This document shows, in pieces, positions 1 through 64,000 of a DNA stretch of 64,000 nt. The stretch comes from Agathobacter sp. (lineage in GTDB: Bacteria; Bacillota; Clostridia; Lachnospirales; Lachnospiraceae). The notes beneath the pieces were generated by a model, which saw nothing but the letters and a program-made list of their open reading frames with translations, did not search any database and was not told the origin of the DNA. Location of the stretch: positions 1-64,000 of the forward strand of contig JALEZW010000060.1 in assembly GCA_022772675.1 (NCBI GenBank), written 5' to 3'. The position numbers and the translations under genes are program-made. How positions within the stretch are numbered: position 1 is the first letter of the stretch; the number at the start of each line of letters is the position of its first letter.

Positions 1-128
1 CCCTTAGCTTTGGCTGTATCCTTCCCACTACTAGGGCGGATTAGGGACTTTCACCCATTAGAAACGTGCGCCGCAAGGCGCACAAGAGAGCCCGGAAACC
101 CTGATAAATCAAGGCTTCCGGGCTTAAG
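1..128. other. Structured edge segment, possible end of a mobile element
   Basis: No convincing gene is seen here. There are two strong inverted repeats: GTGCGCC/GGCGCAC with a GCAA loop (66-83), and AGCCCGGAA/TTCCGGGCT (89-124). The second has no T-run, so it is not a standard terminator. The segment abuts a DUF975 gene lacking its normal N-terminus, which fits the end of an inserted element or a rearrangement junction. The element is cut by the window edge and I cannot name it. Confidence 0.35.
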
Positions 129-800
129 TTGACCACAGTGGTGCAGAACAATATTACAGATGAAACAGATATCCTTGATGGAGAGGATGGGGATTCCCTT
201 GAGAATGATATAACAACCATGATTGATGAGGGTGGTATTGCAGCTCTTGCGGTTTTTGTTTCTGTGTTTCTGATTGTTTTTATTATCTGTATGGCAATTG
301 CGCTTGTTTTGAATGCATTCATTGTGAATCCACTGGCAGTTGGCTGCAGACGGTTCTTTGTTCGTAACTTAAATGAGCCGGCACAGGTTGGAAATATCGG
401 ATATGCCTTTGATAATAATTACAAGAATATTACAAAGACCATGTTTTTCCGTGATCTTTATACAGTTCTTTGGACTTTGCTTTTTGTAATTCCGGGACTG
501 GTAAAGGCATATGAGTACGCAATGATTCCGTATCTTCTTGCAGATAACCCGCAGATGACAAAGGAACAGGCCTTTGCAGAGAGCAAGCGTATGATGCATG
601 GAAATAAGTGGAAGACCTTTGTGCTGGATCTTTCCTTTATTGGCTGGCATATCCTTTCTGCATTTACACTGGGGATTCTTGAGTTTTTCTATGTAGCACC
701 GTATGTGAATGCAACACACGCAGCGTTATATGAGACATTGCGGTATGGTAATCCGGTGAACAACCAGAATACTGTGAATAATGGGGCATTCAATAACTAG
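129..800 (+). pseudogene. DUF975 family membrane protein, 5'-truncated
   Basis: The 223 codons match the C-terminal three quarters of DUF975 integral membrane proteins. A hydrophobic segment lies at residues ~38-62, followed by the family-typical NPLAVGCRRFF stretch. Two further membrane segments lie at about 112-132 and 165-190, and the tail is Asn-rich. Full-length members start with a basic helix and an extra membrane segment, both absent here. The only start is a TTG at 129 directly after the hairpins of bases 66-124, with no ribosome binding site, so I call it truncated and probably non-functional. It lies 8 bp upstream of a response regulator gene. The function of DUF975 is unknown. Confidence 0.6.
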
Positions 801-808
801 GGGAATGT

Positions 809-1498
809 ATGGGTTATACAATTTTAATTGCTGATGATGAGCCGGAGATACGAAATCTTCTCCGGCTGTATCTTGAAAATGAAAATTATCAGATTATAGA
901 GGCAAAGGATGGCAGGGAGGCACTTTCTCTGTTAAGAGAGAAAAAGTCGGATCTGTGCCTTTTGGATATTATGATGCCGGAGATGGACGGCTATCATGTT
1001 CTGCAGGAACTGCGAAAGGAAAGTAATATTCCGGTAATCATTCTCTCGGCAAAGGATGCGGACTCGGAAAAAATTCTGGGACTTAATCTGGGAGCGGATG
1101 ACTATCTGGCAAAACCCTTTAATCCACTGGAAGCCGTGGCTCGGGTGAATTCCAATATCCGTAGATTTTATGCTCTTGGAACCAGAGAAAAGGATCAGAT
1201 GAGCGCAGAGATTAAGGTAAAGGATCTGACACTGGATCCGGATGCCTGCGCCCTGTATAAAAACGGGGAACTGATTGAACTTTCCTCTGTAGAATACAGA
1301 ATCATGGAACTTTTTATGAGACATCCGGGAAAGGTGTTTACCAAACAGCAGATTTATGAGCAGGGCTGGGGAGAGGCCTATATCGTGGCAGATAACAATA
1401 TTATGGTATGTATCAGCAAGCTTCGGGCAAAACTGGATGATGATCCCGCTGCCTATATTCGTACAATCCGTGGACTTGGCTACCGGCTGGAGAGATAG
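809..1498 (+). CDS. OmpR-family response regulator (VanR-like)
   Basis: A 229-aa two-component response regulator. The receiver domain (residues ~3-115) has the acidic pair DDE near residue 10, the phosphoacceptor Asp in LLDIMMPEMDG (~52) and the conserved Lys in AKPFNP. The C-terminal winged helix (~135-228) ends in the typical IRTIRGLGYRLE. An AGGGGA ribosome binding site precedes the ATG. The gene sits 3 bp before its histidine kinase, so the two form a cognate pair. The sequence resembles VanR-type regulators, but no vancomycin resistance genes are present, so the signal and targets are unknown. Confidence 0.92.
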   Translation: MGYTILIADDEPEIRNLLRLYLENENYQIIEAKDGREALSLLREKKSDLCLLDIMMPEMDGYHVLQELRKESNIPVIILSAKDADSEKILGLNLGADDYLAKPFNPLEAVARVNSNIRRFYALGTREKDQMSAEIKVKDLTLDPDACALYKNGELIELSSVEYRIMELFMRHPGKVFTKQQIYEQGWGEAYIVADNNIMVCISKLRAKLDDDPAAYIRTIRGLGYRLER

Positions 1499-1501
1499 AA
1501 G

Positions 1502-2710
1502 ATGCATAGAGAAGAAAGTCTACAATGGTTTTTGATCAAAAGATTTATTTATATTCTGGTACTTGTTACTATTGTACAGTCACTGATCAGTATGCTGATT
1601 ACCAGAGTTATTCTTCCGGTCATTATGCAGGTATATTTTCCAAAATTCTCAGGAACGACAGCAGTTGGCAGAACAGAGCTTTTGTTTTTTCTTGGATGTG
1701 TGCTTTTGATTCTGTTTTTTAATGCTGTTCATACACTGCTGCCATCGGGACTTCAGACACCGGTTCAGTGGATGCTGGGATCCCTGCAGACATGGATGAA
1801 TAAAAGAGTTCCGGATACGGCTGCCGGAGTTGCGCTGCAGGAGATGGAACAATCAGAGGCAGCATCACTGTTTTTGGTTTTTCTGACGCTTATGCTGTTT
1901 ATTCTGCTTCCCTACGTTCTTGGAGCTTTTGGATATGCGAAGATTGTTATCCGGGAATTTAAAGAGATACAGAGAGGGCGGGAGGAACAGCAGAGAAATT
2001 TTGACAGGCAGAGGAATCTGATGCTTTCGGATATTGCCCATGACCTGCGCACACCTATGACAACCGTGTCCGGATATGCGAAGGCACTGGCGGATGGAAT
2101 GGTGCAGGAACCGGAAAAACAGAAAGAATATCTGGATGCGATTCAGAGTAAAACAGTCCGGATGAATGAACTGATCAACCTGTTGTTTGAATATGTGAAA
2201 CTGGACAGTGATGGATTTACACTGGATTTAAAACCGGTGGATTTGTGTGAGCTATTAAGGGAAAATGTGGCACTGCTCTATTCGGATATGGAATCTGCAG
2301 GCATGACCCTTGATGTGAAAATTCCGGATGAACCGATGATGGTCAATGCCGACACCTTACAGCTTTCCCGTGTGGTTACAAATCTTTTGACCAATGCCAT
2401 CCGTCATAATCCCTATGGTACAAGGATTATGATTACCACATACCATGAGTTTGATAAAATTTACGTTTTTGTGGCAGACAGCGGAGTGGTGATACCGGAT
2501 GGAGAAGCAGATCATCTGTTTGAGCCTTTTGCCCGTGGGGACAGATCCCGCGGAAGCAGTGGTGGGAGCGGGCTGGGACTCTCCATTGCCAAAAAGGTGG
2601 TGGAAATGCATGGATGGAAGCTTTCTTTGTTACAACAGCCGGGGATTCAGCATTATGAAGTAGTGGCAGGCTATGCAAAAGCATTTTTAATTCAGATAAC
2701 AACGGTGTAA
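1502..2710 (+). CDS. Sensor histidine kinase (VanS-like)
   Basis: A 402-aa membrane histidine kinase. Hydrophobic segments lie near residues 13-35, 58-78 and 120-145. The HisKA phosphoacceptor motif DIAHDLRTPM lies near residue 180, followed by an HATPase domain with N box (NLLTNAIRHNP), G1 (DSGVVIP), F box (LFEPFARGD) and G2 (GSGLGLSIAKK). It should autophosphorylate on His and phosphorylate the regulator encoded immediately upstream. The gap between the two genes is only 3 bp, which implies one transcript. The input domain is short and gives no clue to the signal. Confidence 0.92.
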   Translation: MHREESLQWFLIKRFIYILVLVTIVQSLISMLITRVILPVIMQVYFPKFSGTTAVGRTELLFFLGCVLLILFFNAVHTLLPSGLQTPVQWMLGSLQTWMNKRVPDTAAGVALQEMEQSEAASLFLVFLTLMLFILLPYVLGAFGYAKIVIREFKEIQRGREEQQRNFDRQRNLMLSDIAHDLRTPMTTVSGYAKALADGMVQEPEKQKEYLDAIQSKTVRMNELINLLFEYVKLDSDGFTLDLKPVDLCELLRENVALLYSDMESAGMTLDVKIPDEPMMVNADTLQLSRVVTNLLTNAIRHNPYGTRIMITTYHEFDKIYVFVADSGVVIPDGEADHLFEPFARGDRSRGSSGGSGLGLSIAKKVVEMHGWKLSLLQQPGIQHYEVVAGYAKAFLIQITTV

Positions 2711-2749
2711 ATGGTATAAAATATATCGTTTGGGAAAGGAGGAAAACAT

Positions 2750-3193
2750 ATGTTGGCGTTTAATCCATATATTATATTGTGGGTTGTTCTGGTGATTATC
2801 TGCATTCTGGTGGAACTGGCAACGGTGGGACTTACGGCCATCTGGTTTGCGGCGGGGGCATTGGTTTCCCTGGCAGCGGCAGCACTGGGAGCAAATCCGA
2901 TAGTTCAGATTATTCTGTTTCTCGCTGTATCCATTGTACTTCTCGCTGCAACGAGGCCATGGGCGAAAAAGTATATTAATTCCAGAACGCAGAGTACCAA
3001 TGCCGACAGTCTGATTGGCCAGACCATTCAGATTAAGGAACGTGTCAGCAATATGGATCAGACCGGGATGGCAGTGGTCCACGGACAGGAGTGGACAGTG
3101 CGGACCCGTAATGATAATGAGATCATTGAACCGGGAGAAAAGGCAAAGATTCTGGCAATCAGTGGTGTCAAACTTATAGTAGCAAAGGAATAG
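2750..3193 (+). CDS. NfeD-like membrane protein
   Basis: A 147-aa protein with two or three hydrophobic segments in residues 1-72 and a C-terminal OB-fold-like region (~80-147) with the family pattern of TGMAVVHGQEWTVRT followed by an IAISGVKLIV-type strand. This is the short NfeD type without the ClpP-like protease domain. NfeD partners are normally encoded beside SPFH proteins, as here (the SPFH gene starts 17 bp downstream), and the two probably form a membrane microdomain complex. The AAAGGAGG ribosome binding site is well spaced from ATG 2750. Confidence 0.85.
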   Translation: MLAFNPYIILWVVLVIICILVELATVGLTAIWFAAGALVSLAAAALGANPIVQIILFLAVSIVLLAATRPWAKKYINSRTQSTNADSLIGQTIQIKERVSNMDQTGMAVVHGQEWTVRTRNDNEIIEPGEKAKILAISGVKLIVAKE

Positions 3194-3210
3194 AAAAAGG
3201 AGGATTTAAA

Positions 3211-4134
3211 ATGGGATTTATTGCATTTATTGTAATCGTAGTCATTGCACTGATCATTCTTGTGAACTGTGTAAAGATTGTACCGCAGGCACATGCCATG
3301 GTTGTGGAGCGTTTAGGGGGATATCTGACCACATGGTCGGTAGGTCTTCATTTCAAGGTTCCGTTTATTGACCGTATTGCAAAAAACGTGCTGTTAAAAG
3401 AGCAGGTTGTAGATTTCCCGCCGCAGCCGGTTATTACAAAGGATAACGTAACCATGCAGATCGATACCGTTGTCTATTTTGAGATTACCGACCCGAAGCT
3501 GTATGCATACGGAGTTGAGAATCCGATTATGGCAATTGAAAACCTGACGGCAACTACGCTTCGTAACATTATCGGAGATCTGGAACTGGATGAGACACTG
3601 ACATCCCGTGAAACCATTAATACTAAGATGCGCGCAACTCTCGATGTTGCAACGGATCCCTGGGGTATTAAGGTAAACCGTGTAGAGTTAAAGAATATTA
3701 TTCCGCCGAAGGCAATTCAGGATGCCATGGAGAAGCAGATGAAGGCAGAGCGTGAGAGACGTGAAGCCATTCTTCGTGCTGAAGGTGAAAAGAAATCTAC
3801 GATTCTTGTGGCAGAAGGTAATAAGGAATCTGCAATTCTGGATGCAGAGGCAGAAAAGCAGGCAGCCATTCTTCGTGCCGAGGCACAGAAGGAAGCTACA
3901 ATCAAGGAGGCAGAAGGTCAGGCAGCTGCGATTCTTAAGATTCAGCAGGCAAATGCAAACGGTCTTCTTATGTTAAAAGAGGCAGCTCCGGATAATGCGG
4001 TACTGCAGCTTAAGAGTCTCGAGGCCTTTGCAAAGGCGGCAGATGGCCAGGCAACCAAGATTATCATTCCGTCTGATATTCAGGGCATTGCAGGACTCTG
4101 CAAGTCTATTGCAGAAGTAGTAAACGAAAAGTAA
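3211..4134 (+). CDS. SPFH/Band 7 (stomatin-like) protein
   Basis: A 307-aa membrane scaffold protein. One N-terminal membrane segment (~2-22) precedes the SPFH/Band 7 domain (~25-180), with the family hallmarks VVERLGGY and DNVTMQIDTVVYF. Next comes a long Ala/Glu-rich coiled coil (~180-255) built from an 11-12-residue pattern (RAEGEKKSTIL, VAEGNKESAIL, DAEAEKQAAIL, RAEAQKEATI). The C-terminal part resembles QmcA/stomatin proteins. It assembles as membrane oligomers and is paired with the NfeD-like gene upstream. The repeats are normal for the family. Confidence 0.92.
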   Translation: MGFIAFIVIVVIALIILVNCVKIVPQAHAMVVERLGGYLTTWSVGLHFKVPFIDRIAKNVLLKEQVVDFPPQPVITKDNVTMQIDTVVYFEITDPKLYAYGVENPIMAIENLTATTLRNIIGDLELDETLTSRETINTKMRATLDVATDPWGIKVNRVELKNIIPPKAIQDAMEKQMKAERERREAILRAEGEKKSTILVAEGNKESAILDAEAEKQAAILRAEAQKEATIKEAEGQAAAILKIQQANANGLLMLKEAAPDNAVLQLKSLEAFAKAADGQATKIIIPSDIQGIAGLCKSIAEVVNEK

Positions 4135-4159
4135 AGTCAGATATTTGCAGTATTTTGCC

Positions 4160-4208
4160 AAGAGGGACATATGGAGCTAATCCTCCATTATGTCCCTCTT
4201 GCTTTTTT
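4160..4208 (+). terminator. Rho-independent terminator after the SPFH gene
   Basis: The arms AAGAGGGACATA and TATGTCCCTCTT, extended by TGGAG/CTCCA, form a long hairpin followed by GCTTTTTT. It closes the two-component/NfeD/SPFH group. Confidence 0.9.
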
Positions 4209-4253
4209 ATTGGGGGTACCTGTTTTCCACTGGGATGGCTGAGAAAAAAAGAC

Positions 4254-4282
4254 TTTATTTGAGTGGGAAAAAATGATATACT
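4254..4282 (+). promoter_or_regulatory. Probable sigma-A promoter of gdpP-rplI-dnaB
   Basis: TATACT at 4277-4282 has an upstream TG (extended -10). A weak TTTATT -35 lies 17 bp further upstream. It would give a leader of about 55 nt before the gdpP ATG. Confidence 0.5.
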
Positions 4283-4346
4283 ATAGTGTATTGTAATGCC
4301 TTAAACAAATTCTCTATGGATTGTAAAACCGGAACAGGAGAGAAAA

Positions 4347-6398
4347 ATGAAATCAAGGGTTCGATTTAAAGGAAAGCTGAGATCCTATTTGTGCTGGCCT
4401 TTGTGGCTGACCATTCCGATGGTGCTTGCAGATATCGGAATCTTTTTTTTCAGTTTTCCGGCCGGAGTCATACTGACAGTATTCACCGGTGCTTATTTTT
4501 TGCTGGAGATTTGTCTCTATCAGTACACCAAGCCACGGCTGGCAAATGAGGTAATCAATTTTGCCACACAGTATGCTACCGTACAAAAGCGTCTGTTGAA
4601 CGAATTTGAGATTCCCTATGCCCTTTTGGACTCTACAGGGAAAATCCTGTGGGTAAATGAGCAGTTTGCAGCGCTGAATGAGATTAACAGAAACTACCAC
4701 AAGTCCATTACCACGCTTTTTTCCAGTGTGACACGGGAATTTCTGCAGAAGCACGAAGATGCGCAGAATATGAAGGTGGAGAAGAAAGACCGAATTTTCC
4801 GCATTTCCCTCAATCGAATTTATTTTGATGATATTATGGGGGAGAGTAAGGAAATAGAGGTGGAGGACTCTCAGGAATTTCTGACAGCACTGTACCTGTT
4901 TGATGAGACGGAAATGCAGCATTACAAGACGGAGAATCAGAATCAGAAGCTGGTTTCTGCTCTTGTTTATATTGACAATTATGAGGAGGCATTAGACAGT
5001 ATCGAGGACGTCAAGCGCTCCCTTCTCATTGCACTGATCGACCGTAAAGTGAACCAGTATTTTTCCAAAGTGGATGCCCTTGTGCGGAAAATTGAAAAGG
5101 ATAAATATTTTGTTGTCTTTAAATATATGTATCTGGATCAGCTGATGGAAGACCGTTTTAGTGTACTTGAGGATGTGAAGACGGTAAAAGTCGGAAATGA
5201 GATGGCAGTAACGCTCAGTATCGGCGTGGGAATCAAGGGGGATTCCTATAATGAAAACTACGAGCAGGCGCGGGCTGCCATTGACCTGGCACTGGGACGC
5301 GGAGGCGACCAGGTCGTGGTAAAGAATGGGGAGGACATAACTTACTTTGGCGGTAAAGCAAAGCAGGTAGAGCGGAATACCCGTGTAAAGGCAAGGGTAA
5401 AGGCACATGCACTTCATGAGATCATTGAGAGCCGTGAGAATGTCATTATCATGGGGCATAACCTGACAGATGTGGATTCCCTGGGGGCCGGAATCGGAAT
5501 ATTTTGTGCGGCAAAGATTCTGGGAAAACGCGCGCAGATTGTCATCAATGACCCTACAAGTTCCGTACGTCCGTTAATGGAATGTTTTTCACCGGAGAAG
5601 GGATATCCGGAAGATTTGTTTATCAATAGTGAAATTGCATTGGAGGAAGTCAGCCGGAACACACTGGTCATGGTTGTGGATACGAACCGCCCAAGCTATA
5701 CGGAGTGCCCGGAGCTTCTGAAAAAGACCGATACGATTGTTGTCTTTGACCATCACAGACAGAGCAGTGAGGTGATTGAGAATCCAATTCTTTCCTACAT
5801 AGAGCCCTATGCATCATCGGCCTGCGAGATGGTGGCTGAGGTTCTACAGTATTTTCAGGAGGGCTTTAAGTTGTCTGCGACAGAAGCAGACTGTCTGTAT
5901 GCAGGAATTCTGATTGATACAAATAACTTTATGACAAAAACCGGTGTGCGGACCTTTGAGGCAGCTGCTTATTTGAAACGTTCCGGTGCAGAAGTGACCC
6001 GTGTGCGCAAGATGCTTAGGAACGATATGGCAAGCTATAAGGCGAGGGCAGAGGCCGTACGGCATGCAGAAGTATATCGTGGTGCCTTTGCCATTTCGGT
6101 CTGTCCCAGTGAGGAATTGGAAAGTCCTACCATTGTGGGAGCACAGGCGGCTAATGAACTATTAAATATTATTGGAATAAAGGCTTCCTTCGTCCTGACA
6201 GAGTATGCGGGAAAAATTTATATCAGTTCCCGTTCCATTGATGAAATCAATGTACAGCTGATCATGGAGCGCATGGGCGGCGGCGGTCACCTTAACGTAG
6301 CAGGGGCACAGCTGACCGGGTGTACCATTACAGAGGCTAAGCATGTAATTATGAAGACGTTGGACGAAATGCTGGAAAAAGGAGATATACAGGTATGA
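4347..6398 (+). CDS. gdpP: GdpP-type c-di-AMP phosphodiesterase
   Basis: A 683-aa protein of full family length. Two membrane segments (~15-58) are followed by a PAS-like domain (~70-165), a degenerate GGDEF domain (~175-335, GRGGDQ instead of GGDEF), and DHH plus DHHA1 domains (~360-680). The DHH metal motifs are intact: GHNLTDVDS near 370, DHH in VVFDHHRQ near 465, and GGGGH near 643. It hydrolyses c-di-AMP at the membrane, affecting cell-wall and osmotic homeostasis. Its stop overlaps the rplI start (ATGA), the usual Firmicutes gdpP-rplI-dnaB arrangement. Confidence 0.95.
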
Positions 6399-6841
6399 AA
6401 GTAATTTTACTGGAAGATGTGAAAGCCCTTGGAAAAAAGGGTGAGATTGTGAATGTCAGTGATGGCTATGCAAGAAATGCCATTCTGCCAAAGAAACTGG
6501 GAGTGGAGGCAACTCCAAAGAACCTTAATGACTTAAAGCTGCAGAATCAGCATGCTGATAAAGTGGCGGCTGAGAATCTGGAGAATGCAAAGGAACTTGC
6601 CAGGGTGATTGCAGAGAAGAAGGTCGTTGTTAAGATTAAGGCTGGAGAAGGCGGCAAGATATTTGGCTCGGTCTCCACAAAAGAGATTGCACAGGCAGCA
6701 AAAGAGCAGGCAGGGCTGGAACTTGATAAGAAGAAAATGCAGTTAAATGAGGCAATCAAGGCCCTGGGAACTTATGAAATCCCCGTAAAGCTGCATCCAA
6801 AGGTTACGGCAAAACTTACGGTACAGGTGGTGGAGGCATAA
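6395..6841 (+). CDS. rplI: 50S ribosomal protein bL9
   Basis: The 148 aa match L9 over its full length. The N-terminal domain starts [19 protein letters not shown] and has the conserved [12 protein letters not shown] Lys/Glu-rich helix links it to a C-terminal domain with [13 protein letters not shown]. It binds 23S rRNA domain V. The start overlaps the gdpP stop by 4 bp, so translation is coupled. Confidence 0.98.
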
Positions 6842-6973
6842 CCGGTTTTAAGCTGTTGCGTGGCCTGTAACAGAACAGGGCTGTGGGAGATGCAGCTTTT
6901 CACAGAGCAGTGACGAATGCTGTCATAGGCAGCAGGGCATGAAGTCAGGTTAAAAAAGACAGGAGGAAGACAC

Positions 6974-8305
6974 GTGGAAGATACTGTGGTCAGGCGGGTG
7001 ATGCCCAACAGCCAGGAAGCAGAGAAGTCGGTCATCGGTTCCATGATCATGGATCAGGACGCAATCGTTACGGCAATGGAGCTCCTTATGAAAGAGGATT
7101 TCTACCATCAGCAGTATGGAGTCCTTTTTGAGGCAATGGTGGAGCTTCATAACAGTGGACAGCCGGTAGATCTGGTTACTCTGTCTGCCAAACTAAAGGA
7201 AAAGGATGTTCCGGAGGAGGTATCCAGCCCCGGTTTTATTGGTGGCCTGGTACGGGATGTGCCGACTTCTGCGAATGTTAAATATTATTGTAATATTGTA
7301 AAAGAAAATGCGATGAAGCGGAAGCTGATTCGTGTTACGGAAGAAATTGAAAACGAGTGCTATGCAGGCAAGGAATCCTTAGAGAGCATCATGGATAAGA
7401 CGGAACATGATGTGTTTGCGCTCCTTTCCAGCAGAACCGGCGGGGATTATGTTCCAATCCGGCAGGTGGTTATGAATGCTCTGGAAAAGATTGAGAAGGC
7501 TTCCCAGCAGTCCGGTACGGTAACCGGTATTCCTACCGGCTTTATTGATCTGGATTACCGGACGGCAGGACTGCAGCCCTCGGATCTGATTCTGATTGCT
7601 GCACGTCCTTCCATGGGAAAGACTGCGTTTGTATTAAATATTGCGCAGTATGTGGCATTTCATGAGAACATGTGTACCGCGATTTTTTCTCTGGAAATGT
7701 CAAAGGAGCAGCTGGTAAACCGTTTGTTTTCTCTGGAATCCCGTGTGGATGCACAGGCACTTCGTACCGGAAACCTTTCAGATGCGGACTGGGCGAAACT
7801 GGTTGAGGGAGCCGGAATCATCGGAGATTCCGAGCTTATTATTGATGATACTCCTGGAATCAGCATTTCCGAGATGCGCAGCAAATGCAGAAAATATAAG
7901 CTGGAGCATGATTTAAAGTTAATTATCATCGACTACTTACAGCTGATGTCCGGTTCCGGAAGAAGTTCAGACAGCCGCCAGCAGGAGATTTCAGATATTT
8001 CCAGGTCCTTAAAGGCACTTGCAAGGGAGTTAAATGTTCCTGTGATCGCACTTTCCCAGCTTTCCCGTGCGGTGGAGCAGCGGCCGGATCACAGACCGAT
8101 GCTTTCCGACCTTCGAGAGTCCGGAGCGATTGAGCAGGATGCGGATGTGGTAATGTTTATCTATCGCGATGATTATTACAATAAGGATACAGAGCTTAAG
8201 GGGATTTCTGAGATTATCATTGCAAAACAGCGTAATGGTCCTATCGGCACGGTGAACCTGGCATGGCTGCCGGAGTATACCAAATTTGCAAATCTTGAGA
8301 GGTAA
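6974..8305 (+). CDS. dnaB: Replicative DNA helicase DnaB
   Basis: A 443-aa hexameric replication fork helicase. The N-terminal DnaB domain (~10-115, starting from the conserved PNSQEAEKSVIGSM) is followed by a linker and a RecA-like motor with Walker A ARPSMGKTAF (~213), Walker B LIIIDYLQLM and the conserved DLRESGAIEQDADVV. GTG at 6974 is preceded by AGGAGGA with good spacing, which decides the start. About 130 bp without a clear gene separate it from rplI; co-transcription is likely. Confidence 0.97.
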   Translation: MEDTVVRRVMPNSQEAEKSVIGSMIMDQDAIVTAMELLMKEDFYHQQYGVLFEAMVELHNSGQPVDLVTLSAKLKEKDVPEEVSSPGFIGGLVRDVPTSANVKYYCNIVKENAMKRKLIRVTEEIENECYAGKESLESIMDKTEHDVFALLSSRTGGDYVPIRQVVMNALEKIEKASQQSGTVTGIPTGFIDLDYRTAGLQPSDLILIAARPSMGKTAFVLNIAQYVAFHENMCTAIFSLEMSKEQLVNRLFSLESRVDAQALRTGNLSDADWAKLVEGAGIIGDSELIIDDTPGISISEMRSKCRKYKLEHDLKLIIIDYLQLMSGSGRSSDSRQQEISDISRSLKALARELNVPVIALSQLSRAVEQRPDHRPMLSDLRESGAIEQDADVVMFIYRDDYYNKDTELKGISEIIIAKQRNGPIGTVNLAWLPEYTKFANLER

Positions 8306-8345
8306 CCATGAATATGCATCAAATTAAATACATATGCGGAATCTA

Positions 8346-8374
8346 TTGCACTTTTGGTATATTTGTACTAAAAT
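8346..8374 (+). promoter_or_regulatory. Promoter of the ferredoxin gene
   Basis: TTGCAC (8346-8351), a 17-bp spacer and TAAAAT (8369-8374) lie about 54 bp before the ferredoxin ATG. Confidence 0.7.
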
Positions 8375-8427
8375 GATTGCAGACCGTAAGGTTAATAATG
8401 ATCATTATTTTAAGGAGGAATTTTATT

Positions 8428-8598
8428 ATGGCATACGTTATTTCTGATTCATGCGTTAGCTGTGGTACATGTGCAGGCGAGTGTCCTGTAGGAGCTATCT
8501 CCGCAGGTGCTTCTCAGTACGAGATTGATGCAGCTGCTTGCGTTGAGTGTGGTACATGTGCAGGTGTTTGTCCTACAGGTGCTATTTCTCAGGGCTAA
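8428..8598 (+). CDS. 2[4Fe-4S] ferredoxin
   Basis: A 56-aa clostridial electron carrier made of two near-identical halves, each with CxxCxxCxxxCP (CVSCGTCAGECP and CVECGTCAGVCP). All eight cluster cysteines are present. It would carry low-potential electrons for pyruvate oxidation, hydrogenase or similar reactions. I chose ATG 8428 because AAGGAGG lies 9 bp upstream; the longer open frame back to 8377 overlaps the promoter. It is monocistronic, between its own promoter and terminator. Confidence 0.97.
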   Translation: MAYVISDSCVSCGTCAGECPVGAISAGASQYEIDAAACVECGTCAGVCPTGAISQG

Positions 8599-8620
8599 TC
8601 ACATAATAAAAGCTAAAAAG

Positions 8621-8653
8621 AGCTGTCTCTGCATGTGAGGGACAGCTTTTTTT
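8621..8653 (+). terminator. Terminator of the ferredoxin gene
   Basis: The AGCTGTCTCT / AGGGACAGCT hairpin (one G-T pair, 7-nt loop) is followed by a run of T. Confidence 0.9.
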
Positions 8654-8713
8654 CATTTCAGGTAATGATCAAAGAGACTGGGATTAGATGCCCAAAAGAA
8701 AGCGAGGAATGAA

Positions 8714-9610
8714 ATGGCGGAATTAGGGAATCCTAAGAATACCATTGCTGTTTTACAGAAATATCAGTTTAATTTTCAAAAAAAATACGGACAGAATTTT
8801 TTGATCAGCCCGGATATTCTGGAAGAGATCATTGAGGCAGCACAAATTACAAAAGATGATTTTGTATTGGAGATTGGTCCGGGAATCGGAACGATGACAC
8901 AGTATCTGTGTGAAGCGGCAGGTGCTGTGGTGGCTGTGGAAATAGATACCAATCTGATTCCGATTCTAAAGGACACACTTTCGGAATATAATAATGTCGA
9001 AGTGCTGAATGAAGATATTTTAAAGGTAGATATTGCAAAACTTGCGGAGAAAAAAAATGGCGGAAAGCCCATAAAGGTGGTAGCAAATCTTCCATACTAT
9101 ATTACAACACCAATTATTATGGGGCTGTTTGAAAGCCATGTACCCATTGACAGTATCACGATCATGGTGCAAAAGGAAGTGGCAGACCGTATGAAAGAGG
9201 GGCCGGGAAGCAAGGAATATGGTGCCCTTTCCCTTGCAGTACAGTATTATGCCGAACCGGAAATTGTGGTTAATGTACCGCCGAGCTGCTTTATGCCGCA
9301 GCCGAAGGTGGGAAGTGCGGTCATCCGGCTGACCAGACATGAGAAACCACCGGTTTTCGCAAAGAGCGAAAAGCTTTTGTTCCAGGTTATTCGTGCATCT
9401 TTTAACCAGAGAAGAAAGACACTGGCTAACGGACTTTCTAATTTTGGTGCTTTTTCTTTAAAAAAAGAGGAATTGCAGGAGTGTATCATGGAACTGGGAG
9501 TTCCTGCAAATATCAGAGGCGAGGCACTTTCTCTGGAACAGTTTGCGAAGCTCAGCAACATTATATACGACAGGCAACAGGAAAGGAATTCCTCGCAGCG
9601 GACTGAATAA
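8714..9610 (+). CDS. rsmA: 16S rRNA dimethyladenosine transferase RsmA/KsgA
   Basis: A 298-aa SAM-dependent enzyme that dimethylates two adjacent adenosines near the 3' end of 16S rRNA. It has the N-terminal KKYGQNFL, SAM-binding LEIGPGIGTMT, acidic VAVEID, the catalytic NLPYY motif and a C-terminal helical domain with the conserved FNQRRKTL. Length is normal for the family. The start ATG follows GAGGAATGAA. Confidence 0.96.
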   Translation: MAELGNPKNTIAVLQKYQFNFQKKYGQNFLISPDILEEIIEAAQITKDDFVLEIGPGIGTMTQYLCEAAGAVVAVEIDTNLIPILKDTLSEYNNVEVLNEDILKVDIAKLAEKKNGGKPIKVVANLPYYITTPIIMGLFESHVPIDSITIMVQKEVADRMKEGPGSKEYGALSLAVQYYAEPEIVVNVPPSCFMPQPKVGSAVIRLTRHEKPPVFAKSEKLLFQVIRASFNQRRKTLANGLSNFGAFSLKKEELQECIMELGVPANIRGEALSLEQFAKLSNIIYDRQQERNSSQRTE

Positions 9611-9668
9611 AAATACTGAGGGTGGTAATACTGAAATCAAAGACTAAATGATGATGGAGGTAAGCCCA

Positions 9669-10424
9669 ATGAGGAAACAACAGTATGTAGCCGCTGTCGC
9701 CTGTCTTGTGGCAGGATTAATCGGCTTTGTCGGTGTATATGCCACAGATAAAGGCAGAGAACGTAAAGAAGCGAAGGAACAGGCAGTGGAGGAAACGCAG
9801 AAAGCTCCGGCGTCCTATGAGGTAAAATCAGATACTACGGTGGAGGATGCAACGAAACGGGCGCAGGAACAGGCAAAGAAGCTGGCTGAGCAGAGAGCCC
9901 GGAAGGAAAAAGAGGAAGCGGCAAAGAAAGAACAGCAAAAGAAAGAGGAACAGACGAAAGCGGCCTCTGCAGCTGCAACAAAACAGCATTTTGACAAAAG
10001 TACCGCAGTCTGGCCTATAGAGGGGGATGTTCTGCTGGATTACAGCATGGATCAGACAATCTATTTTCCAACTCTTCAGCAGTATCGCTGTAATCCGGCT
10101 ATGGTGATTGGCGGGGCAGTCAATGATAAGGTATATGCCATGGCCCGTGGAACAATCACCAGAATCAGCGAGAACGAGGAGACCGGCTGCACGGTTGAGC
10201 AGAATCTGGGAGATGGCTATACCGCTGTGTACGGACAGTTAAAAGAATTGAACTTTAGCGAGGGCGACACAGTGGAAGGTGGGCAGGTGCTTGGCTATAT
10301 CAGCGAGCCGACCAAGTATTATGTATCAGAGGGGAGCAATGTTTATTTTAAACTTCTGAAGGATAATAAACCGGTAGATCCCAAGGAATATCTTCCCCAG
10401 ATGGAAATAAAAGCTTTAGATTAG
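9669..10424 (+). CDS. LytM/M23-fold protein lacking zinc ligands
   Basis: A 251-aa exported or membrane-anchored protein. One N-terminal hydrophobic segment (~7-24) is followed by a highly charged Lys/Glu/Ala coiled-coil stretch (~30-105). The C-terminal region has M23 peptidase (LytM) topology: VYAMARGTITRI, GDGYTAVYGQL, GDTVEGGQVLGYI and NVYFKLL...NKPVDPKEYL. The zinc-binding residues are missing: the usual HxxxD is NPAMV and the usual HxH is NVY. It is therefore probably a non-catalytic scaffold, like SpoIIQ or activator-type LytM proteins; that role is inference. GGAGGT upstream of ATG 9669 decides the start. Confidence 0.75.
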   Translation: MRKQQYVAAVACLVAGLIGFVGVYATDKGRERKEAKEQAVEETQKAPASYEVKSDTTVEDATKRAQEQAKKLAEQRARKEKEEAAKKEQQKKEEQTKAASAAATKQHFDKSTAVWPIEGDVLLDYSMDQTIYFPTLQQYRCNPAMVIGGAVNDKVYAMARGTITRISENEETGCTVEQNLGDGYTAVYGQLKELNFSEGDTVEGGQVLGYISEPTKYYVSEGSNVYFKLLKDNKPVDPKEYLPQMEIKALD

Positions 10425-10484
10425 AGGAAGAAGGAAAGAATCTGTTTGACTTTCCCGGGAATATTGCATAGAATAAGATGATAC

Positions 10485-10504
10485 AAGGGTCAGATTTGAC
10501 CCTT
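10485..10504. repeat. Palindromic intergenic element
   Basis: The perfect 8-bp arms AAGGGTCA and TGACCCTT flank the loop GATT, with a partly symmetrical GATA/TATC flank. It lies in the 248-bp gap between the LytM-fold gene and the GGDEF gene and has no T-run. The rest of the gap shows no gene. Confidence 0.5.
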
Positions 10505-10672
10505 ATATCATAAGATAAAATGGCAGATTCCCATATTGAAACAGGACAGAAAATACAGTGGTATTATTTGTAGGGTTCCATTGGCTGTTTTGAGATATAT
10601 GGGACTGCCTTTTGAAAGCTGCCGGAAAAGATAAGTACAGGAGTTCGTGTACAGAACATAGAAAGGCGGAGC

Positions 10673-12304
10673 ATGGAATATTGTCATTATAACGGGACAG
10701 TACAGCACTGGATAGATACGGTTCTTGAAAATCGGGAAAAGGATGCCAAGGTCGTATTAAAAACCTGTGATGATATTATTGAATATGGATATAAAACAGA
10801 TGACCCAAGGCTGATTGGTTTTGGCTGCTATTACAGTGGAGAGACCTACTATGGATTAAATGACGGTGTGCATTTTTTTGATTCCATGGCAGAAGCCCTT
10901 ACCTATCTGGACCGTGCCGGGGAGTGGGAACTGACAGCCCGGTGCTATAATTATCTTGGAATCTGGGCAGAGGGACGGGGGAATCCCATTGTTGCGCTGG
11001 ATTATTATCTGAATGGAATCAAGATCTGCGAGCTGCATGACCTCACGGTCATTGATGCCGTAATTCATGTGAATTTGGGAATGCAGTATCTGGAATGTGA
11101 ACATTATAAGGACTCGGAGGAGGCATTTTTATATGCCTATCAGATCCTTGAGAAACATCCTGAGGAGCCGAATTATGAGGCATATATGTTCTGCATATGC
11201 GGAAATATGGCAGAGGGACTGATCATGCAGAACAGGATGGGGGATGCAAAGAAGTATCTGGATATTGTACATAACCGATTCGGAAATAGTGCGGATATGA
11301 TAGACCTGCTTTTTATCTCCTGTGTGGATATTGCCTATTATCACAAGGCAGGAGATGAGAAAAAGAGGGATGCCTGTATTCAGTTTATTTACGAAAATAT
11401 TCCGGATAACCTGACGGTGCTTGATTTTTTTGATGACTTTTACCGGTGCTGCCTGATCCTTTTGGATACCGAACAGGATGAGTCCTTCTGGCGTATTGTG
11501 GAAGTATTAGAGCCACAGGTAATCAATGTGGGAATTGTGAATCTTCATCTTAAGGTCTTGTCCTTAAAGATGAAGTATTACCGCAGACATGGACAGAGTG
11601 CTGAGTATCTGCAGGCAGCGGGACTTTATTATGAATTGTCTGAGCGTAATGAGGATGAGAAAAAGGGAATGCTCTCCGGGGTTATTACGCTTAAGAATAA
11701 TCTGGAGCATATGCGGAAGGCCCGGATGAAGGCAGAGCATAAAAATGTGATTTTAAAGAAACAGTCGGAACAGGATCCGCTGACACATTTGGCCAACCGT
11801 TACCGCCTGAGGGAGTATTCAGAAGAAGTTTTCCGGTATTCCAGACAACATCAGATACCGGTTGCTGTAGAGATTCTTGATGTGGATTATTTTAAGGAAT
11901 ATAACGACAATTACGGTCATCAGGCAGGGGATAACTGCCTGATCAGCATAGCAAAAGTAATAAAGAATCTCGCAGAAGAAAATCATGCATTTTCCGCCCG
12001 GTATGGCGGTGATGAGTTTGTGGTTATTTACGTCAATATTTCCAAAGAAGAGATAACAGCCTGCGCAGAAAAGCTTCGGAAACGGGTGCTGGAACTGGAA
12101 ATAGAGCACCAGTATTCCAAGGCACTGCCGCTTGTGACAGTTTCCCAGGGACTGTGCTGGGGAATTCCGGGCGAAAATAACAGGGGGAAGGATTTCCTGC
12201 ATGCAGCGGATAACATGCTCTATCGGGTAAAAAATATCAGCAGAAACAATTACTGCATCGGAGGGGTGGATGAAACTGAGGATGTGTCATTTGGTACACT
12301 GTAA
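10673..12304 (+). CDS. TPR-GGDEF diguanylate cyclase
   Basis: A 543-aa cytosolic protein. The N-terminal ~350 residues are helical with TPR-like repeats (for example AGEWELTARCYNYLGIWAEG). A C-terminal GGDEF domain (~370-535) carries the intact signature YGGDEF near residue 445 and the upstream DPLTHLANRYRL typical of active cyclases. It should make c-di-GMP from two GTP. No membrane segment is seen, so the TPR part is the likely sensor. A PelD-type c-di-GMP receptor is encoded about 15 kb downstream, which makes functional linkage plausible but not proven. Confidence 0.88.
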   Translation: MEYCHYNGTVQHWIDTVLENREKDAKVVLKTCDDIIEYGYKTDDPRLIGFGCYYSGETYYGLNDGVHFFDSMAEALTYLDRAGEWELTARCYNYLGIWAEGRGNPIVALDYYLNGIKICELHDLTVIDAVIHVNLGMQYLECEHYKDSEEAFLYAYQILEKHPEEPNYEAYMFCICGNMAEGLIMQNRMGDAKKYLDIVHNRFGNSADMIDLLFISCVDIAYYHKAGDEKKRDACIQFIYENIPDNLTVLDFFDDFYRCCLILLDTEQDESFWRIVEVLEPQVINVGIVNLHLKVLSLKMKYYRRHGQSAEYLQAAGLYYELSERNEDEKKGMLSGVITLKNNLEHMRKARMKAEHKNVILKKQSEQDPLTHLANRYRLREYSEEVFRYSRQHQIPVAVEILDVDYFKEYNDNYGHQAGDNCLISIAKVIKNLAEENHAFSARYGGDEFVVIYVNISKEEITACAEKLRKRVLELEIEHQYSKALPLVTVSQGLCWGIPGENNRGKDFLHAADNMLYRVKNISRNNYCIGGVDETEDVSFGTL

Positions 12305-12328
12305 CTAAGAACAAAGAAAAGGAAAAAT

Positions 12329-13927
12329 ATGGAAACAGTTAGATTTGAGGAATTAGGGTTATATCCGCAGCTTCTGCGGGCAATTAAAGAGATGGGATTT
12401 GAGGAGGCCACACCCATACAGGCACAGGCAATTCCGGTTGTCATGAGTGGGGTGGATGTGATCGGCCAGGCACAGACCGGTACCGGTAAAACAGCTTCCT
12501 TTGGAATCCCTCTTTTGATGAAGGTGGATCCCAATAATAAAAAGACACAGGCCATTGTGCTCTCGCCTACCAGGGAACTTGCCATTCAAAGTGCAGAGGA
12601 AATCAGAAAACTTGCAAAGTATATGCACGGAATCAAGGTGCTTCCCATTTACGGAGGACAGGATATTGGAAGGCAGATTAAAGCGTTAAAGGGTGGCGCT
12701 ACGATTATTATTGGTACACCGGGGCGTGTAATGGATCATCTCCGCAGGAAAACGATTCGCTGCGATTATGTGGATACTATTGTGCTGGATGAGGCAGATG
12801 AGATGTTAAATATGGGCTTCCGTGAAGATATCGAGACGATTCTGTCTTATATTCCCCAGGAAAACCGGCAGACAGTACTTTTCTCCGCGACGATGCCGAA
12901 ACCGATTCTGGAAATCACCAGAAAATTCCAAAAGAACGCGACTACCATTAAGGTAACGAAGAAGGAACTTACGGTTCCCAGCATTGACCAGTATTACTAT
13001 GATGTGCGCAGAAATGACAAGGTGGACGTATTGACAAGGCTTATGGATTATTATAATCCGAAGCTCTCTCTGGTATTCTGTAACACGAAGCATATGGTGG
13101 ACGAACTTGCCTGTGAACTGCAGGGACGCGGCTATGCGGCAGAGGGAATCCACGGGGATATGAAACAGGCACAGCGTGACCGTGTCATGAAAAATTTCAG
13201 AAATGGAAGAACGGACATTTTAATTGCCACGGACGTGGCAGCCCGTGGAATCGATGTGGATGATGTGGAGGCTGTATTTAACTTTGACCTTCCACAGGAT
13301 AATGAGTATTATGTACACCGCATCGGAAGAACCGGCCGTGCGGGAAGAACCGGACGCGCCTTCAGCTTTGTCAAAGGAAAGGAAGTTTATAAGCTTAAAG
13401 AAATCCAGCGTTACTGTAAGACCAAGATTCAGGCACAGCCGATTCCCTCTTCGGATGATGTGGCAGCCATTAAGTCTGAGAAGATTTTAAATGAAATTGG
13501 TCAGATAATCGAAGAAGAGGATCTTCGGGATATGATTGACCTGATCGAGCAGCAGGTCAACAGTACGGATTATACCGCAATGGATATTGCAGCTGCTTTC
13601 TTAAAACAGGCAATCGGAGGGGTGGAACTGTCGAAAGAAGAACATGAATATGAGGATGCCCTTGCCGGGGATACCGGGGCAGAAGAGGGAATGGTCCGAC
13701 TGTTTATCAATATTGGAAAGAACCAGCATATCAGGCCGGGGGATATTCTCGGGGCCGTGGCTGGAGAGGCAAAGATTCCGGGAAAACTGGTGGGCGCCAT
13801 TGATATGTATGATAACTATACATTTGTCGAGGTGCCACAGGAATATGGCAGGGATGTCTTAAAGGCTATGAAAAATGTAAAGATAAAAGGTAAGGCGGTT
13901 AATGTGGAACCGGCGAACGCAAGGTGA
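12329..13927 (+). CDS. DEAD-box RNA helicase with DbpA-type RNA-binding domain
   Basis: A 532-aa ATP-dependent RNA helicase. Motifs in order: Q motif TPIQAQAIP, Walker A AQTGTGKT, PTRELA, DEAD near residue 154, SAT, and the C-lobe with ATDVAARGIDV and HRIGRTGRAGRTG. Residues ~455-530 form a DbpA-like RNA-binding domain (VRLFINIGKNQHIRPGDI), which points to ribosome assembly or a cold-shock role. AAGGAAAAAT precedes the ATG. Confidence 0.94.
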   Translation: METVRFEELGLYPQLLRAIKEMGFEEATPIQAQAIPVVMSGVDVIGQAQTGTGKTASFGIPLLMKVDPNNKKTQAIVLSPTRELAIQSAEEIRKLAKYMHGIKVLPIYGGQDIGRQIKALKGGATIIIGTPGRVMDHLRRKTIRCDYVDTIVLDEADEMLNMGFREDIETILSYIPQENRQTVLFSATMPKPILEITRKFQKNATTIKVTKKELTVPSIDQYYYDVRRNDKVDVLTRLMDYYNPKLSLVFCNTKHMVDELACELQGRGYAAEGIHGDMKQAQRDRVMKNFRNGRTDILIATDVAARGIDVDDVEAVFNFDLPQDNEYYVHRIGRTGRAGRTGRAFSFVKGKEVYKLKEIQRYCKTKIQAQPIPSSDDVAAIKSEKILNEIGQIIEEEDLRDMIDLIEQQVNSTDYTAMDIAAAFLKQAIGGVELSKEEHEYEDALAGDTGAEEGMVRLFINIGKNQHIRPGDILGAVAGEAKIPGKLVGAIDMYDNYTFVEVPQEYGRDVLKAMKNVKIKGKAVNVEPANAR

Positions 13928-13931
13928 AAAA

Positions 13932-14171
13932 ATGGAGAATTCCTCTCGCTTTTTTGAAAACAGGGACTGCAGATATTTTCCATGCCATAAGGGGACACCG
14001 GAGTTTAACTGTCTGTTCTGTTATTGTCCCCTTTATCATTTGGCAGATTGTCCGGGAGCACCGGAGTTTCGGGAAAAAAACGGGAAAATAATAAAGGTCT
14101 GTACGAATTGTAATTATCCCCACAGACCTGAACATTACGATAATATTATTGAGATATTGAAAAATAGATAA
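13932..14171 (+). CDS. Cysteine-rich small-domain protein
   Basis: A 79-aa protein with eight cysteines in metal-binding spacing (CRYFPCHKG, CLFCYCPLYHLADC, CTNC), matching the cysteine-rich small domain family often fused to or found beside cobinamide-related proteins. It probably binds metal; its role is unknown. I chose the ATG at 13932, after AAGGTGAAAAA, 5 bp after the helicase stop, so it is in the same transcript. Confidence 0.8.
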   Translation: MENSSRFFENRDCRYFPCHKGTPEFNCLFCYCPLYHLADCPGAPEFREKNGKIIKVCTNCNYPHRPEHYDNIIEILKNR

Positions 14172-14777
14172 TTACAGGGATACATCAAAGTGCATTCCCT
14201 GCAGATTTGCCAGTGCACGGATGTTATCCTCTGCGGCTCTGTTCATTTTACGTGAAATCCGGTAAAGATTTCTGGAATATTCCTTTTCCGGGGACAGAAG
14301 AGATTTTACCTTTGTTTTGTCGGCCGTTTTTAACAGGGCATCGTTAATCTTAAGAGTTCCGTCGTTATTGATGGAGATTCCGATATCTTCAAGCTCATCT
14401 GCATGCTTTTTGCTTAAGATATTAAGCTGTTTAATATACCGGTTGGTTTCCCGGCTGCCGCTCTTTTTTCCGGAGGTGATGGCATTGTTATATGTCTCCA
14501 CAAAGGCCTCGATGGAAGCGCGGGTACTGTCATCGATATCCTCGTCTTTTGTTGTCTTTTTGGAATCAGATGACTGATATTTTGAGGTAAAATCCGTTTT
14601 ACTCAGGCTGTTTGCAGCACGGGATAAGGCACGGCTGTCCTCGAAGGCCAGTGCTGCAGAGGACAGCTCTTTTCTTTTGGAGCTTTTAGCTGCATTCTGG
14701 TTATTGGAATAGTATTTTCTCAGGTAAAAGTTTGTGGATAATGACGTACCGGATGAAGTTCCAATGGAAATAGACAT
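14172..14777 (-). CDS. Hypothetical Ser/Lys-rich helical protein
   Basis: A 201-aa hydrophilic protein with no signal peptide or membrane segment. The N-terminus is Ser/Asn/Thr-rich (MSISIGTSSGTSLSTN), the middle is charged and helical, and the C-terminus is predicted helical (NRAAEDNIRALANLQG). The layout of a VETYNNAI helix followed by a DISINNDGTL-like strand faintly recalls the C-terminal region of FliD-type capping proteins, but similarity is weak and no flagellar genes are nearby. It converges on the gene before it and diverges from galM. I do not assign a function. Confidence 0.65.
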   Translation of the reverse strand: MSISIGTSSGTSLSTNFYLRKYYSNNQNAAKSSKRKELSSAALAFEDSRALSRAANSLSKTDFTSKYQSSDSKKTTKDEDIDDSTRASIEAFVETYNNAITSGKKSGSRETNRYIKQLNILSKKHADELEDIGISINNDGTLKINDALLKTADKTKVKSLLSPEKEYSRNLYRISRKMNRAAEDNIRALANLQGMHFDVSL

Positions 14778-14826
14778 ACGACGTATCCTCCTTCATATAG
14801 TATATAATATCTATCGGCACTTTCCC

Positions 14827-14855
14827 TTTACATCTTTAGTGAGAATTGATACAAT
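14827..14855 (+). promoter_or_regulatory. Promoter of galM
   Basis: TTTACA (14827-14832), a 17-bp spacer and TACAAT (14850-14855) lie 42 bp before the galM ATG. Confidence 0.65.
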
Positions 14856-14897
14856 AAAAGTATAAGAAAATCCACATGGAAAAACCGGGAGGGTACT

Positions 14898-15941
14898 ATG
14901 GACAAGAAACCGTTTGGAAAGCTTGCTGATGGTGATAAGGCAGCTCTATATACGATTGAAAATGAAAATGGGATAAAAGCAGAGATTACAGATTATGGGG
15001 CAGCACTGGTATCTTTGACAGTAAAAGATAAGACGGGAAAAGATACAGATGTGGTGCTGGGATATGACAGCGCAGAGGAATATGAGAGACAGTTTGCTAA
15101 TTTTGGTGCAATCGTGGGAAGAAACTGTAACCGGATTAAAGACGCCAGGATAGTAATCGATGGGGTGACTTATGAATTGGAGAAAAATGACCATGAAAAC
15201 AATCTCCACAGTGGTTCCCAGTGCACGGCCAGAAGAATGTGGGATGTTTGTGAGCATGAAAAGAACAGGCTGGTACTTTCTATAGTTGATGCAGACGGTC
15301 AGCAGGGATATCCGGGAAATGCGAAGATTCAGGTTACTTACGAATTGACAGAGAAAAATGAACTGGCAATTTCCTACCACGCTAAGGCTGACCAGACAAC
15401 GGTATTTAATATGACCAGTCATGGATATTTCAACTTAAGCGGTGCAGGCAGCGGCACTGCAATGGATCAGATTCTTCAGATCCGTGCATCCCATTATACC
15501 CCGTTGGCAGATGCCAGGTCGATTCCTACAGGAGAAATCGCTGCAGTAGAGGGGACACCCTTTGATTTCAGAGAACCCAAGCCCATCGGACAGGACATTG
15601 ATCAGGACAATGAGCAGCTTAAGTATGCCCATGGCTATGACCATAATTTTGTTTTGGATAAGGAAGGGGAAGGTCTGGAGAAAGTGGCTTCAGCTTACAG
15701 TGAGAAGACCGGCATTCAGATGGATGTGATCACAGACTGTGTGGGGATGCAGCTTTATACTGCGAACTTTATTCAGGGTCAGAAAGTGCAGAAAGGAGCG
15801 GTCTGTGCAGACAGGGATGCCTTCTGCCTTGAGACCCAGTATTTTCCGAATGCCATCAATGAGCCGAATTTTCCAACTCCGATAACGGAAAAGGGAAAGA
15901 CCTACGACAGTAAGACTGTTTATGCTTTTTCCATCAGATGA
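14898..15941 (+). CDS. galM: Aldose 1-epimerase (mutarotase)
   Basis: A 347-aa cytosolic enzyme that interconverts alpha and beta anomers of aldoses such as galactose. Family motifs are GRNCNRI, HENNLHSG, the catalytic His in MTSHGYFNLSG (~177), the GYDHNFVLD segment and the C-terminal catalytic Glu region CLETQYFPNAIN. It is full length. The ATG follows GGGAGGGTACT. No other Leloir pathway genes are adjacent. Confidence 0.95.
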   Translation: MDKKPFGKLADGDKAALYTIENENGIKAEITDYGAALVSLTVKDKTGKDTDVVLGYDSAEEYERQFANFGAIVGRNCNRIKDARIVIDGVTYELEKNDHENNLHSGSQCTARRMWDVCEHEKNRLVLSIVDADGQQGYPGNAKIQVTYELTEKNELAISYHAKADQTTVFNMTSHGYFNLSGAGSGTAMDQILQIRASHYTPLADARSIPTGEIAAVEGTPFDFREPKPIGQDIDQDNEQLKYAHGYDHNFVLDKEGEGLEKVASAYSEKTGIQMDVITDCVGMQLYTANFIQGQKVQKGAVCADRDAFCLETQYFPNAINEPNFPTPITEKGKTYDSKTVYAFSIR

Positions 15942-16027
15942 TATGAGGGTCAAAAGGTATAGAAATTAATTCTGTATGCAGAATAGAGACGGGATACATA
16001 GTTTGAAACGGAATAGAGAAAAATAAA

Positions 16028-16975
16028 ATGAAAATTGTATTTTTGGATGCGAAAACAATAGGGGATGATATTGATCTCTCCGGCTTTGAAAAACTGGGGG
16101 AAGTGGTGAAATATGATTTTTCCACCCGGGAGGAAGCAAGAGAGCGTACAAAGGATGCAGATGTCATTGTACTCAATAAGGTAGAAATCAATGCGAAATC
16201 TATCGGGGAAGCGGAAAAACTGAAGCTGGTATGTGTGACTGCAACAGGGACCAATAATCTCGATAAGGACTATCTGGCAGAAAGAAACATTGCGTGGAGA
16301 AATGTTGCGGGATATTCCACGGAAACCGTGGCACAGCACACATTTGCCATGTTATTTTACCTGTTGGAGCATCTTTCTTACTATGATAGGTATGTCAAAT
16401 CAGGTCAGTATGTGGGAGATGTCATGTTTACGCATTTTGACCGGGTGTTCCATGAACTACATGGCATGACTTTCGGAATCATCGGACTTGGAAATATCGG
16501 ACGAAAAGTGGCTGATATCGCCAGGGCGTTTGGATGCCGGGTAATTTATTATTCCACATCCGGAAATCATACACAGCCGGGATATGAGAGGGTTTCTCTG
16601 GAGGAACTGCTTGAAACCGCCGATATTGTGTCGGTACACGCTCCGTTAAACGAAAATACGAGGGGGCTTATGAACCGGGAGGCATTCCGGAAAATGAAAA
16701 AATCGGCAATTTTCCTGAATCTGGGACGTGGACCCATTGTGGAGGAAGGAGATCTTGCCGATGCGCTTGAAAAGGGGGAAATTGCGGCGGCAGGTCTGGA
16801 TGTGCTTTCAGCTGAACCCATGGGGCAGCATAATCCTCTCTGCAGAATTAAGGACAGTACGAAGCTTTTGATCACTCCCCATATTGCATGGGCAAGTATT
16901 GAGGCGCGTACCCGCCTCATGAATATTATCTGTGAACAGATTAAGGAAGCGGCACCTTTACTGGGGTTAGAGTAA
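16028..16975 (+). CDS. D-2-hydroxyacid dehydrogenase
   Basis: A 315-aa NAD-dependent dehydrogenase of the D-isomer family. The NAD site GLGNIGRKVADIA lies near residue 157. The catalytic Arg is in NLGRGPIVEE (~237), Glu in DVLSAEP (~266) and His in TPHIAWA (~287). The ending resembles hydroxypyruvate/glycerate dehydrogenases, but the substrate (hydroxypyruvate, glycerate or another 2-oxoacid) cannot be fixed from sequence. It overlaps the convergent downstream gene by 9 bp. Confidence 0.9.
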   Translation: MKIVFLDAKTIGDDIDLSGFEKLGEVVKYDFSTREEARERTKDADVIVLNKVEINAKSIGEAEKLKLVCVTATGTNNLDKDYLAERNIAWRNVAGYSTETVAQHTFAMLFYLLEHLSYYDRYVKSGQYVGDVMFTHFDRVFHELHGMTFGIIGLGNIGRKVADIARAFGCRVIYYSTSGNHTQPGYERVSLEELLETADIVSVHAPLNENTRGLMNREAFRKMKKSAIFLNLGRGPIVEEGDLADALEKGEIAAAGLDVLSAEPMGQHNPLCRIKDSTKLLITPHIAWASIEARTRLMNIICEQIKEAAPLLGLE

Positions 16976-17923
16976 AGGCTGTCCGCTTAAGAAGGAACGG
17001 TTTCCGTAATTGGCAAGGAACCGTTCCGTTTCTTTTTTGGGGAATCCGTTATGCTGTAAGCTGGCATAGGCATTTAGTCGTTTCAGGTATAGTTTTTCAG
17101 CCTGCAGATACAGCTCCGGGAAGGAGTCGGAAGAGCTCTCTTTGGTCCATGGATGCACCCATACCTTATGAGATAAATTAAGTGGATCTTTAATAAAACG
17201 ATAATGATCACTTGCTACCATGGGTGAGAGAAAGGCTTTTCCTAAAAACACTTTTTCAATAAATCTTGTCAGCACTTTCTTCTGACCGCTGGGATCCTTT
17301 AACAGATAGGTGCCCAGCCGCATGGCAAAGGGGGCTTTTCCCAGGAGAAATTTACTGAACCGGACATCCGGATAAGTTTCCCGGTAGGCATAGGTCAGCA
17401 TCTTTGTGATAACATGGTGCTCCCGGGTGCTGAGGCGAATGGTGGCATTCTGGTGGAATTGCGATGGGCGGAGGTGCTTCTTTCTGTAGAGGAGTTCCCG
17501 GTCGATTTCTGTCTCGAAATAAGCATGCTGTCCGAAATATTCCAGATTCGTAGGAGGGGTGTCCGCAGAATATCCCGTAAAAGCATATACATAAGGGTGA
17601 ATCGTGCAGTCTAACGTATAGTGTCCGATGAATCCGCAGATATAGGCATCGGCAATTGCAAGAGAGCGTTTTTTCCCTTTAAATAGGGTTCGGCTGTGCA
17701 GGAGATTGGAAAAAAACTCTCCTGTTTTTTTACTGTGTGCAAGAGCCCCAAGATTCTCAAGGAGAAGGGCATAGGAAGGCAGGTCGTAGAAAAAAACATC
17801 CGGTCCCTGCAGACCAAGGGCAAAAGCCGAGTGGTTTCGTCTTATCATCTCCTGCAAAAAGGAGGATGAAAGGTGCTTGCAGACATCAGTTCCAAACAGA
17901 TAATGGGTTGTAAAACCTGGCAT
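16967..17923 (-). CDS. Zinc-dependent phospholipase C-like protein
   Basis: A 318-aa protein of the zinc-dependent phospholipase C family. Likely metal ligands are N-terminal MPGFTTHYLFG, the Asp in LQGPDVFFYD and the GHYTLDCTIHP motif near residue 98, followed by a third His/Glu set in GQHAYFETEID. No signal peptide is visible, so it is probably intracellular. I chose the ATG at 17923 because MPGFTTHYLFG is the family start and TGGAGTGATAA precedes it. It is common in Lachnospiraceae with no known substrate. Confidence 0.8.
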   Translation of the reverse strand: MPGFTTHYLFGTDVCKHLSSSFLQEMIRRNHSAFALGLQGPDVFFYDLPSYALLLENLGALAHSKKTGEFFSNLLHSRTLFKGKKRSLAIADAYICGFIGHYTLDCTIHPYVYAFTGYSADTPPTNLEYFGQHAYFETEIDRELLYRKKHLRPSQFHQNATIRLSTREHHVITKMLTYAYRETYPDVRFSKFLLGKAPFAMRLGTYLLKDPSGQKKVLTRFIEKVFLGKAFLSPMVASDHYRFIKDPLNLSHKVWVHPWTKESSSDSFPELYLQAEKLYLKRLNAYASLQHNGFPKKETERFLANYGNRSFLSGQPLL

Positions 17924-18171
17924 ATTATCACTCCAATCGTTGTTGTTAATTATCATCATAATATATTTCCCACAATTCGTAAATATTTTTCATTGACTTT
18001 GCATATGATGATACAAAAAGGCAAAATTGTCTATTGCCGGTATACAGGGTTTAGGGTTTGAATATTCTTTTTGGGGAGAATAATTCATATACTTGAATTT
18101 GAAACGGATAAAGGAATGAATGGAATGTCAGCCGGCAGATGGAACCGGCTTTACAGGGAGGAGCGATTAAC

Positions 18172-19572
18172 ATGGCAAGATTAAAGGATGCAGCAGAGAG
18201 ACAGGCGTTTTCCTTTGCAATAGATGCAACACTTAAGAGCCTGAAGAAAGACAGGGTAAAGGGGCTTCTTAATATTGTAAATCTGACACAGAAGGTCATG
18301 GGAGATTATTTTGGCACAGAGGTCTATGATGTGGTCCGGGACATGATTAAGGATCCGGATAATAAATGGATGCATTATGTAAACCGGCTCCTGGATGAGA
18401 CCGATCCCCATGTGGCAAAAATGACGGCATTGAATCTTGGCTATCAGGCGGCCTTCGCCGGGACAAAGAAAATACGGAAAATGAGGGAGGTGCACGACTG
18501 CAGCATTCCCTGGCTGATCCTTATGGATCCCACCAGTGCCTGCAATCTGCACTGTACCGGCTGCTGGGCAGCAGAGTATGGACATAAACTAAACCTTACC
18601 TTTGAGGATATGGACAGTATTGTTACCCAGGGGAAAAAACTGGGAATTTATTTTTACATGATGACAGGCGGGGAACCGCTGGTGCGTAAGGCTGATATCA
18701 TCCGCCTTTGCGAGAAACATAACAACTGTGCTTTTCACTGTTATACCAACGGAACACTGGTGGATCAGAAACTCTGTGATGATATGAAGCGGGTGGGAAA
18801 TCTTTCCCTTTCTATTTCGCTGGAGGGCTTTGAAGAGGCAAACGATTTTCGCCGTGGTGAGGGTGTTTATCAGAAGGTATTAAATGCCATGGATCTGCTT
18901 CATGAGAATGGTATTATTTTTGGTAACAGCGTATGCTACACCAGTAAGAACATGGATGCAGTGACAAGTGATGAATTTTTTGATCTTTTAATTCAGCATG
19001 GAAGCCGTTTTGCATGGTATTTTCATTTAATGCCGGTGGGAATGAAGGCTTCTCCGGAACTGATGCCCACGAAGGAGCAGAGAGAATATATATACCACAG
19101 ACTGCGGGAAGTCCGGGGCTCCTCCGGAGGAAAAGAAATTTTTGTTATGGATTTCCAGAATGATGGGGAATATGTGGGAGGATGTATCGCCGGAGGCCGG
19201 AATTACTGTCATATCAATCCAAAGGGTGATGTGGAACCCTGCGTTTTTATCCATTATTCCGGGGCAAATATTCATGACAAGACGCTGCTGGAGTGCCTGA
19301 AACAGCCGTTGTTTATGGCATACCGTGATAATCAGCCCTTTAACGATAATATGTTAAGGCCATGTCCGATGCTGGAAAATCCGGAAATTTTGCAGAAAAT
19401 GGTAAAGGAGACCGGTGCACATTCCACAGATGTGGAGCAGGCAGAGCCGGTAGAGCATCTTTGCGGAAAATGTGTGGAGTATGCGAAAGCGTGGAAGGAG
19501 ACGGCTGACAGACTCTGGGCGGAACATCCCCATCAGATTAAGGGTTATACCAACTTTAAAAGGAAGCAGTAA
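18172..19572 (+). CDS. Radical SAM/SPASM domain protein
   Basis: A 466-aa protein. Residues ~1-105 are a helical N-terminal domain. The radical SAM core follows with CNLHCTGC (CxxxCxxC, ~123-130) and the SAM-binding MMTGGEPL. The C-terminal SPASM-type region has additional cysteines (CIAGGRNYCHINPKGDVEPC and later CPMLENP, CGKC) for auxiliary Fe-S clusters. GGGAGGAG upstream of ATG 18172 fixes the start. SPASM enzymes modify peptides or enzymes; no precursor peptide gene is seen next to it, so the substrate is unknown. Confidence 0.85.
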   Translation: MARLKDAAERQAFSFAIDATLKSLKKDRVKGLLNIVNLTQKVMGDYFGTEVYDVVRDMIKDPDNKWMHYVNRLLDETDPHVAKMTALNLGYQAAFAGTKKIRKMREVHDCSIPWLILMDPTSACNLHCTGCWAAEYGHKLNLTFEDMDSIVTQGKKLGIYFYMMTGGEPLVRKADIIRLCEKHNNCAFHCYTNGTLVDQKLCDDMKRVGNLSLSISLEGFEEANDFRRGEGVYQKVLNAMDLLHENGIIFGNSVCYTSKNMDAVTSDEFFDLLIQHGSRFAWYFHLMPVGMKASPELMPTKEQREYIYHRLREVRGSSGGKEIFVMDFQNDGEYVGGCIAGGRNYCHINPKGDVEPCVFIHYSGANIHDKTLLECLKQPLFMAYRDNQPFNDNMLRPCPMLENPEILQKMVKETGAHSTDVEQAEPVEHLCGKCVEYAKAWKETADRLWAEHPHQIKGYTNFKRKQ

Positions 19573-19603
19573 TGATTTAATATAATATTAAGATTCTAAT
19601 CAG

Positions 19604-19631
19604 CATTCCCGGTTTACAGACCGGGAATTTT
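19604..19631 (+). terminator. Terminator after the radical SAM gene
   Basis: The ATTCCCGGT / ACCGGGAAT hairpin (9-bp stem, 7-nt loop) is followed by TTTT. It lies directly before the start of the sulfatase gene and may act as an attenuator for it. Confidence 0.75.
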
Positions 19632-19632
19632 G

Positions 19633-21609
19633 ATGTATTGTAATGGCATGAAACCTAAATTGAAAATTTCACTGGAGTATGATAAAAAAAATAATATCAG
19701 ATCTGTGATTGTTGTGGCCCTTGCAGTGGCCATGTATGTAACGATTCACTTTTCTGTCTGGGCACTGGTTGCATATAGCCTTGCCTATTATCTGATCAAA
19801 AGCTTAAAGATTGAGGCTGATGAGAATTATTCGTGGCTTTGGACACTGCTTTTGCTGGCAACAGGGGCATGTCTATCCACTTTTTCCATTCAGTATATGC
19901 TTTTGGAACCGGAAGATTTTACGAAAACCACATACTTTATGCTCTTTTTGAATGTACTATGTTGTCTGATAGTATATCTTCTGGTGCAGATATTTACCAA
20001 TAATACCGGGCTGACCTGTATCATTTCCCATATTTTTCTGATATCCTTTGCCTTTGTCAATTATTTTGTATATCTGTTTCGTGGAAATGAATTTACATTT
20101 GCGGATATCCGCTCGATTGGAACTGGACTCAGTGTGGCGGGGAACTATCAGCTGCGGTTGAATGACAGAGGTGCCTATGTGATTTTTCTTGCGGCACTTT
20201 TTGCTGCCTTTGTCCGGAAATGGCAGGTGACATTTGAGAATAAAATCTGGATGCGGGTGATCACAGCAATGACTGCAGTGCTCTGCGGGCTGATTGTGGC
20301 CTGTAATGCCTATGATGTGAACACAGAGACATGGCAGCAGAAGGGAACCTACCGGAATGGTTATATCTTAAATTTTGTACTGGGAATCAGGGATAGTATT
20401 GTTACACCACCGGAAGATTATTCGGCTGCTGCAGTTGCCAGGCTGGAGAAAACCTATCAGTTGGATAAAAAAGAATACAGTAAAGTCAATGCGAATGTAG
20501 AAAATCCTACAATTATTGCAATTATGAATGAATCTTTCGCGGATCTGGGGGTGCTGGGAGATTTGCAGACTAATATACCGCTGACTCCCTTTATGGATTC
20601 CCTGCAGGAAAATACCACGAAGGGATATGCACTGTCCTCAGTATTCGGGGCAAAAACGCCGAACTCCGAGTGGGAATTTATGACAGGAAATTCCATGGCT
20701 TTTCTTCCGGCAGGATCTGTGGTATATCAACAGTATATCAGCGATAAGCCGGCTTCTATGGTGTCAGATTTAAAGGATATCGGCTACACCTGTGTTGCCA
20801 TGCATCCGTATTATGAGACCGGATGGAGCAGGAATCAGGTATATCCGCATCTCGGTTTTGATGAGATGTATTTTAATGATTATTTCGATCAGACCCAAAA
20901 ACTCAGGGAATACATAACGGATCAGGAATTGTATGATAAAATTATTGAACGTTATGAGAACCGGAAAAAGAATGAAAAGCTGTTTGTCATGGGAATTACC
21001 ATGCAGAATCATGGCGGATACACAGAAAGCTATGACAATTTTCCTGAAAGCTGCTACAAATTGGGGCATTCCTATACGGATGCAAACCAGTATCTCTCGC
21101 TGGTTCATGAGAGCGATAAGGCAGTAGAAAATCTGATTACCTACTTTTCCGGAGTGGATGATCCGGTGGAAATCATTTTTTTTGGTGACCACCAGCCCAG
21201 CCTTAACAGTAATTTCTATCCGATTCTGAACGGAAAAGGGCTTTCCGGACTGACGGAGGATGAACTGGAAAATCTCTATAAGGTTCCCTTTTTTATCTGG
21301 ACCAATTATGATACACCGGAGGAAACAGTGGATATTACCAGTCTGAACTTCCTTTCCACCATGGCATTGGAGCGGGCCGGGATTGAACTTCCTGCCTATC
21401 ATAAATTTCTGGCAGATATGATGGAACAGGTTCCGGCAATCAATTCCAGAGGATATTATTCAAAGAAAAAGGGAGGTTTCCTTCACATCAGTGAGGCAGA
21501 AGGAAAAGAGGCAGAATGGATCAGGCAATATCATATTTTACAGTATAACTCCATGTTTGACAGATTTAAGAGGAGTGACTTTTTTTTCCCCTGCCACCAG
21601 CAGGAATAA
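19633..21609 (+). CDS. LTA synthase-family membrane sulfatase
   Basis: A ~658-aa protein with about five membrane segments in the first ~225 residues, then an extracellular alkaline-phosphatase-like sulfatase domain. Metal and catalytic features are IIAIMNESFADL (Glu ligand), the Thr nucleophile in AKTPNSEWEF (~342) and the FFGDHQPS metal motif. Such enzymes transfer glycerol-phosphate or phosphoethanolamine to cell-envelope polymers at the outer membrane face. The start is uncertain: ATG 19633 has a weak GGGA inside the preceding hairpin, and an in-frame ATG at 19648 is also possible. Confidence 0.88.
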   Translation: MYCNGMKPKLKISLEYDKKNNIRSVIVVALAVAMYVTIHFSVWALVAYSLAYYLIKSLKIEADENYSWLWTLLLLATGACLSTFSIQYMLLEPEDFTKTTYFMLFLNVLCCLIVYLLVQIFTNNTGLTCIISHIFLISFAFVNYFVYLFRGNEFTFADIRSIGTGLSVAGNYQLRLNDRGAYVIFLAALFAAFVRKWQVTFENKIWMRVITAMTAVLCGLIVACNAYDVNTETWQQKGTYRNGYILNFVLGIRDSIVTPPEDYSAAAVARLEKTYQLDKKEYSKVNANVENPTIIAIMNESFADLGVLGDLQTNIPLTPFMDSLQENTTKGYALSSVFGAKTPNSEWEFMTGNSMAFLPAGSVVYQQYISDKPASMVSDLKDIGYTCVAMHPYYETGWSRNQVYPHLGFDEMYFNDYFDQTQKLREYITDQELYDKIIERYENRKKNEKLFVMGITMQNHGGYTESYDNFPESCYKLGHSYTDANQYLSLVHESDKAVENLITYFSGVDDPVEIIFFGDHQPSLNSNFYPILNGKGLSGLTEDELENLYKVPFFIWTNYDTPEETVDITSLNFLSTMALERAGIELPAYHKFLADMMEQVPAINSRGYYSKKKGGFLHISEAEGKEAEWIRQYHILQYNSMFDRFKRSDFFFPCHQQE

Positions 21610-21672
21610 CAGCTGCAAGGTTGTGGAAATAAGCAGGATAAACGGAAATTTCGAAGATAAAGGGTGAGAATA

Positions 21673-23895
21673 GTGAGACTGAGAGATTTATTAAATTACG
21701 ATAATATTGTGATACAGTGTCATGATAATCCGGATGCGGATACCATTGCATGTGGATTCGGTGTGTATCTGTATTTGAAATCCAAAGGAAAGGAAGCCAG
21801 ACTGGTTTATGGCGGACAGAACGTGATCAGAAAAAGTAATCTGGTCATGATGGTGCAGGAACTTCATATCCCTCTGGTTCATGTGGATTATCTGCGTAAA
21901 CCGGAACTTCTTGTGATGGTGGACTGCCAGTACCGCTCCGGAAATGCAGCAGTGTTTGAGGCGGATAATATTGCGGTCATCGATCATCACAGAATCAGCA
22001 GTGAACTTCCGGAGATGTCGGCAGTAAACAGTAAATTGGGAGCCTGCTCCACTTTAATCTGGAAGATGTTAAAGAGAGAAAATTTTAATGTTCAGGAAAA
22101 CAGGGAGCTGTCAACTGCGCTGTATTATGGACTGTATATGGACACGGGCAGTTTTACCGAGATTGTCCATCCTCTGGACAAGGATTTACGGGATGAAGCG
22201 CGTTTTGACCAGAAGATCATGCGGAAACTCAGAAATGCTAACATGTCACTGGACGAGCTGGGAATCGCAGGTGCAGCCCTTTTAAATACCGATTATCTGG
22301 AGGAATACCGGGCCGCTATCGTCAAGGTGGCACGCTGTGACCCGAATGTTCTTGGAATGATCAGTGATCTGGTACTTGAGGTGGATGCAGTAGATATCTG
22401 CGTGACTTTCAGTGTTCAGCCGGAAGGCGTGAAATATTCAGTCAGAAGCTGCGTCAAGGAAGTGAAAGCAAATGAGCTGGCATCTGAACTGTGCAAGGGA
22501 ATCGGATCCGGTGGCGGACATCTGGAAAAGGCAGGCGGACTGATCTCTATGGACCTGATGACAGAAGAGTACCTGCAGTTTTGTAAAGAGCACCATTTCA
22601 GGCCCCGTATGGAGTACGATGCAGAAGGAAGGAATGAACAGCCGGCCGCATCCGGAATCAAATCCGTGCTGGAACAGCGTCTGCGGATTTACATGGAGAA
22701 TACAGATATTATCTATTCTGATGAATGCCGGCTGGATATGCATAATGCCACCTGTTACTGCAGGCGCTCCGTCCCCTGGGGCTATGTGTGTTCCGCAGAT
22801 CTTTTTAAAGGGGATACACCGGTTAACGTTCGTACTATGAAGGGTGATCTGAAAACAGAGGCTGGGCTCAATATTGTATTCATTATCGGACCGAGAGGGG
22901 AACTGTTTTTCCGAAAGGAAGAAGAATTCCGGAAGGAATTCCGGGTATATCCGGACTGGAATTTTACTCTGCGGGAGACAGAATATGCTCCAACTATCAA
23001 AAATATGCATAATGGTCAGGTGATTGCCCTTATGGATACAGCCAGAGTCTGCGTGCCAAAGGGAAATCTGATCCTTCATGCGCGTCAGCTGGAACGAAAG
23101 GTAAAGCTGTTTCAGGATAAAGCGGCGGATCAGCCCTATACTCTGGGCAGACCGGGGGATTATCTGGTGGACAGCTGCGATGAGGTTAACGGAATCCGTA
23201 TTATCAAAAAAGAACTGTTTGAGGAAATTTACAGAGAAACCGGAAAGAAGGAGAAGCAAAAGAGCGTGATCTTTGATCTGGACGGAACACTTCTCTATAC
23301 CCTTGAGGATTTAAAGGAGGCCACCAATGCCGCCCTGGCTGCAAACGGTATGCCACTCTGCACATTGGATCAGGTGCGCCGCTATGTGGGAAACGGCGTC
23401 CGTATGTTAATGATCCGTGCTGTGCCGGGAGGCGAGAGTAACCCACTGTTTGAGAGGACTTTTTCGGATTTTAAGGAATATTACGGTCTGCACTGTCTTG
23501 ATCATACAAAGCCGTACCCGGATATCCTGCATCTTTTGCAGGAACTGAAGGAACGGGGAGTTAGGACAGCAATTGTATCCAATAAACTGGATTCGGCAGT
23601 CAGGGAACTGGATGAGCGGTTCTTTAAGGGATATACCACAGCCGCAATCGGTGAGATGGAAAATGTGGCGAGAAAACCGGCACCAGACATGGTGAATAAA
23701 GCACTGAAACTCCTTGACAGCAGCAGGGAGGAGGCTGTATATGTGGGTGACTCCGAGGTGGATATAAAGACTGCGGAAAACTCAGGGCTTTCCTGCATTT
23801 CCGTGACATGGGGATTCAGGGATATTTCATTCTTGAAAGAAAATGGAGCAAAAACTCTTATTCAAAGACCAATGGAACTCTTGTATCTGATTTAA
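21673..23895 (+). CDS. DHH phosphoesterase fused to a HAD phosphatase
   Basis: A 740-aa fusion. Residues ~1-300 form a DHH/DHHA1 unit with HDNPDADTIACG, VDCQYR, AVIDHHRIS, YMDTGSF and GSGGGHLEKAGG all intact, similar to NrnA/GdpP-type nucleotide phosphodiesterases. Residues ~315-530 are an unrecognised middle region containing PGDYLVDS. Residues ~535-740 are a phosphoglycolate-phosphatase-like HAD domain (FDLDGTLL, SNKLDSA, KPAPDM, VGDSEVDI). GTG 21673 has AAAGGGTGAG upstream and is preferred over GTG 21664. The two activities could act in sequence on a nucleotide, but the substrate is unknown. Confidence 0.85.
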   Translation: MRLRDLLNYDNIVIQCHDNPDADTIACGFGVYLYLKSKGKEARLVYGGQNVIRKSNLVMMVQELHIPLVHVDYLRKPELLVMVDCQYRSGNAAVFEADNIAVIDHHRISSELPEMSAVNSKLGACSTLIWKMLKRENFNVQENRELSTALYYGLYMDTGSFTEIVHPLDKDLRDEARFDQKIMRKLRNANMSLDELGIAGAALLNTDYLEEYRAAIVKVARCDPNVLGMISDLVLEVDAVDICVTFSVQPEGVKYSVRSCVKEVKANELASELCKGIGSGGGHLEKAGGLISMDLMTEEYLQFCKEHHFRPRMEYDAEGRNEQPAASGIKSVLEQRLRIYMENTDIIYSDECRLDMHNATCYCRRSVPWGYVCSADLFKGDTPVNVRTMKGDLKTEAGLNIVFIIGPRGELFFRKEEEFRKEFRVYPDWNFTLRETEYAPTIKNMHNGQVIALMDTARVCVPKGNLILHARQLERKVKLFQDKAADQPYTLGRPGDYLVDSCDEVNGIRIIKKELFEEIYRETGKKEKQKSVIFDLDGTLLYTLEDLKEATNAALAANGMPLCTLDQVRRYVGNGVRMLMIRAVPGGESNPLFERTFSDFKEYYGLHCLDHTKPYPDILHLLQELKERGVRTAIVSNKLDSAVRELDERFFKGYTTAAIGEMENVARKPAPDMVNKALKLLDSSREEAVYVGDSEVDIKTAENSGLSCISVTWGFRDISFLKENGAKTLIQRPMELLYLI

Positions 23896-24010
23896 ATTTC
23901 GTGTATCATATGTACTAAGAGTGTCTGTTCAGCCTGACGAGTTTTGGGATTTTGCGAATATGCAGGGCGGGGCTGGATAGTTAGAATTCAGAAAGGACAA
24001 CAGAAAAACC

Positions 24011-24880
24011 ATGGAAGGACGTATTTCGGGAACAACCGGTCTGCTTGCATTAATCGGCTCTCCGGTGGGACATTCCGGTTCTCCGGCAATGTACAATTAC
24101 AGTTTTGAAAAGCTCGGTCTGGATTACGCATATGTAGCTTTCGATGTGAAGGAAGATCAGGTAAAGGAAGCCCTGGATGCTGTGAAACTGTTTCATATGA
24201 GAGGCATCAATGTGACGATGCCGGATAAGACAGAGGCTGCAAAGTATGTGGATGAGCTGTCCCCTGCTGCAAAGATTATTGGGGCAGTGAACACAATCGT
24301 AAATGATGATGGAAAGCTCACCGGATATATTACGGATGGCGAGGGATTTGTCAATAACCTTAAGGACCACGGAATTGATATCCGCGGTAAAAAGATTACG
24401 GTAGCAGGCGGCGGCGGTGCGGCCACGGCAATCCAGGTCCAGTGTGCATTAGACGGAGCCAGAGAGATTACCATTTTTAATATCAAGGATGCATTTTTTG
24501 AGAGAACACTGAAAACGGCAGAAAAGATCCGTGCAGCTGTTCCGGACATTACCGTTAATGTCTATGACATTGCAGATACGGAGAAGATGACGGAGGAAAT
24601 TAAATCCAGCGATATTTTTGCCAATGCAACCATTGTGGGCATGAAACCCATGGATGATCAGAGTGTGGTCAAAGATTTAAGTGCCTTCTATCCGGGGCTT
24701 GTGGTCTGTGATGCGGTCTATAATCCCCAGGAGACAAAGCTGTTACGGGAGGCAAAGGAGGCAGGCTGCACCTGCATCGGCGGAAAGGGCATGCTTTTAT
24801 GGCAGGGCGTGGCTGCATTTAAGCTGTATACTGGAAAGGATATGCCGGTAGAGGAAGTAAAGGAGCAATTCTTTTCATGA
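24011..24880 (+). CDS. aroE: Shikimate dehydrogenase
   Basis: The 289-aa enzyme reduces 3-dehydroshikimate to shikimate with NADPH. Substrate site GSPVGHSGSPAMYN, catalytic Lys in NVTMPDK, Asp in YITDGEGF and nucleotide site GGGGAATAI are all present. The stop overlaps the aroK start (ATGA), so the two consecutive shikimate steps are translationally coupled. Confidence 0.95.
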   Translation: MEGRISGTTGLLALIGSPVGHSGSPAMYNYSFEKLGLDYAYVAFDVKEDQVKEALDAVKLFHMRGINVTMPDKTEAAKYVDELSPAAKIIGAVNTIVNDDGKLTGYITDGEGFVNNLKDHGIDIRGKKITVAGGGGAATAIQVQCALDGAREITIFNIKDAFFERTLKTAEKIRAAVPDITVNVYDIADTEKMTEEIKSSDIFANATIVGMKPMDDQSVVKDLSAFYPGLVVCDAVYNPQETKLLREAKEAGCTCIGGKGMLLWQGVAAFKLYTGKDMPVEEVKEQFFS

Positions 24881-25395
24881 GTAAAATTGATTACAATATT
24901 TTTCTGATTGGGTTCATGGGTGCCGGAAAGAGTACCATTGCAAGAAGTCTGGTGCAGAAGCTTAATTTTCCACTCATTGAGATGGACGAGCGGATTGTAA
25001 AAGAGCAGGGCATGCCTATCAGTGAGATTTTTGACCGATACGGAGAGGAGCATTTCCGGGATATTGAGAGTGAACTGGTAAAGACCATTGGAACCCTGGA
25101 GCCTTCTGTGGTTTCCTGTGGCGGAGGGACAGTGCTTCGGCCGGAAAATGTGGAAAATATGAAGAAAAGCGGCAAAATCGTATTTCTTACTGCAACTCCA
25201 CAGACCATTTATGAGCGTGTCAAAAACAGTAGTGACAGACCAATTTTAAACGGTCATATGAATGTTCCCTATATTGCAGAGCTGATGGAGAAAAGACGTC
25301 CGGTTTATGAAGGGGCTGCGGAACTTACAATTTCAACCGATGGAAAGTCAAGGGAAGAGATTGCAGATGAAATTATCCGTAGACTGGAGGAATAA
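24877..25395 (+). CDS. aroK: Shikimate kinase
   Basis: A 172-aa kinase that makes shikimate 3-phosphate. Walker A is GFMGAGKST, the substrate-binding Asp lies in EMDERI, the SCGGGT motif follows, and the LID region is NSSDRPIL. The gene starts 4 bp inside aroE and ends 3 bp before the next gene. Confidence 0.95.
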   Translation: MSKIDYNIFLIGFMGAGKSTIARSLVQKLNFPLIEMDERIVKEQGMPISEIFDRYGEEHFRDIESELVKTIGTLEPSVVSCGGGTVLRPENVENMKKSGKIVFLTATPQTIYERVKNSSDRPILNGHMNVPYIAELMEKRRPVYEGAAELTISTDGKSREEIADEIIRRLEE

Positions 25396-25398
25396 AGA

Positions 25399-26043
25399 AT
25401 GCGTTTTAACCTGGATAATCCGGTGTTTACAGCACTGGGGAAAGTAGTGGACTGCGCCTGGCTCAGCATTCTCTGGTTATTATGCTGCCTGCCGGTGGTT
25501 ACGATAGGGGTCTCTTCCACGGCAATGTATTATACGGTACATAAGGTAATTCGCGGAGGACGGGGATACGTATCAAGAACCTTTTTTACCGCCCTTAAAG
25601 ACAATTTCAAACAGGCAACACTTCCCTATCTGGTATGGCTCATTGCCATGGCTGTTTTAGTGTGTGATGCACTGATTACCAGAGAGGTTTTATTAACCGG
25701 CAGCAAGTTGGGAGCGTTTTTTTATCTGTTTCTGGTAATGCTTGTTGTGGTGATGATGTGGGGGTGTTATCTGTTTTCCTATACGGCAAGGTTTGCAAAT
25801 ACAGTTAAGGCAACGTTAAGAAATTCTTTTATTCTGGCAGTCAGACATCTGCCATGGTCGCTGCTCTTAATTGTAATTTCAGCAGCAGCTGCAGTTTTGA
25901 TCTGGCTGCTGCCGATTCTTACAATACTGATACCGACCACTGCCGTATTATTGTTTGACCTCATCCTTGAGCGGCTGTTCCGGAAATACATGACACCGGA
26001 GGATCTGGCAAGGGAAGAGGAACTGGATCATTTGGAAGAGTAG
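25399..26043 (+). CDS. DUF624/YesL-like membrane protein
   Basis: A 214-aa protein with about five membrane segments. The N-terminal pattern (LDNPVFTALGKVVDCAWLSILWLLCCLPVVT) is the hallmark of the YesL/DUF624 family. Members usually sit beside sugar ABC transporters; here none is present and the gene follows aroK by 3 bp. Function is unknown. Confidence 0.85.
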   Translation: MRFNLDNPVFTALGKVVDCAWLSILWLLCCLPVVTIGVSSTAMYYTVHKVIRGGRGYVSRTFFTALKDNFKQATLPYLVWLIAMAVLVCDALITREVLLTGSKLGAFFYLFLVMLVVVMMWGCYLFSYTARFANTVKATLRNSFILAVRHLPWSLLLIVISAAAAVLIWLLPILTILIPTTAVLLFDLILERLFRKYMTPEDLAREEELDHLEE

Positions 26044-26081
26044 AAATACTTAATATATAATAAAAACAGGAGGATAAATAA

Positions 26082-27251
26082 ATGAGTGTAACAATTTCTG
26101 ATGCAGTAAAGTACATAGGAGTCAATGATAAGACCATTGATCTCTTTGAGAGCCAGTACGTGGTTCCCCAGGGAGTTTCCTATAATTCGTATCTGATTCT
26201 TGACGAAAAGGTAGCCCTTATGGATACTGTGGATGCAAGAGGAACCGGTGAGTGGGAGCAGAACCTGCTTGCAGCATTAAATGGACGCAAGGTGGATTAT
26301 CTGGTGATTTCCCATCTGGAGCCGGACCATGCCGGAAGTATCAGCCGGGTGGTTGAACTGTTTCCGGATGTAACACTGGTAGGAAATGCAAAGACATTCA
26401 ATATGCTGCCGCAGTTTTTTGACATTCCGCTGGAGGGACATACCTTAACAGTGGCTGAAGGAGATACCTTATCTCTTGGAAGCCATACCTTAAGTTTCTA
26501 TATGGCACCGATGGTGCACTGGCCGGAGGTTATGGTGACCTACGAGAGCAGTGAGAAGATTCTCTTCTCCGCAGACGGATTTGGAAAATTCGGTTCCCTG
26601 GATTATGATGATCCGGAGGGATGGGCCTGCGAGGCAAGAAGATATTATTTTAATATTGTGGGAAAATACGGCGCTCCGGTGCAGGCACTTCTTAAGAAGG
26701 CAGCAGGCCTTGACATTCAGACTATCTGCCCGTTACATGGACCGGTACTGAATGAGAATCTGGAGTATTATATCAATATGTATGATACCTGGAGCAGCTA
26801 CAAGCCGGAAAATAAGGGTGTTTTGGTTGCCTATGCGTCCATCCACGGCAATACCGGAAAGGCGGCAGAAAAATTTGGGGAAATGCTTCGTGCAAAGGGC
26901 GTGGAGAAAGTCGTGGTAAGCGACCTGGCCCGGGAGGATATGGCAGAGGTTATCGAGGATGCATTCCGCTATGACCGCATGGTTCTTGCAGCAGCAAGCT
27001 ATGACGGAGGGGTGTTCCCATGCATGCAGGATTTTCTCCATCATTTACAGTCCAAGGGATATCAGAACCGTACCGTTGGTATCATTGAAAATGGTTCCTG
27101 GGGACCTACCGCAGGAAGAACCATGAAAGCCATTCTGGAGCCGATGAAGAATGTGACGATTGTAGAACCTATGGTAACGATTCGTTCCACCATGAAGGAA
27201 ACAGATCTGCCGGCAATGGAACAGCTGGCTGATGCAATTGCAAATGCGTAA
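26082..27251 (+). CDS. fprA: A-type flavoprotein / flavodiiron protein
   Basis: A 389-aa oxygen- or NO-reducing flavodiiron protein. The metallo-beta-lactamase-like domain (~1-250) has the diiron ligands HLEPDH (~77-82), HWPEVMV and PLHGPV. A flavodoxin domain (~255-389) has the FMN loop YASIHGNTGKAAE. It protects an anaerobe by reducing O2 to water using rubredoxin or ferredoxin electrons. The GGAGG ribosome binding site is clear. Confidence 0.95.
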   Translation: MSVTISDAVKYIGVNDKTIDLFESQYVVPQGVSYNSYLILDEKVALMDTVDARGTGEWEQNLLAALNGRKVDYLVISHLEPDHAGSISRVVELFPDVTLVGNAKTFNMLPQFFDIPLEGHTLTVAEGDTLSLGSHTLSFYMAPMVHWPEVMVTYESSEKILFSADGFGKFGSLDYDDPEGWACEARRYYFNIVGKYGAPVQALLKKAAGLDIQTICPLHGPVLNENLEYYINMYDTWSSYKPENKGVLVAYASIHGNTGKAAEKFGEMLRAKGVEKVVVSDLAREDMAEVIEDAFRYDRMVLAAASYDGGVFPCMQDFLHHLQSKGYQNRTVGIIENGSWGPTAGRTMKAILEPMKNVTIVEPMVTIRSTMKETDLPAMEQLADAIANA

Positions 27252-27272
27252 ATTTAAATAAGATTAAAGAAC

Positions 27273-27303
27273 AGGCGTATGCATTGTTTTAGCATACGCC
27301 TTA
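27273..27303 (+). terminator. Hairpin between fprA and the Pel-type locus
   Basis: Perfect 10-bp arms AGGCGTATGC / GCATACGCCT with a 9-nt loop; the T-run after it is poor. It lies 22 bp after the fprA stop, so it is probably its terminator, possibly leaky into the next operon. Confidence 0.6.
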
Positions 27304-27320
27304 CTGCTTTCGGGGAACTT

Positions 27321-29495
27321 ATGGATATATTGCTGGCAGGTGGCACCAGCCACTTTTTAAAGCTTTTGGTGGACAAACTGAATAAAGAGGGGCACCGTGT
27401 CTTTCAGCTGACAGAGGAACCGAAAACGGAGAAGAAGCTGCCTAAGGTATTTGAGACTTACCATTTTCCGTATGATGATACCTGTATCAGTGATGTCATT
27501 GGGAGTATCCAGCCGGATGTTACCGTTTTTCTGGGAGCTTTTGATACGAATTTCAAGTGGGATAAAGCCCAGAGCCGTCCGGCTGTTTATACAGCAGGCG
27601 TGTTTAATATCCTGATGGCACAGAATGCATTGGGAAAAGGCCGGTTTATTTATCTTTCCTCGGAAGAGGTGTTTCAGGGGGAATATGCAGGAGAAATAAA
27701 CTGCGACGATTCCTGTGCGGTCTATACAGATAAAGGTCAGGCAGTATCTGCCGGGGAGGAAATCTGTAAAACCTATCGTCAGATGGGAAAGGATGTAGTG
27801 GTTTTGCGGCTGGATCATCTGTATGGGATTCCTAAAAATGTGGCTGAGGCGAAAAATCTGGTTGCCCGGATGATTATAGAAGCCCTGGAAACCGGCGAAA
27901 TCCAGGTGGATGACAACCAGCGGATGCAGCTTTTGTACTATGCGGATGCTGTGGAATTTGTCTATCAGGTGATTAAGGCGAAGAGGACAAATTTTGGATT
28001 GTATCAGATTTCCACCGGAAAAACGGTAATGCAGCGTGAGATTGCAGAGCTGATTGCCCATGTGCTGGGCAGTATTACCCTTGTTAAGGCACCAAAGGAG
28101 CAGAGATTAGAGCCTGTTCTATCCAATGAGCGTTTTGCGGGGGAATTTGGAATCCGCATCATGCATGACATAGACCGACATATGGAGGAACTGGCCGGTA
28201 AAATCAGCAAAAACGCAGAAGAGTATGTCCGGGTGGATAACAGGAAACAGACTTTTATGCAGAGAATGGGGACCCGGACGCGGGAATTGATTACGGCAAT
28301 GGTTCCTTTTATAGAAAATCTGGGTGGGTTTGTTTTATTTTTTTTGCTGAATAAGTTAACCTCCGCTTCTCCCTATTTTCAAAACGTGGATTTTTATCTG
28401 CTCTATGTCATGATCTTCGCTCTGATGTTTGGACAGCAGCAGGCAATCTTTTCCTGTGTGCTTGCAGTTGCCGGATATTATACGGAACAGCTGGGGTTAA
28501 GGGATGGATTTTCTGTGATCATTGATTTTCACACTTATATCTGGATTGCACAGCTTCTCATTTTGGGACTTTTAGCAGGTTTCCTAAGAGACCAGCTGAA
28601 TGTACTTGAGGAGGAGCAGAAACATGAAGTCAACTATCTGTCCAAACAGATTGACGATATCTCGGATATCAATGTGAGCAATGTCCGGGTAAAGGAAATC
28701 TTATCCAGTCAGATTGTAAATCAGAATGACAGTTTTGGAAAACTGTATGAGATTACCTCCAGTCTGGATAAACTGGAACCCAATGAGGTGCTTTTCTATG
28801 CTGCCGAGGTGCTGGCAAGACTTATGGGAAGCAGGGATGTGGCAGTCTATTCCGTGGCAAACCGATCTTACGCCAGACTTTTTTCCGCAACATCTCTCAA
28901 AGCCAGATGTCTGGGAAACTCCATAAACTACGCCGCTATGGGAGAACTCTATGACAGACTTTTAGAGAAAAAAGTGTACATCAATAAAAATATGAATGAA
29001 AACTATCCCCTCATGGCGGATGCCATTTATTCTGAGGATGAAATGCAGCTGATTCTGATGGTATGGGGCATTCCCTGGGAGAGAATGACCCTTGGACAGG
29101 CAAACATGCTGACGGTTATCGGGTATCTGATCCAGAACGCAGTGCTTCGGGCAAACCGCTATATGTCAGCCCTTGAGTCCCAGCGGTATATTGGTGGAAC
29201 AAATATTTTAGAGACGGAGGCCTTCCGATCTCTTGTTACGGCCTATTTACGTGCCCGACAGAAAGGACTTACGGAATGTGCCCTGATTGAGGTGGATCTG
29301 GGGAAGGTGAGCCTGGAAGAGGCGGGGCAGAAGCTTTCAGCCAAAATGCGACAGAGTGATTTCCTTGGGGAATTGAAAAAGGGAACACTGTATGCCCTCC
29401 TTGCCAATACAAATTCAAAAGATGCGGCGATGGTACAGATTCGATTTGAGGAAATGGGATTTGCGTGCCGGATTCAGGAGGAAATCAGCCTATGA
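27321..29495 (+). CDS. Epimerase-like/PelD fusion, c-di-GMP receptor of a Pel-type system
   Basis: A 724-aa fusion. Residues ~1-300 have an NAD-dependent epimerase (extended SDR) fold. The glycine motif is altered (AGGTSHF) and the Tyr/Lys pair expected before AGEE is missing (KGQAVSAGEE). Residues ~330-425 hold four membrane segments. A short coiled coil, a GAF-like domain (~470-610) and a degenerate GGDEF domain (~625-724) follow, the PelD layout. RQSD at residues 677-680 matches the RxxD I-site that binds c-di-GMP. Start 27321 was chosen because the longer frame begins inside the preceding hairpin. Its stop overlaps the next gene (ATGA). Confidence 0.85.
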   Translation: MDILLAGGTSHFLKLLVDKLNKEGHRVFQLTEEPKTEKKLPKVFETYHFPYDDTCISDVIGSIQPDVTVFLGAFDTNFKWDKAQSRPAVYTAGVFNILMAQNALGKGRFIYLSSEEVFQGEYAGEINCDDSCAVYTDKGQAVSAGEEICKTYRQMGKDVVVLRLDHLYGIPKNVAEAKNLVARMIIEALETGEIQVDDNQRMQLLYYADAVEFVYQVIKAKRTNFGLYQISTGKTVMQREIAELIAHVLGSITLVKAPKEQRLEPVLSNERFAGEFGIRIMHDIDRHMEELAGKISKNAEEYVRVDNRKQTFMQRMGTRTRELITAMVPFIENLGGFVLFFLLNKLTSASPYFQNVDFYLLYVMIFALMFGQQQAIFSCVLAVAGYYTEQLGLRDGFSVIIDFHTYIWIAQLLILGLLAGFLRDQLNVLEEEQKHEVNYLSKQIDDISDINVSNVRVKEILSSQIVNQNDSFGKLYEITSSLDKLEPNEVLFYAAEVLARLMGSRDVAVYSVANRSYARLFSATSLKARCLGNSINYAAMGELYDRLLEKKVYINKNMNENYPLMADAIYSEDEMQLILMVWGIPWERMTLGQANMLTVIGYLIQNAVLRANRYMSALESQRYIGGTNILETEAFRSLVTAYLRARQKGLTECALIEVDLGKVSLEEAGQKLSAKMRQSDFLGELKKGTLYALLANTNSKDAAMVQIRFEEMGFACRIQEEISL

Positions 29496-30409
29496 CAATG
29501 GATGCGAGGATTTTCTATGTTATATTGACCATCAATACCATTGCCGCTATCAGCTATGAGGTATGGAATGAGACCCACTGGAGAGAAAATCCGGGAGCCA
29601 GGACGGGAGGCAGAATCCGAACAGTTGTGATGCTTCTTACACCGATTGTGGGTCCTGTTTTTTTTCTGATGGGAACGCTGGTACAATTGATTCTGTTCCG
29701 GCAGGAGGTGGATCTGGAGGACGTTATTTTCAGCAAAGAACGGGTGCAGACCAGGCAAATGGCGGATGCAGATGCAGAGGGAAACATTGTTCCTATTGAG
29801 GAGGCTCTGGCGGTATCCGATAAAGACAGTATGCGGACCCTGCTCATGAATATAATAAAGGGCGATGTACAGGACTCCCTGGCATCCATTGCGCTGGCAT
29901 TAAACAGTGAGGACAGCGAGACTTCCCACTATGCGGCAACTGTGCTTAGGGATGCACTGAATGATTTCAGGGCTCACGTTCAGGAATTGTATAATAAGAT
30001 GCAGCAGGAAGGACTTGATGCGTCACCCTATGCAGTGGAGCTGATTACCTATATGAACCGGGTGCTGGTGCAGGATGTGTTTCATGAGGCAGAGCAGAGG
30101 TCTTTTGTGGATATGATGGAAGAGGCATGTACTTTGCTTTACGAAAAGTTCTGGCGGGAACTTCGCGCCGAGCATATACAGTGGCTGTGTTCCCTGCTTT
30201 TGTCCCTTGGGGAATATGACCGTATGAAAGTATGGTGTGACAGAAGCCGGGAGTTCTTCCCGGATGAGCTGTCCACTTATACCAATTATCTGAAATTGTA
30301 TTTTACTACCGGTCAGAAAAAAGAATTTTTTACGGAGCTGGACCGGCTCAAAGCGTCCAGGGTCGTTATTGACAGAGAAACACTGGATTTGATTCGGACT
30401 TTCACATAG
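29492..30409 (+). CDS. PelE-like membrane protein with TPR-like region
   Basis: A 305-aa protein with two membrane segments (~3-22 and ~37-60) and a long helical C-terminus resembling PelE's TPR scaffold. In known Pel systems PelE binds PelD in the inner-membrane synthase complex. ATG 29492 has AGGAGG 10 bp upstream and overlaps the PelD stop. The assignment rests on topology and position between PelD and the PelA-like gene, since PelE sequences are poorly conserved. Confidence 0.72.
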   Translation: MTMDARIFYVILTINTIAAISYEVWNETHWRENPGARTGGRIRTVVMLLTPIVGPVFFLMGTLVQLILFRQEVDLEDVIFSKERVQTRQMADADAEGNIVPIEEALAVSDKDSMRTLLMNIIKGDVQDSLASIALALNSEDSETSHYAATVLRDALNDFRAHVQELYNKMQQEGLDASPYAVELITYMNRVLVQDVFHEAEQRSFVDMMEEACTLLYEKFWRELRAEHIQWLCSLLLSLGEYDRMKVWCDRSREFFPDELSTYTNYLKLYFTTGQKKEFFTELDRLKASRVVIDRETLDLIRTFT

Positions 30410-30432
30410 ACAGATCCACGGAAAGGAAATTT

Positions 30433-32286
30433 ATGGTATCCCGTAGAAATTACATTGCGATTGTCATGATGCTTCTTATTCTGTTTGTTATGTTTCAGTT
30501 TTCAGGTGTCATGAAAAAACAGTTAAATGAATATGGGGAAAACAGCTATGCAGAGAATGCGGACACGAATTTTACCAGGGAGGACGCATTCTGCCCGGAG
30601 GCAGGAACTTCTGCGGATATTGTCTATGTGGGAAATAAGGAGGGCAGCATAGGAAAAGTGGTGACAGAATTCTGCACCTACAGTAAGAAGACCCTTCGGT
30701 GCCGGCAGTCCATGGCGGCCTGCAGGATACAGGATGACAGTACAGCAACGGTGATCATTGACGGCAGAAATATAGTGAAATCCCAGGCAGAAGTAAAAGT
30801 ACTGAACCGGCTGGTCAAAGAGGGTGCAGACGTGATCTTTGCCAGTATGCCGGATTATGAGGTGGTTACCTCTAATGGAATTTTAAACGATATGATGGGG
30901 ATTTACCAGAATTTTGCACCGGAGGTAAAGCTGGATGGGATGCATCTGTTTTCCGGTTTTCTGATGGGAGGAGAGGCTGTCTATCAGGTCAGGGACAGGG
31001 AAGATAAAAAACGGCAGGATCTGGATATAGAAATCCCCTGGTATGTAACCGGAAGTGGAACAGAGACCTATATGGTTGGAACAATTCCGGAGAAAACCTA
31101 CCGGAATGCTCTGAAAATGGGAATTGCCCAGAAATTCACTTCCGTTGGAACCGATGAGACATCTACGAAAAATACTTTGATGCCTGCCGTTATATGGAGG
31201 AACAGCTGGAATGACAGGCAGATATTCTGCATCAATGCCGATTTTATGCTTGACAGCTCCGGAATTGGTATTTTGTCTGCTATTATGGCAGAAATGTCAG
31301 ATTACAGCCTGTATCCGGTTGTAAATGCACAGAATTTTGTCATTGCCAATTTTCCTGCCTTTGCTTCGGAAAATTCCGAAGGACTGAAGGAAAACTACAG
31401 TCAGCCGGCAGAGGATATTTACCAGGATATTATCTGGCCGTCACTCAGTTCACTTGCGGAAAAAACAGGGGATTTGCTGACTTGCATGCTGACCCCGCAG
31501 TTTTCTTATTCAGATGCGCTGGAGCCCAATCCGGATACGGCGGCTTATTATCTGAAACTGCTTAAGGAGGAAGAGGCAGAAGCAGGGCTTTCTGCAACCT
31601 CTGTTGAGGGACTTCCGGTTTCAGAAAAGATGGCAGCAGACGATATGTTTTGGGAGAAAACAGCCCCCGGATATCAGTTTCGTTCTCTGTATATTGACGG
31701 GAGAGAGGAACTGGAGGAAGCGGGAAAGGCGGGGAAAACCCGTGGTGTCCGCACGGTGGTACTGGAAGAGGAGGCAGAGGATGATCCCATTGTGGGATAC
31801 GGCGAGGATGGGATGCTGTTGCAGTACAGTACCAGTGATGGAATTCATCATACCTTTCAGGATGACTTTAAACTTCGCTGTCAGGAGACGGCTTTAGGAT
31901 ATTCCAATATTGTTTTGAATCTGTATCATGTGACCTATCCCGGAAATAAATCCGACCTCTGGCAGAATCTGGGAAAAGTGGTTGCTGCAAATGCTGTAAC
32001 TTACTGGGAACCTTTTGACAGTTTTGCCAGCACAACCCTTAGCACCAGTGACCAGAGAATCCGTCGTTTTCTTGCACTGGATTATGAAGAAAAACGGAAT
32101 GGAGACAGTATTTCCCTTACTACTTATCATTTTGAGGAACAGGCATATTTTGTTTTAAAGCTTCATGATGAGAAAATAAAATCCCTGCAGGGGGGCAGCT
32201 ATAAAAAACTGGGAGACGGATTTTACCTGATAACAGTAAAGCAGCCGGAGGCTTTGATCCGGGTGGAAAGTACCGGAAGGTGGTGA
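30433..32286 (+). CDS. DUF2194-type protein, PelA-like position
   Basis: A 617-aa protein with an N-terminal membrane anchor (~8-27) and the rest outside the membrane. It resembles DUF2194 proteins that take the PelA deacetylase position in Gram-positive Pel clusters. The N-terminal half (~60-300) looks like a Rossmann-type domain (TATVIIDGRN). I do not see the classical TFDDG or HxxxH deacetylase motifs, so catalytic activity is uncertain. It is 23 bp after the PelE-like gene and 4 bp before pelF, in the same operon. Confidence 0.65.
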   Translation: MVSRRNYIAIVMMLLILFVMFQFSGVMKKQLNEYGENSYAENADTNFTREDAFCPEAGTSADIVYVGNKEGSIGKVVTEFCTYSKKTLRCRQSMAACRIQDDSTATVIIDGRNIVKSQAEVKVLNRLVKEGADVIFASMPDYEVVTSNGILNDMMGIYQNFAPEVKLDGMHLFSGFLMGGEAVYQVRDREDKKRQDLDIEIPWYVTGSGTETYMVGTIPEKTYRNALKMGIAQKFTSVGTDETSTKNTLMPAVIWRNSWNDRQIFCINADFMLDSSGIGILSAIMAEMSDYSLYPVVNAQNFVIANFPAFASENSEGLKENYSQPAEDIYQDIIWPSLSSLAEKTGDLLTCMLTPQFSYSDALEPNPDTAAYYLKLLKEEEAEAGLSATSVEGLPVSEKMAADDMFWEKTAPGYQFRSLYIDGREELEEAGKAGKTRGVRTVVLEEEAEDDPIVGYGEDGMLLQYSTSDGIHHTFQDDFKLRCQETALGYSNIVLNLYHVTYPGNKSDLWQNLGKVVAANAVTYWEPFDSFASTTLSTSDQRIRRFLALDYEEKRNGDSISLTTYHFEEQAYFVLKLHDEKIKSLQGGSYKKLGDGFYLITVKQPEALIRVESTGRW

Positions 32287-32290
32287 GAGA

Positions 32291-33709
32291 ATGGTAATCT
32301 GTATTGTGGCAGAGGGCTGCTATCCCTATGTAGTGGGAGGGGTATCCAGCTGGATCAACAGCATGATAAGGAACTTTCCGGATTATAAATTCATCATTTT
32401 ATCTATTATTGCCAACCGTTCCATGCGGGGGAAATTCGTGTACGAGCTGCCGGAGAACGTGGTAGAGGTCAGGGAACTGTATCTGCAGGATTATGACTGG
32501 AAAGAGAAAAAGAGTCATAGGAAGTTTAAGCTGGATGAAAAAGAATACCATGCGTTAAAAAGCCTTCTTATCAACCAGCAGGTGGATTGGGATACGTTGT
32601 TTACTCTTTTCGGGGAAAAAGATTTTTTACTGAATGACCTTTTGATGGGACCGGATTTTTTCAGGGCGGTCAGGGAATGTTACCGGCTTTATTATCCGGA
32701 GGCGGTATTTTCCGATTTTTTGTGGACTATGCGCTCTGTTTATCTTCCCCTGTTTCTTACCATGCGTATGGAGCTGCCCCGGGCAGACCTGTACCACTGT
32801 GTGGCAACCGGGTACGCCGGAGTGATTGGCTGCATGGCGAAAAAAAAGTTCGGCTGTGGGCTTTTGATTTCGGAGCATGGGATTTATACCAGGGAGAGGG
32901 AAGAAGAGCTAATCCGTGCCAAGTGGGTGGAAGGAATTTACAAAAATATCTGGATTGACCAGTTTCGTAAAATGTCGCAGCTGGCCTATGATGAGGCGGA
33001 TCTTGTGACCAGTCTGTATGCCCATGCCAGGGAGCTGCAGATCGAATTGGGATGTCCGGAAGAAAAAACAAGGATTACGCCAAACGGCATTAATACCAGC
33101 CGGTTTGAGAACCTGAAACCTCCGGATGTGATGAGTCCGGATAAGGTGAATGTCGGTGCAGTTCTGAGAGTGACACCTATTAAGGATGTGAAGACGCTGA
33201 TACGTGCCTTTGCCTTTGCAAAGAAATCCGTGCCGAATCTGGTGCTCTGGATTATGGGACCGACGGATGAAGATGAGGAATATGCAAAGGAATGCTTTGA
33301 TATGGTTGAAACCATGGGAGTTCCGGATGTACAATTTACAGGAAGGGTAAATGTGACAGATTATATGGGGGGAATTGATATGTCAATCCTAACCAGTATC
33401 AGTGAGGGACAGCCCCTTACGATTTTAGAGGGGTATGCAGCGCATATTCCGGCCATTGCAACCGATGTAGGAAACTGCAGAGGACTCATATATGGCGAGT
33501 CGGATGATTTTGGTGAGGCAGGGATATTAACCCATATCATGAATGTGGAGGAGATCGCAGATGCCATTGTAGATCTGGCAACCCATCCTAATAAGCGCCG
33601 TGAGATGGGGGAAAACGGATACCGGCGGGTGATGGCTAAATACAAGATTGAGGATATGCAGAAAACCTACGGAGATATTTACTGGGATTTTGAGGATATT
33701 GACTGGTAA
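32291..33709 (+). CDS. pelF: PelF-type glycosyltransferase (GT4)
   Basis: A 472-aa cytosolic glycosyltransferase matching PelF from its start (EGCYPYVVGGVSSWINSMI). The GT4 donor-site region has TPIKDVKTLIRAFA, the TGRVNVTDYM segment and the catalytic SEGQPLTILEGYA (~365). PelF polymerises UDP-GlcNAc/GalNAc in known Pel systems. It follows the DUF2194 gene by 4 bp and precedes pelG by 32 bp. Confidence 0.92.
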   Translation: MVICIVAEGCYPYVVGGVSSWINSMIRNFPDYKFIILSIIANRSMRGKFVYELPENVVEVRELYLQDYDWKEKKSHRKFKLDEKEYHALKSLLINQQVDWDTLFTLFGEKDFLLNDLLMGPDFFRAVRECYRLYYPEAVFSDFLWTMRSVYLPLFLTMRMELPRADLYHCVATGYAGVIGCMAKKKFGCGLLISEHGIYTREREEELIRAKWVEGIYKNIWIDQFRKMSQLAYDEADLVTSLYAHARELQIELGCPEEKTRITPNGINTSRFENLKPPDVMSPDKVNVGAVLRVTPIKDVKTLIRAFAFAKKSVPNLVLWIMGPTDEDEEYAKECFDMVETMGVPDVQFTGRVNVTDYMGGIDMSILTSISEGQPLTILEGYAAHIPAIATDVGNCRGLIYGESDDFGEAGILTHIMNVEEIADAIVDLATHPNKRREMGENGYRRVMAKYKIEDMQKTYGDIYWDFEDIDW

Positions 33710-33741
33710 CAGTACGGGGAAAGGAAACAGGGAAAACTGAT

Positions 33742-35199
33742 ATGGCAGGAATTGGAATCAGACTGCAAAAGTTTTATGAAAAAAAATCTATTCTGGCACA
33801 TCTGGCCGGTTTTGGATACAGCATGGTGGTTACCATTGCACCAATGTTTTTAATTATCGGTAATGTCATGTTAATGAGCGCAGTTTTGGGATATGATACA
33901 GCCAGCTATACAAGACGGGGGCTGTTTTCCAGTACGCTGCTGTATATCTTTATTTTTTCCCTTCTTACGTCATCTCCCTTTAACGGGGTGCTGTCCCGGT
34001 ATCTGGCTGATGTGATCTATGATGAACATTACGATGACATACTTCCCTGCTTTGATGTAGGAATTCTGTTAAATGTGCTGCTTAGCTGTGGAGTGGGAAT
34101 CCCATTTTGCATCTGGGAGTGTGTAAGGGGACATGTCAATCCTTTGTTTGTCTTTACCGGGTTTTGCGGTTTTATATCACTGGTATTTGTATTCTATGCC
34201 ATGCTTTACCTGTCGGTCTGCAAAGATTACCAGAAAATCACACTCTATTTCTTTATCGGAATGGCCGCTGCCTTTGGCCTTTCACTGTTTTTTGTGAAGG
34301 TGTGCCACAGAGAGACAGTCTACAGCATGCTGCTGTCCCTTACATGCGGGTTTTTTATAATAGCAGTTTTGGAACTGGCTACAGTGAAGCAGTATTTTAA
34401 GAAAAACAGTAATCATTACCGGAATGTGCTTTCCTATTTTCGAAAATACTGGATGCTTGTGGTGATTAATATTTTATACATACTGGGGCTGTATATTCAT
34501 AATTTTGTGTTCTGGGGCTCGGATATGCAGATGAAGGTGGCAAACAGCTTTGTTTTTGCTCCCGCCTATGATCTTGCCACATGCCTTGCCATGTTCACCA
34601 CTATTTCAGCCACGATTATTTTTATCTCCCATGTGGAGATGTATTTTCATAAGCGGTATAAGGCATATTCAGAGGCGGTGATCGGTGGCAGATGGGAGGA
34701 CATTGAGAATACCAAAACCCGGATGTTCCGTCAGCTGGCATCGGAACTTCTGAACCTGGTACGGGTGCAGTTTATTATTTCCATTGGAATTTATCTGTTC
34801 TGTATTATAGTACTGCCCCATATGGGGGTGTCCGGCAGATCCCTGCAGATATATCCATGTCTGGCAGTGGGATATTTTGTTCTTTTCCTGTTTTATTCGG
34901 AGATTGTTTTTTTATACTATTTCAATGATCTGACGGGTGCGCTCCTTGCATCGTCATCTTTTTGTGTCATAACCTTTGTGATCAGCCGAATGGCACTGGG
35001 ATGGGACTATATGTGGTATGGACTTGGGGTGCTGGCAGGGAGTTTTGTGGGGTTTACCATTGCTTATTTCAGAATCCGCTGGGCGGAAAAGCATATGGAT
35101 GAGCACATTTTCTGTACAGGATTGCTTTTCCCCATCAAAAAGGGGAAAAAGCCGGACTGTGTTGTCTATAAAAAGAATTCGAAAGAGAAAGGAGAGTAA
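33742..35199 (+). CDS. pelG: PelG-type polysaccharide transporter
   Basis: A 485-aa integral membrane protein with about 12 membrane segments. The start MAGIGIRLQKFYEKKS and the early region LTSSPFNGVLSRYLADVIY are the PelG signatures. In known systems PelG exports Pel polymer across the inner membrane together with PelD, PelE and PelF. It is 2 bp upstream of the next small gene, so the operon continues. Confidence 0.9.
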   Translation: MAGIGIRLQKFYEKKSILAHLAGFGYSMVVTIAPMFLIIGNVMLMSAVLGYDTASYTRRGLFSSTLLYIFIFSLLTSSPFNGVLSRYLADVIYDEHYDDILPCFDVGILLNVLLSCGVGIPFCIWECVRGHVNPLFVFTGFCGFISLVFVFYAMLYLSVCKDYQKITLYFFIGMAAAFGLSLFFVKVCHRETVYSMLLSLTCGFFIIAVLELATVKQYFKKNSNHYRNVLSYFRKYWMLVVINILYILGLYIHNFVFWGSDMQMKVANSFVFAPAYDLATCLAMFTTISATIIFISHVEMYFHKRYKAYSEAVIGGRWEDIENTKTRMFRQLASELLNLVRVQFIISIGIYLFCIIVLPHMGVSGRSLQIYPCLAVGYFVLFLFYSEIVFLYYFNDLTGALLASSSFCVITFVISRMALGWDYMWYGLGVLAGSFVGFTIAYFRIRWAEKHMDEHIFCTGLLFPIKKGKKPDCVVYKKNSKEKGE

Positions 35200-35201
35200 C
35201 A

Positions 35202-35576
35202 ATGCTCATTTTTGTACGAATCGGACTTGTTCTGGAAGGAATTATATTTTTAATTATGGATTTAAGAAATTATGTGAGACAGAGGCTGACAGAGACCACA
35301 GCAATCCTGTGGGCTTTGGTCTCTGTGATTCTCATCATTACAGGGGCAGTACCCTTTCCGGAGAAGTATACCTATGATACTATGCTGTGGCTTTTAATGG
35401 GAGTGTGTCTTCTGCTGTTATTCCTTCTGTTTGAGGTCAGCAGGATGATTTCCACGCTGTCCATGAAAAATCAGGAGCTGGCCATGCAGGTTTCTCTTTT
35501 GAATCAGGAAAATGAAAAGATTTTACGGAGACTGGGGATGTTGATGGATGAAGAAGAGGATACTGTTTGTCGTTAA
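35202..35576 (+). CDS. DUF2304-like small membrane protein
   Basis: A 124-aa protein with three membrane segments (~2-20, 33-50, 62-80) and a C-terminal coiled coil rich in Leu/Gln/Asn. Size, topology and position directly before glycosyltransferase genes fit DUF2304 proteins, which accompany GT2/GT4 enzymes. AAAGGAG precedes the ATG, and the last 29 bp overlap the next gene in another frame. Function is unknown; it may anchor a transferase at the membrane. Confidence 0.65.
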   Translation: MLIFVRIGLVLEGIIFLIMDLRNYVRQRLTETTAILWALVSVILIITGAVPFPEKYTYDTMLWLLMGVCLLLLFLLFEVSRMISTLSMKNQELAMQVSLLNQENEKILRRLGMLMDEEEDTVCR

Positions 35577-36747
35577 TACCTTTAGCAGGGCAGGGGCTGA
35601 GACGGCATTGCTTTCACTTCTTAAGGTATTTGCAGAAAATAATCAATACGAGATTTCACTTTTTGTCCTGATGGGACAGGGAGAGCTGGCTTTAAGTATG
35701 CCCGAAAATGTCAGGCTGGTAAACAGCCATTATAGCACGAAATCGGTATTGGAAAAGAGCGGAAAGCCGGTAATGATAAAGACAGTATTGTGTGCACTTC
35801 TGGCACATGGGAATCTGTTTCGGCTGTCCGGATATCTTCTGGAAAACTGGAATGCAATGAGAAAAAAGAAAAAGGTTCGGGGGGATAAGCTGCTGTGGCG
35901 TGTTCTGTCAGAGGGAGCAGAGCGGTTTAACGAAGAATATGATCTGGCGGTTGCTTTTCTGGAGGGAGGATCTGCCTATTATGTTGCAGACCATGTCCGG
36001 GCAAAAAAGAAGGCAGCCTTTATCCATATCGACTATGAGAAGGCGGGATACAGCCGGAATCTGGACAGGGACTGCTATCTGGGGTTTGATGCTGTGTTTC
36101 CCATTGGAGAGAATGTAAAAAATAAGTTTTTAGGGGTATATCCGGAGTGCAGGAATCGGACTTTTCTGTTCCCGAATGTGGTAAATCAGGAAGAAATCCG
36201 TAAAAAAGCAAAGGAACCGGGGGGATTTGCCGATAATTATAATGGAATACGAATACTTACAGTGGGGAGACTTTCGCCCCAGAAATCCTACCCTGTTGCG
36301 ATAGAAACGATGTATCTTTTGAAACAGGAGAGAGCGGATGTGCGCTGGTATGTTCTTGGGGAGGGACCGGAACGAAAAAAGTTAGAACATTTGATAGCAG
36401 ACTATGGTCTGGAAAAGGATTTTTGTCTTTGTGGTTCCGTGGATAATCCGTATCCCTATTACGCCCAGACAGATCTTTATGTACATGCCACAGGCTTTGA
36501 GGGAAAGAGCATCGCGATACAGGAGGCTCAGACCCTTGGCTGTGCAGTGATTGTATCTGAGAGCAGTGCGGAACAGGTACAAGATGGTGAGGATGGCATA
36601 GTTTGCGAATTAAATCCACAAGTATTAAAAAATACAATTTTAAATTTAATAAATGAACCCCGGAAGCGGGCCGCTTTTGGGAGGAAGGCAGCTTTACGGA
36701 AGACTAACTGTGAGGAGCAGGTGCGTTTACTTGAGGAATTGCTATGA
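35548..36747 (+). CDS. Glycosyltransferase family 4
   Basis: A 399-aa GT-B transferase. The N-terminal acceptor domain has NTFSRAGAETALLSLL. The C-terminal donor domain has LTVGRLSPQKSYPVAIE, YVLGEGPERKKLE, and the conserved EX7E region GFEGKSIAIQEAQTLGC. It starts inside the preceding gene and its stop overlaps the next start, so these genes are tightly coupled. Sugar specificity is unknown. Confidence 0.88.
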   Translation: MKKRILFVVNTFSRAGAETALLSLLKVFAENNQYEISLFVLMGQGELALSMPENVRLVNSHYSTKSVLEKSGKPVMIKTVLCALLAHGNLFRLSGYLLENWNAMRKKKKVRGDKLLWRVLSEGAERFNEEYDLAVAFLEGGSAYYVADHVRAKKKAAFIHIDYEKAGYSRNLDRDCYLGFDAVFPIGENVKNKFLGVYPECRNRTFLFPNVVNQEEIRKKAKEPGGFADNYNGIRILTVGRLSPQKSYPVAIETMYLLKQERADVRWYVLGEGPERKKLEHLIADYGLEKDFCLCGSVDNPYPYYAQTDLYVHATGFEGKSIAIQEAQTLGCAVIVSESSAEQVQDGEDGIVCELNPQVLKNTILNLINEPRKRAAFGRKAALRKTNCEEQVRLLEELL

Positions 36748-37538
36748 GTGAAAGAGAACATAAGGAAGTGCTGATAATTATTCCCGCTTATAATGAGGAA
36801 AAGAATATAGGAGACGTACTGGATTCCCTTACGCAGGCAGGAATTACAGAATTTGCAGATATTCTGGTGGTTAACGATGCATCTACGGATGCTACGAATG
36901 CAAGGGTGAAAGAAAAAGGCTGCACATTGATTTCCAATGTGTTTAACATGGGCTACGGCAGTGCAATCCGCATCGGATACAAATGGGCAGTGCGGCGGAA
37001 TTACCGTTATGTGATTCAGATGGATGCAGATGGACAGCATGATATCTGCAATATCCCGGTAATCTATGAGAAATTAAAGACGAAGGATGCAGAGGGGCAT
37101 TATCCGGATATCGTGCTGGGATCCCGGTTTATGGAGGGAAGTAAAGCCTATCCCGTTGGGGGACTCAAAAAGATTGCCTACCGCTTTCTTAATTATGTGA
37201 TTCGAAAAACCTGCGGGCAGACCATAACAGATCCCACCACAGGACTGCAGGGCCTAAGCTCTCGGGCTTTTTTGTATTACAGCCAGTATCATCATTTTGA
37301 TGACCGGTATCCGGATGCCGATATGATTATTCAGATGAAATTGTTAGGTTTTAAACTGGAGGAGATTCCGGCAGTTATGCACGAGAGAAAAGCGGGAGAA
37401 AGCATGCATTCCGGCTTAAAGCCAATTCTTTATATGATCCGTATGTGTTTTTCTGTGACAGGAGTGCTGTTTCGTATTAAGGTTTTAAAACAGGATGTGG
37501 AGATGGTGAAAGATGAGCTTATGGAAAGCGGGGACTAA
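36744..37538 (+). CDS. Glycosyltransferase family 2 (DPM1-like)
   Basis: A 264-aa GT-A transferase. IIPAYNEEKNIGDVL, VVNDASTD and the metal-binding MDADGQHD mark a GT2 fold like polyprenyl-phosphate sugar synthases, but without C-terminal membrane segments. It probably loads a sugar onto a lipid carrier or acceptor for the locus. It overlaps the genes on both sides. Confidence 0.86.
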   Translation: MSEREHKEVLIIIPAYNEEKNIGDVLDSLTQAGITEFADILVVNDASTDATNARVKEKGCTLISNVFNMGYGSAIRIGYKWAVRRNYRYVIQMDADGQHDICNIPVIYEKLKTKDAEGHYPDIVLGSRFMEGSKAYPVGGLKKIAYRFLNYVIRKTCGQTITDPTTGLQGLSSRAFLYYSQYHHFDDRYPDADMIIQMKLLGFKLEEIPAVMHERKAGESMHSGLKPILYMIRMCFSVTGVLFRIKVLKQDVEMVKDELMESGD

Positions 37539-38769
37539 AAGGAAACCGGAGACTCTCTGCAGTTCTGGGGAAGCGTTGGTTAATCCCGGACGGGGCTGGT
37601 ATCATATTTATACCTTTCGACTGGGAAAACCCGATTATGATCAGCTTAAGTGGCTGCCGTTTTATGAGGAGGAGTCACTGGTGCTTGTGCGGCTGGATAT
37701 AGCGGACTTCAGGGAAAGAGAGCTGGATGATAAGGCCCTTTCCTTTGGGGCGGCGGTATTTGCCGTAATGAAGGAACACCAAAAAGATGTGATTCTTCGG
37801 GTCTGCTACGACACAGAGGGAAAGGGGATGGAGCGGGAACCTGCTTCTTTTTCCCTTGTGCTGACCCATATCAGACAGATGGCACAGCTTGCTTCAGAAT
37901 ACGAGGATGTGATTCTTACGGCACAGGGACTGTTTGTAGGAAGCTGGGGAGAGATGCATACATCTCACTTTTTAGAGGAAAAACAGATCTGCTGTATGGT
38001 GGAAAGGTGGCAGGAACAAACTTTGATTCCCCTTTCCTTCCGGAAACCGTGCCAGATGCGTCTGATGGGAGAAAAGGAGAGGATAGGACTGTATGATGAC
38101 GCACTTTTTTCCACGGAAAGTCACATGGGCACATTTGGAGAAAAACGGAAAGATGCTGCCGAATGGAAGGAACCATGGTGTCCGGAGGATGAATTTTCCT
38201 ATCTTCACAGCAGGAGGGAGCCGGTTTTCTGTGGAGGTGAGGCTGTTTCCGGTGGGGAATACAGTACAAAAGAGACTATTGCCCTGCTAAAAAACATGCA
38301 GGTCACCTATCTGAACTGCGTTTATGATGACAGGAGGCTTAAGGAGTGGAAAGAAAAAAAGCTTTCCTCCGGGGAATCGCTGTATTCTTATATCGGAAGA
38401 CATCTGGGATACCGGATTGCAGTTAAAAAGGTGTCCCGGAAAAGGGATGTTCTGTCACTTACCTTGGAAAATACAGGGTTTGCACCGATGTATGAAGCTG
38501 CAGATCTGTTTGTGGAATATGGAGACAGCAGAATACTGTTTCCGGCGGATTTACGCAGACTGGGGAGCGGAGAAACCATGACAGTTTCTGCCACACTCCA
38601 TGGAAAGGAGACAAAAGGTACGTCTCCAGAGCCCATTCACGGGAAAAGTGAGGTAAGAGCCGGGATGGCACGGAAGAAGGATGGGGCAGCAATCCGATTT
38701 GCAAATCAGGGGGCCGGGACAACACTGCTTATTAGAAAGGGAGAAAAGCTTGCGAGAGATGCCGATTGA
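37513..38769 (+). CDS. DUF4874/DUF4832 protein, cytosolic form
   Basis: A 418-aa protein with a GH-like barrel (DUF4874, ~20-275) and a C-terminal beta domain (DUF4832, ~290-390). The motif GLFVGSWGEMH (~137) carries the putative catalytic Glu. A second shared region is RIGLYDDALFS, followed by GTFGEK. No signal peptide or anchor is seen, unlike its paralogue at 43828, which has the same motifs. It overlaps the GT2 gene by 26 bp. Families like this lie in polysaccharide loci, but their substrate is not known. Confidence 0.75.
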   Translation: MSLWKAGTKRKPETLCSSGEALVNPGRGWYHIYTFRLGKPDYDQLKWLPFYEEESLVLVRLDIADFRERELDDKALSFGAAVFAVMKEHQKDVILRVCYDTEGKGMEREPASFSLVLTHIRQMAQLASEYEDVILTAQGLFVGSWGEMHTSHFLEEKQICCMVERWQEQTLIPLSFRKPCQMRLMGEKERIGLYDDALFSTESHMGTFGEKRKDAAEWKEPWCPEDEFSYLHSRREPVFCGGEAVSGGEYSTKETIALLKNMQVTYLNCVYDDRRLKEWKEKKLSSGESLYSYIGRHLGYRIAVKKVSRKRDVLSLTLENTGFAPMYEAADLFVEYGDSRILFPADLRRLGSGETMTVSATLHGKETKGTSPEPIHGKSEVRAGMARKKDGAAIRFANQGAGTTLLIRKGEKLARDAD

Positions 38770-39766
38770 TTTTGTTATTGCATGGGTGGACGGAACGGAT
38801 CCTGCATGGCAGGCGGAACGTGCTGCTTATCAGAAAAGAGAAAAACACTGTGCCAGCAGTGATGGTATGGCAAGATACCGTGATTGGGAACTGCTTAAAT
38901 TCTGGTTCCGGGGAGTAGAGCAGTTTGCACCCTGGGTAAACCATATTTATTTTGTCACCTGGGGGCATCTTCCCCAGTGGCTGAATACGGACCACCCCAA
39001 ACTTACGGTGGTGAAACACAGCGATTATATTCCAGCGGAATTTCTTCCAACCTTTAATTCCAACGTGATTGAACTTAATTTTCATCGGATTTTGGGGCTT
39101 TCGGAACAGTTTGTATATTTTAACGATGATATGTTTCTGCTTCGACCGGTGGCACCGGAAGATTTTTTCATAAAGGGGAAACCGAAGGATATGCTGGCAT
39201 TGCAGCCGGTGGTTGCAAACCGTGACGATTCTGTGATGCCCTATATTTATTTAAACAATGCAATGATGCTTGCAGGATATTTTGACAAACGGGATAACAT
39301 GAAGAGACAGCCGGGGGCATATTTTCATCCAGGGTATCCGCCGCTGTATTTTCTATATAATCTGATGGAAATGGTATTTCCGCGGTTTACAGGATTCTAT
39401 ACGGTCCATGGGCCGTCGGCGCTTCTTAAGAGTACTTATGAGGAGCTGTGGGAAAAGGAAGGAGATTACCTGACGGAAGTAAGCAGACACCGGTTCCGGG
39501 ATAAGAGGGATGTCAATCAGTACCTGCTTAGAGAGTGGCAGAAGCTCTCCGGAAATTTTGTTCCCTGCAATGCACACAGCTCCTGCAGGTATTTTAATCT
39601 GGGAGAAAATAATGCAGAGCTTACGAAGACTATCAGAGGACAGAAAAGCAGGTCTGTCTGTATCAATGACTCGGAAAAGATTACGGAAACGGAAACGGTA
39701 AAGAAAATGCTGGCAGAAGCGTTTTTAAGTATTCTTCCGAAACCATGTTCTTTCGAAAAGTCGTGA
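38750..39766 (+). CDS. Stealth-family sugar phosphotransferase
   Basis: A ~338-aa protein of the Stealth family, which transfers hexose-1-phosphate in capsule synthesis. CR1 is PIDFVIAWVDGTDPAW, CR2 is RYRDWELLKFWFRGVEQF, and the third block has SEQFVYFNDDMFLLRPV. I prefer TTG 38750, because AAAGGGAG lies 6 bp upstream. ATG 38759 also fits, but its spacing is 15 bp. The gene overlaps the DUF4832 gene by about 20 bp. Confidence 0.85.
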   Translation: MREMPIDFVIAWVDGTDPAWQAERAAYQKREKHCASSDGMARYRDWELLKFWFRGVEQFAPWVNHIYFVTWGHLPQWLNTDHPKLTVVKHSDYIPAEFLPTFNSNVIELNFHRILGLSEQFVYFNDDMFLLRPVAPEDFFIKGKPKDMLALQPVVANRDDSVMPYIYLNNAMMLAGYFDKRDNMKRQPGAYFHPGYPPLYFLYNLMEMVFPRFTGFYTVHGPSALLKSTYEELWEKEGDYLTEVSRHRFRDKRDVNQYLLREWQKLSGNFVPCNAHSSCRYFNLGENNAELTKTIRGQKSRSVCINDSEKITETETVKKMLAEAFLSILPKPCSFEKS

Positions 39767-39839
39767 TCAATAGCGCATAAGGTACAAATACACGTCAATC
39801 CGCACAAAAGAAGAAACCATAGACAGGAGGAAAATTGCC

Positions 39840-41369
39840 ATGGAGCCAAGCAGAACTGAATATTCCGCAATCAACACTTCCATTGCAATTATTTCAAGGA
39901 TAACTGCAATCCTGATGGGGTTTGTTACCCGGGTGGTGTTCATCCATACTCTGAGTGCTGATTATGTGGGGGTAAATGGATTATTTTCAAATATTTTAAG
40001 TGTGCTCTCCCTGACAGAGCTGGGGGTGGGGACTGCCATTACCTTTGCATTGTATGAGCCAATCGCTAAAAAAGATGTGAAAAAACAACAGCAGCTGATG
40101 CAGTTGTATGGAAAGTTTTACCGGGGAACAGCCCTGATTGTTCTGGCAGTCGGACTGCTTCTGGTTCCTTTTTTGGATATACTGATGAAGAACCCGCCGA
40201 AGGTGGACCATCTTATCGGAATTTATTTGCTGTATCTTTTCAATTCGTTTTTTTCTTATCTTCTCGTTTATAAGAAAACCTTAATTGAAGCACATCAGAA
40301 AAATTATATCGTACTGGTCTGCCAGACGATTTTCCTGGTGCTGCAGGATTTGCTGCAGATTGTTGTTTTGCTGGCCACCCATAATTATATTTTCTTTCTG
40401 CTTCTTTATATGATGTGCACGCTTTTGTCCAATGTCTGTATTTCCCTGATTGCAGACAGGATGTACCCGTATTTGAAGGAAAAATGCAGGCAGAGGATTC
40501 CCAAGGAGGAAAAAAAGAAAATTTTTCGTAATATCCGTGCCATGATGATGCATAAGGTGGGAAATATTGTGGTTAATAATACAGATAATCTGCTGATTTC
40601 TGCCTATGTGGGTGTAGTCAGCGTGGGAGTATATTCCAATTATTTTCTGTTGATCGGCTCTGTGAGACAGGTGCTGGATCAGATATTTCAGGGGATTACC
40701 GCCAGTGTGGGAAATCTTGGGGTAACCGAAAAAAAGGAGCGGATCCGGGAGGTGTTTGAGACAGCTTTTTTCATCGGACAGTGGATTTACGCCTTTGCGG
40801 CAATTTGTCTGAATGAGCTTTTAAATCCTTTTGTAGAGCTGGTTTTCGGCAAAAATTATCTGTTTCCCAGAGCTGTTATTTTGATACTCTGCATTAATTT
40901 TTTCATAAATGGGACCCGCCAGGCAGCACTGACCTTTCGGGACTCCATGGGACTTTTCTGGTTTGACAGGTATAAAGCATTAATTGAGTCTGGATTAAAT
41001 ATTATATTTTCTTTGCTTCTGGTTAATAAAATTGGTATTCTGGGGGTATTTCTTGGAACACTGATTTCGGAGCTGTTAACATCCGTATGGGTTGAGCCAT
41101 ATGTTTTGTACCGGATCAAATTAAAAGCCTCTGTGACCGGATTTTATTTGAAGTATCTGGGGTATGTTCTGGTTGTGGCGGCAGGATGGTTCCTGACCGG
41201 ACTGCTTTGCTCTATGGTCGGGGGCAGTACAGTGGTACGGTTGGTGTGCCGATTTTTTATCTGCCTTACAGTTCCGAATTTTCTGTGGCTTATGATTTAT
41301 CATAGAACAAGGGAGTGTATACAAATAATGCACAGACTAAACATGATTATTCCAAAAAGAAAAAAATGA
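39840..41369 (+). CDS. Wzx-type oligosaccharide flippase
   Basis: A 509-aa polysaccharide biosynthesis membrane protein with about 12-14 membrane segments. The N-terminal SRITAILMGFVTRVVFIHTL and the stretch HKVGNIVVNNTDNLLISAYV are typical of the MOP/Wzx superfamily. It should flip lipid-linked repeat units. This is a second exporter beside PelG, which argues for a second glycan. GGAGG precedes ATG 39840. Confidence 0.88.
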   Translation: MEPSRTEYSAINTSIAIISRITAILMGFVTRVVFIHTLSADYVGVNGLFSNILSVLSLTELGVGTAITFALYEPIAKKDVKKQQQLMQLYGKFYRGTALIVLAVGLLLVPFLDILMKNPPKVDHLIGIYLLYLFNSFFSYLLVYKKTLIEAHQKNYIVLVCQTIFLVLQDLLQIVVLLATHNYIFFLLLYMMCTLLSNVCISLIADRMYPYLKEKCRQRIPKEEKKKIFRNIRAMMMHKVGNIVVNNTDNLLISAYVGVVSVGVYSNYFLLIGSVRQVLDQIFQGITASVGNLGVTEKKERIREVFETAFFIGQWIYAFAAICLNELLNPFVELVFGKNYLFPRAVILILCINFFINGTRQAALTFRDSMGLFWFDRYKALIESGLNIIFSLLLVNKIGILGVFLGTLISELLTSVWVEPYVLYRIKLKASVTGFYLKYLGYVLVVAAGWFLTGLLCSMVGGSTVVRLVCRFFICLTVPNFLWLMIYHRTRECIQIMHRLNMIIPKRKK

Positions 41370-41419
41370 TTTAATAAATAATCCAGCTGTATCAGTGGGG
41401 TGGAAAGGAGGAATCCGGC

Positions 41420-43831
41420 ATGAATTCGTTTTATTGGATAGCGGAATATGGTAAGGTCATGGCAGCATATATCTTTCTCATGTATATCTGGCCGTCTGTT
41501 GTTTTTCATGATTATCTGAAGAAAAAAAGCCGGGGTATCCGCTTCTGTTTCTGCATAACATTTCAGGTAATTCTGATTAATACGGTTGTTCTCGGGCTGG
41601 GACTTTTACATATTTTACATGGCTGGATCCTGGCAGTATTATTTTATGGGACATTTATTCTGGCGGTAATCCGACAGATTAATCTTGGCATAGGAGGAAC
41701 AGAAATCTTTCGTAAGCTGCTAATGGGAACCTGTGGAATACGTCTGTTTTGTTCCAATATGCGGGTGAAATTTACGAAATGGTGTAAAAACAAATTGGAG
41801 CAGATGAATCAAAACACGGCTGGCAGAAAAATGGAGTTTCTGCTGCTTCAGGTCATTGTGATTTTTGGAATGCTGTATTTTGGATATGGCACATACTATG
41901 ATAAGGCATATGGCTGCGGAGATTTGTACGTACATCATTCATGGATTTACGGGCTGATGCAGGGAAAACCCTTTTCGGAAGGAGTCTATCCGGAGGCCAT
42001 GCACTGTTTTGTTTACTGCATACATGTGTTATTTGGAGTAAAGATATATAGTATCCTGTTACTTTTGGCAGGTATTCATATTCCAGTATTTCTGATCTGT
42101 GCCTACCTGTTTTTCCGGGAACTGTTTGTGTGGAGAGGAACCGCTGTACTTACCCTTGCTGCATTTCTTACAGTGAATCTTCTGACACCGGATGCGGTAG
42201 AAAGTATGTCAAGGCTTCAGTGGACGATACCACAGGAATTTGGTCTTTACACGGAGTTTCTATGCGCCTTGTTCTTATTGCGATGTCTGAAGGAGGATTT
42301 TTCAGATATACCGAAAGGCATTCGGAATAAATGGAAGTGGTTCATGGGAAAGGACAACCTGATATTGTTTAGCTTTGCACTGGCGGCCTCTTTTGCCATT
42401 CATTTTTATGTAACGATTATGGCATTTTTCCTCTGTGTTGTAGTGGCACTGGGATACTTTTTTTCCATTTTCAGAAAGAAGCGGCTGCTTCCGCTGGTGA
42501 CAGCTGTTACCTTTGGCATGCTGATTGCGATAGCCCCCATGGGAGCGGCACTGGCGGCGGGGATTCCGTTTCAGGGCTCCATCGGGTGGGCTCTTGATGT
42601 GATCAAAGGAGGAGACGGGCAATCCGAAGAGGAGCAAAATCAGATGTCTCCCCAGGGAGCGGCAGATAGACAAGGAGACACCGGAAAAGTCATAGGCATA
42701 GGGGAAAACCTTATTGCAGCACCGGGAACTCTGGCAGATTCCGGAGTCCGGGTGAAGATGGGGACTGCAGACAAGACCGTTTCAAAGAGGATTACGTTGT
42801 TCTCTTCCATAAAAAAGAGAGTTTTGCGGATATACCGTTATGGCTATAAACGCCTGTTTCTGGCAAAGCGTGCAGAATGGATTCTTGCATTGTCCGCTGC
42901 GGGAATCTGTATCTGGATGCTTTTTCGCCTGATTGCAGGAATAACCGCACTTGTATGGAGGGGGAGAGGAAGAGAGACTGTATTTATCCACTGGCTGGAT
43001 GGCTATCCTCTTCTGGTGCTGATGTCCATGGTATTTCTCCTCTGCTATGGGGCAAAGTATATAGGGCTGCCGCCCTTAGTAGATGGAGTCCGCCTTTGTT
43101 CCACAACCCATATGCTGGCTCTGGCTGTAGTGCTGATACCGGTGGATCTGATTTTGGGACTTCTGTCTAAAACGGGGATAAATAAGATACTGCCGATAGT
43201 TATGCTGCTTGGAACCGGTGGAATTTATATGGGGACCCAGCAGCTTGATATCTATCACAGCTATCTTTTTAACTGGAGTACCGGATACAATTCCTGCGTT
43301 AATGTGACAAATAAAATTATGAATGAATTTCCTGACAATGCTTATACCGTTGTTTCCACCACAAATGAGCTGTATCAGGTCATTGAATGCGGCAGGCATG
43401 AGGAGATTTTTAATTTCATTCAGCGGATTAATGGGGATAATTATACGCTTCCTACGGAGTACATTTTTGTGTATGTGGAGAAAAAGCCGTTTTCTTTTGC
43501 ACAGATCCATTTTCCAAAGGGGCCGGACTGGCTGGCCCGTGGCAGCTACGGGAAAGAAATGGGGCATGAATACAGTGAAGGGAAAAATTATCTGGCAGGT
43601 TCCATTGCCGGAAAAAATCCGGATCAGATGAAGATGCCCTTTGGCCGTCTTTCTGATATTTATGAGGAGCTGGAAAGCCGCACTGTTGTGGAAGCCAGGG
43701 CGCATGCCTGGTATGAGAAGTTCAGTAAGCTCTATCCAAGGGATACAAAGGTGTTCTATGAGGATGATGATTTCTGCTGTTATATGGTCAGACAAAATCC
43801 ATATCGTCTGTACCAGCTGGAGGTAAAATGA
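41420..43831 (+). CDS. Large GT-C-like membrane protein
   Basis: An 803-aa protein with about 12 membrane segments. The first large loop has YGCGDLYVHHSWI, where an acidic residue sits as in GT-C glycosyltransferases. A Gln/Asn-rich disordered stretch interrupts the membrane region near residues 400-425. The final ~160 residues are outside the membrane. It likely transfers sugars from a lipid donor, or polymerises, at the outer face. AAAGGAGG supports the start; it overlaps the next gene by 4 bp. Confidence 0.65.
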   Translation: MNSFYWIAEYGKVMAAYIFLMYIWPSVVFHDYLKKKSRGIRFCFCITFQVILINTVVLGLGLLHILHGWILAVLFYGTFILAVIRQINLGIGGTEIFRKLLMGTCGIRLFCSNMRVKFTKWCKNKLEQMNQNTAGRKMEFLLLQVIVIFGMLYFGYGTYYDKAYGCGDLYVHHSWIYGLMQGKPFSEGVYPEAMHCFVYCIHVLFGVKIYSILLLLAGIHIPVFLICAYLFFRELFVWRGTAVLTLAAFLTVNLLTPDAVESMSRLQWTIPQEFGLYTEFLCALFLLRCLKEDFSDIPKGIRNKWKWFMGKDNLILFSFALAASFAIHFYVTIMAFFLCVVVALGYFFSIFRKKRLLPLVTAVTFGMLIAIAPMGAALAAGIPFQGSIGWALDVIKGGDGQSEEEQNQMSPQGAADRQGDTGKVIGIGENLIAAPGTLADSGVRVKMGTADKTVSKRITLFSSIKKRVLRIYRYGYKRLFLAKRAEWILALSAAGICIWMLFRLIAGITALVWRGRGRETVFIHWLDGYPLLVLMSMVFLLCYGAKYIGLPPLVDGVRLCSTTHMLALAVVLIPVDLILGLLSKTGINKILPIVMLLGTGGIYMGTQQLDIYHSYLFNWSTGYNSCVNVTNKIMNEFPDNAYTVVSTTNELYQVIECGRHEEIFNFIQRINGDNYTLPTEYIFVYVEKKPFSFAQIHFPKGPDWLARGSYGKEMGHEYSEGKNYLAGSIAGKNPDQMKMPFGRLSDIYEELESRTVVEARAHAWYEKFSKLYPRDTKVFYEDDDFCCYMVRQNPYRLYQLEVK

Positions 43832-45246
43832 AAAAGAAAAAAATCATTATTATATTATTACTTGTTTTTGCAATGCTATGCGGTGCAGGAAGCACTGGGC
43901 TGCGATATTTCCATTATGATGTGAAAATGCAGCCGGAAAAATTTACAGAGTCTGCTGAGAAAATAAAAAATCCAAACCGTGGGTTCTATTATATTTACCG
44001 GTTTCAAATAGGAGAGAATCCGGAGGATTATACAAAAGAGCTGGCGGATGAAATGGAGGAAGATACGGAGACTACACTTTCCATGGCAGAGATTAATCTT
44101 CAGGGCTACAGAACCGGAAGTCTTTCAGATGCGGCTCTTTCCAATATCAGGAATCTTTTTTTGGCCATGAAGGAGACAGACAGAAAATGGATTGTCCGTT
44201 TTCTCTATGACTGGGATGGACAAAATCAGAAAAAAGAGCCGGATAATATTGAGGTTATCATCGGTCATATGGAGCAGCTTGGCAGTATTCTAAAAGAAAA
44301 TAAGGATTGTATTTTCACGATGCAGGGACTGTTTATCGGGAATTGGGGTGAAATGCATGGGACAAAGTTTGCAGATACAGCTTCCATGAAAAAGCTTGCG
44401 GCAAAGCTGGCAGAGTCCACGGATTCCTCTACTTATCTGGCAGTCCGGACACCGGTTCAGTGGAGACAGATTACAGGACTTCTAGATCCGGCAAAGGCAA
44501 AGAGCGGTCTTTCCAAAAGACTGGGGCTTTTTAATGATGGAATGCTGGCAGATAAAAGTGACTGCGGCACCTATGGAGAAAAAAGTAAAAAAAAGGCCGG
44601 GAAAAATGCTGCATGGACACGAAAGGAGGAACTGGCATTTCAGAATAAACTCTGCTTAAATGTTCCGAATGGAGGAGAAGTGATAACAGATAATCCATAC
44701 AATGACATTGAGGCTGCCATTTCGGATATGAAAACCATGCATGTGACATATATCAACGAGGATTATGACCCGGCGGTAATAGAAAAGTGGGCGGCATCTA
44801 CCGTGCATACATCTGACTGTTTTGACGGAATGGATGGGAAAAACTATATAGAGCGGCATCTGGGATACCGCCTGTTATTATCGAATGTAAAAATGAGCCA
44901 TAATTTCGGGAAAGATACGGTAAAGGTCAGCCTGTCTTTTCGCAATGAGGGCTTTGCACCGCTTTACAGATCCTGTAATGGAACCGTAATCATAAAGGAT
45001 GAGACAGGAAATACAATCATGAAAAAGAAATTAAATGCTGACTTTACTAAATTGGAGGGAGGTTCCAAATCCGGTCAGACACTGACAGCTTCCTTTACAT
45101 TTTCTTTGCGTAAGAGGGAAGAAAGCACTTACTCCATGTACTTTTCCATGACAGATCAGCAGGATGGGACACCGATTATTCTGGCAAACAATGAAAAAAT
45201 GACAGAAAATGGATATCGAATTGGAACTGTAACGATAGGAAAGTAA
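43828..45246 (+). CDS. DUF4874/DUF4832 protein, membrane-anchored form
   Basis: A 472-aa paralogue of the protein at 37513. It has an N-terminal hydrophobic anchor (~4-25) without a clear lipobox, so the GH-like domain faces outside. It shares NRGFYYIYRF, GLFIGNWGEMH, RLGLFNDGML, GTYGEK and HLGYR with the paralogue, and the C-terminal beta domain contains NEGFAPLY. The conserved Glu in NWGEMH is a candidate catalytic residue. It closes the polysaccharide locus. Confidence 0.78.
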   Translation: MKKKKIIIILLLVFAMLCGAGSTGLRYFHYDVKMQPEKFTESAEKIKNPNRGFYYIYRFQIGENPEDYTKELADEMEEDTETTLSMAEINLQGYRTGSLSDAALSNIRNLFLAMKETDRKWIVRFLYDWDGQNQKKEPDNIEVIIGHMEQLGSILKENKDCIFTMQGLFIGNWGEMHGTKFADTASMKKLAAKLAESTDSSTYLAVRTPVQWRQITGLLDPAKAKSGLSKRLGLFNDGMLADKSDCGTYGEKSKKKAGKNAAWTRKEELAFQNKLCLNVPNGGEVITDNPYNDIEAAISDMKTMHVTYINEDYDPAVIEKWAASTVHTSDCFDGMDGKNYIERHLGYRLLLSNVKMSHNFGKDTVKVSLSFRNEGFAPLYRSCNGTVIIKDETGNTIMKKKLNADFTKLEGGSKSGQTLTASFTFSLRKREESTYSMYFSMTDQQDGTPIILANNEKMTENGYRIGTVTIGK

Positions 45247-45331
45247 CAGGAAGCCATGCATAATTTTTCCGATTATCTGCATAATAATATCACATTGAAT
45301 GATCAAAGTGAGACAGGCAGGAGGAAAAATC

Positions 45332-45883
45332 ATGAAAGCAACAGGTATTGTGCGCCGTATAGATGATCTGGGCAGAATTGTGGTACCAAAGGAAATTCGT
45401 CGTACTCTGCGAATCAGGGAGGGAGACCCTCTTGAAATATTTACCAGCCGGGAGGGAGAAATTATGCTGAAAAAATATTCCCCGGTAGGGGAATTAGGCG
45501 AATTTGCTGCCAGTTACGCCCAGGCACTGGCCCAGACGGTGGAGGCGCTGGTCTGTATTACGGACAGAGATTATGTGATTGCAGCAGCAGGGGCAGGCAA
45601 AAAGGAGATTGAGGGGGAGCACTTGAGTGAGGAGATGGAAGAATTGATTGAGAAGAGGGGAACCTATGTAGTGGATGATGTGCAGCAGCAGGATATTCCG
45701 ATTGTGACAAAACCTCTTTCCAATGCTCCGAAGTCGGTTGTGCTTTCCAGTATCATGTGTAATGGAGATTGCCAGGGGGCCGTGATTCTTTTGGAGAAAA
45801 ACGGGAAAAAGGACGAACTTGCTATTTTAAAGCCACTGGCATCGGCTGCCGCAAATTTTCTGGGAAAAACAATGGAACAGTAG
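45332..45883 (+). CDS. spoVT: Stage V sporulation protein T (AbrB family)
   Basis: A 183-aa transcription regulator. The N-terminal AbrB swapped-hairpin DNA-binding domain (MKATGIVRRIDDLGRIVVPK, ~1-50) is followed by a GAF-like domain (~55-180), the SpoVT layout. In sporulating species SpoVT acts in the forespore under sigma G. GGAGG before ATG 45332 sets the start, since the longer open frame to 45299 lacks family sequence. Confidence 0.93.
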   Translation: MKATGIVRRIDDLGRIVVPKEIRRTLRIREGDPLEIFTSREGEIMLKKYSPVGELGEFAASYAQALAQTVEALVCITDRDYVIAAAGAGKKEIEGEHLSEEMEELIEKRGTYVVDDVQQQDIPIVTKPLSNAPKSVVLSSIMCNGDCQGAVILLEKNGKKDELAILKPLASAAANFLGKTMEQ

Positions 45884-45913
45884 CCCTTCATACAATTTTA
45901 AGAAAAAGATAAT

Positions 45914-45942
45914 TTGCATATCTGTTACAAAAGTTATAAAAT
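45914..45942 (+). promoter_or_regulatory. Promoter of the class A PBP gene
   Basis: TTGCAT (45914-45919), a 17-bp spacer and TAAAAT (45937-45942) lie 30 bp before the ATG. Confidence 0.7.
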
Positions 45943-45972
45943 GTCTCATATATATAGTGTAAAGGAGAATAT

Positions 45973-48318
45973 ATGGCGACAGGAACAGATAAGAGGAAGA
46001 AAAAGAAAAAGAAGAAACCCCACCGTTTTTTCTGGTTTTTTATAAAGCTGCAGATTGTATTGATGCTGGTGGTGCTGGCCGGTTTTGGATTCTATTATTT
46101 CGGAGGCTATGCGGATGAGGTACAGACCCTGCACCGGGAGGCGGTGCAGGAGGTGGCCGCCTCGGATGAATCTGTCTTTATACCGGATCAGACATGCTCG
46201 ATTTATGATACCAATGGAGAACTGATCAGTGAGCGTAAGGGCAGTAAAGATGCCCAGTATGTCCGGTATGAAGACATTCCAAAGGAATTTGCTTCTGCAA
46301 TTATCAGCATCGAGGACAAGAAATTTTATAAGCATCACGGTGTGGATTTTAAAGCTGTTATCCGGGTGATCAAGGCAAGACTGGAGGCAGGACGTATCAC
46401 GCAGGGTGGAAGTACCATTACCATGCAGCTGGCAAAGCTGATTTATATGGAGCCAAACCATACCTGGCAGTATAAGGTCAAGCAGATGTTTCTTGCCATA
46501 GAGCTGGAAAAACGCTACAGCAAAGAAAAAATACTGGAGTTTTATCTGAATAACGTTTATTTTGCAAACGGGTATTATGGAATTGATGCAGCCTGCCATG
46601 GTTATTTTAACTGCGAACTGAAGGATTTGGATCTCTCGCAGGTGGCTTTTTTGTGTGCGATTCCGAACCGGCCATCTTATTATGATCCGGTGGTAAGCCC
46701 GGAAAATACCATTACAAGACGAAACCTGATCTTAAAAAATATGTATGATGACGGGAAAATTTCACAGGATGAGTACTATGAGGCCAAAAAGGAAGAAATC
46801 ACGCTGAACCGCCCGAAGAAATCTTCGGCGGATCAGATGAATAATTATGTGGATACCTATACATATGATTGTGCGACCCGTGCCCTTATGGAACAGGAAG
46901 GCTTTGTGTTCCAGTATTATTTTGACTCGAAAAAGGCAAAGAAGGCCTATACGGAGGAATATGACGAGCTTTACAGTGCCTGTCAGAAAAAACTGTATTC
47001 CGGCGGCTATAAGATTTACACGACGATTGATATGAAAAAGCAGAACCTGCTGCAGAAGGCAGTGGATGATACACTGGCATCCTTTACGGAGAAGAATGAT
47101 GATGGCACCTACAATATGCAGGGAGCAGCAGTTTCCATTGATAACAGCAGTGGATACGTTGTTGCGATTGTAGGTGGAAGAAACCAGGATTTTAATAATT
47201 ATACCTTAAATCGTGCCTACCAGAGTCACAGACAGCCGGGAAGTTCCATTAAACCGCTGCTTGTCTATACGCCGCAGCTGGAACGGGGATATGATCCCAA
47301 TACCATCGTGGATGACCATAAATTTGAGGGGGGACCCTCCAATGCAAGTAATACATATGCGGGAAAAGTACCCCTCCGCTATGCAGTGGCCCATTCCTTA
47401 AATACCGTTGCATGGCAGCTTTACGATGAACTGACACCGAAGGTGGGACTGGAATATCTGAAAAATATGAACTTTACGGCAATAGAGGACAGCGATTATA
47501 CCCTGGCAACGGCACTGGGCGGCTTTACCAAGGGAGTTTCACCACTGGAGATGGCATCTGCTTATGCGACCATTGAAAATGATGGATTATATCGACAGCC
47601 TACCTGCATTAAATCCATTGTAGATTCCGATGAAAACGTAGTATATGATTCCAATCTGGTGGAAAAAAAGGTATACAGACAGGCAGCCTCCCGTATGATG
47701 ACGGATATTATGACTTCTGTTATGGACAGCGGAACCGGACGGTCGGCAAAGCTTAATGGAATGCCGTGCGCAGGTAAAACAGGAACAACAAATGACCATA
47801 AGGATGGCTGGTTTTGTGGATTTACCCGATATTATACTACGACTGTCTGGGTGGGATGTGACTATCCCAAGTCCATTAGTAATTTAAGCGGAAGCACCTA
47901 TCCGGCACAGATCTGGAAAACCTATATGTCTTCCGTCCATGAGAATCTTGCGCCCATGGATTTCCTGCCGTATGCACAGCTTTCGGATGATTTCAAAAAT
48001 CAGAAAGCCAGCGAGCAGGAGGAACAGGATAAAAAACGTGAAGAAAATATGACGGATGATGAAAACGGGGAGACAAAAGAACCGGAAAAGCCAGAGGATG
48101 ATGCAGAGGAGGAAAAACCCAAAGACGATCAGAAACCTTCCGAAAAACCTTCTGACAGTGGAAATACAAGTGAAAAACCCAGCGAAAAGCCTGGTGACGA
48201 TACAGGAAATACCGGAGGGGAAGAAGGCGGCAATGGTGATAACGGAGAAAATGTACAGCCGCCGGATGACAGCGGAGACTCAGGAGAGACGGGAGAAGAT
48301 ACCGGAAATGTCCAGTAG
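45973..48318 (+). CDS. Class A penicillin-binding protein (PBP1A-type)
   Basis: A 781-aa bifunctional peptidoglycan synthase. A basic N-terminal tail and one membrane anchor (~25-45) are followed by a GT51 domain (~75-265) with SIEDKKFYKHHG and QGGSTITMQLAK. The transpeptidase domain (~370-650) has the active Ser in SSIKP (~424), SLN (~474) and KTGTTND (~600). The last ~100 residues are a Pro/Glu/Asp/Gly-rich low-complexity tail. AAAGGAG precedes the ATG. Confidence 0.94.
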   Translation: MATGTDKRKKKKKKKPHRFFWFFIKLQIVLMLVVLAGFGFYYFGGYADEVQTLHREAVQEVAASDESVFIPDQTCSIYDTNGELISERKGSKDAQYVRYEDIPKEFASAIISIEDKKFYKHHGVDFKAVIRVIKARLEAGRITQGGSTITMQLAKLIYMEPNHTWQYKVKQMFLAIELEKRYSKEKILEFYLNNVYFANGYYGIDAACHGYFNCELKDLDLSQVAFLCAIPNRPSYYDPVVSPENTITRRNLILKNMYDDGKISQDEYYEAKKEEITLNRPKKSSADQMNNYVDTYTYDCATRALMEQEGFVFQYYFDSKKAKKAYTEEYDELYSACQKKLYSGGYKIYTTIDMKKQNLLQKAVDDTLASFTEKNDDGTYNMQGAAVSIDNSSGYVVAIVGGRNQDFNNYTLNRAYQSHRQPGSSIKPLLVYTPQLERGYDPNTIVDDHKFEGGPSNASNTYAGKVPLRYAVAHSLNTVAWQLYDELTPKVGLEYLKNMNFTAIEDSDYTLATALGGFTKGVSPLEMASAYATIENDGLYRQPTCIKSIVDSDENVVYDSNLVEKKVYRQAASRMMTDIMTSVMDSGTGRSAKLNGMPCAGKTGTTNDHKDGWFCGFTRYYTTTVWVGCDYPKSISNLSGSTYPAQIWKTYMSSVHENLAPMDFLPYAQLSDDFKNQKASEQEEQDKKREENMTDDENGETKEPEKPEDDAEEEKPKDDQKPSEKPSDSGNTSEKPSEKPGDDTGNTGGEEGGNGDNGENVQPPDDSGDSGETGEDTGNVQ

Positions 48319-48341
48319 CCGTTCTGAGGCGGTAAATGGAA

Positions 48342-48371
48342 TTGACCGTTTTATTCTACCTATGATACAAT
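48342..48371 (+). promoter_or_regulatory. Promoter of the ROK glucokinase gene
   Basis: TTGACC (48342-48347), an 18-bp spacer and TACAAT (48366-48371) lie about 38 bp before the start. Confidence 0.6.
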
Positions 48372-48409
48372 AAAATAAAACATTTGAAGAGAAAGAGAGG
48401 GAGTTTATT

Positions 48410-49351
48410 TTGAAAAAATATGGATTTGGAGTGGACGTAGGCGGAACCACAGTGAAGATGGGTTTTTTTGAAACAGATGGCAGGCTGATTGACAAGTGGG
48501 AGATTACAACGGATACCGCAGATAACGGTAAGGCGGTGCTTCCAGATATCGCAAAGGCGATTGATAACAAACTGGCTCAGGAGGGAATCAGTAAAAGTGA
48601 TGTGGAAGGTGTCGGAATTGGTGTTCCGGGACCGGTTCGTGGTGATGGTGTGGTAAACGGCTGCGTGAATCTTGGCTGGGGAGTCATCAATGTTGCAGAG
48701 GAACTGGGCCGGCTCACAGGGCTTACGGTTAAGGTTGGAAATGATGCCAATGTGGCAGCCCTTGGCGAGATGTGGCAGGGGGGCGCCAGAGGCAGTAAAG
48801 ATGTGATCATGGTGACACTGGGTACCGGTGTCGGAGGTGGAATCATTGTAGATGGCCATGTAGTGGCAGGATTTAACGGAGCAGGTGGAGAAATCGGGCA
48901 TGTTACCGTTAACAATGATGAGATTGAACCCTGCAACTGTGGGCAGTATGGATGTTTAGAGCAGTATGCTTCGGCTACCGGCATCGTACGTATGGCAAAA
49001 CGTAAGCTGGCCAAGACCGGGGATGAGACCAGCCTTCGCAATTTTGCAGAACTGACAGCCAAGGACATTTTTGATGAAGCCAAGAATGGAGATTCGGTTG
49101 CTCTGGGACTGGTAGACGAGCTTGGGGAGATTCTGGGATCTGCACTTTCCAATATTGCCTGCGTGACAAATCCGGAGGTAATCGTAATTGGCGGAGGTGT
49201 ATCAAAGGCAGGACAGATTCTGCTTGATACCATCAGGAAACATTTTAAGGAGACATCCTTCCATGCTTGCCGTGATACTCGTTTTGAGCTGGCTTCACTG
49301 GGGAATGATGCAGGAATCTATGGTTCGATGCAGCTGGTCATCGGGGCATGA
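48410..49351 (+). CDS. ROK-family glucokinase
   Basis: A 313-aa sugar kinase of the ROK family. ATP site DVGGTTVKMG, ROK signature region GAGGEIGHVTV with a downstream zinc motif (CNCGQYGCLEQYAS) and the catalytic Asp in VGNDANVAALGE are present. It phosphorylates glucose to glucose 6-phosphate; other sugars cannot be excluded. The start is TTG at 48410, preceded by GAAAGAGAGGGAG. Confidence 0.9.
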   Translation: MKKYGFGVDVGGTTVKMGFFETDGRLIDKWEITTDTADNGKAVLPDIAKAIDNKLAQEGISKSDVEGVGIGVPGPVRGDGVVNGCVNLGWGVINVAEELGRLTGLTVKVGNDANVAALGEMWQGGARGSKDVIMVTLGTGVGGGIIVDGHVVAGFNGAGGEIGHVTVNNDEIEPCNCGQYGCLEQYASATGIVRMAKRKLAKTGDETSLRNFAELTAKDIFDEAKNGDSVALGLVDELGEILGSALSNIACVTNPEVIVIGGGVSKAGQILLDTIRKHFKETSFHACRDTRFELASLGNDAGIYGSMQLVIGA

Positions 49352-49400
49352 CACTGAATAGTTACAAAGAATAATTGTATAGATATTATTCAGGTAGAAA

Positions 49401-49439
49401 GGGATCTGTAAGCGGAATTGTGCTTACAGGTTCCTTTTC
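49401..49439 (+). terminator. Terminator after the ROK gene
   Basis: A GGATCTGTAAGC / GCTTACAGGTTCC hairpin with one bulge is followed by TTTT. Confidence 0.8.
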
Positions 49440-49484
49440 TGCTGTGGAGTGAATAGTAACTTTGTTTTCTAAACAAAAAAATAT

Positions 49485-49499
49485 CTTGACAATCAAACT
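49485..49499. promoter_or_regulatory. FabT-type operator overlapping the -35
   Basis: CTTGACAATCAAAC resembles the FabT/FabR-type box TTTGA-N3-TCAAA, with an imperfect left arm because it doubles as the -35. Binding would block RNA polymerase. Confidence 0.55.
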
Positions 49500-49514
49500 A
49501 TTATTGCATATACT
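49486..49514 (+). promoter_or_regulatory. Promoter of the fatty-acid synthesis operon
   Basis: A consensus promoter: TTGACA (49486-49491), 17-bp spacer, TATACT (49509-49514). The predicted transcription start is near 49521, about 60 bp before acpP. Confidence 0.85.
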
Positions 49515-49530
49515 TCTTTTATAAAAAATA

Positions 49531-49545
49531 GTTTGACAATCAAAC
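49531..49545. promoter_or_regulatory. FabT-type operator downstream of the transcription start
   Basis: GTTTGA-CAA-TCAAAC is a perfect 6-bp inverted repeat, matching the known FabT box. It lies near +10 of the promoter. A FabT-like gene closes the operon, so autoregulation by acyl-ACP status is likely. Confidence 0.75.
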
Positions 49546-49580
49546 AAAATATTAATTATGAATTTAAAGGAGAATCAGAC

Positions 49581-49814
49581 ATGTTAGAAAAATTAAAGGA
49601 AATCATTGCAGACCAGTTAAACGTAGATGCAGACAGCATTACAGCAGAATCCCGTTTCAAAGAGGATCTTGAGGCAGATTCCCTTGATCTGTTCGAGCTT
49701 GTTATGGCTCTTGAGGATGAGTATGGAGTAGAGATTCCATCCGAGGATCTTGAGAAGATTCTCACCGTTCAGGACGTTATCAACTATCTGGAGAGCAAGG
49801 GCGTAGAGGCGTAA
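49581..49814 (+). CDS. acpP: Acyl carrier protein
   Basis: A 77-aa acidic helical carrier. The phosphopantetheine Ser is in EADSLDLFE (~37). The start at 49581 follows AAAGGAGAA; the upstream part of the open frame overlaps the operator. First gene of the fab operon. Confidence 0.96.
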   Translation: MLEKLKEIIADQLNVDADSITAESRFKEDLEADSLDLFELVMALEDEYGVEIPSEDLEKILTVQDVINYLESKGVEA

Positions 49815-49818
49815 TTAT

Positions 49819-50745
49819 ATGAAAACAAGAGTGACAGAACTTCTGGGAATTGAGTATCCGGTCATTCAGGGCGGCATGGCATGGGTGGCAACCCACGAAC
49901 TTGCCAGCGCAGTATCCAACGCAGGCGGCCTCGGCATCATTGGTGCCGGTGGTGCGCCTGCTTCTTGGGTAAGAGAGCAGATTCAGGCGGCAAAGAAGGA
50001 GACCGATCGTCCTTTCGGCGTGAACCTGATGCTTATGAATCCGGAGGCAGACGAGATTGCAAAAGTAATTGCAGAGGAAAAAATTAAGGTAGTTACCACA
50101 GGAGCAGGAAATCCTGCAAAGTACATGGATATGTGGAAAGAGGCAGGGATTAAGGTGATTCCTGTTGTGGCATCCGTAGCCCTTGCCAGACTGATGGAAC
50201 GCGGTGGGGCTGATGCCCTTGTTGCAGAGGGAATGGAGTCCGGTGGACACATTGGTTCCCAGACCACCATGACATTAGTTCCACAGGTAGTAGATGCTGT
50301 ATCCATCCCGGTCATTGCAGCAGGTGGTATCGCAGACGGACGCGGCTTCGCAGCAGCCATGATGCTTGGGGCAGAGGCTGTACAGATGGGAACCAGATTT
50401 GTTGTGGCAAAAGAATCCATTGTCCACGAGAATTATAAGCAGCGGATCATTAAAGCGAAGGATATCGACTCGGAAGTAACCGGTATGTCAACCGGACATC
50501 CAATCCGGGTTATCCGCAATAAGATGACCAGAGAGTATTTAAAGCTGGAAAAAGAAGGTGCACCCTTTGAAGAACTTGAAAAGATGACATTAGGTGCGCT
50601 GCGTAAGGCCGTTGTAGATGGTGATGTCATGTATGGAAGTGTTATGGCAGGACAGTCCGCCGGACTGGTCAAGAAGGAAGAAACCTGTGCTGAAATTATT
50701 GCTGATGTGATAAGCGGCGCAAAGGAAGCGAGGGATAGATTTTGA
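49819..50745 (+). CDS. fabK: Enoyl-ACP reductase II
   Basis: A 308-aa FMN-dependent enoyl-ACP reductase, the triclosan-resistant alternative to FabI. N-terminal GGMAWVATHELASAVSNAGG, FMN phosphate-binding AAGGIADGRG and MEGGHIG-type site (GMESGGHIGS) mark a FabK/nitronate-monooxygenase fold. It is 4 bp after acpP and overlaps fabD by 4 bp. Confidence 0.93.
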   Translation: MKTRVTELLGIEYPVIQGGMAWVATHELASAVSNAGGLGIIGAGGAPASWVREQIQAAKKETDRPFGVNLMLMNPEADEIAKVIAEEKIKVVTTGAGNPAKYMDMWKEAGIKVIPVVASVALARLMERGGADALVAEGMESGGHIGSQTTMTLVPQVVDAVSIPVIAAGGIADGRGFAAAMMLGAEAVQMGTRFVVAKESIVHENYKQRIIKAKDIDSEVTGMSTGHPIRVIRNKMTREYLKLEKEGAPFEELEKMTLGALRKAVVDGDVMYGSVMAGQSAGLVKKEETCAEIIADVISGAKEARDRF

Positions 50746-51665
50746 AACGAGTATTTATGTTTCCGGGACAGGGCTCCCAGTATATCGGTATGGGAAAAGA
50801 ATTTTATGACACCATGCCGGAGGTAAAAGCAGTGTTTGAGCTGGCAAACGAAGTAACCGGAATGGATATCGCAGCACTCTGCTTTGAAGAAAATGATAAG
50901 TTAAACATTACAGAATATACACAGATCTGTATGCTGACCACAGAGGCAGCCATCTATACCGCCTTAAAGGCCGCAGGAATTGACTGTGACGTTACAGCCG
51001 GTTTAAGTCTTGGGGAGTACGGGGCATTGATCGCATCCGGAGCCATGAGCATGAAGGATGCCTTTGCTGTAGTCCGTAAGAGAGGTATCTACATGCAGCA
51101 GGCCTATCCAAATGGTGGTGCGATGTCAGCCATTCTGGGACTGGATGCAGAAAAGATTGCAGCCATCTGTGAGGAAACCGAGGCAAAGCGTTCTGAGGTT
51201 GTTTCCATTGCAAACTACAACTGTCCGGGCCAGATTGTTATTACCGGAAAGGCAGAGGCAGTAAAGGAGGCCGCAGAGGCTTGTAAAGAGGCAGGTGCAA
51301 AGAGGGCTGTTGAGCTTAAGGTCAGCGGACCATTCCATTCAGCCCTGCTTAAGGAAGCCGGGGACAAGCTTGGGGAAGCACTTAAGGATGTAGAGATTCA
51401 GCCGATCGAGATTCCGTATCTGACTAACGTGACTGCAGACTATGTCAAGGATCCGGCGGATGTCAAGGATTATCTTGTGCGTCAGGTTTCATCTTCCGTA
51501 CGCTGGCAGCAGACCATTGAGCGTCTCATTGCCGACGGAGCCGATGAGTTTGTAGAAATCGGACCAGGCCATACGCTCTGCGGATTTATGAAGAAAATTA
51601 ATCGTGACATAACAACCTACAGCATTGACAAGATGGAGGATTTCAATAAATATGTTAACCGGTAA
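50742..51665 (+). CDS. fabD: Malonyl-CoA:ACP transacylase
   Basis: A 307-aa enzyme that loads malonyl groups on [15 protein letters not shown], the active Ser in [10 protein letters not shown] (~90) and the catalytic His in GPFHSALL are present. The start is TTG overlapping the fabK stop, with AGGGAT upstream. Confidence 0.94.
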
Positions 51666-52392
51666 AAATGCACTTGTAACAGGAGCCGGCAGAGGAATCG
51701 GCAGAGCCATTGCATTAGAGCTTGCAAAGCGCGGTGCATTTGTAATCGTGAACTATAACGGTTCGAAGGATGCAGCGGAGCAGACCGTATCTGCAATCAA
51801 AGATGCCGGCGGGGATGCCGTCAGCGTGCAGTGTAATGTATCTGATTTTACTGCATGCCAGGAGATGATGGATGCGCTGGTAAAAGAGTATACACACATC
51901 GACATTCTGGTTAATAATGCCGGAATCACAAGAGATGATCTCCTCATGCGCATGAAGGAAGAAAGCTTTGATGCTGTAATTGATACAAATCTTAAAGGAA
52001 CATTTAACACAATCCGTCACCTTTCCCGCTATATGTTAAAACAGCGTTCGGGAAAGATTATCAATATCTCCTCCGTTTCCGGAATCTTAGGAAATGCAGG
52101 ACAGGCAAATTATTCTGCCAGCAAGGCAGGGGTTATCGGACTGACCAAGGCGGTAGCAAGAGAACTTGCTTCCAGAGGAATCTGCGTTAATGCAGTAGCT
52201 CCGGGGTTCGTAGAAACCGATATGACCGCAGCATTATCCGATAAAGTACAGGATGAACTGAAAAAACAGATTCCAATGGGCAGAGCCGGAAAGGCAGAGG
52301 ACATTGCCAAAGCCGTTGCTTTCCTTGCATCTCCGGATGCTGACTACATTACCGGACAGGTATTATCTGTAGATGGCGGCATGGCAATATAA
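51652..52392 (+). CDS. fabG: 3-oxoacyl-ACP reductase
   Basis: A 246-aa NADPH-dependent [26 protein letters not shown], the catalytic Ser/Tyr/Lys set (NISSVSG, YSASKAG) and the C-terminal [10 protein letters not shown] are full matches to FabG. ATG 51652 has GGAGGA 11 bp upstream and lies 14 bp inside fabD. Confidence 0.95.
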
Positions 52393-52413
52393 AAGTATAG
52401 AAAGGAATTTAAA

Positions 52414-53646
52414 ATGAGAAGAGTCGTTGTAACAGGATTGGGAGCCATCACTCCGATCGGTCTTTCCGTAGATGAATTCTGGAAAGGCGTTCATGAACAG
52501 AAAATCGGATTTGCTCCGATCACGAAATTTGATGCAACCGATTATAAGGCACATATGGCAGCAGAAGTAAAAGGCTTTGTGGCAAAAGAGCACATGGACT
52601 TTAAAGCTGCAAAGAGAATGGAGCCATTTTCCCAGTATGCTGTTGTGGCAGCCAGGGAAGCAATCGAGAATGCAGGTCTTGATATGTCAAAGGAAGATTC
52701 TTTCCGCTGTGGAACTGCAATCGGATGTGGAATCGGAAGTCTTGATGCAATGGAGCGCGAACATAAAAAGATTCTGGAGAAAGGACCAAGCAGGGTCAAC
52801 CCGATTTTTGTTCCCCTCATGATTTCCAACATGGCAGCAGGAAACGTATCCATTCAGTTTGGACTGCAGGGCAAGTGTACCAATGATGTGACCGCATGTG
52901 CAACCGGAACCAACAACATCGGAGATGCTTTCCGCAGCATCCAGTATGGTGAGGCAGATGTCATGGTGGCAGGTGGAACAGAGAGTTCTGTAACTCCGTG
53001 CGCGATTGCAGGGTTCTCTGCACTTACCGCCCTTTCCACCTCGGAAGATCCGGAAAAATGTTCCCTTCCCTTCGATAAGAACAGAAGTGGATTTGTTCTT
53101 GGTGAGGGCGCAGGAATCGTTGTGCTGGAAGAGTTAGAGCGTGCAAAGGCAAGAAATGCACATATCTATGCGGAAGTAGTCGGATATGGCTGCTCTGCTG
53201 ATGCTTACCATATCACCTCCCCCCTTGAGGACGGCTCAGGAGCTGCCCGGGCCATGCAGAATGCAATCGAGGATGCCGGAATCGATAAAAATGAGATTAC
53301 TTATATCAATGCACATGGTACGGCAACCCACCACAACGACCTCTTTGAGACCCGTGCAATCAAACTGTTATTTGGCGACCATGCAAAGAACATTCATGTG
53401 AACTCAACCAAGTCCATGATCGGACATCTGCTGGGAGCTGCCGGTGCCGTTGAGTTCATCGCCTGTGTAAAGGAATTGGAAGAAGGATATATTCATCCAA
53501 CGGTTGGCTATGAAACACCGGATGAGGAGATGGATCTGGATTACTGTAAAGAAGCTTACCATGAGCCATTTACCTATGCTCTTTCCAATTCACTGGGATT
53601 TGGTGGACATAACGCAAGTATTCTTATTCGTAAGTACGAAGAGTAG
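52414..53646 (+). CDS. fabF: 3-oxoacyl-ACP synthase II
   Basis: A 410-aa condensing enzyme. The catalytic Cys is in VTACATGTNNIG (~164), with His in NAHGTATHHND and in KSMIGHLLGAAG. It elongates acyl-ACP with malonyl-ACP. It is 21 bp after fabG, with its own AAAGGAA ribosome binding site. Confidence 0.95.
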   Translation: MRRVVVTGLGAITPIGLSVDEFWKGVHEQKIGFAPITKFDATDYKAHMAAEVKGFVAKEHMDFKAAKRMEPFSQYAVVAAREAIENAGLDMSKEDSFRCGTAIGCGIGSLDAMEREHKKILEKGPSRVNPIFVPLMISNMAAGNVSIQFGLQGKCTNDVTACATGTNNIGDAFRSIQYGEADVMVAGGTESSVTPCAIAGFSALTALSTSEDPEKCSLPFDKNRSGFVLGEGAGIVVLEELERAKARNAHIYAEVVGYGCSADAYHITSPLEDGSGAARAMQNAIEDAGIDKNEITYINAHGTATHHNDLFETRAIKLLFGDHAKNIHVNSTKSMIGHLLGAAGAVEFIACVKELEEGYIHPTVGYETPDEEMDLDYCKEAYHEPFTYALSNSLGFGGHNASILIRKYEE

Positions 53647-53655
53647 GAGGCAGCC

Positions 53656-54081
53656 ATGAGTATGACAACACAGGAAATCATGGAAATCCTGCCACACCGC
53701 CATCCCTTCCTTCTCATTGATACCGTTGAGGAACTGGAGCCGGGCGTAAGGGCTGTGGCAAAGAAAAATGTGACATTTAACGAGCCCTTTTTTGCCGGCC
53801 ATTTCCCGGGGAATCCGGTTATGCCGGGGGTACTGATCGTGGAGGCACTGGCACAGACAGGGGCCGTTGCGATTTTGTCCCAGCCGGAGTGGAAAGGTAA
53901 AACAGCGTACTTTGCAGGAATAAATAAAGCAAAATTTAAGAATAAGGTTTTGCCGGGCGATACCCTGACACTGGAAACCGAGATTATTAAAGTGAAAGGA
54001 CCGATTGGTGTAGGAAAGGCAACAGCAACCGTAAACGGCAAGCTGGCCTGCTCAGCAGAGCTGACATTTGCCATCGGATAG
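53656..54081 (+). CDS. fabZ: 3-hydroxyacyl-ACP dehydratase
   Basis: A 141-aa hotdog-fold dehydratase. [11 protein letters not shown] and the catalytic His/Glu region [20 protein letters not shown] are diagnostic. In many relatives accB lies just before fabZ, but here fabF is 9 bp upstream. Confidence 0.95.
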
Positions 54082-54090
54082 GGAAAAGCG

Positions 54091-55851
54091 ATGTTGTTTA
54101 ATAAAAAATATGTGAAATTAGGTCACAAGTCTGAAAAAACGGAAGAAAAGACAAAGACGGAAGAAAAGCCTGACGAGTCTGCGCCGGCAGCAGAGCCTGC
54201 ACCGGCACCGGTGGTTGAGACGGTTACTTGTAAGAACTGTAAAAAAGAGCTGGACAAAAAGCGTGTTGTCAAAAACAAATACGTCTGCTATGAGTGTGGA
54301 TATTATTTCCGTGTCCGGACAAAAAACAGAATCCGCATGGTGGCAGATGAAGGCAGCTTTGTTAGCTGGGATGAGGATCTGACAACAGGCAATCCCCTGA
54401 ATTTCCCGGAGTATGAGGACAAGGTGGCAGCAACACAGGAAAAAACCGGATTAAAAGAGGGAATTACTGTGGGAAGCTGCACCATTGAGGGAGAAAAGAC
54501 TGTTCTTGGAGTGATTGATGCCCGTTTTATGATGGGAAGTATGGGCCATGTGGTAGGTGAGAAAATTACACGTGCCATGGAGCGGGCAACAGAGGAGAAA
54601 CTCCCGGTTATTTTATTCTGCTGCTCGGGTGGTGCCCGTATGCAGGAGGGAATCATTTCCCTGATGCAGATGGCAAAGACTTCTGCAGCCGTGAAACGTC
54701 ATTCGGATGCAGGTCTTTTGTATGTGCCGGTACTGACAGATCCTACAACCGGTGGTGTGACTGCCAGCTTTGCAATGCTTGGAGACATCATTCTGGCGGA
54801 GCCTGGTGCACTTATTGGTTTTGCAGGACCTCGTGTTATTGAGCAGACCATCGGAGAAAAACTTCCGGAGGGATTCCAGAGAGCCGAGTTCCAGCTGCAG
54901 CATGGTTTTGTGGATGCTATTGTGGAACGTGATAACTTAAAGAAAACACTGGCACAGATTCTCCGTTTCCACAGACCGACAACCGGTTATGCAAATTTTG
55001 ATAAAGCCCATGACAATGACCGCTATGAGCCCACAGAGCTGATGCGGGAGCGCAGTGCCCATGCAATGCCGCTGGAGCCTTGGGACAAGGTAACTGCAGC
55101 ACGTCAGATGACACGTCTGGCATCTGTGGATTATATGGGACAGATTTTTGATAACTTCATGGAACTGCATGGTGACCGCTATTTCCGTGACGATCCGGCT
55201 ATTGTGGGCGGAATCGCATATCTGGACGGTCAGCCGGTTACTGTTATTGGTGTCCATAAAGGGAAGGACTTAAAGGACTGCAAGGAACGGAATTTTGGTA
55301 TGCCGTCTCCGGAGGGGTACAGAAAGGCCATCCGTCTGATGAAGCAGGCGGAAAAATTCAACCGCCCGATCATTACCTTTGTAAATACATCCGGTGCATA
55401 TCCGGGAAAGGAGGCCGAGGAGAATGGACAGGGTGAGGCAATTGCCCGTAACCTTTATGAAATGTCCGGAATCAAGGTTCCGATTCTCAGCCTGATGATT
55501 GGAGAAGGTGGAAGTGGTGGTGCGCTGGCACTTGCCGTCGGAAACGAAGTCTGGATGATGGAAAATGCAACTTACTCCATTCTCTCACCGGAGGGATTTG
55601 CATCCATTCTCTGGAAAGACGGAAATCGTGCCAAGGAAGCTGCGTCTGTTATGAAAATCACAGCGCAGGATTTAAAAGAACTTTCAGTTGTTGATAAGAT
55701 AATTCCGGAGTATGGCGGAGCAGATGAGGATGCCCTTACCTCCATTGCCGCATGGATGAAAGGCAACATGAAGGAATTCTTAAGAGAACAGGACGGCAAG
55801 GACGGAGAACAGATTGCACAGGAGCGCTATGACCGTTTCCGAAAGTTTTAA
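54091..55851 (+). CDS. accDA: Fused acetyl-CoA carboxylase carboxyltransferase AccD-AccA
   Basis: A 586-aa fusion of the two carboxyltransferase subunits. Residues 1-45 are a Pro/Ala/Glu-rich lead. The AccD zinc ribbon has two CxxC pairs (CKNC ~47, CYEC ~66), followed by GGARMQEGI and [11 protein letters not shown]. The AccA part starts near residue 320 and has [12 protein letters not shown] and [11 protein letters not shown]. The usual N-terminal helices of AccA are mostly absent. The fusion transfers CO2 from carboxybiotin to acetyl-CoA. No accB or accC gene is in the window. Confidence 0.93.
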
Positions 55852-55876
55852 ATATCGTGATACTAGGAGAAATTAA

Positions 55877-56842
55877 ATGAAGTTTTTAGGAATCGGAAGT
55901 GCACTTCCGAAAAAAGTGGTGAGCAATGATGATCTTGCTCAGGTAATGGATACCTCCGATGAGTGGATACGTTCCCGTACCGGTATCGGTACACGTCATA
56001 TTGCAGTGGAAGAGACAACCACATCCATGTCCGTGGAAGCGGCTGGGAAGGCTCTTAAGGATGCTGGAGTATCTGCAGAAGAACTGGATTTGATCATTGC
56101 GGCAACGGTTTCACCGGACTATATTTTCCCTACGCTGGCCTGTGAGGTCCAGAGTGCCCTCGGGGCAGTGAATGCAACTGCTTTTGACCTTGGAGCCGGC
56201 TGTTCAGGATTTTTGTTTGCTCTTGCAACAGCAGATGCCTATCTTAGGACCGGTCGATTTAAAAAGGCACTGGTCATCGGTGCAGAGACTCTCTCAAAGA
56301 TGGTGGACTGGGAAGACAGAAGCACCTGCGTCCTTTTTGGAGACGGAGCCGGAGCAGCTGTGATCAGTGCAGAGGGAAACGGACTTTTGTCCATGGTACA
56401 GGGATCCGACGGAGCGGGAGGAATGGCTTTAAGCTGTAAGAACCGTCCGGTTAACAATATTTATCATAAACTTGGTCCACAGCAGTATTCATTTACGCAG
56501 ATGAATGGTCGCGAAGTCTACAAATTTGCTGTACAGACGGTACCCAAGGCTGTTAGTGAAGCATTGGAGAAAGCGCAGGTGCCAATCGAGGAAGTAAAAT
56601 ACTTTCTGCTGCATCAGGCGAATATCAGAATTATCGAATCCGTAGCGAAGCGTCTTCATCAGCCCATGGAAAAGTTTCCCACGAATCTGGAAAAATGCGG
56701 AAATGTATCTGCGGCAAGTGTTCCGATTCTGCTTGATGATGTACTAAAACAGGGACTCCTCCAAAAGGGAGATAAAGTTGTACTTGCCGGTTTTGGAGCC
56801 GGACTTACCTGGGGCTCCTGTGTAATTGAGTGGCAGGCATAA
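55877..56842 (+). CDS. fabH: 3-oxoacyl-ACP synthase III
   Basis: A 321-aa initiating condensing enzyme using acetyl-CoA or a similar primer. The active Cys is in FDLGAGCSGFLFAL (~113), His in LLHQANIRII (~247) and Asn in GNVSAASVPILL (~277). In many Clostridia fabH leads the operon; here it is second last. Confidence 0.95.
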   Translation: MKFLGIGSALPKKVVSNDDLAQVMDTSDEWIRSRTGIGTRHIAVEETTTSMSVEAAGKALKDAGVSAEELDLIIAATVSPDYIFPTLACEVQSALGAVNATAFDLGAGCSGFLFALATADAYLRTGRFKKALVIGAETLSKMVDWEDRSTCVLFGDGAGAAVISAEGNGLLSMVQGSDGAGGMALSCKNRPVNNIYHKLGPQQYSFTQMNGREVYKFAVQTVPKAVSEALEKAQVPIEEVKYFLLHQANIRIIESVAKRLHQPMEKFPTNLEKCGNVSAASVPILLDDVLKQGLLQKGDKVVLAGFGAGLTWGSCVIEWQA

Positions 56843-56865
56843 TGGAAAAATCAAAGGAGTATGTC

Positions 56866-57360
56866 ATGACGCTGGAAGAGACATTAAATGAGCTTCTTGT
56901 AAAATTATTTAAGGATATTCTGGAAATCGAGTCCAAGTGCCTGATTACAGAGGAATTCAAGGATATCAGCTGCAACGATATGCATATTATTGAGGCAGTG
57001 GGAATTGAGGAACCCCGTAATATGAAAACTGTTGCCAGCCTGATGTCTGTCACCACAGGGACGCTGACGAAAGCAATGGACGCCCTCTGCGATAAAGGAT
57101 ACGTTTTACGGGAACGCAGTACAAAGGATAAACGGGTGATCAGGCTTCGTCTGACCGATAAGGGAAAAAGTGCTTATTATCATCACGAGCAGTTCCACAG
57201 ACAGATGATTAAAAATATTTCGGATGAAATGTCGGAAAAGGAGCAGGAAGTGCTGGTGTTTGCATTGGCCAAACTAGTGGATTACTTCCAGCTTAACTAC
57301 TATGATACTTCAGAGGAATCCGAGTTTGTGGACTGGTCTAAGATTAAGGATGAAAAGTAG
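56866..57360 (+). CDS. fabT: MarR-family regulator, FabT-like
   Basis: A 164-aa winged-helix repressor. The recognition helix region is TVASLMSVTTGTLTKAMD, followed by the wing ERSTKDKRVIRLRLTDKG. I chose ATG 56866 because AAAGGAG lies 6 bp upstream; earlier ATGs lie in or next to the fabH end. FabT controls fab operons with TTTGA-N3-TCAAA operators, and two such sites lie before acpP. Confidence 0.88.
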   Translation: MTLEETLNELLVKLFKDILEIESKCLITEEFKDISCNDMHIIEAVGIEEPRNMKTVASLMSVTTGTLTKAMDALCDKGYVLRERSTKDKRVIRLRLTDKGKSAYYHHEQFHRQMIKNISDEMSEKEQEVLVFALAKLVDYFQLNYYDTSEESEFVDWSKIKDEK

Positions 57361-57424
57361 GAAGTATAAGAAATATGTTTTTTTGAGTATCAAAATTAAG
57401 TATACAACTGCTTTAATATGACCG

Positions 57425-57459
57425 AAAACGGTTTGGAATGAAAGTTCCGAACCGTTTTT
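57425..57459 (+). terminator. Terminator of the fab operon
   Basis: An AACGGTTTGGAA / TTCCGAACCGTT hairpin (one G-T pair, loop TGAAAG) is followed by a T-run. Confidence 0.9.
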
Positions 57460-57521
57460 CTTCATTTGGACACATTTTTTATAAAAAAGTAATAAAAAAT
57501 GCAAGAATATCGAATTTACTA

Positions 57522-57550
57522 TTGTCAAATCCTGCATTTTCCGATAAAAT
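57522..57550 (+). promoter_or_regulatory. Promoter of gdhA
   Basis: TTGTCA (57522-57527), a 17-bp spacer and TAAAAT (57545-57550) lie 45 bp before the ATG. Confidence 0.75.
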
Positions 57551-57571
57551 AAATTCGTTGGTGTATACTAA

Positions 57572-58930
<1,359 letters not shown>

Positions 58931-58947
58931 TTAAGAATTTCTAAGAT

Positions 58948-59196
58948 ATATTACCTGTATCAGATTTAAGAAATTATAATGAAGTGTTGAAAAATTGCCA
59001 GGTTGGAGAACCCGTGTTTTTGACGAAAAATGGCAGAGGCAAGTTTGTGGTTATGGATATTGAGGACTATGAGCGTGAAAAGACTGAGAAAAAGCTGTTG
59101 ATGAAGCTACAGGAAGCAGAAGAAGCAGTTAAGGATGAAAGCGCCTGGATGAGTTTAGATGAACTGAAGAAATCTGTCGGGGTATTGGACTGGTAA
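58948..59196 (+). pseudogene. Phd/YefM-type antitoxin remnant
   Basis: The reading frame gives ILPVSDLRNYNEVLKNC, then VGEPVFLTKNGRGKFVVM, the normal Phd/YefM N-terminus, and runs on to a C-terminal toxin-binding-like tail. The usual initiating Met is missing: an in-frame stop lies two codons before the first Ile. A GTG at 58984 is the first possible start but has no ribosome binding site and would lose half of the DNA-binding fold. No intact toxin follows. Confidence 0.6.
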
Positions 59197-59318
59197 AAAT
59201 GTTTTCGTCTGTGAAGTGCGAGCCGTGATGGAAAGCGGTGAACATGGAGGCTCACAAAGGTGGCAACTTACCATAATCCATCTAGCGAAAGCGAAAGAAA
59301 GTTGTATATTTGATTATT

Positions 59319-59345
59319 AAGCCTTGCAGTTTTGCAAGGCTTTTT
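59319..59345 (+). terminator. Terminator-like hairpin in the decayed region
   Basis: Perfect 10-bp arms AAGCCTTGCA / TGCAAGGCTT with loop GTTT, then TTTTT. The 120 bp between the antitoxin remnant and this hairpin show no recognisable gene. Confidence 0.8.
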
Positions 59346-59371
59346 ACTATATGGATGTAATGAGGATTCGT

Positions 59372-59655
59372 ATGGATAAAATTCAACAATGTGCACAAAA
59401 TTTTCTTCACTTGGTTTCCACAACTAAATATGTATTTCATGTTGCAAAACGCGGTGTGAAAGTTTTGACCCTGGATTTTGATTTGAAAGATTTTCTTTAT
59501 TATTTAGACATATAGAACAATATTTGGATGTAGATAATTTTATTCGAATATATTCACCCAAAGACGGCCCTCAAAATAATTCCATGATTCGCTGTGATTA
59601 CATAATTGAGAGCAAATTAAAACATTCTAGTAAAATTGTGTGTATATTTTCTTAA
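59372..59655 (+). pseudogene. PBECR4-like nuclease-toxin remnant, frameshifted
   Basis: From ATG 59372 the frame reads MDKIQQCAQNFLHLVSTTKY to a stop at 59515. A second frame then continues with HIEQYLDVDNFIRIY to a stop at 59655. The two parts resemble the beginning and end of PBECR4 domain proteins (RelE/Barnase-like phage nucleases). A frame change and a missing middle section make it a decayed gene. The family call is from memory of the pattern and is tentative. Confidence 0.45.
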
Positions 59656-59785
59656 AGCATAGGAAGGGATTGCAGTCTCCCTGTTGTATTGTTTCATTTG
59701 GCGTTAAGAAAAATACTGCTTTTGGAGGACAGAATTTGTATTGGATGGTAAAATATAAAATTGTCTCCTAATTGTTTATCAAGGA

Positions 59786-60016
59786 GTAACTATTCAAAGC
59801 CCCTCCCCATGCATTCGCAAAAACGCACGACAAGTCGTGCTTTCTATGTAATAAGGAGGGACCCGTTCTGCGGGAAGATTCCTTATTACCTACCCTTTTT
59901 GCTCATACATGGGGAGGTGGCTCTATTCGAGCCACCTTACGAATAAGATAAGTGGCTTCTTACATGCAAGCATGACGAATCTACTTATCTTATTCTAAGG
60001 GGTTCTGAATAGTTAC
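59786..60016. mobile_element. IS66-type miniature element, copy 1
   Basis: A 231-bp element with no transposase. The ends are GTAACTATTCAAAGCCCC and, inverted, GTAACTATTCAGAACCCC, starting with the GTAA of IS66 ends. It is bounded by perfect 8-bp duplications ATCAAGGA (59778-59785 and 60017-60024), the IS66 target size. The interior holds at least four hairpins: CCTCCCCATG/CATGGGGAGG (long range), GCACGA/TCGTGC, TAATAAGGA/TCCTTATTA and GAATAAGATAAGT/ACTTATCTTATTC. Confidence 0.88.
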
Positions 60017-60147
60017 ATCAAGGAATTAAAATCACCCATTGAATTTTGTGTCAATTCGTGGTAGAATCTTTTGAATTTAAAAGTAACAGTTCAGCCATAA
60101 CCTGTACTGTTGCTTTTAAAACTGAAAAAGAAAGGAATGAATCACGT

Positions 60148-60381
60148 ATGATGAACATTGGATCATTAGGGAAAATTATGAAAGCAAAGGAGGTATTCAC
60201 TGCGAACCATCCGAAATTTGTTGCTTTTCTGCAAGCAGTCTTTTCAAATGGTGTAGAAGAAGGAACTATCATTGAACTCACTGTCACAAAGCCGGGACAG
60301 GATCCGGTGACTACCAACATAAAAGTGCAGCAGTCAGATCTTGATATGATGGACAGTATCAGAGAACTGGCATCAAAATAA
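60148..60381 (+). CDS. Small hypothetical protein between two miniature elements
   Basis: A 77-aa protein (MMNIGSLGKIMKAKEVFTAN at its start) of mixed alpha/beta character, without membrane segments or cysteines. AAAGGA lies about 11 bp upstream of the ATG. A 15-bp-stem hairpin lies upstream at 60076-60120. I do not recognise the family. It could be a functional orphan or the remnant of a larger mobile region. Confidence 0.55.
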   Translation: MMNIGSLGKIMKAKEVFTANHPKFVAFLQAVFSNGVEEGTIIELTVTKPGQDPVTTNIKVQQSDLDMMDSIRELASK

Positions 60382-60447
60382 GCCTGCAGCTTTTGAACAA
60401 AGGGATAGGAAAGATAAAGGCTGCAAATATTCTTTTATTATTGGGAT

Positions 60448-60644
60448 GTAACTGTTCAGAACCCCCTCCCCTGACATTCGCATTTCCGCACTTAACAGTG
60501 CTTTCTCGTCCCTTACGGGACTAAAAATGCTCATATAGGGGGCGGTGACTCTATTCGAGCCACCTTACGAATAAGAGAATCAGCCTCTTACATGCAAGCA
60601 TGACGATTCTGATTCCCTTATTCTAAGGGGTTCTGAATAGTTAC
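60448..60644. mobile_element. IS66-type miniature element, copy 2
   Basis: A 197-bp relative of copy 1. The ends are GTAACTGTTCAGAACCCC and, inverted, GTAACTATTCAGAACCCC. Perfect 8-bp duplications ATTGGGAT flank it (60440-60447 and 60645-60652). The segment from the TCTATTCGAGCCACC hairpin to CTTACATGCAAGCATGACGA is almost identical to copy 1, while other stems differ in sequence but still pair (GCACT/AGTGC, GTCCC/GGGAC, GAATCAG/CTGATTC). Confidence 0.88.
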
Positions 60645-60681
60645 ATTGGGATTATATAATCCCCAGGCATGAAAAATATGT

Positions 60682-61161
60682 TTACAGTTCCAGAGAAACG
60701 TTTCTGCCGGTATGTTCATATCTGCGTAAAACCACTCCGGCGGTGCGCAGCATTTTCTTAGAGGCAATCACACTTGCAGTATCCGCATATTTGTCGCTGT
60801 CATAGACAACTTCGCGGATGCCGCACTGTATAATTGCCTTTGCACATTCATTGCAGGGAAAAAGGGTTACGTAAATGGTTGCGCCCTCTAAACTGCCGCC
60901 GCGGTAATTTAAAATGGCGTTTAACTCACTGTGGGTGGTATAAAAATATTTATTGTCCTCGCCTTCCCGTTCCCATGGGAAATCATCATCCGAGCATCCA
61001 ATGGGAAAACCGTTATATCCCATGGAGAGAATTTTGTGCTCGCTGCTTACTATGCAGGCACCCACCTGAGTGTGCGGATCCTTAGAGCGCATGCCGGACA
61101 GCATGGCAACTCCCATGAAATATTCATCCCAGCTGATATAATCCTGTCTTTTTGTGCTCAT
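60682..61161 (-). CDS. dCMP deaminase
   Basis: A 159-aa zinc deaminase converting dCMP to dUMP for dTMP synthesis. The metal and catalytic motifs are HSELNAI (HxE) and FPCNECAKAI (PCxxC). DPHTQVGACIV is typical of the dCMP branch. It lies 25 bp downstream of upp on the same strand, so the two share a transcript. Confidence 0.93.
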   Translation of the reverse strand: MSTKRQDYISWDEYFMGVAMLSGMRSKDPHTQVGACIVSSEHKILSMGYNGFPIGCSDDDFPWEREGEDNKYFYTTHSELNAILNYRGGSLEGATIYVTLFPCNECAKAIIQCGIREVVYDSDKYADTASVIASKKMLRTAGVVLRRYEHTGRNVSLEL

Positions 61162-61186
61162 TGATCATCCGCCTTTCTTCTAAGAA

Positions 61187-61816
61187 TTACTTCGTTCCGA
61201 AAATACGGTCTCCGGCATCTCCGAGACCCGGGATAATGTATTTGTGCTCATTTAATCCCTCATCCAGTGCACCGATATAGACATCCACATCCGGGTGCTC
61301 CTCTGTCAGGCGTTTCACACCCTCCGGTGCAGCGATGATACACATGAAACGGATGCTTTTTACGCCTTTCTCCTTCAACATGGTAATAGCAGCGGAAGCG
61401 GAACCTCCGGTTGCAAGCATTGGATCCACAACAAAAACCTCCCGGTTTGCACAGTCAGCCGGAAGCTTGCAGTAATACTCAATTGGTTCTGCTGTTTCCG
61501 GATCCCGATACAGACCGATGTGTCCCACCTTTGCGGCAGGAATCATTTCCAGCATGCCGTCTACCATGCCAAGTCCGGCCCGGAGAATCGGAACAACTGC
61601 CAGCTTTTTTCCCTTTAATTCTTTTACGGTTGTTTTGCAGATTGGTGTCTCAATCTCCACATCCTGAAGCTCCAAATCTCTGGTGGCTTCATAGCACTCA
61701 AACATGGCTACCTCGCCTGCCAGGGTCCGAAAGTCTTTAGAACCGGTTTCCGTTCTTCTCATCAGACCGATTTTATGCTGGATCAGAGGATGATCCATAA
61801 CGATTACTCTTCCCAT
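61187..61816 (-). CDS. upp: Uracil phosphoribosyltransferase
   Basis: A 209-aa salvage enzyme that makes UMP from uracil and PRPP. The PRPP motif is [11 protein letters not shown], and the uracil-binding C-terminus is [14 protein letters not shown] chose the ATG at 61816 because AAGGAGAA lies 7 bp upstream and [12 protein letters not shown] is the family start. It follows the phosphatase-like gene by 1 bp. Confidence 0.95.
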
Positions 61817-61817
61817 T

Positions 61818-62291
61818 TTATACTTCTCCTTCGCTTTCATTTTCTTCATTTAACTTTTTAACAAGCTTCTTAATAGATTTGCGCAGTGTCTCGTAGCAGA
61901 GTCCGTAAGCCGGAAGCGCACCGCCATAGGGATCCATAATCTCCAGCTCATCCCCCACATAGGAAGTCAGAACCTGCACATTTTCCGGAACCGCTTTTTC
62001 AAACTGCTCTAAAATGCGTTCTTTCTGGATATCCTCCATTGCCAGGACAAGTGTATCTTCTGTCAGATCCTCCTCTGTCAGCTGTCTGGAAACATAGTTT
62101 TCCATATTGATGCCGTTACTGATTAAAACAGCCTCTGCCTTCTGGTTCATTGGCTCCTGAAACTGGACCACCAGTCCCCGTGACAGGATTTCTACCGGAT
62201 GTTTCAGGGAAAAATCACTGAGAATCCCTGCTGCCATTGCCTCACGGCAGGTGCCTGTCTGGGCAACAAATATAATCTTGTTATATGCCAT
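61818..62291 (-). CDS. Low-molecular-weight phosphatase-like protein, catalytic Cys absent
   Basis: A 157-aa protein with the LMW tyrosine/arginine phosphatase fold at the ywlE position between sua5 and upp. The P-loop CxxxxxR reads AQTGTCR (62264-62244), so the nucleophile Cys is Ala while the Cys and Arg that follow are kept. The general-acid Asp is present in MDPYGG (~118). Catalysis by the usual route is not possible, so it may bind phosphorylated ligands. It sits 3 bp after sua5. Confidence 0.85.
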
Positions 62292-62294
62292 AGT

Positions 62295-63353
62295 CTATTC
62301 TCCTGCATGTATCACTGTGTGCCCTGCTGCCTTTAATAGTCTGTTCATAATAGCCTGTCCAATACGTGGAGTCCGGAAAGATTCAGAATAAATTGCATCT
62401 ACATTTAACTCATCACATTCTCTCAGAACGTGGTAAAGGTGCTGCGCAATCGCATCTTCATCGGCTCGGCGGCCCATGGAAAGTATGACATCAGCCCTGT
62501 AATGGGAACGGGTTTCATCCGTTGCGATAACTGCCACCTTCTGGCCTTTGGACTGCTTCTCCTGTGAGAGCCGGTTAATTTCAGATACCACCGCCTCCTG
62601 CTCCCCATCCACAATCACCATGTCCGCTTTGGGGGCATAGTGCTTGTACTTCATGCCCGGAGCCTTCGGTTTTCTCGTGTCATCTGCGGCAATGATGCCG
62701 GGATCCATGATAACCTCCTCCCCCAGAACATTAGAAAGCATCTGCGGGGTGATGTATCCGGGACGTAAGACCATAGGCTTTGACTCTGTCAGGTCAATAA
62801 TCGTGGATTCAATTCCGATGCCCACAGGTCCGCCGTCCAGTATCATTGCGATTTTCCCATTTAAATCCTCCGCTACATGGGCAGCTTCCGTGGGACTGGG
62901 CCGTCCGGAGGTATTGGCACTGGGGGCGGCAATGAGGCAGCCGCTTTTTCGGATAAGGTCTAATGCCACCGGATGGTTCGGCATACGAACGGCTACGGTA
63001 TCCATACCACCTGTAGTTGCAGAAGGTACCGTGTCCTTTTTCCAGACAATCATGGTAAGGGGCCCCGGCCAGAAAGCATCTGCAAGCTTTTGGGCAGCTG
63101 CAGGAATCTCCCGGGCAACACGATCCATGTCGGAAAAATCAGCTATATGAACAATCAGCGGGTTGTCGGAGGGACGCCCTTTTGCCTGATAAATTTTTTG
63201 AGCGGCTTCCGGACGCAGGGCATCTCCCCCAAGTCCATATACGGTTTCTGTTGGGAATGCCACCAACTCGCCCTCCGCAATCAGGCGTCCTGCCTCCTCC
63301 ATAATTGTTTCATCAATCTGCAAGGGATTGATTTGTTTCATTTTGGTCTTCAT
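62295..63353 (-). CDS. sua5: Threonylcarbamoyl-AMP synthase (Sua5/YrdC type)
   Basis: A 352-aa enzyme for the first step of tRNA t6A modification. The YrdC domain (~15-205) has FPTETVYGLGGDA, KGRPSDNPL and APSANTSG. A linker and C-terminal Sua5 domain (~220-350) follow. It is the first gene of the minus-strand group sua5-ywlE-like-upp-dCMP deaminase, an order like Bacillus ywlC-ywlE-(...)-upp. The start may be ATG 63353 or 63341. Confidence 0.94.
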   Translation of the reverse strand: MKTKMKQINPLQIDETIMEEAGRLIAEGELVAFPTETVYGLGGDALRPEAAQKIYQAKGRPSDNPLIVHIADFSDMDRVAREIPAAAQKLADAFWPGPLTMIVWKKDTVPSATTGGMDTVAVRMPNHPVALDLIRKSGCLIAAPSANTSGRPSPTEAAHVAEDLNGKIAMILDGGPVGIGIESTIIDLTESKPMVLRPGYITPQMLSNVLGEEVIMDPGIIAADDTRKPKAPGMKYKHYAPKADMVIVDGEQEAVVSEINRLSQEKQSKGQKVAVIATDETRSHYRADVILSMGRRADEDAIAQHLYHVLRECDELNVDAIYSESFRTPRIGQAIMNRLLKAAGHTVIHAGE

Positions 63354-63492
63354 ATTATTAACACTATTCTTTCCGCTATTTTATCGTATGTATTATAGTC
63401 CACTGACAGGGAGGTTGTCAATGCAGGTCGGGTTTTCTATAAGGCTTTATTAAGCTATTTTGATAATTCGTAGTAAAAAGTTTGTAATTTTA

Positions 63493-63522
63493 TAGACAAA
63501 ATGACGAAGAAAGAGTTATAAT
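63493..63522 (+). promoter_or_regulatory. Promoter of the ATP synthase operon
   Basis: TAGACA (63493-63498), an 18-bp spacer and a perfect TATAAT (63517-63522). The -10 box ends only 6 bp before ATG 63529, so the transcript may be leaderless. Confidence 0.6.
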
Positions 63523-63528
63523 ACATAA

Positions 63529-63786
63529 ATGATGACAAAAAAAGACTATAAATCCGTGATGCGGACACTGACCGTTGTATTTCAGTTTGGCCTCAGCATG
63601 CTGGTTCCCATTTTCATGTGCAGCATTGCCGGGATATGGATTGGAGATGCAACCGGAATCAAATGGATGATGATTCCATTTTTCTTCGTGGGTGCATTGG
63701 CAGGCTTTACGAATATTTATAAGACTGCAAGGAAACTATACAATCAGGAAGAAAAGGACAGAGAACATGTTAAAAAGACTAAATGA
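63529..63786 (+). CDS. AtpZ/AtpI-family ATP synthase accessory protein
   Basis: An 85-aa protein with two membrane segments (~14-36 and 43-63; GIWIGDATGIKWMMIPFF between them) and a charged C-terminal tail, the AtpZ/AtpI pattern. It leads ATP synthase operons and helps assemble the c-ring or Mg2+ supply. No ribosome binding site precedes the ATG, and the -10 box is very close. It overlaps the next gene by 20 bp. Confidence 0.8.
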   Translation: MMTKKDYKSVMRTLTVVFQFGLSMLVPIFMCSIAGIWIGDATGIKWMMIPFFFVGALAGFTNIYKTARKLYNQEEKDREHVKKTK

Positions 63787-64000
63787 TGCGCTGCCGGGAC
63801 TTGTTGCCGGGATTGTGTTTTACGGAACTGCTGTGGAACTGCTGGGCGTGTGGTTTGTGAAAGACAAAATTGCATTTTCCATCGGACTGTGGTTTGGAAT
63901 CGCAGTAGCCATTGGAATGGCCATTAACCTTGCGTCGGTGCTCTGGGACTCTGTGACACTGGGAGATACCAAAAATGCCAGCCGCAGAATTATCGCCAAA
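63767..64000 (+). CDS. ATP synthase subunit I-like protein, partial
   Basis: The first 78 codons of a membrane protein cut by the window edge. It has two hydrophobic segments (~9-30 and 37-60) and starts MLKRLNDALPGLVAGIVFYG. Position after an AtpZ-like gene suggests the second accessory gene of the ATP synthase operon, before atpB. Confidence 0.6.
   Translation, partial: MLKRLNDALPGLVAGIVFYGTAVELLGVWFVKDKIAFSIGLWFGIAVAIGMAINLASVLWDSVTLGDTKNASRRIIAK

Follow-up and report, generated by a model that had tools for sequence, protein, structure and literature searches.

What kind of sequence preserves the pairing of its helices while the letters of these helices diverge? The question is raised by two short stretches in the window, that is, the whole stretch of 64,000 nucleotides of Agathobacter sp. 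DNA analysed here. The first-pass annotation described them as two miniature elements whose helices differ but keep pairing, and suggested a selected RNA structure, perhaps an undescribed mobile ncRNA. The letters quoted for the helices are all present: GCACGA/TCGTGC in copy 1 versus GCACT/AGTGC in copy 2, ATAAGT/ACTTAT versus GAATCAG/CTGATTC, and, in the third hairpin, TAATAAGGA plus CCCG/CGGG versus GTCCC/GGGAC. The common stretches GCTCATA and CTTACATGCAAGCATGACGA are also present in both copies. We assign a probability of about three in four to the explanation that the two stretches are MITEs with a structured RNA interior read from the minus strand, and that this interior is a relative of the Rfam family Clostridiales-1.

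Two complete copies of a miniature transposon

The two stretches represent a single non-autonomous transposon (MITE), present here in two complete copies. Copy 1 occupies positions 59786..60016 (231 bp), and copy 2, positions 60448..60644 (197 bp); in both, the ends are GTAAC...GTTAC, and the predicted RNA corresponds to the minus strand. Copy 1 is flanked by the target duplication ATCAAGGA (59778..59785 and 60017..60024), and copy 2, by ATTGGGAT (60440..60447 and 60645..60652). The two miniature elements are thus real, but their initial extents had to be corrected to these boundaries, as defined by the inverted repeats and the 8-bp duplications. A 61-aa frame (59761-59946) is the sole ORF of at least 60 aa that overlaps a window copy.

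The terminal inverted repeat of copy 1 (59786..59804, partner 59998-60016), identified in the inverted-repeat listing and in the fold, is also the closing helix P1 of the predicted RNA, and hence the RNA and the transposon would share their ends. The interior, read on the minus strand, is predicted to form hairpins P2 and P3 and a domain P4 enclosing P5 and P6. The long hairpin P2 spans 59941..59995 in copy 1, with the tip at 59959-59977 (inverted repeat, 19-mer search and fold), and 60569..60623 in copy 2, with the tip at 60587-60605 (sequence, 19-mer search and fold). P3 is located at 59916..59936 and 60544..60564, respectively, being supported in both cases by the sequence, an inverted repeat and the fold; in copy 2 it contains a minus-strand G.U pair. 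The P4 domain, seen in the fold and the alignment, covers 59805..59914 in copy 1, where it has the GAGC/GCGA step, and 60468..60542 in copy 2. The variable hairpin P5 (sequence and fold) has a long form in copy 1 (59848..59889) and is reduced to GTCCC/GGGAC in copy 2 (60508..60521). P6, identified from the sequence, is the GCACGA/TCGTGC hairpin of copy 1 (59825..59840) and the GCACT/AGTGC hairpin of copy 2 (60488..60501). The fold z-score is about -12 for each copy relative to mononucleotide shuffles. Model R1, whose building sequences include both copies, matches copy 1 at 160.1 bits (59804-59998) and copy 2 at 165.9 bits (60467-60626), in both cases on the minus strand. The 19-mer and the 24-mer (at most three mismatches) have two occurrences each in the window, the mean over 100 shuffles being 0.00.

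Several other features lie nearby. A drum RNA (RF02958, 59206-59309, 44.6 bits with the cut-off of 43) is situated immediately to the left of copy 1, and an ORF resembling Phd/YefM-type antitoxins is found at 58984-59193 (PF02604, 35.5 bits). Between the copies, a 31-bp stretch (60083-60113) reads GTAACAGTTCAGCC...CTGTACTGTTGC and has the flanks ATTTAAAA and TTTTAAAA that match, by eye, at seven of eight positions; it appears to be an element of the GTAACAGTTCAGCC subfamily that deletion has reduced to this very small size.

The genome containing the window (2.8 Mb in 73 contigs) yields 30 matches to copy 2. Eleven near-full copies, both window copies included, form the rows of alignment A1, and there are many fragments besides. 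Ten of the elements in this genome could be bounded by script and are 130–231 bp long; the near-full copies L010 and L012, whose right ends are damaged, are outside these ten. Exact 8-bp duplications flank eight of the ten, and the remaining two have one and two mismatches. In the set of 91 elements from the genus, ends were assigned by a score that counts the duplication and hence favours matches; recognisable ends were found in 67 elements, 26 of them with exact duplications, compared to the mean of 0.43 and the maximum of 3 in the control with swapped flanks. Terminal inverted repeats, duplications of a fixed length, small size, multiple copies and the lack of an internal transposase gene are together the features of a MITE. 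Four derivatives of 59–86 bp retain the same ends and have lost most of the interior, and their duplications have at most one mismatch; they represent three independent sites, as two of them share one site in two genomes. Since these derivatives still duplicate the target, the ends seem to be sufficient for movement, which thus proceeds without most of the RNA. Mobility, proposed in the annotation, is borne out by the inverted repeats, the target duplications and the copy number, and we consider it practically certain that the family is a mobile element.

Some contigs of the same genome begin or end inside elements or inside copies of RF01699 (e.g. C20:5-123, C69:5-123, C36:25-193), and so the number of copies found is probably too low. 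The small ORF between the two window copies, searched for in 62 genomes, has a match in 44. In seven inspected neighbourhoods of this ORF no element is visible, but the gene order there differs, and hence none of them is a clean empty site.

As MITEs, the elements would be moved in trans by a transposase recognising GTAAC(T/A)(A/G)TTCA-like ends and producing 8-bp duplications. No autonomous partner was recognised when 20 stretches around GTAACTATTCAGAACC sites, found in 14 of the 62 genomes, were scanned for ends. These stretches, mostly outside R1 hits, contained short deletion derivatives and single ends, and the frames from three of them appeared chromosomal by eye. Members of the IS66 family create 8-bp duplications and have ends starting with GTAA, and our elements share both features. 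Four IS66 pairs were compared, and one end was readable in each of two IS66 elements of the genus. Both ends start with GTAA, but differ further on (GTAAGCG... and GTAAACGC...), neither carrying the GTAACTATTCA of our elements. None of 30 IS66 loci had GTA...TAC ends together with a duplication. As the agreement with the ends that could be read is limited to GTAA and the duplication length, IS66 was set aside as the partner.

Pairing in the interior and the probable strand of the RNA

Eleven copies from the same genome, aligned by sequence, cover 56 pairs of the named structure. Pairing is retained in 97.4% of cases, and 12 pairs vary on both sides. Four covariation measures exceed all 500 shuffles and the fifth exceeds 498 of 500, while sliding destroys the signal. 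A broader set of 51 elements from nine genomes was selected from the 91 by the quality of ends, length and absence of N, with identical sequences removed; due to an accident of naming it omits most loci numbered L130-L139. Here the 53 pairs are retained in 93.7% of cells, and in 35 of the pairs both sides vary; each of the five measures is above 500 of 500 shuffles. The weakest helix is P6, with 77.4% paired, because some subfamilies have a different hairpin at this place. Thus the claim that the helices diverge and yet keep pairing holds in both alignments. A stricter null model, in which the tree and the branch-wise substitutions are retained, yields three pairs with E <0.05 among all column pairs, two of them inside the 64-pair structure; with only 570 inferred substitutions, the power of this model for single pairs is low. 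Since the elements are kin, all p-values given here and below are optimistic.

The most constant part is the tip of P2, which reads CGU-CAUG-CUUG-CAUG-UAAG on the minus strand (CTTACATGCAAGCATGACG). We scanned one genome per species for this 19-mer and used 109 of at least 112 matching stretches as loci; the 111 occurrences in these gave 98 distinct loci with both arms. The scan fixes the tip by design and leaves the pairing of the arms free. Among the matches listed, 96 of the 98 distinct loci have at least nine Watson–Crick pairs in the first 14 positions, with the mean of 11.7 pairs in the best of 16 registers, whereas after swapping the arms between loci only 10.8 of 98, on average, are complementary. 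P2 is thus best described as a long hairpin in which a fixed tip would be carried by a freely covarying stem.

The conserved stretches had been taken for fixed single-stranded parts. In detail this did not hold: CTTACATGCAAGCATGACG forms the tip of P2, and GCTCATA (UAUGAGC on the minus strand) lies within a helix, where in the predicted folds it likely adjoins a tandem G.A step. A strict pattern for the non-Watson–Crick step GAGC/GCGA matches 45 of the 51 elements.

The annotation had quoted the helices in plus-strand letters; the minus strand is the more probable RNA strand, judging by stability and isolated mismatches. The strand corresponding to the minus strand of the window (below, the sense strand) is predicted to be the more stable one in 61 of 64 elements that remained of the 91 after filtering. 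Among the matches listed, the same holds for 74 of the 98 hairpins selected solely by the 19-mer and for 70 of 89 longer stretches; when the constant contribution of the tip is subtracted, the sense strand is favoured in 61 of the 98 versus 29 for the opposite one. In RF01699 matches, the same strand is more stable in 16 of 18 cases drawn from 20 loci. All these counts include related copies. In copy 1 itself the strands are nearly equal (-112.7 and -110.2).

If selection acts on RNA, the transcribed strand is expected to retain G.U while A.C is removed. Isolated mismatches, having two flanking pairs on each side, comprise 44 G.U and 21 A.C on the minus strand (p 0.006 by cells), or 32 versus 17 when counted by hairpin (p 0.04). 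In the scan-only set, among the matches listed, the numbers are 34 and 19 (p 0.05), and 25 and 15 by hairpin (p 0.15). The gapped tally of P2 shows no strand bias (G.U 76, A.C 83). In the cell tally of the 51 elements, G.U exceeds A.C in P2–P5, much of the excess coming from a few shared columns, and A.C exceeds G.U in the terminal repeats and P6. One pair in P4 is U.G in 38 elements, U-A in eight and C-G in five; one pair in P3 is G.U in 31, G-C in 15, A-U in two and something else in three.

The suggestion of a selected RNA structure is supported by the covariation and the strand asymmetry, but weakened by the tree-preserving null, with its 2 of 64 pairs, and by the unbiased gapped tally. 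From the covariation combined with the strand asymmetry, we infer RNA-level selection on the fold; such selection on the minus strand appears likely.

Distribution and insertion sites

Model R1 has matches in 32 of 62 genomes of the genus (E 0.001), in 48 of 299 genomes of the family (1e-6) and in two of 196 genomes of the class, namely, the genome of the window and one more from the same family. One R1 match (L236) is in Blautia caecimuris DSM 29492. Among the matches listed, the 19-mer loci (at least 109) include 84 named Lachnospiraceae; one scan of viral_contigs gave no exact match to the 19-mer. Across the Lachnospiraceae there is a more numerous group of relatives that score under the Rfam thresholds or fall outside them.

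To describe the sites of insertion, we counted gene starts with a ribosome-binding site within 75 nt of the element in 65 of the 91 genus elements that passed the filters. Such starts are found in sense at 26 elements and in antisense at seven (p 0.0013). Elements with at most one mismatch in the duplication yield 11 versus 4 (p 0.12, not significant), and the remaining ones, 15 versus 3 (p 0.008). A cruder count over all 91 elements gives 36 sense versus 20 antisense, and family-wide, 67 named loci have 29 tandem sense and 16 tandem antisense neighbours (p 0.07). The genus copies thus show an excess of sense-oriented positions immediately before gene starts, where they would become 5' leaders. 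Retention in sense leaders fits this bias better than strict targeting does. Whether the elements have a role as leaders is a more doubtful matter; we regard it as possible, but somewhat short of an even chance.

Strong -10-like hexamers within 15 nt occur on the sense side of 22 and on the other side of eight of 67 elements. A target rule by which the elements would insert directly after a -10 box, suggested by eye, is not claimed here, as the mean best scores are close to those of shuffles. Near the copies, seven promoter-like sites were found with 4.0 expected (s.d. 2.5), which is about the chance level. The sole minus-strand promoter-like site at a window copy (60021-59992) extends across the start of copy 1, with no counterpart at copy 2; a minus-strand promoter suspected by eye before copy 1 is missing from the hits of the promoter scan and was dismissed. 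One copy in the same genome, L003 (1388-1472), lies behind a ZTP riboswitch, and a copy from another genome, L107, precedes what by eye appears to be the same gene, with different flanks.

Clostridiales-1, rival explanations and comparable systems

The Rfam search of the window assigned no family at its cut-off to either element, the drum RNA being the only hit. Hits to mir-1255 and other miRNA families were discarded as chance-like, as they are below the cut-offs and mir-1255 matches both strands of one hairpin. The closest known family is Clostridiales-1 (RF01699), and the elements are below its gathering cut-off of 48 bits. Copy 2 scores 24.0 bits, and copy 1 gives nothing at E 10. Of ten other loci in the same genome, seven match over the full length on the predicted strand with 26.4–38.2 bits, and three give nothing at E 1; overall, eight of 12 copies score 24–38 bits and four have no listed match. 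The two families are linked by the locus G010:C18, with 40.6 bits for RF01699 (E 1.8e-7) and 92.8 bits for R1. Further, the exact 19-nt tip occurs on the same strand inside five RF01699 matches scoring 63.5–128.8 bits (three in L164, one each in L170 and L205). The linking locus and the identical tip in these three loci make common descent of our elements and Clostridiales-1 very likely. In L168, RF01699 matches are present and none of them covers the 19-mer.

The two families have the same strand and order of parts, a closing helix, a long hairpin with the CUUG tip and, by eye, the P4 core AUGAG..A / ..CGAAU. They differ in the terminal repeats, in the length of the duplications (8 bp versus 7 bp) and in the additional hairpin P3, while the final hairpin of RF01699 seems, by eye, to be absent from our elements. 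Thus the elements are undescribed in the sense that no Rfam cut-off is reached in the window, but they have a described relative.

RF01699 has 42 matches in the genome of the window (E 0.01); a search of 31 genomes, all of this genus, found it in 12. Forty loci, some of which are duplicates, were scanned for ends by patterns chosen after viewing the sequences, and 11 rows corresponding to ten elements could be bounded. Exact 7-bp duplications are present in four (L049, L308, L310, L311) and adjoin GATAC/GATAT ends. Hence genuine RF01699 copies look mobile as well. In a published table (PMC2864571; Genome Biol 2010 R31) the family is a candidate RNA listed for Clostridiales and human gut; the main text of that source lacks the word "mobile", and "transpos" and "repetitive" each occur once, with reference to other motifs. 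In the literature searched, mostly papers outside subscription, no report of RF01699 mobility was found, nor any paper linking miniature inverted-repeat elements and noncoding RNA in Lachnospiraceae. A family published in 2010, which Rfam types as a small RNA gene, thus appears to be the interior of mobile elements.

The same tip is found in other contexts. It occurs on unrelated paired stems in elements that start with GTTACTATTCACAG-like or GTAACTATTCAGCC-like sequences (e.g. L218, L255, L174, L167, L196). Among the matches listed, 16 tip loci have a GCAATGAGC(A/C)GTGC-like start, and in ten of these, by eye, a TATAAT-like box directly precedes the start (L171, L182, L197, L211, L225, L226, L246, L251, L252, L258, with GCAATGAGC(A/C)GTGC or similar). 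Pseudalkalibacillus caeni, from another order, has two long hairpins with the identical tip, L203 (7639-7657) and L259, with different stems and similar flanks. In the ten boxed loci and in L206, L186, L203 and L259, no Rfam match that covers the tip exceeds its cut-off. Related, non-identical tips in elements with GTTACTATTCACAG or GTAACAGTTCAGCC ends are accompanied by exact 8-bp duplications (L108, L109, L145, L147, L154, L155). Tentatively, and with more doubt than belief, one may suppose that a single RNA module, the fixed tip CGUCAUGCUUGCAUGUAAG on a free-running stem, rides several types of ends of mobile or repeated elements: GTAAC with 8-bp duplications, GATAC/GATAT with 7-bp duplications (Clostridiales-1), the GCAATGAGC(A/C)GTGC-like type and that of P. 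caeni, the last two being candidates for mobility. The persisting unit would then be the RNA, moving between transposons, and it would survive because its fold turns it into a 5' leader that is bound by a host factor and is either harmless or useful.

The terminal repeats, the target duplications and the continued movement of short derivatives would also be expected of a MITE without any RNA function, in which the hairpins are kept by the chemistry of transposition or by palindrome correction in replication. Palindrome correction can produce compensatory changes without selection, and the gapped P2 tally without G.U bias agrees with such an origin. However, it leaves aside the strand asymmetry in stability and isolated mismatches and the order of the architecture, which is the same in RF01699; moreover, palindrome correction should erase a step like GAGC/GCGA, retained in 45 of 51 elements. 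We therefore consider a purely DNA-level explanation unlikely.

If, on the contrary, the RNA were everything and the elements were ordinary stationary members of Clostridiales-1, the full-length sub-threshold matches on the right strand and the common tip and P4 core would follow directly. It is highly improbable, as the scores are 24–38 bits in eight of 12 copies, with no match in four, against the cut-off of 48; P3, the ends and the duplication lengths differ; and the target duplications show that this is not a stationary gene, RF01699 copies themselves looking mobile. The leader bias would also fit a riboswitch-like regulatory RNA of the host duplicated together with its genes, which we can hardly credit, since the 8-bp duplications vary from site to site and mark independent sites, copy 2 is located between convergent genes, and L003 lies behind a ZTP riboswitch.

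Returning to the MITE with an RNA interior, the RNA would most likely be transcribed from host promoters. One may speculate that in the sense orientation the fold compacts the insert and leaves the ribosome-binding site free, making insertions in leaders tolerable, and that the fixed tip of P2 binds a host factor. The many insertions with fresh duplications are natural replicates that could reveal the effect of a selfish structured RNA on host transcripts and bear on why the tip of the hairpin stays while the stem changes freely.

Two known systems are similar by description. QMITE1 and QMITE2 of Coxiella burnetii are MITEs giving rise to small RNAs, with the transcript predicted to fold; QMITE2 has 7–9 bp duplications and terminal repeats of 23–29 bp, and the accessible part of the source describes neither compensatory evolution nor an RNA core common to several families (PMC10969869). 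The bcr1 repeats of the Bacillus cereus group are tabulated as a family of short repeats whose predicted structure is conserved and, by the title of a work cited in the same source, have characteristics of mobile elements (PMC2267715). They resemble our elements in these respects and occur in different hosts.
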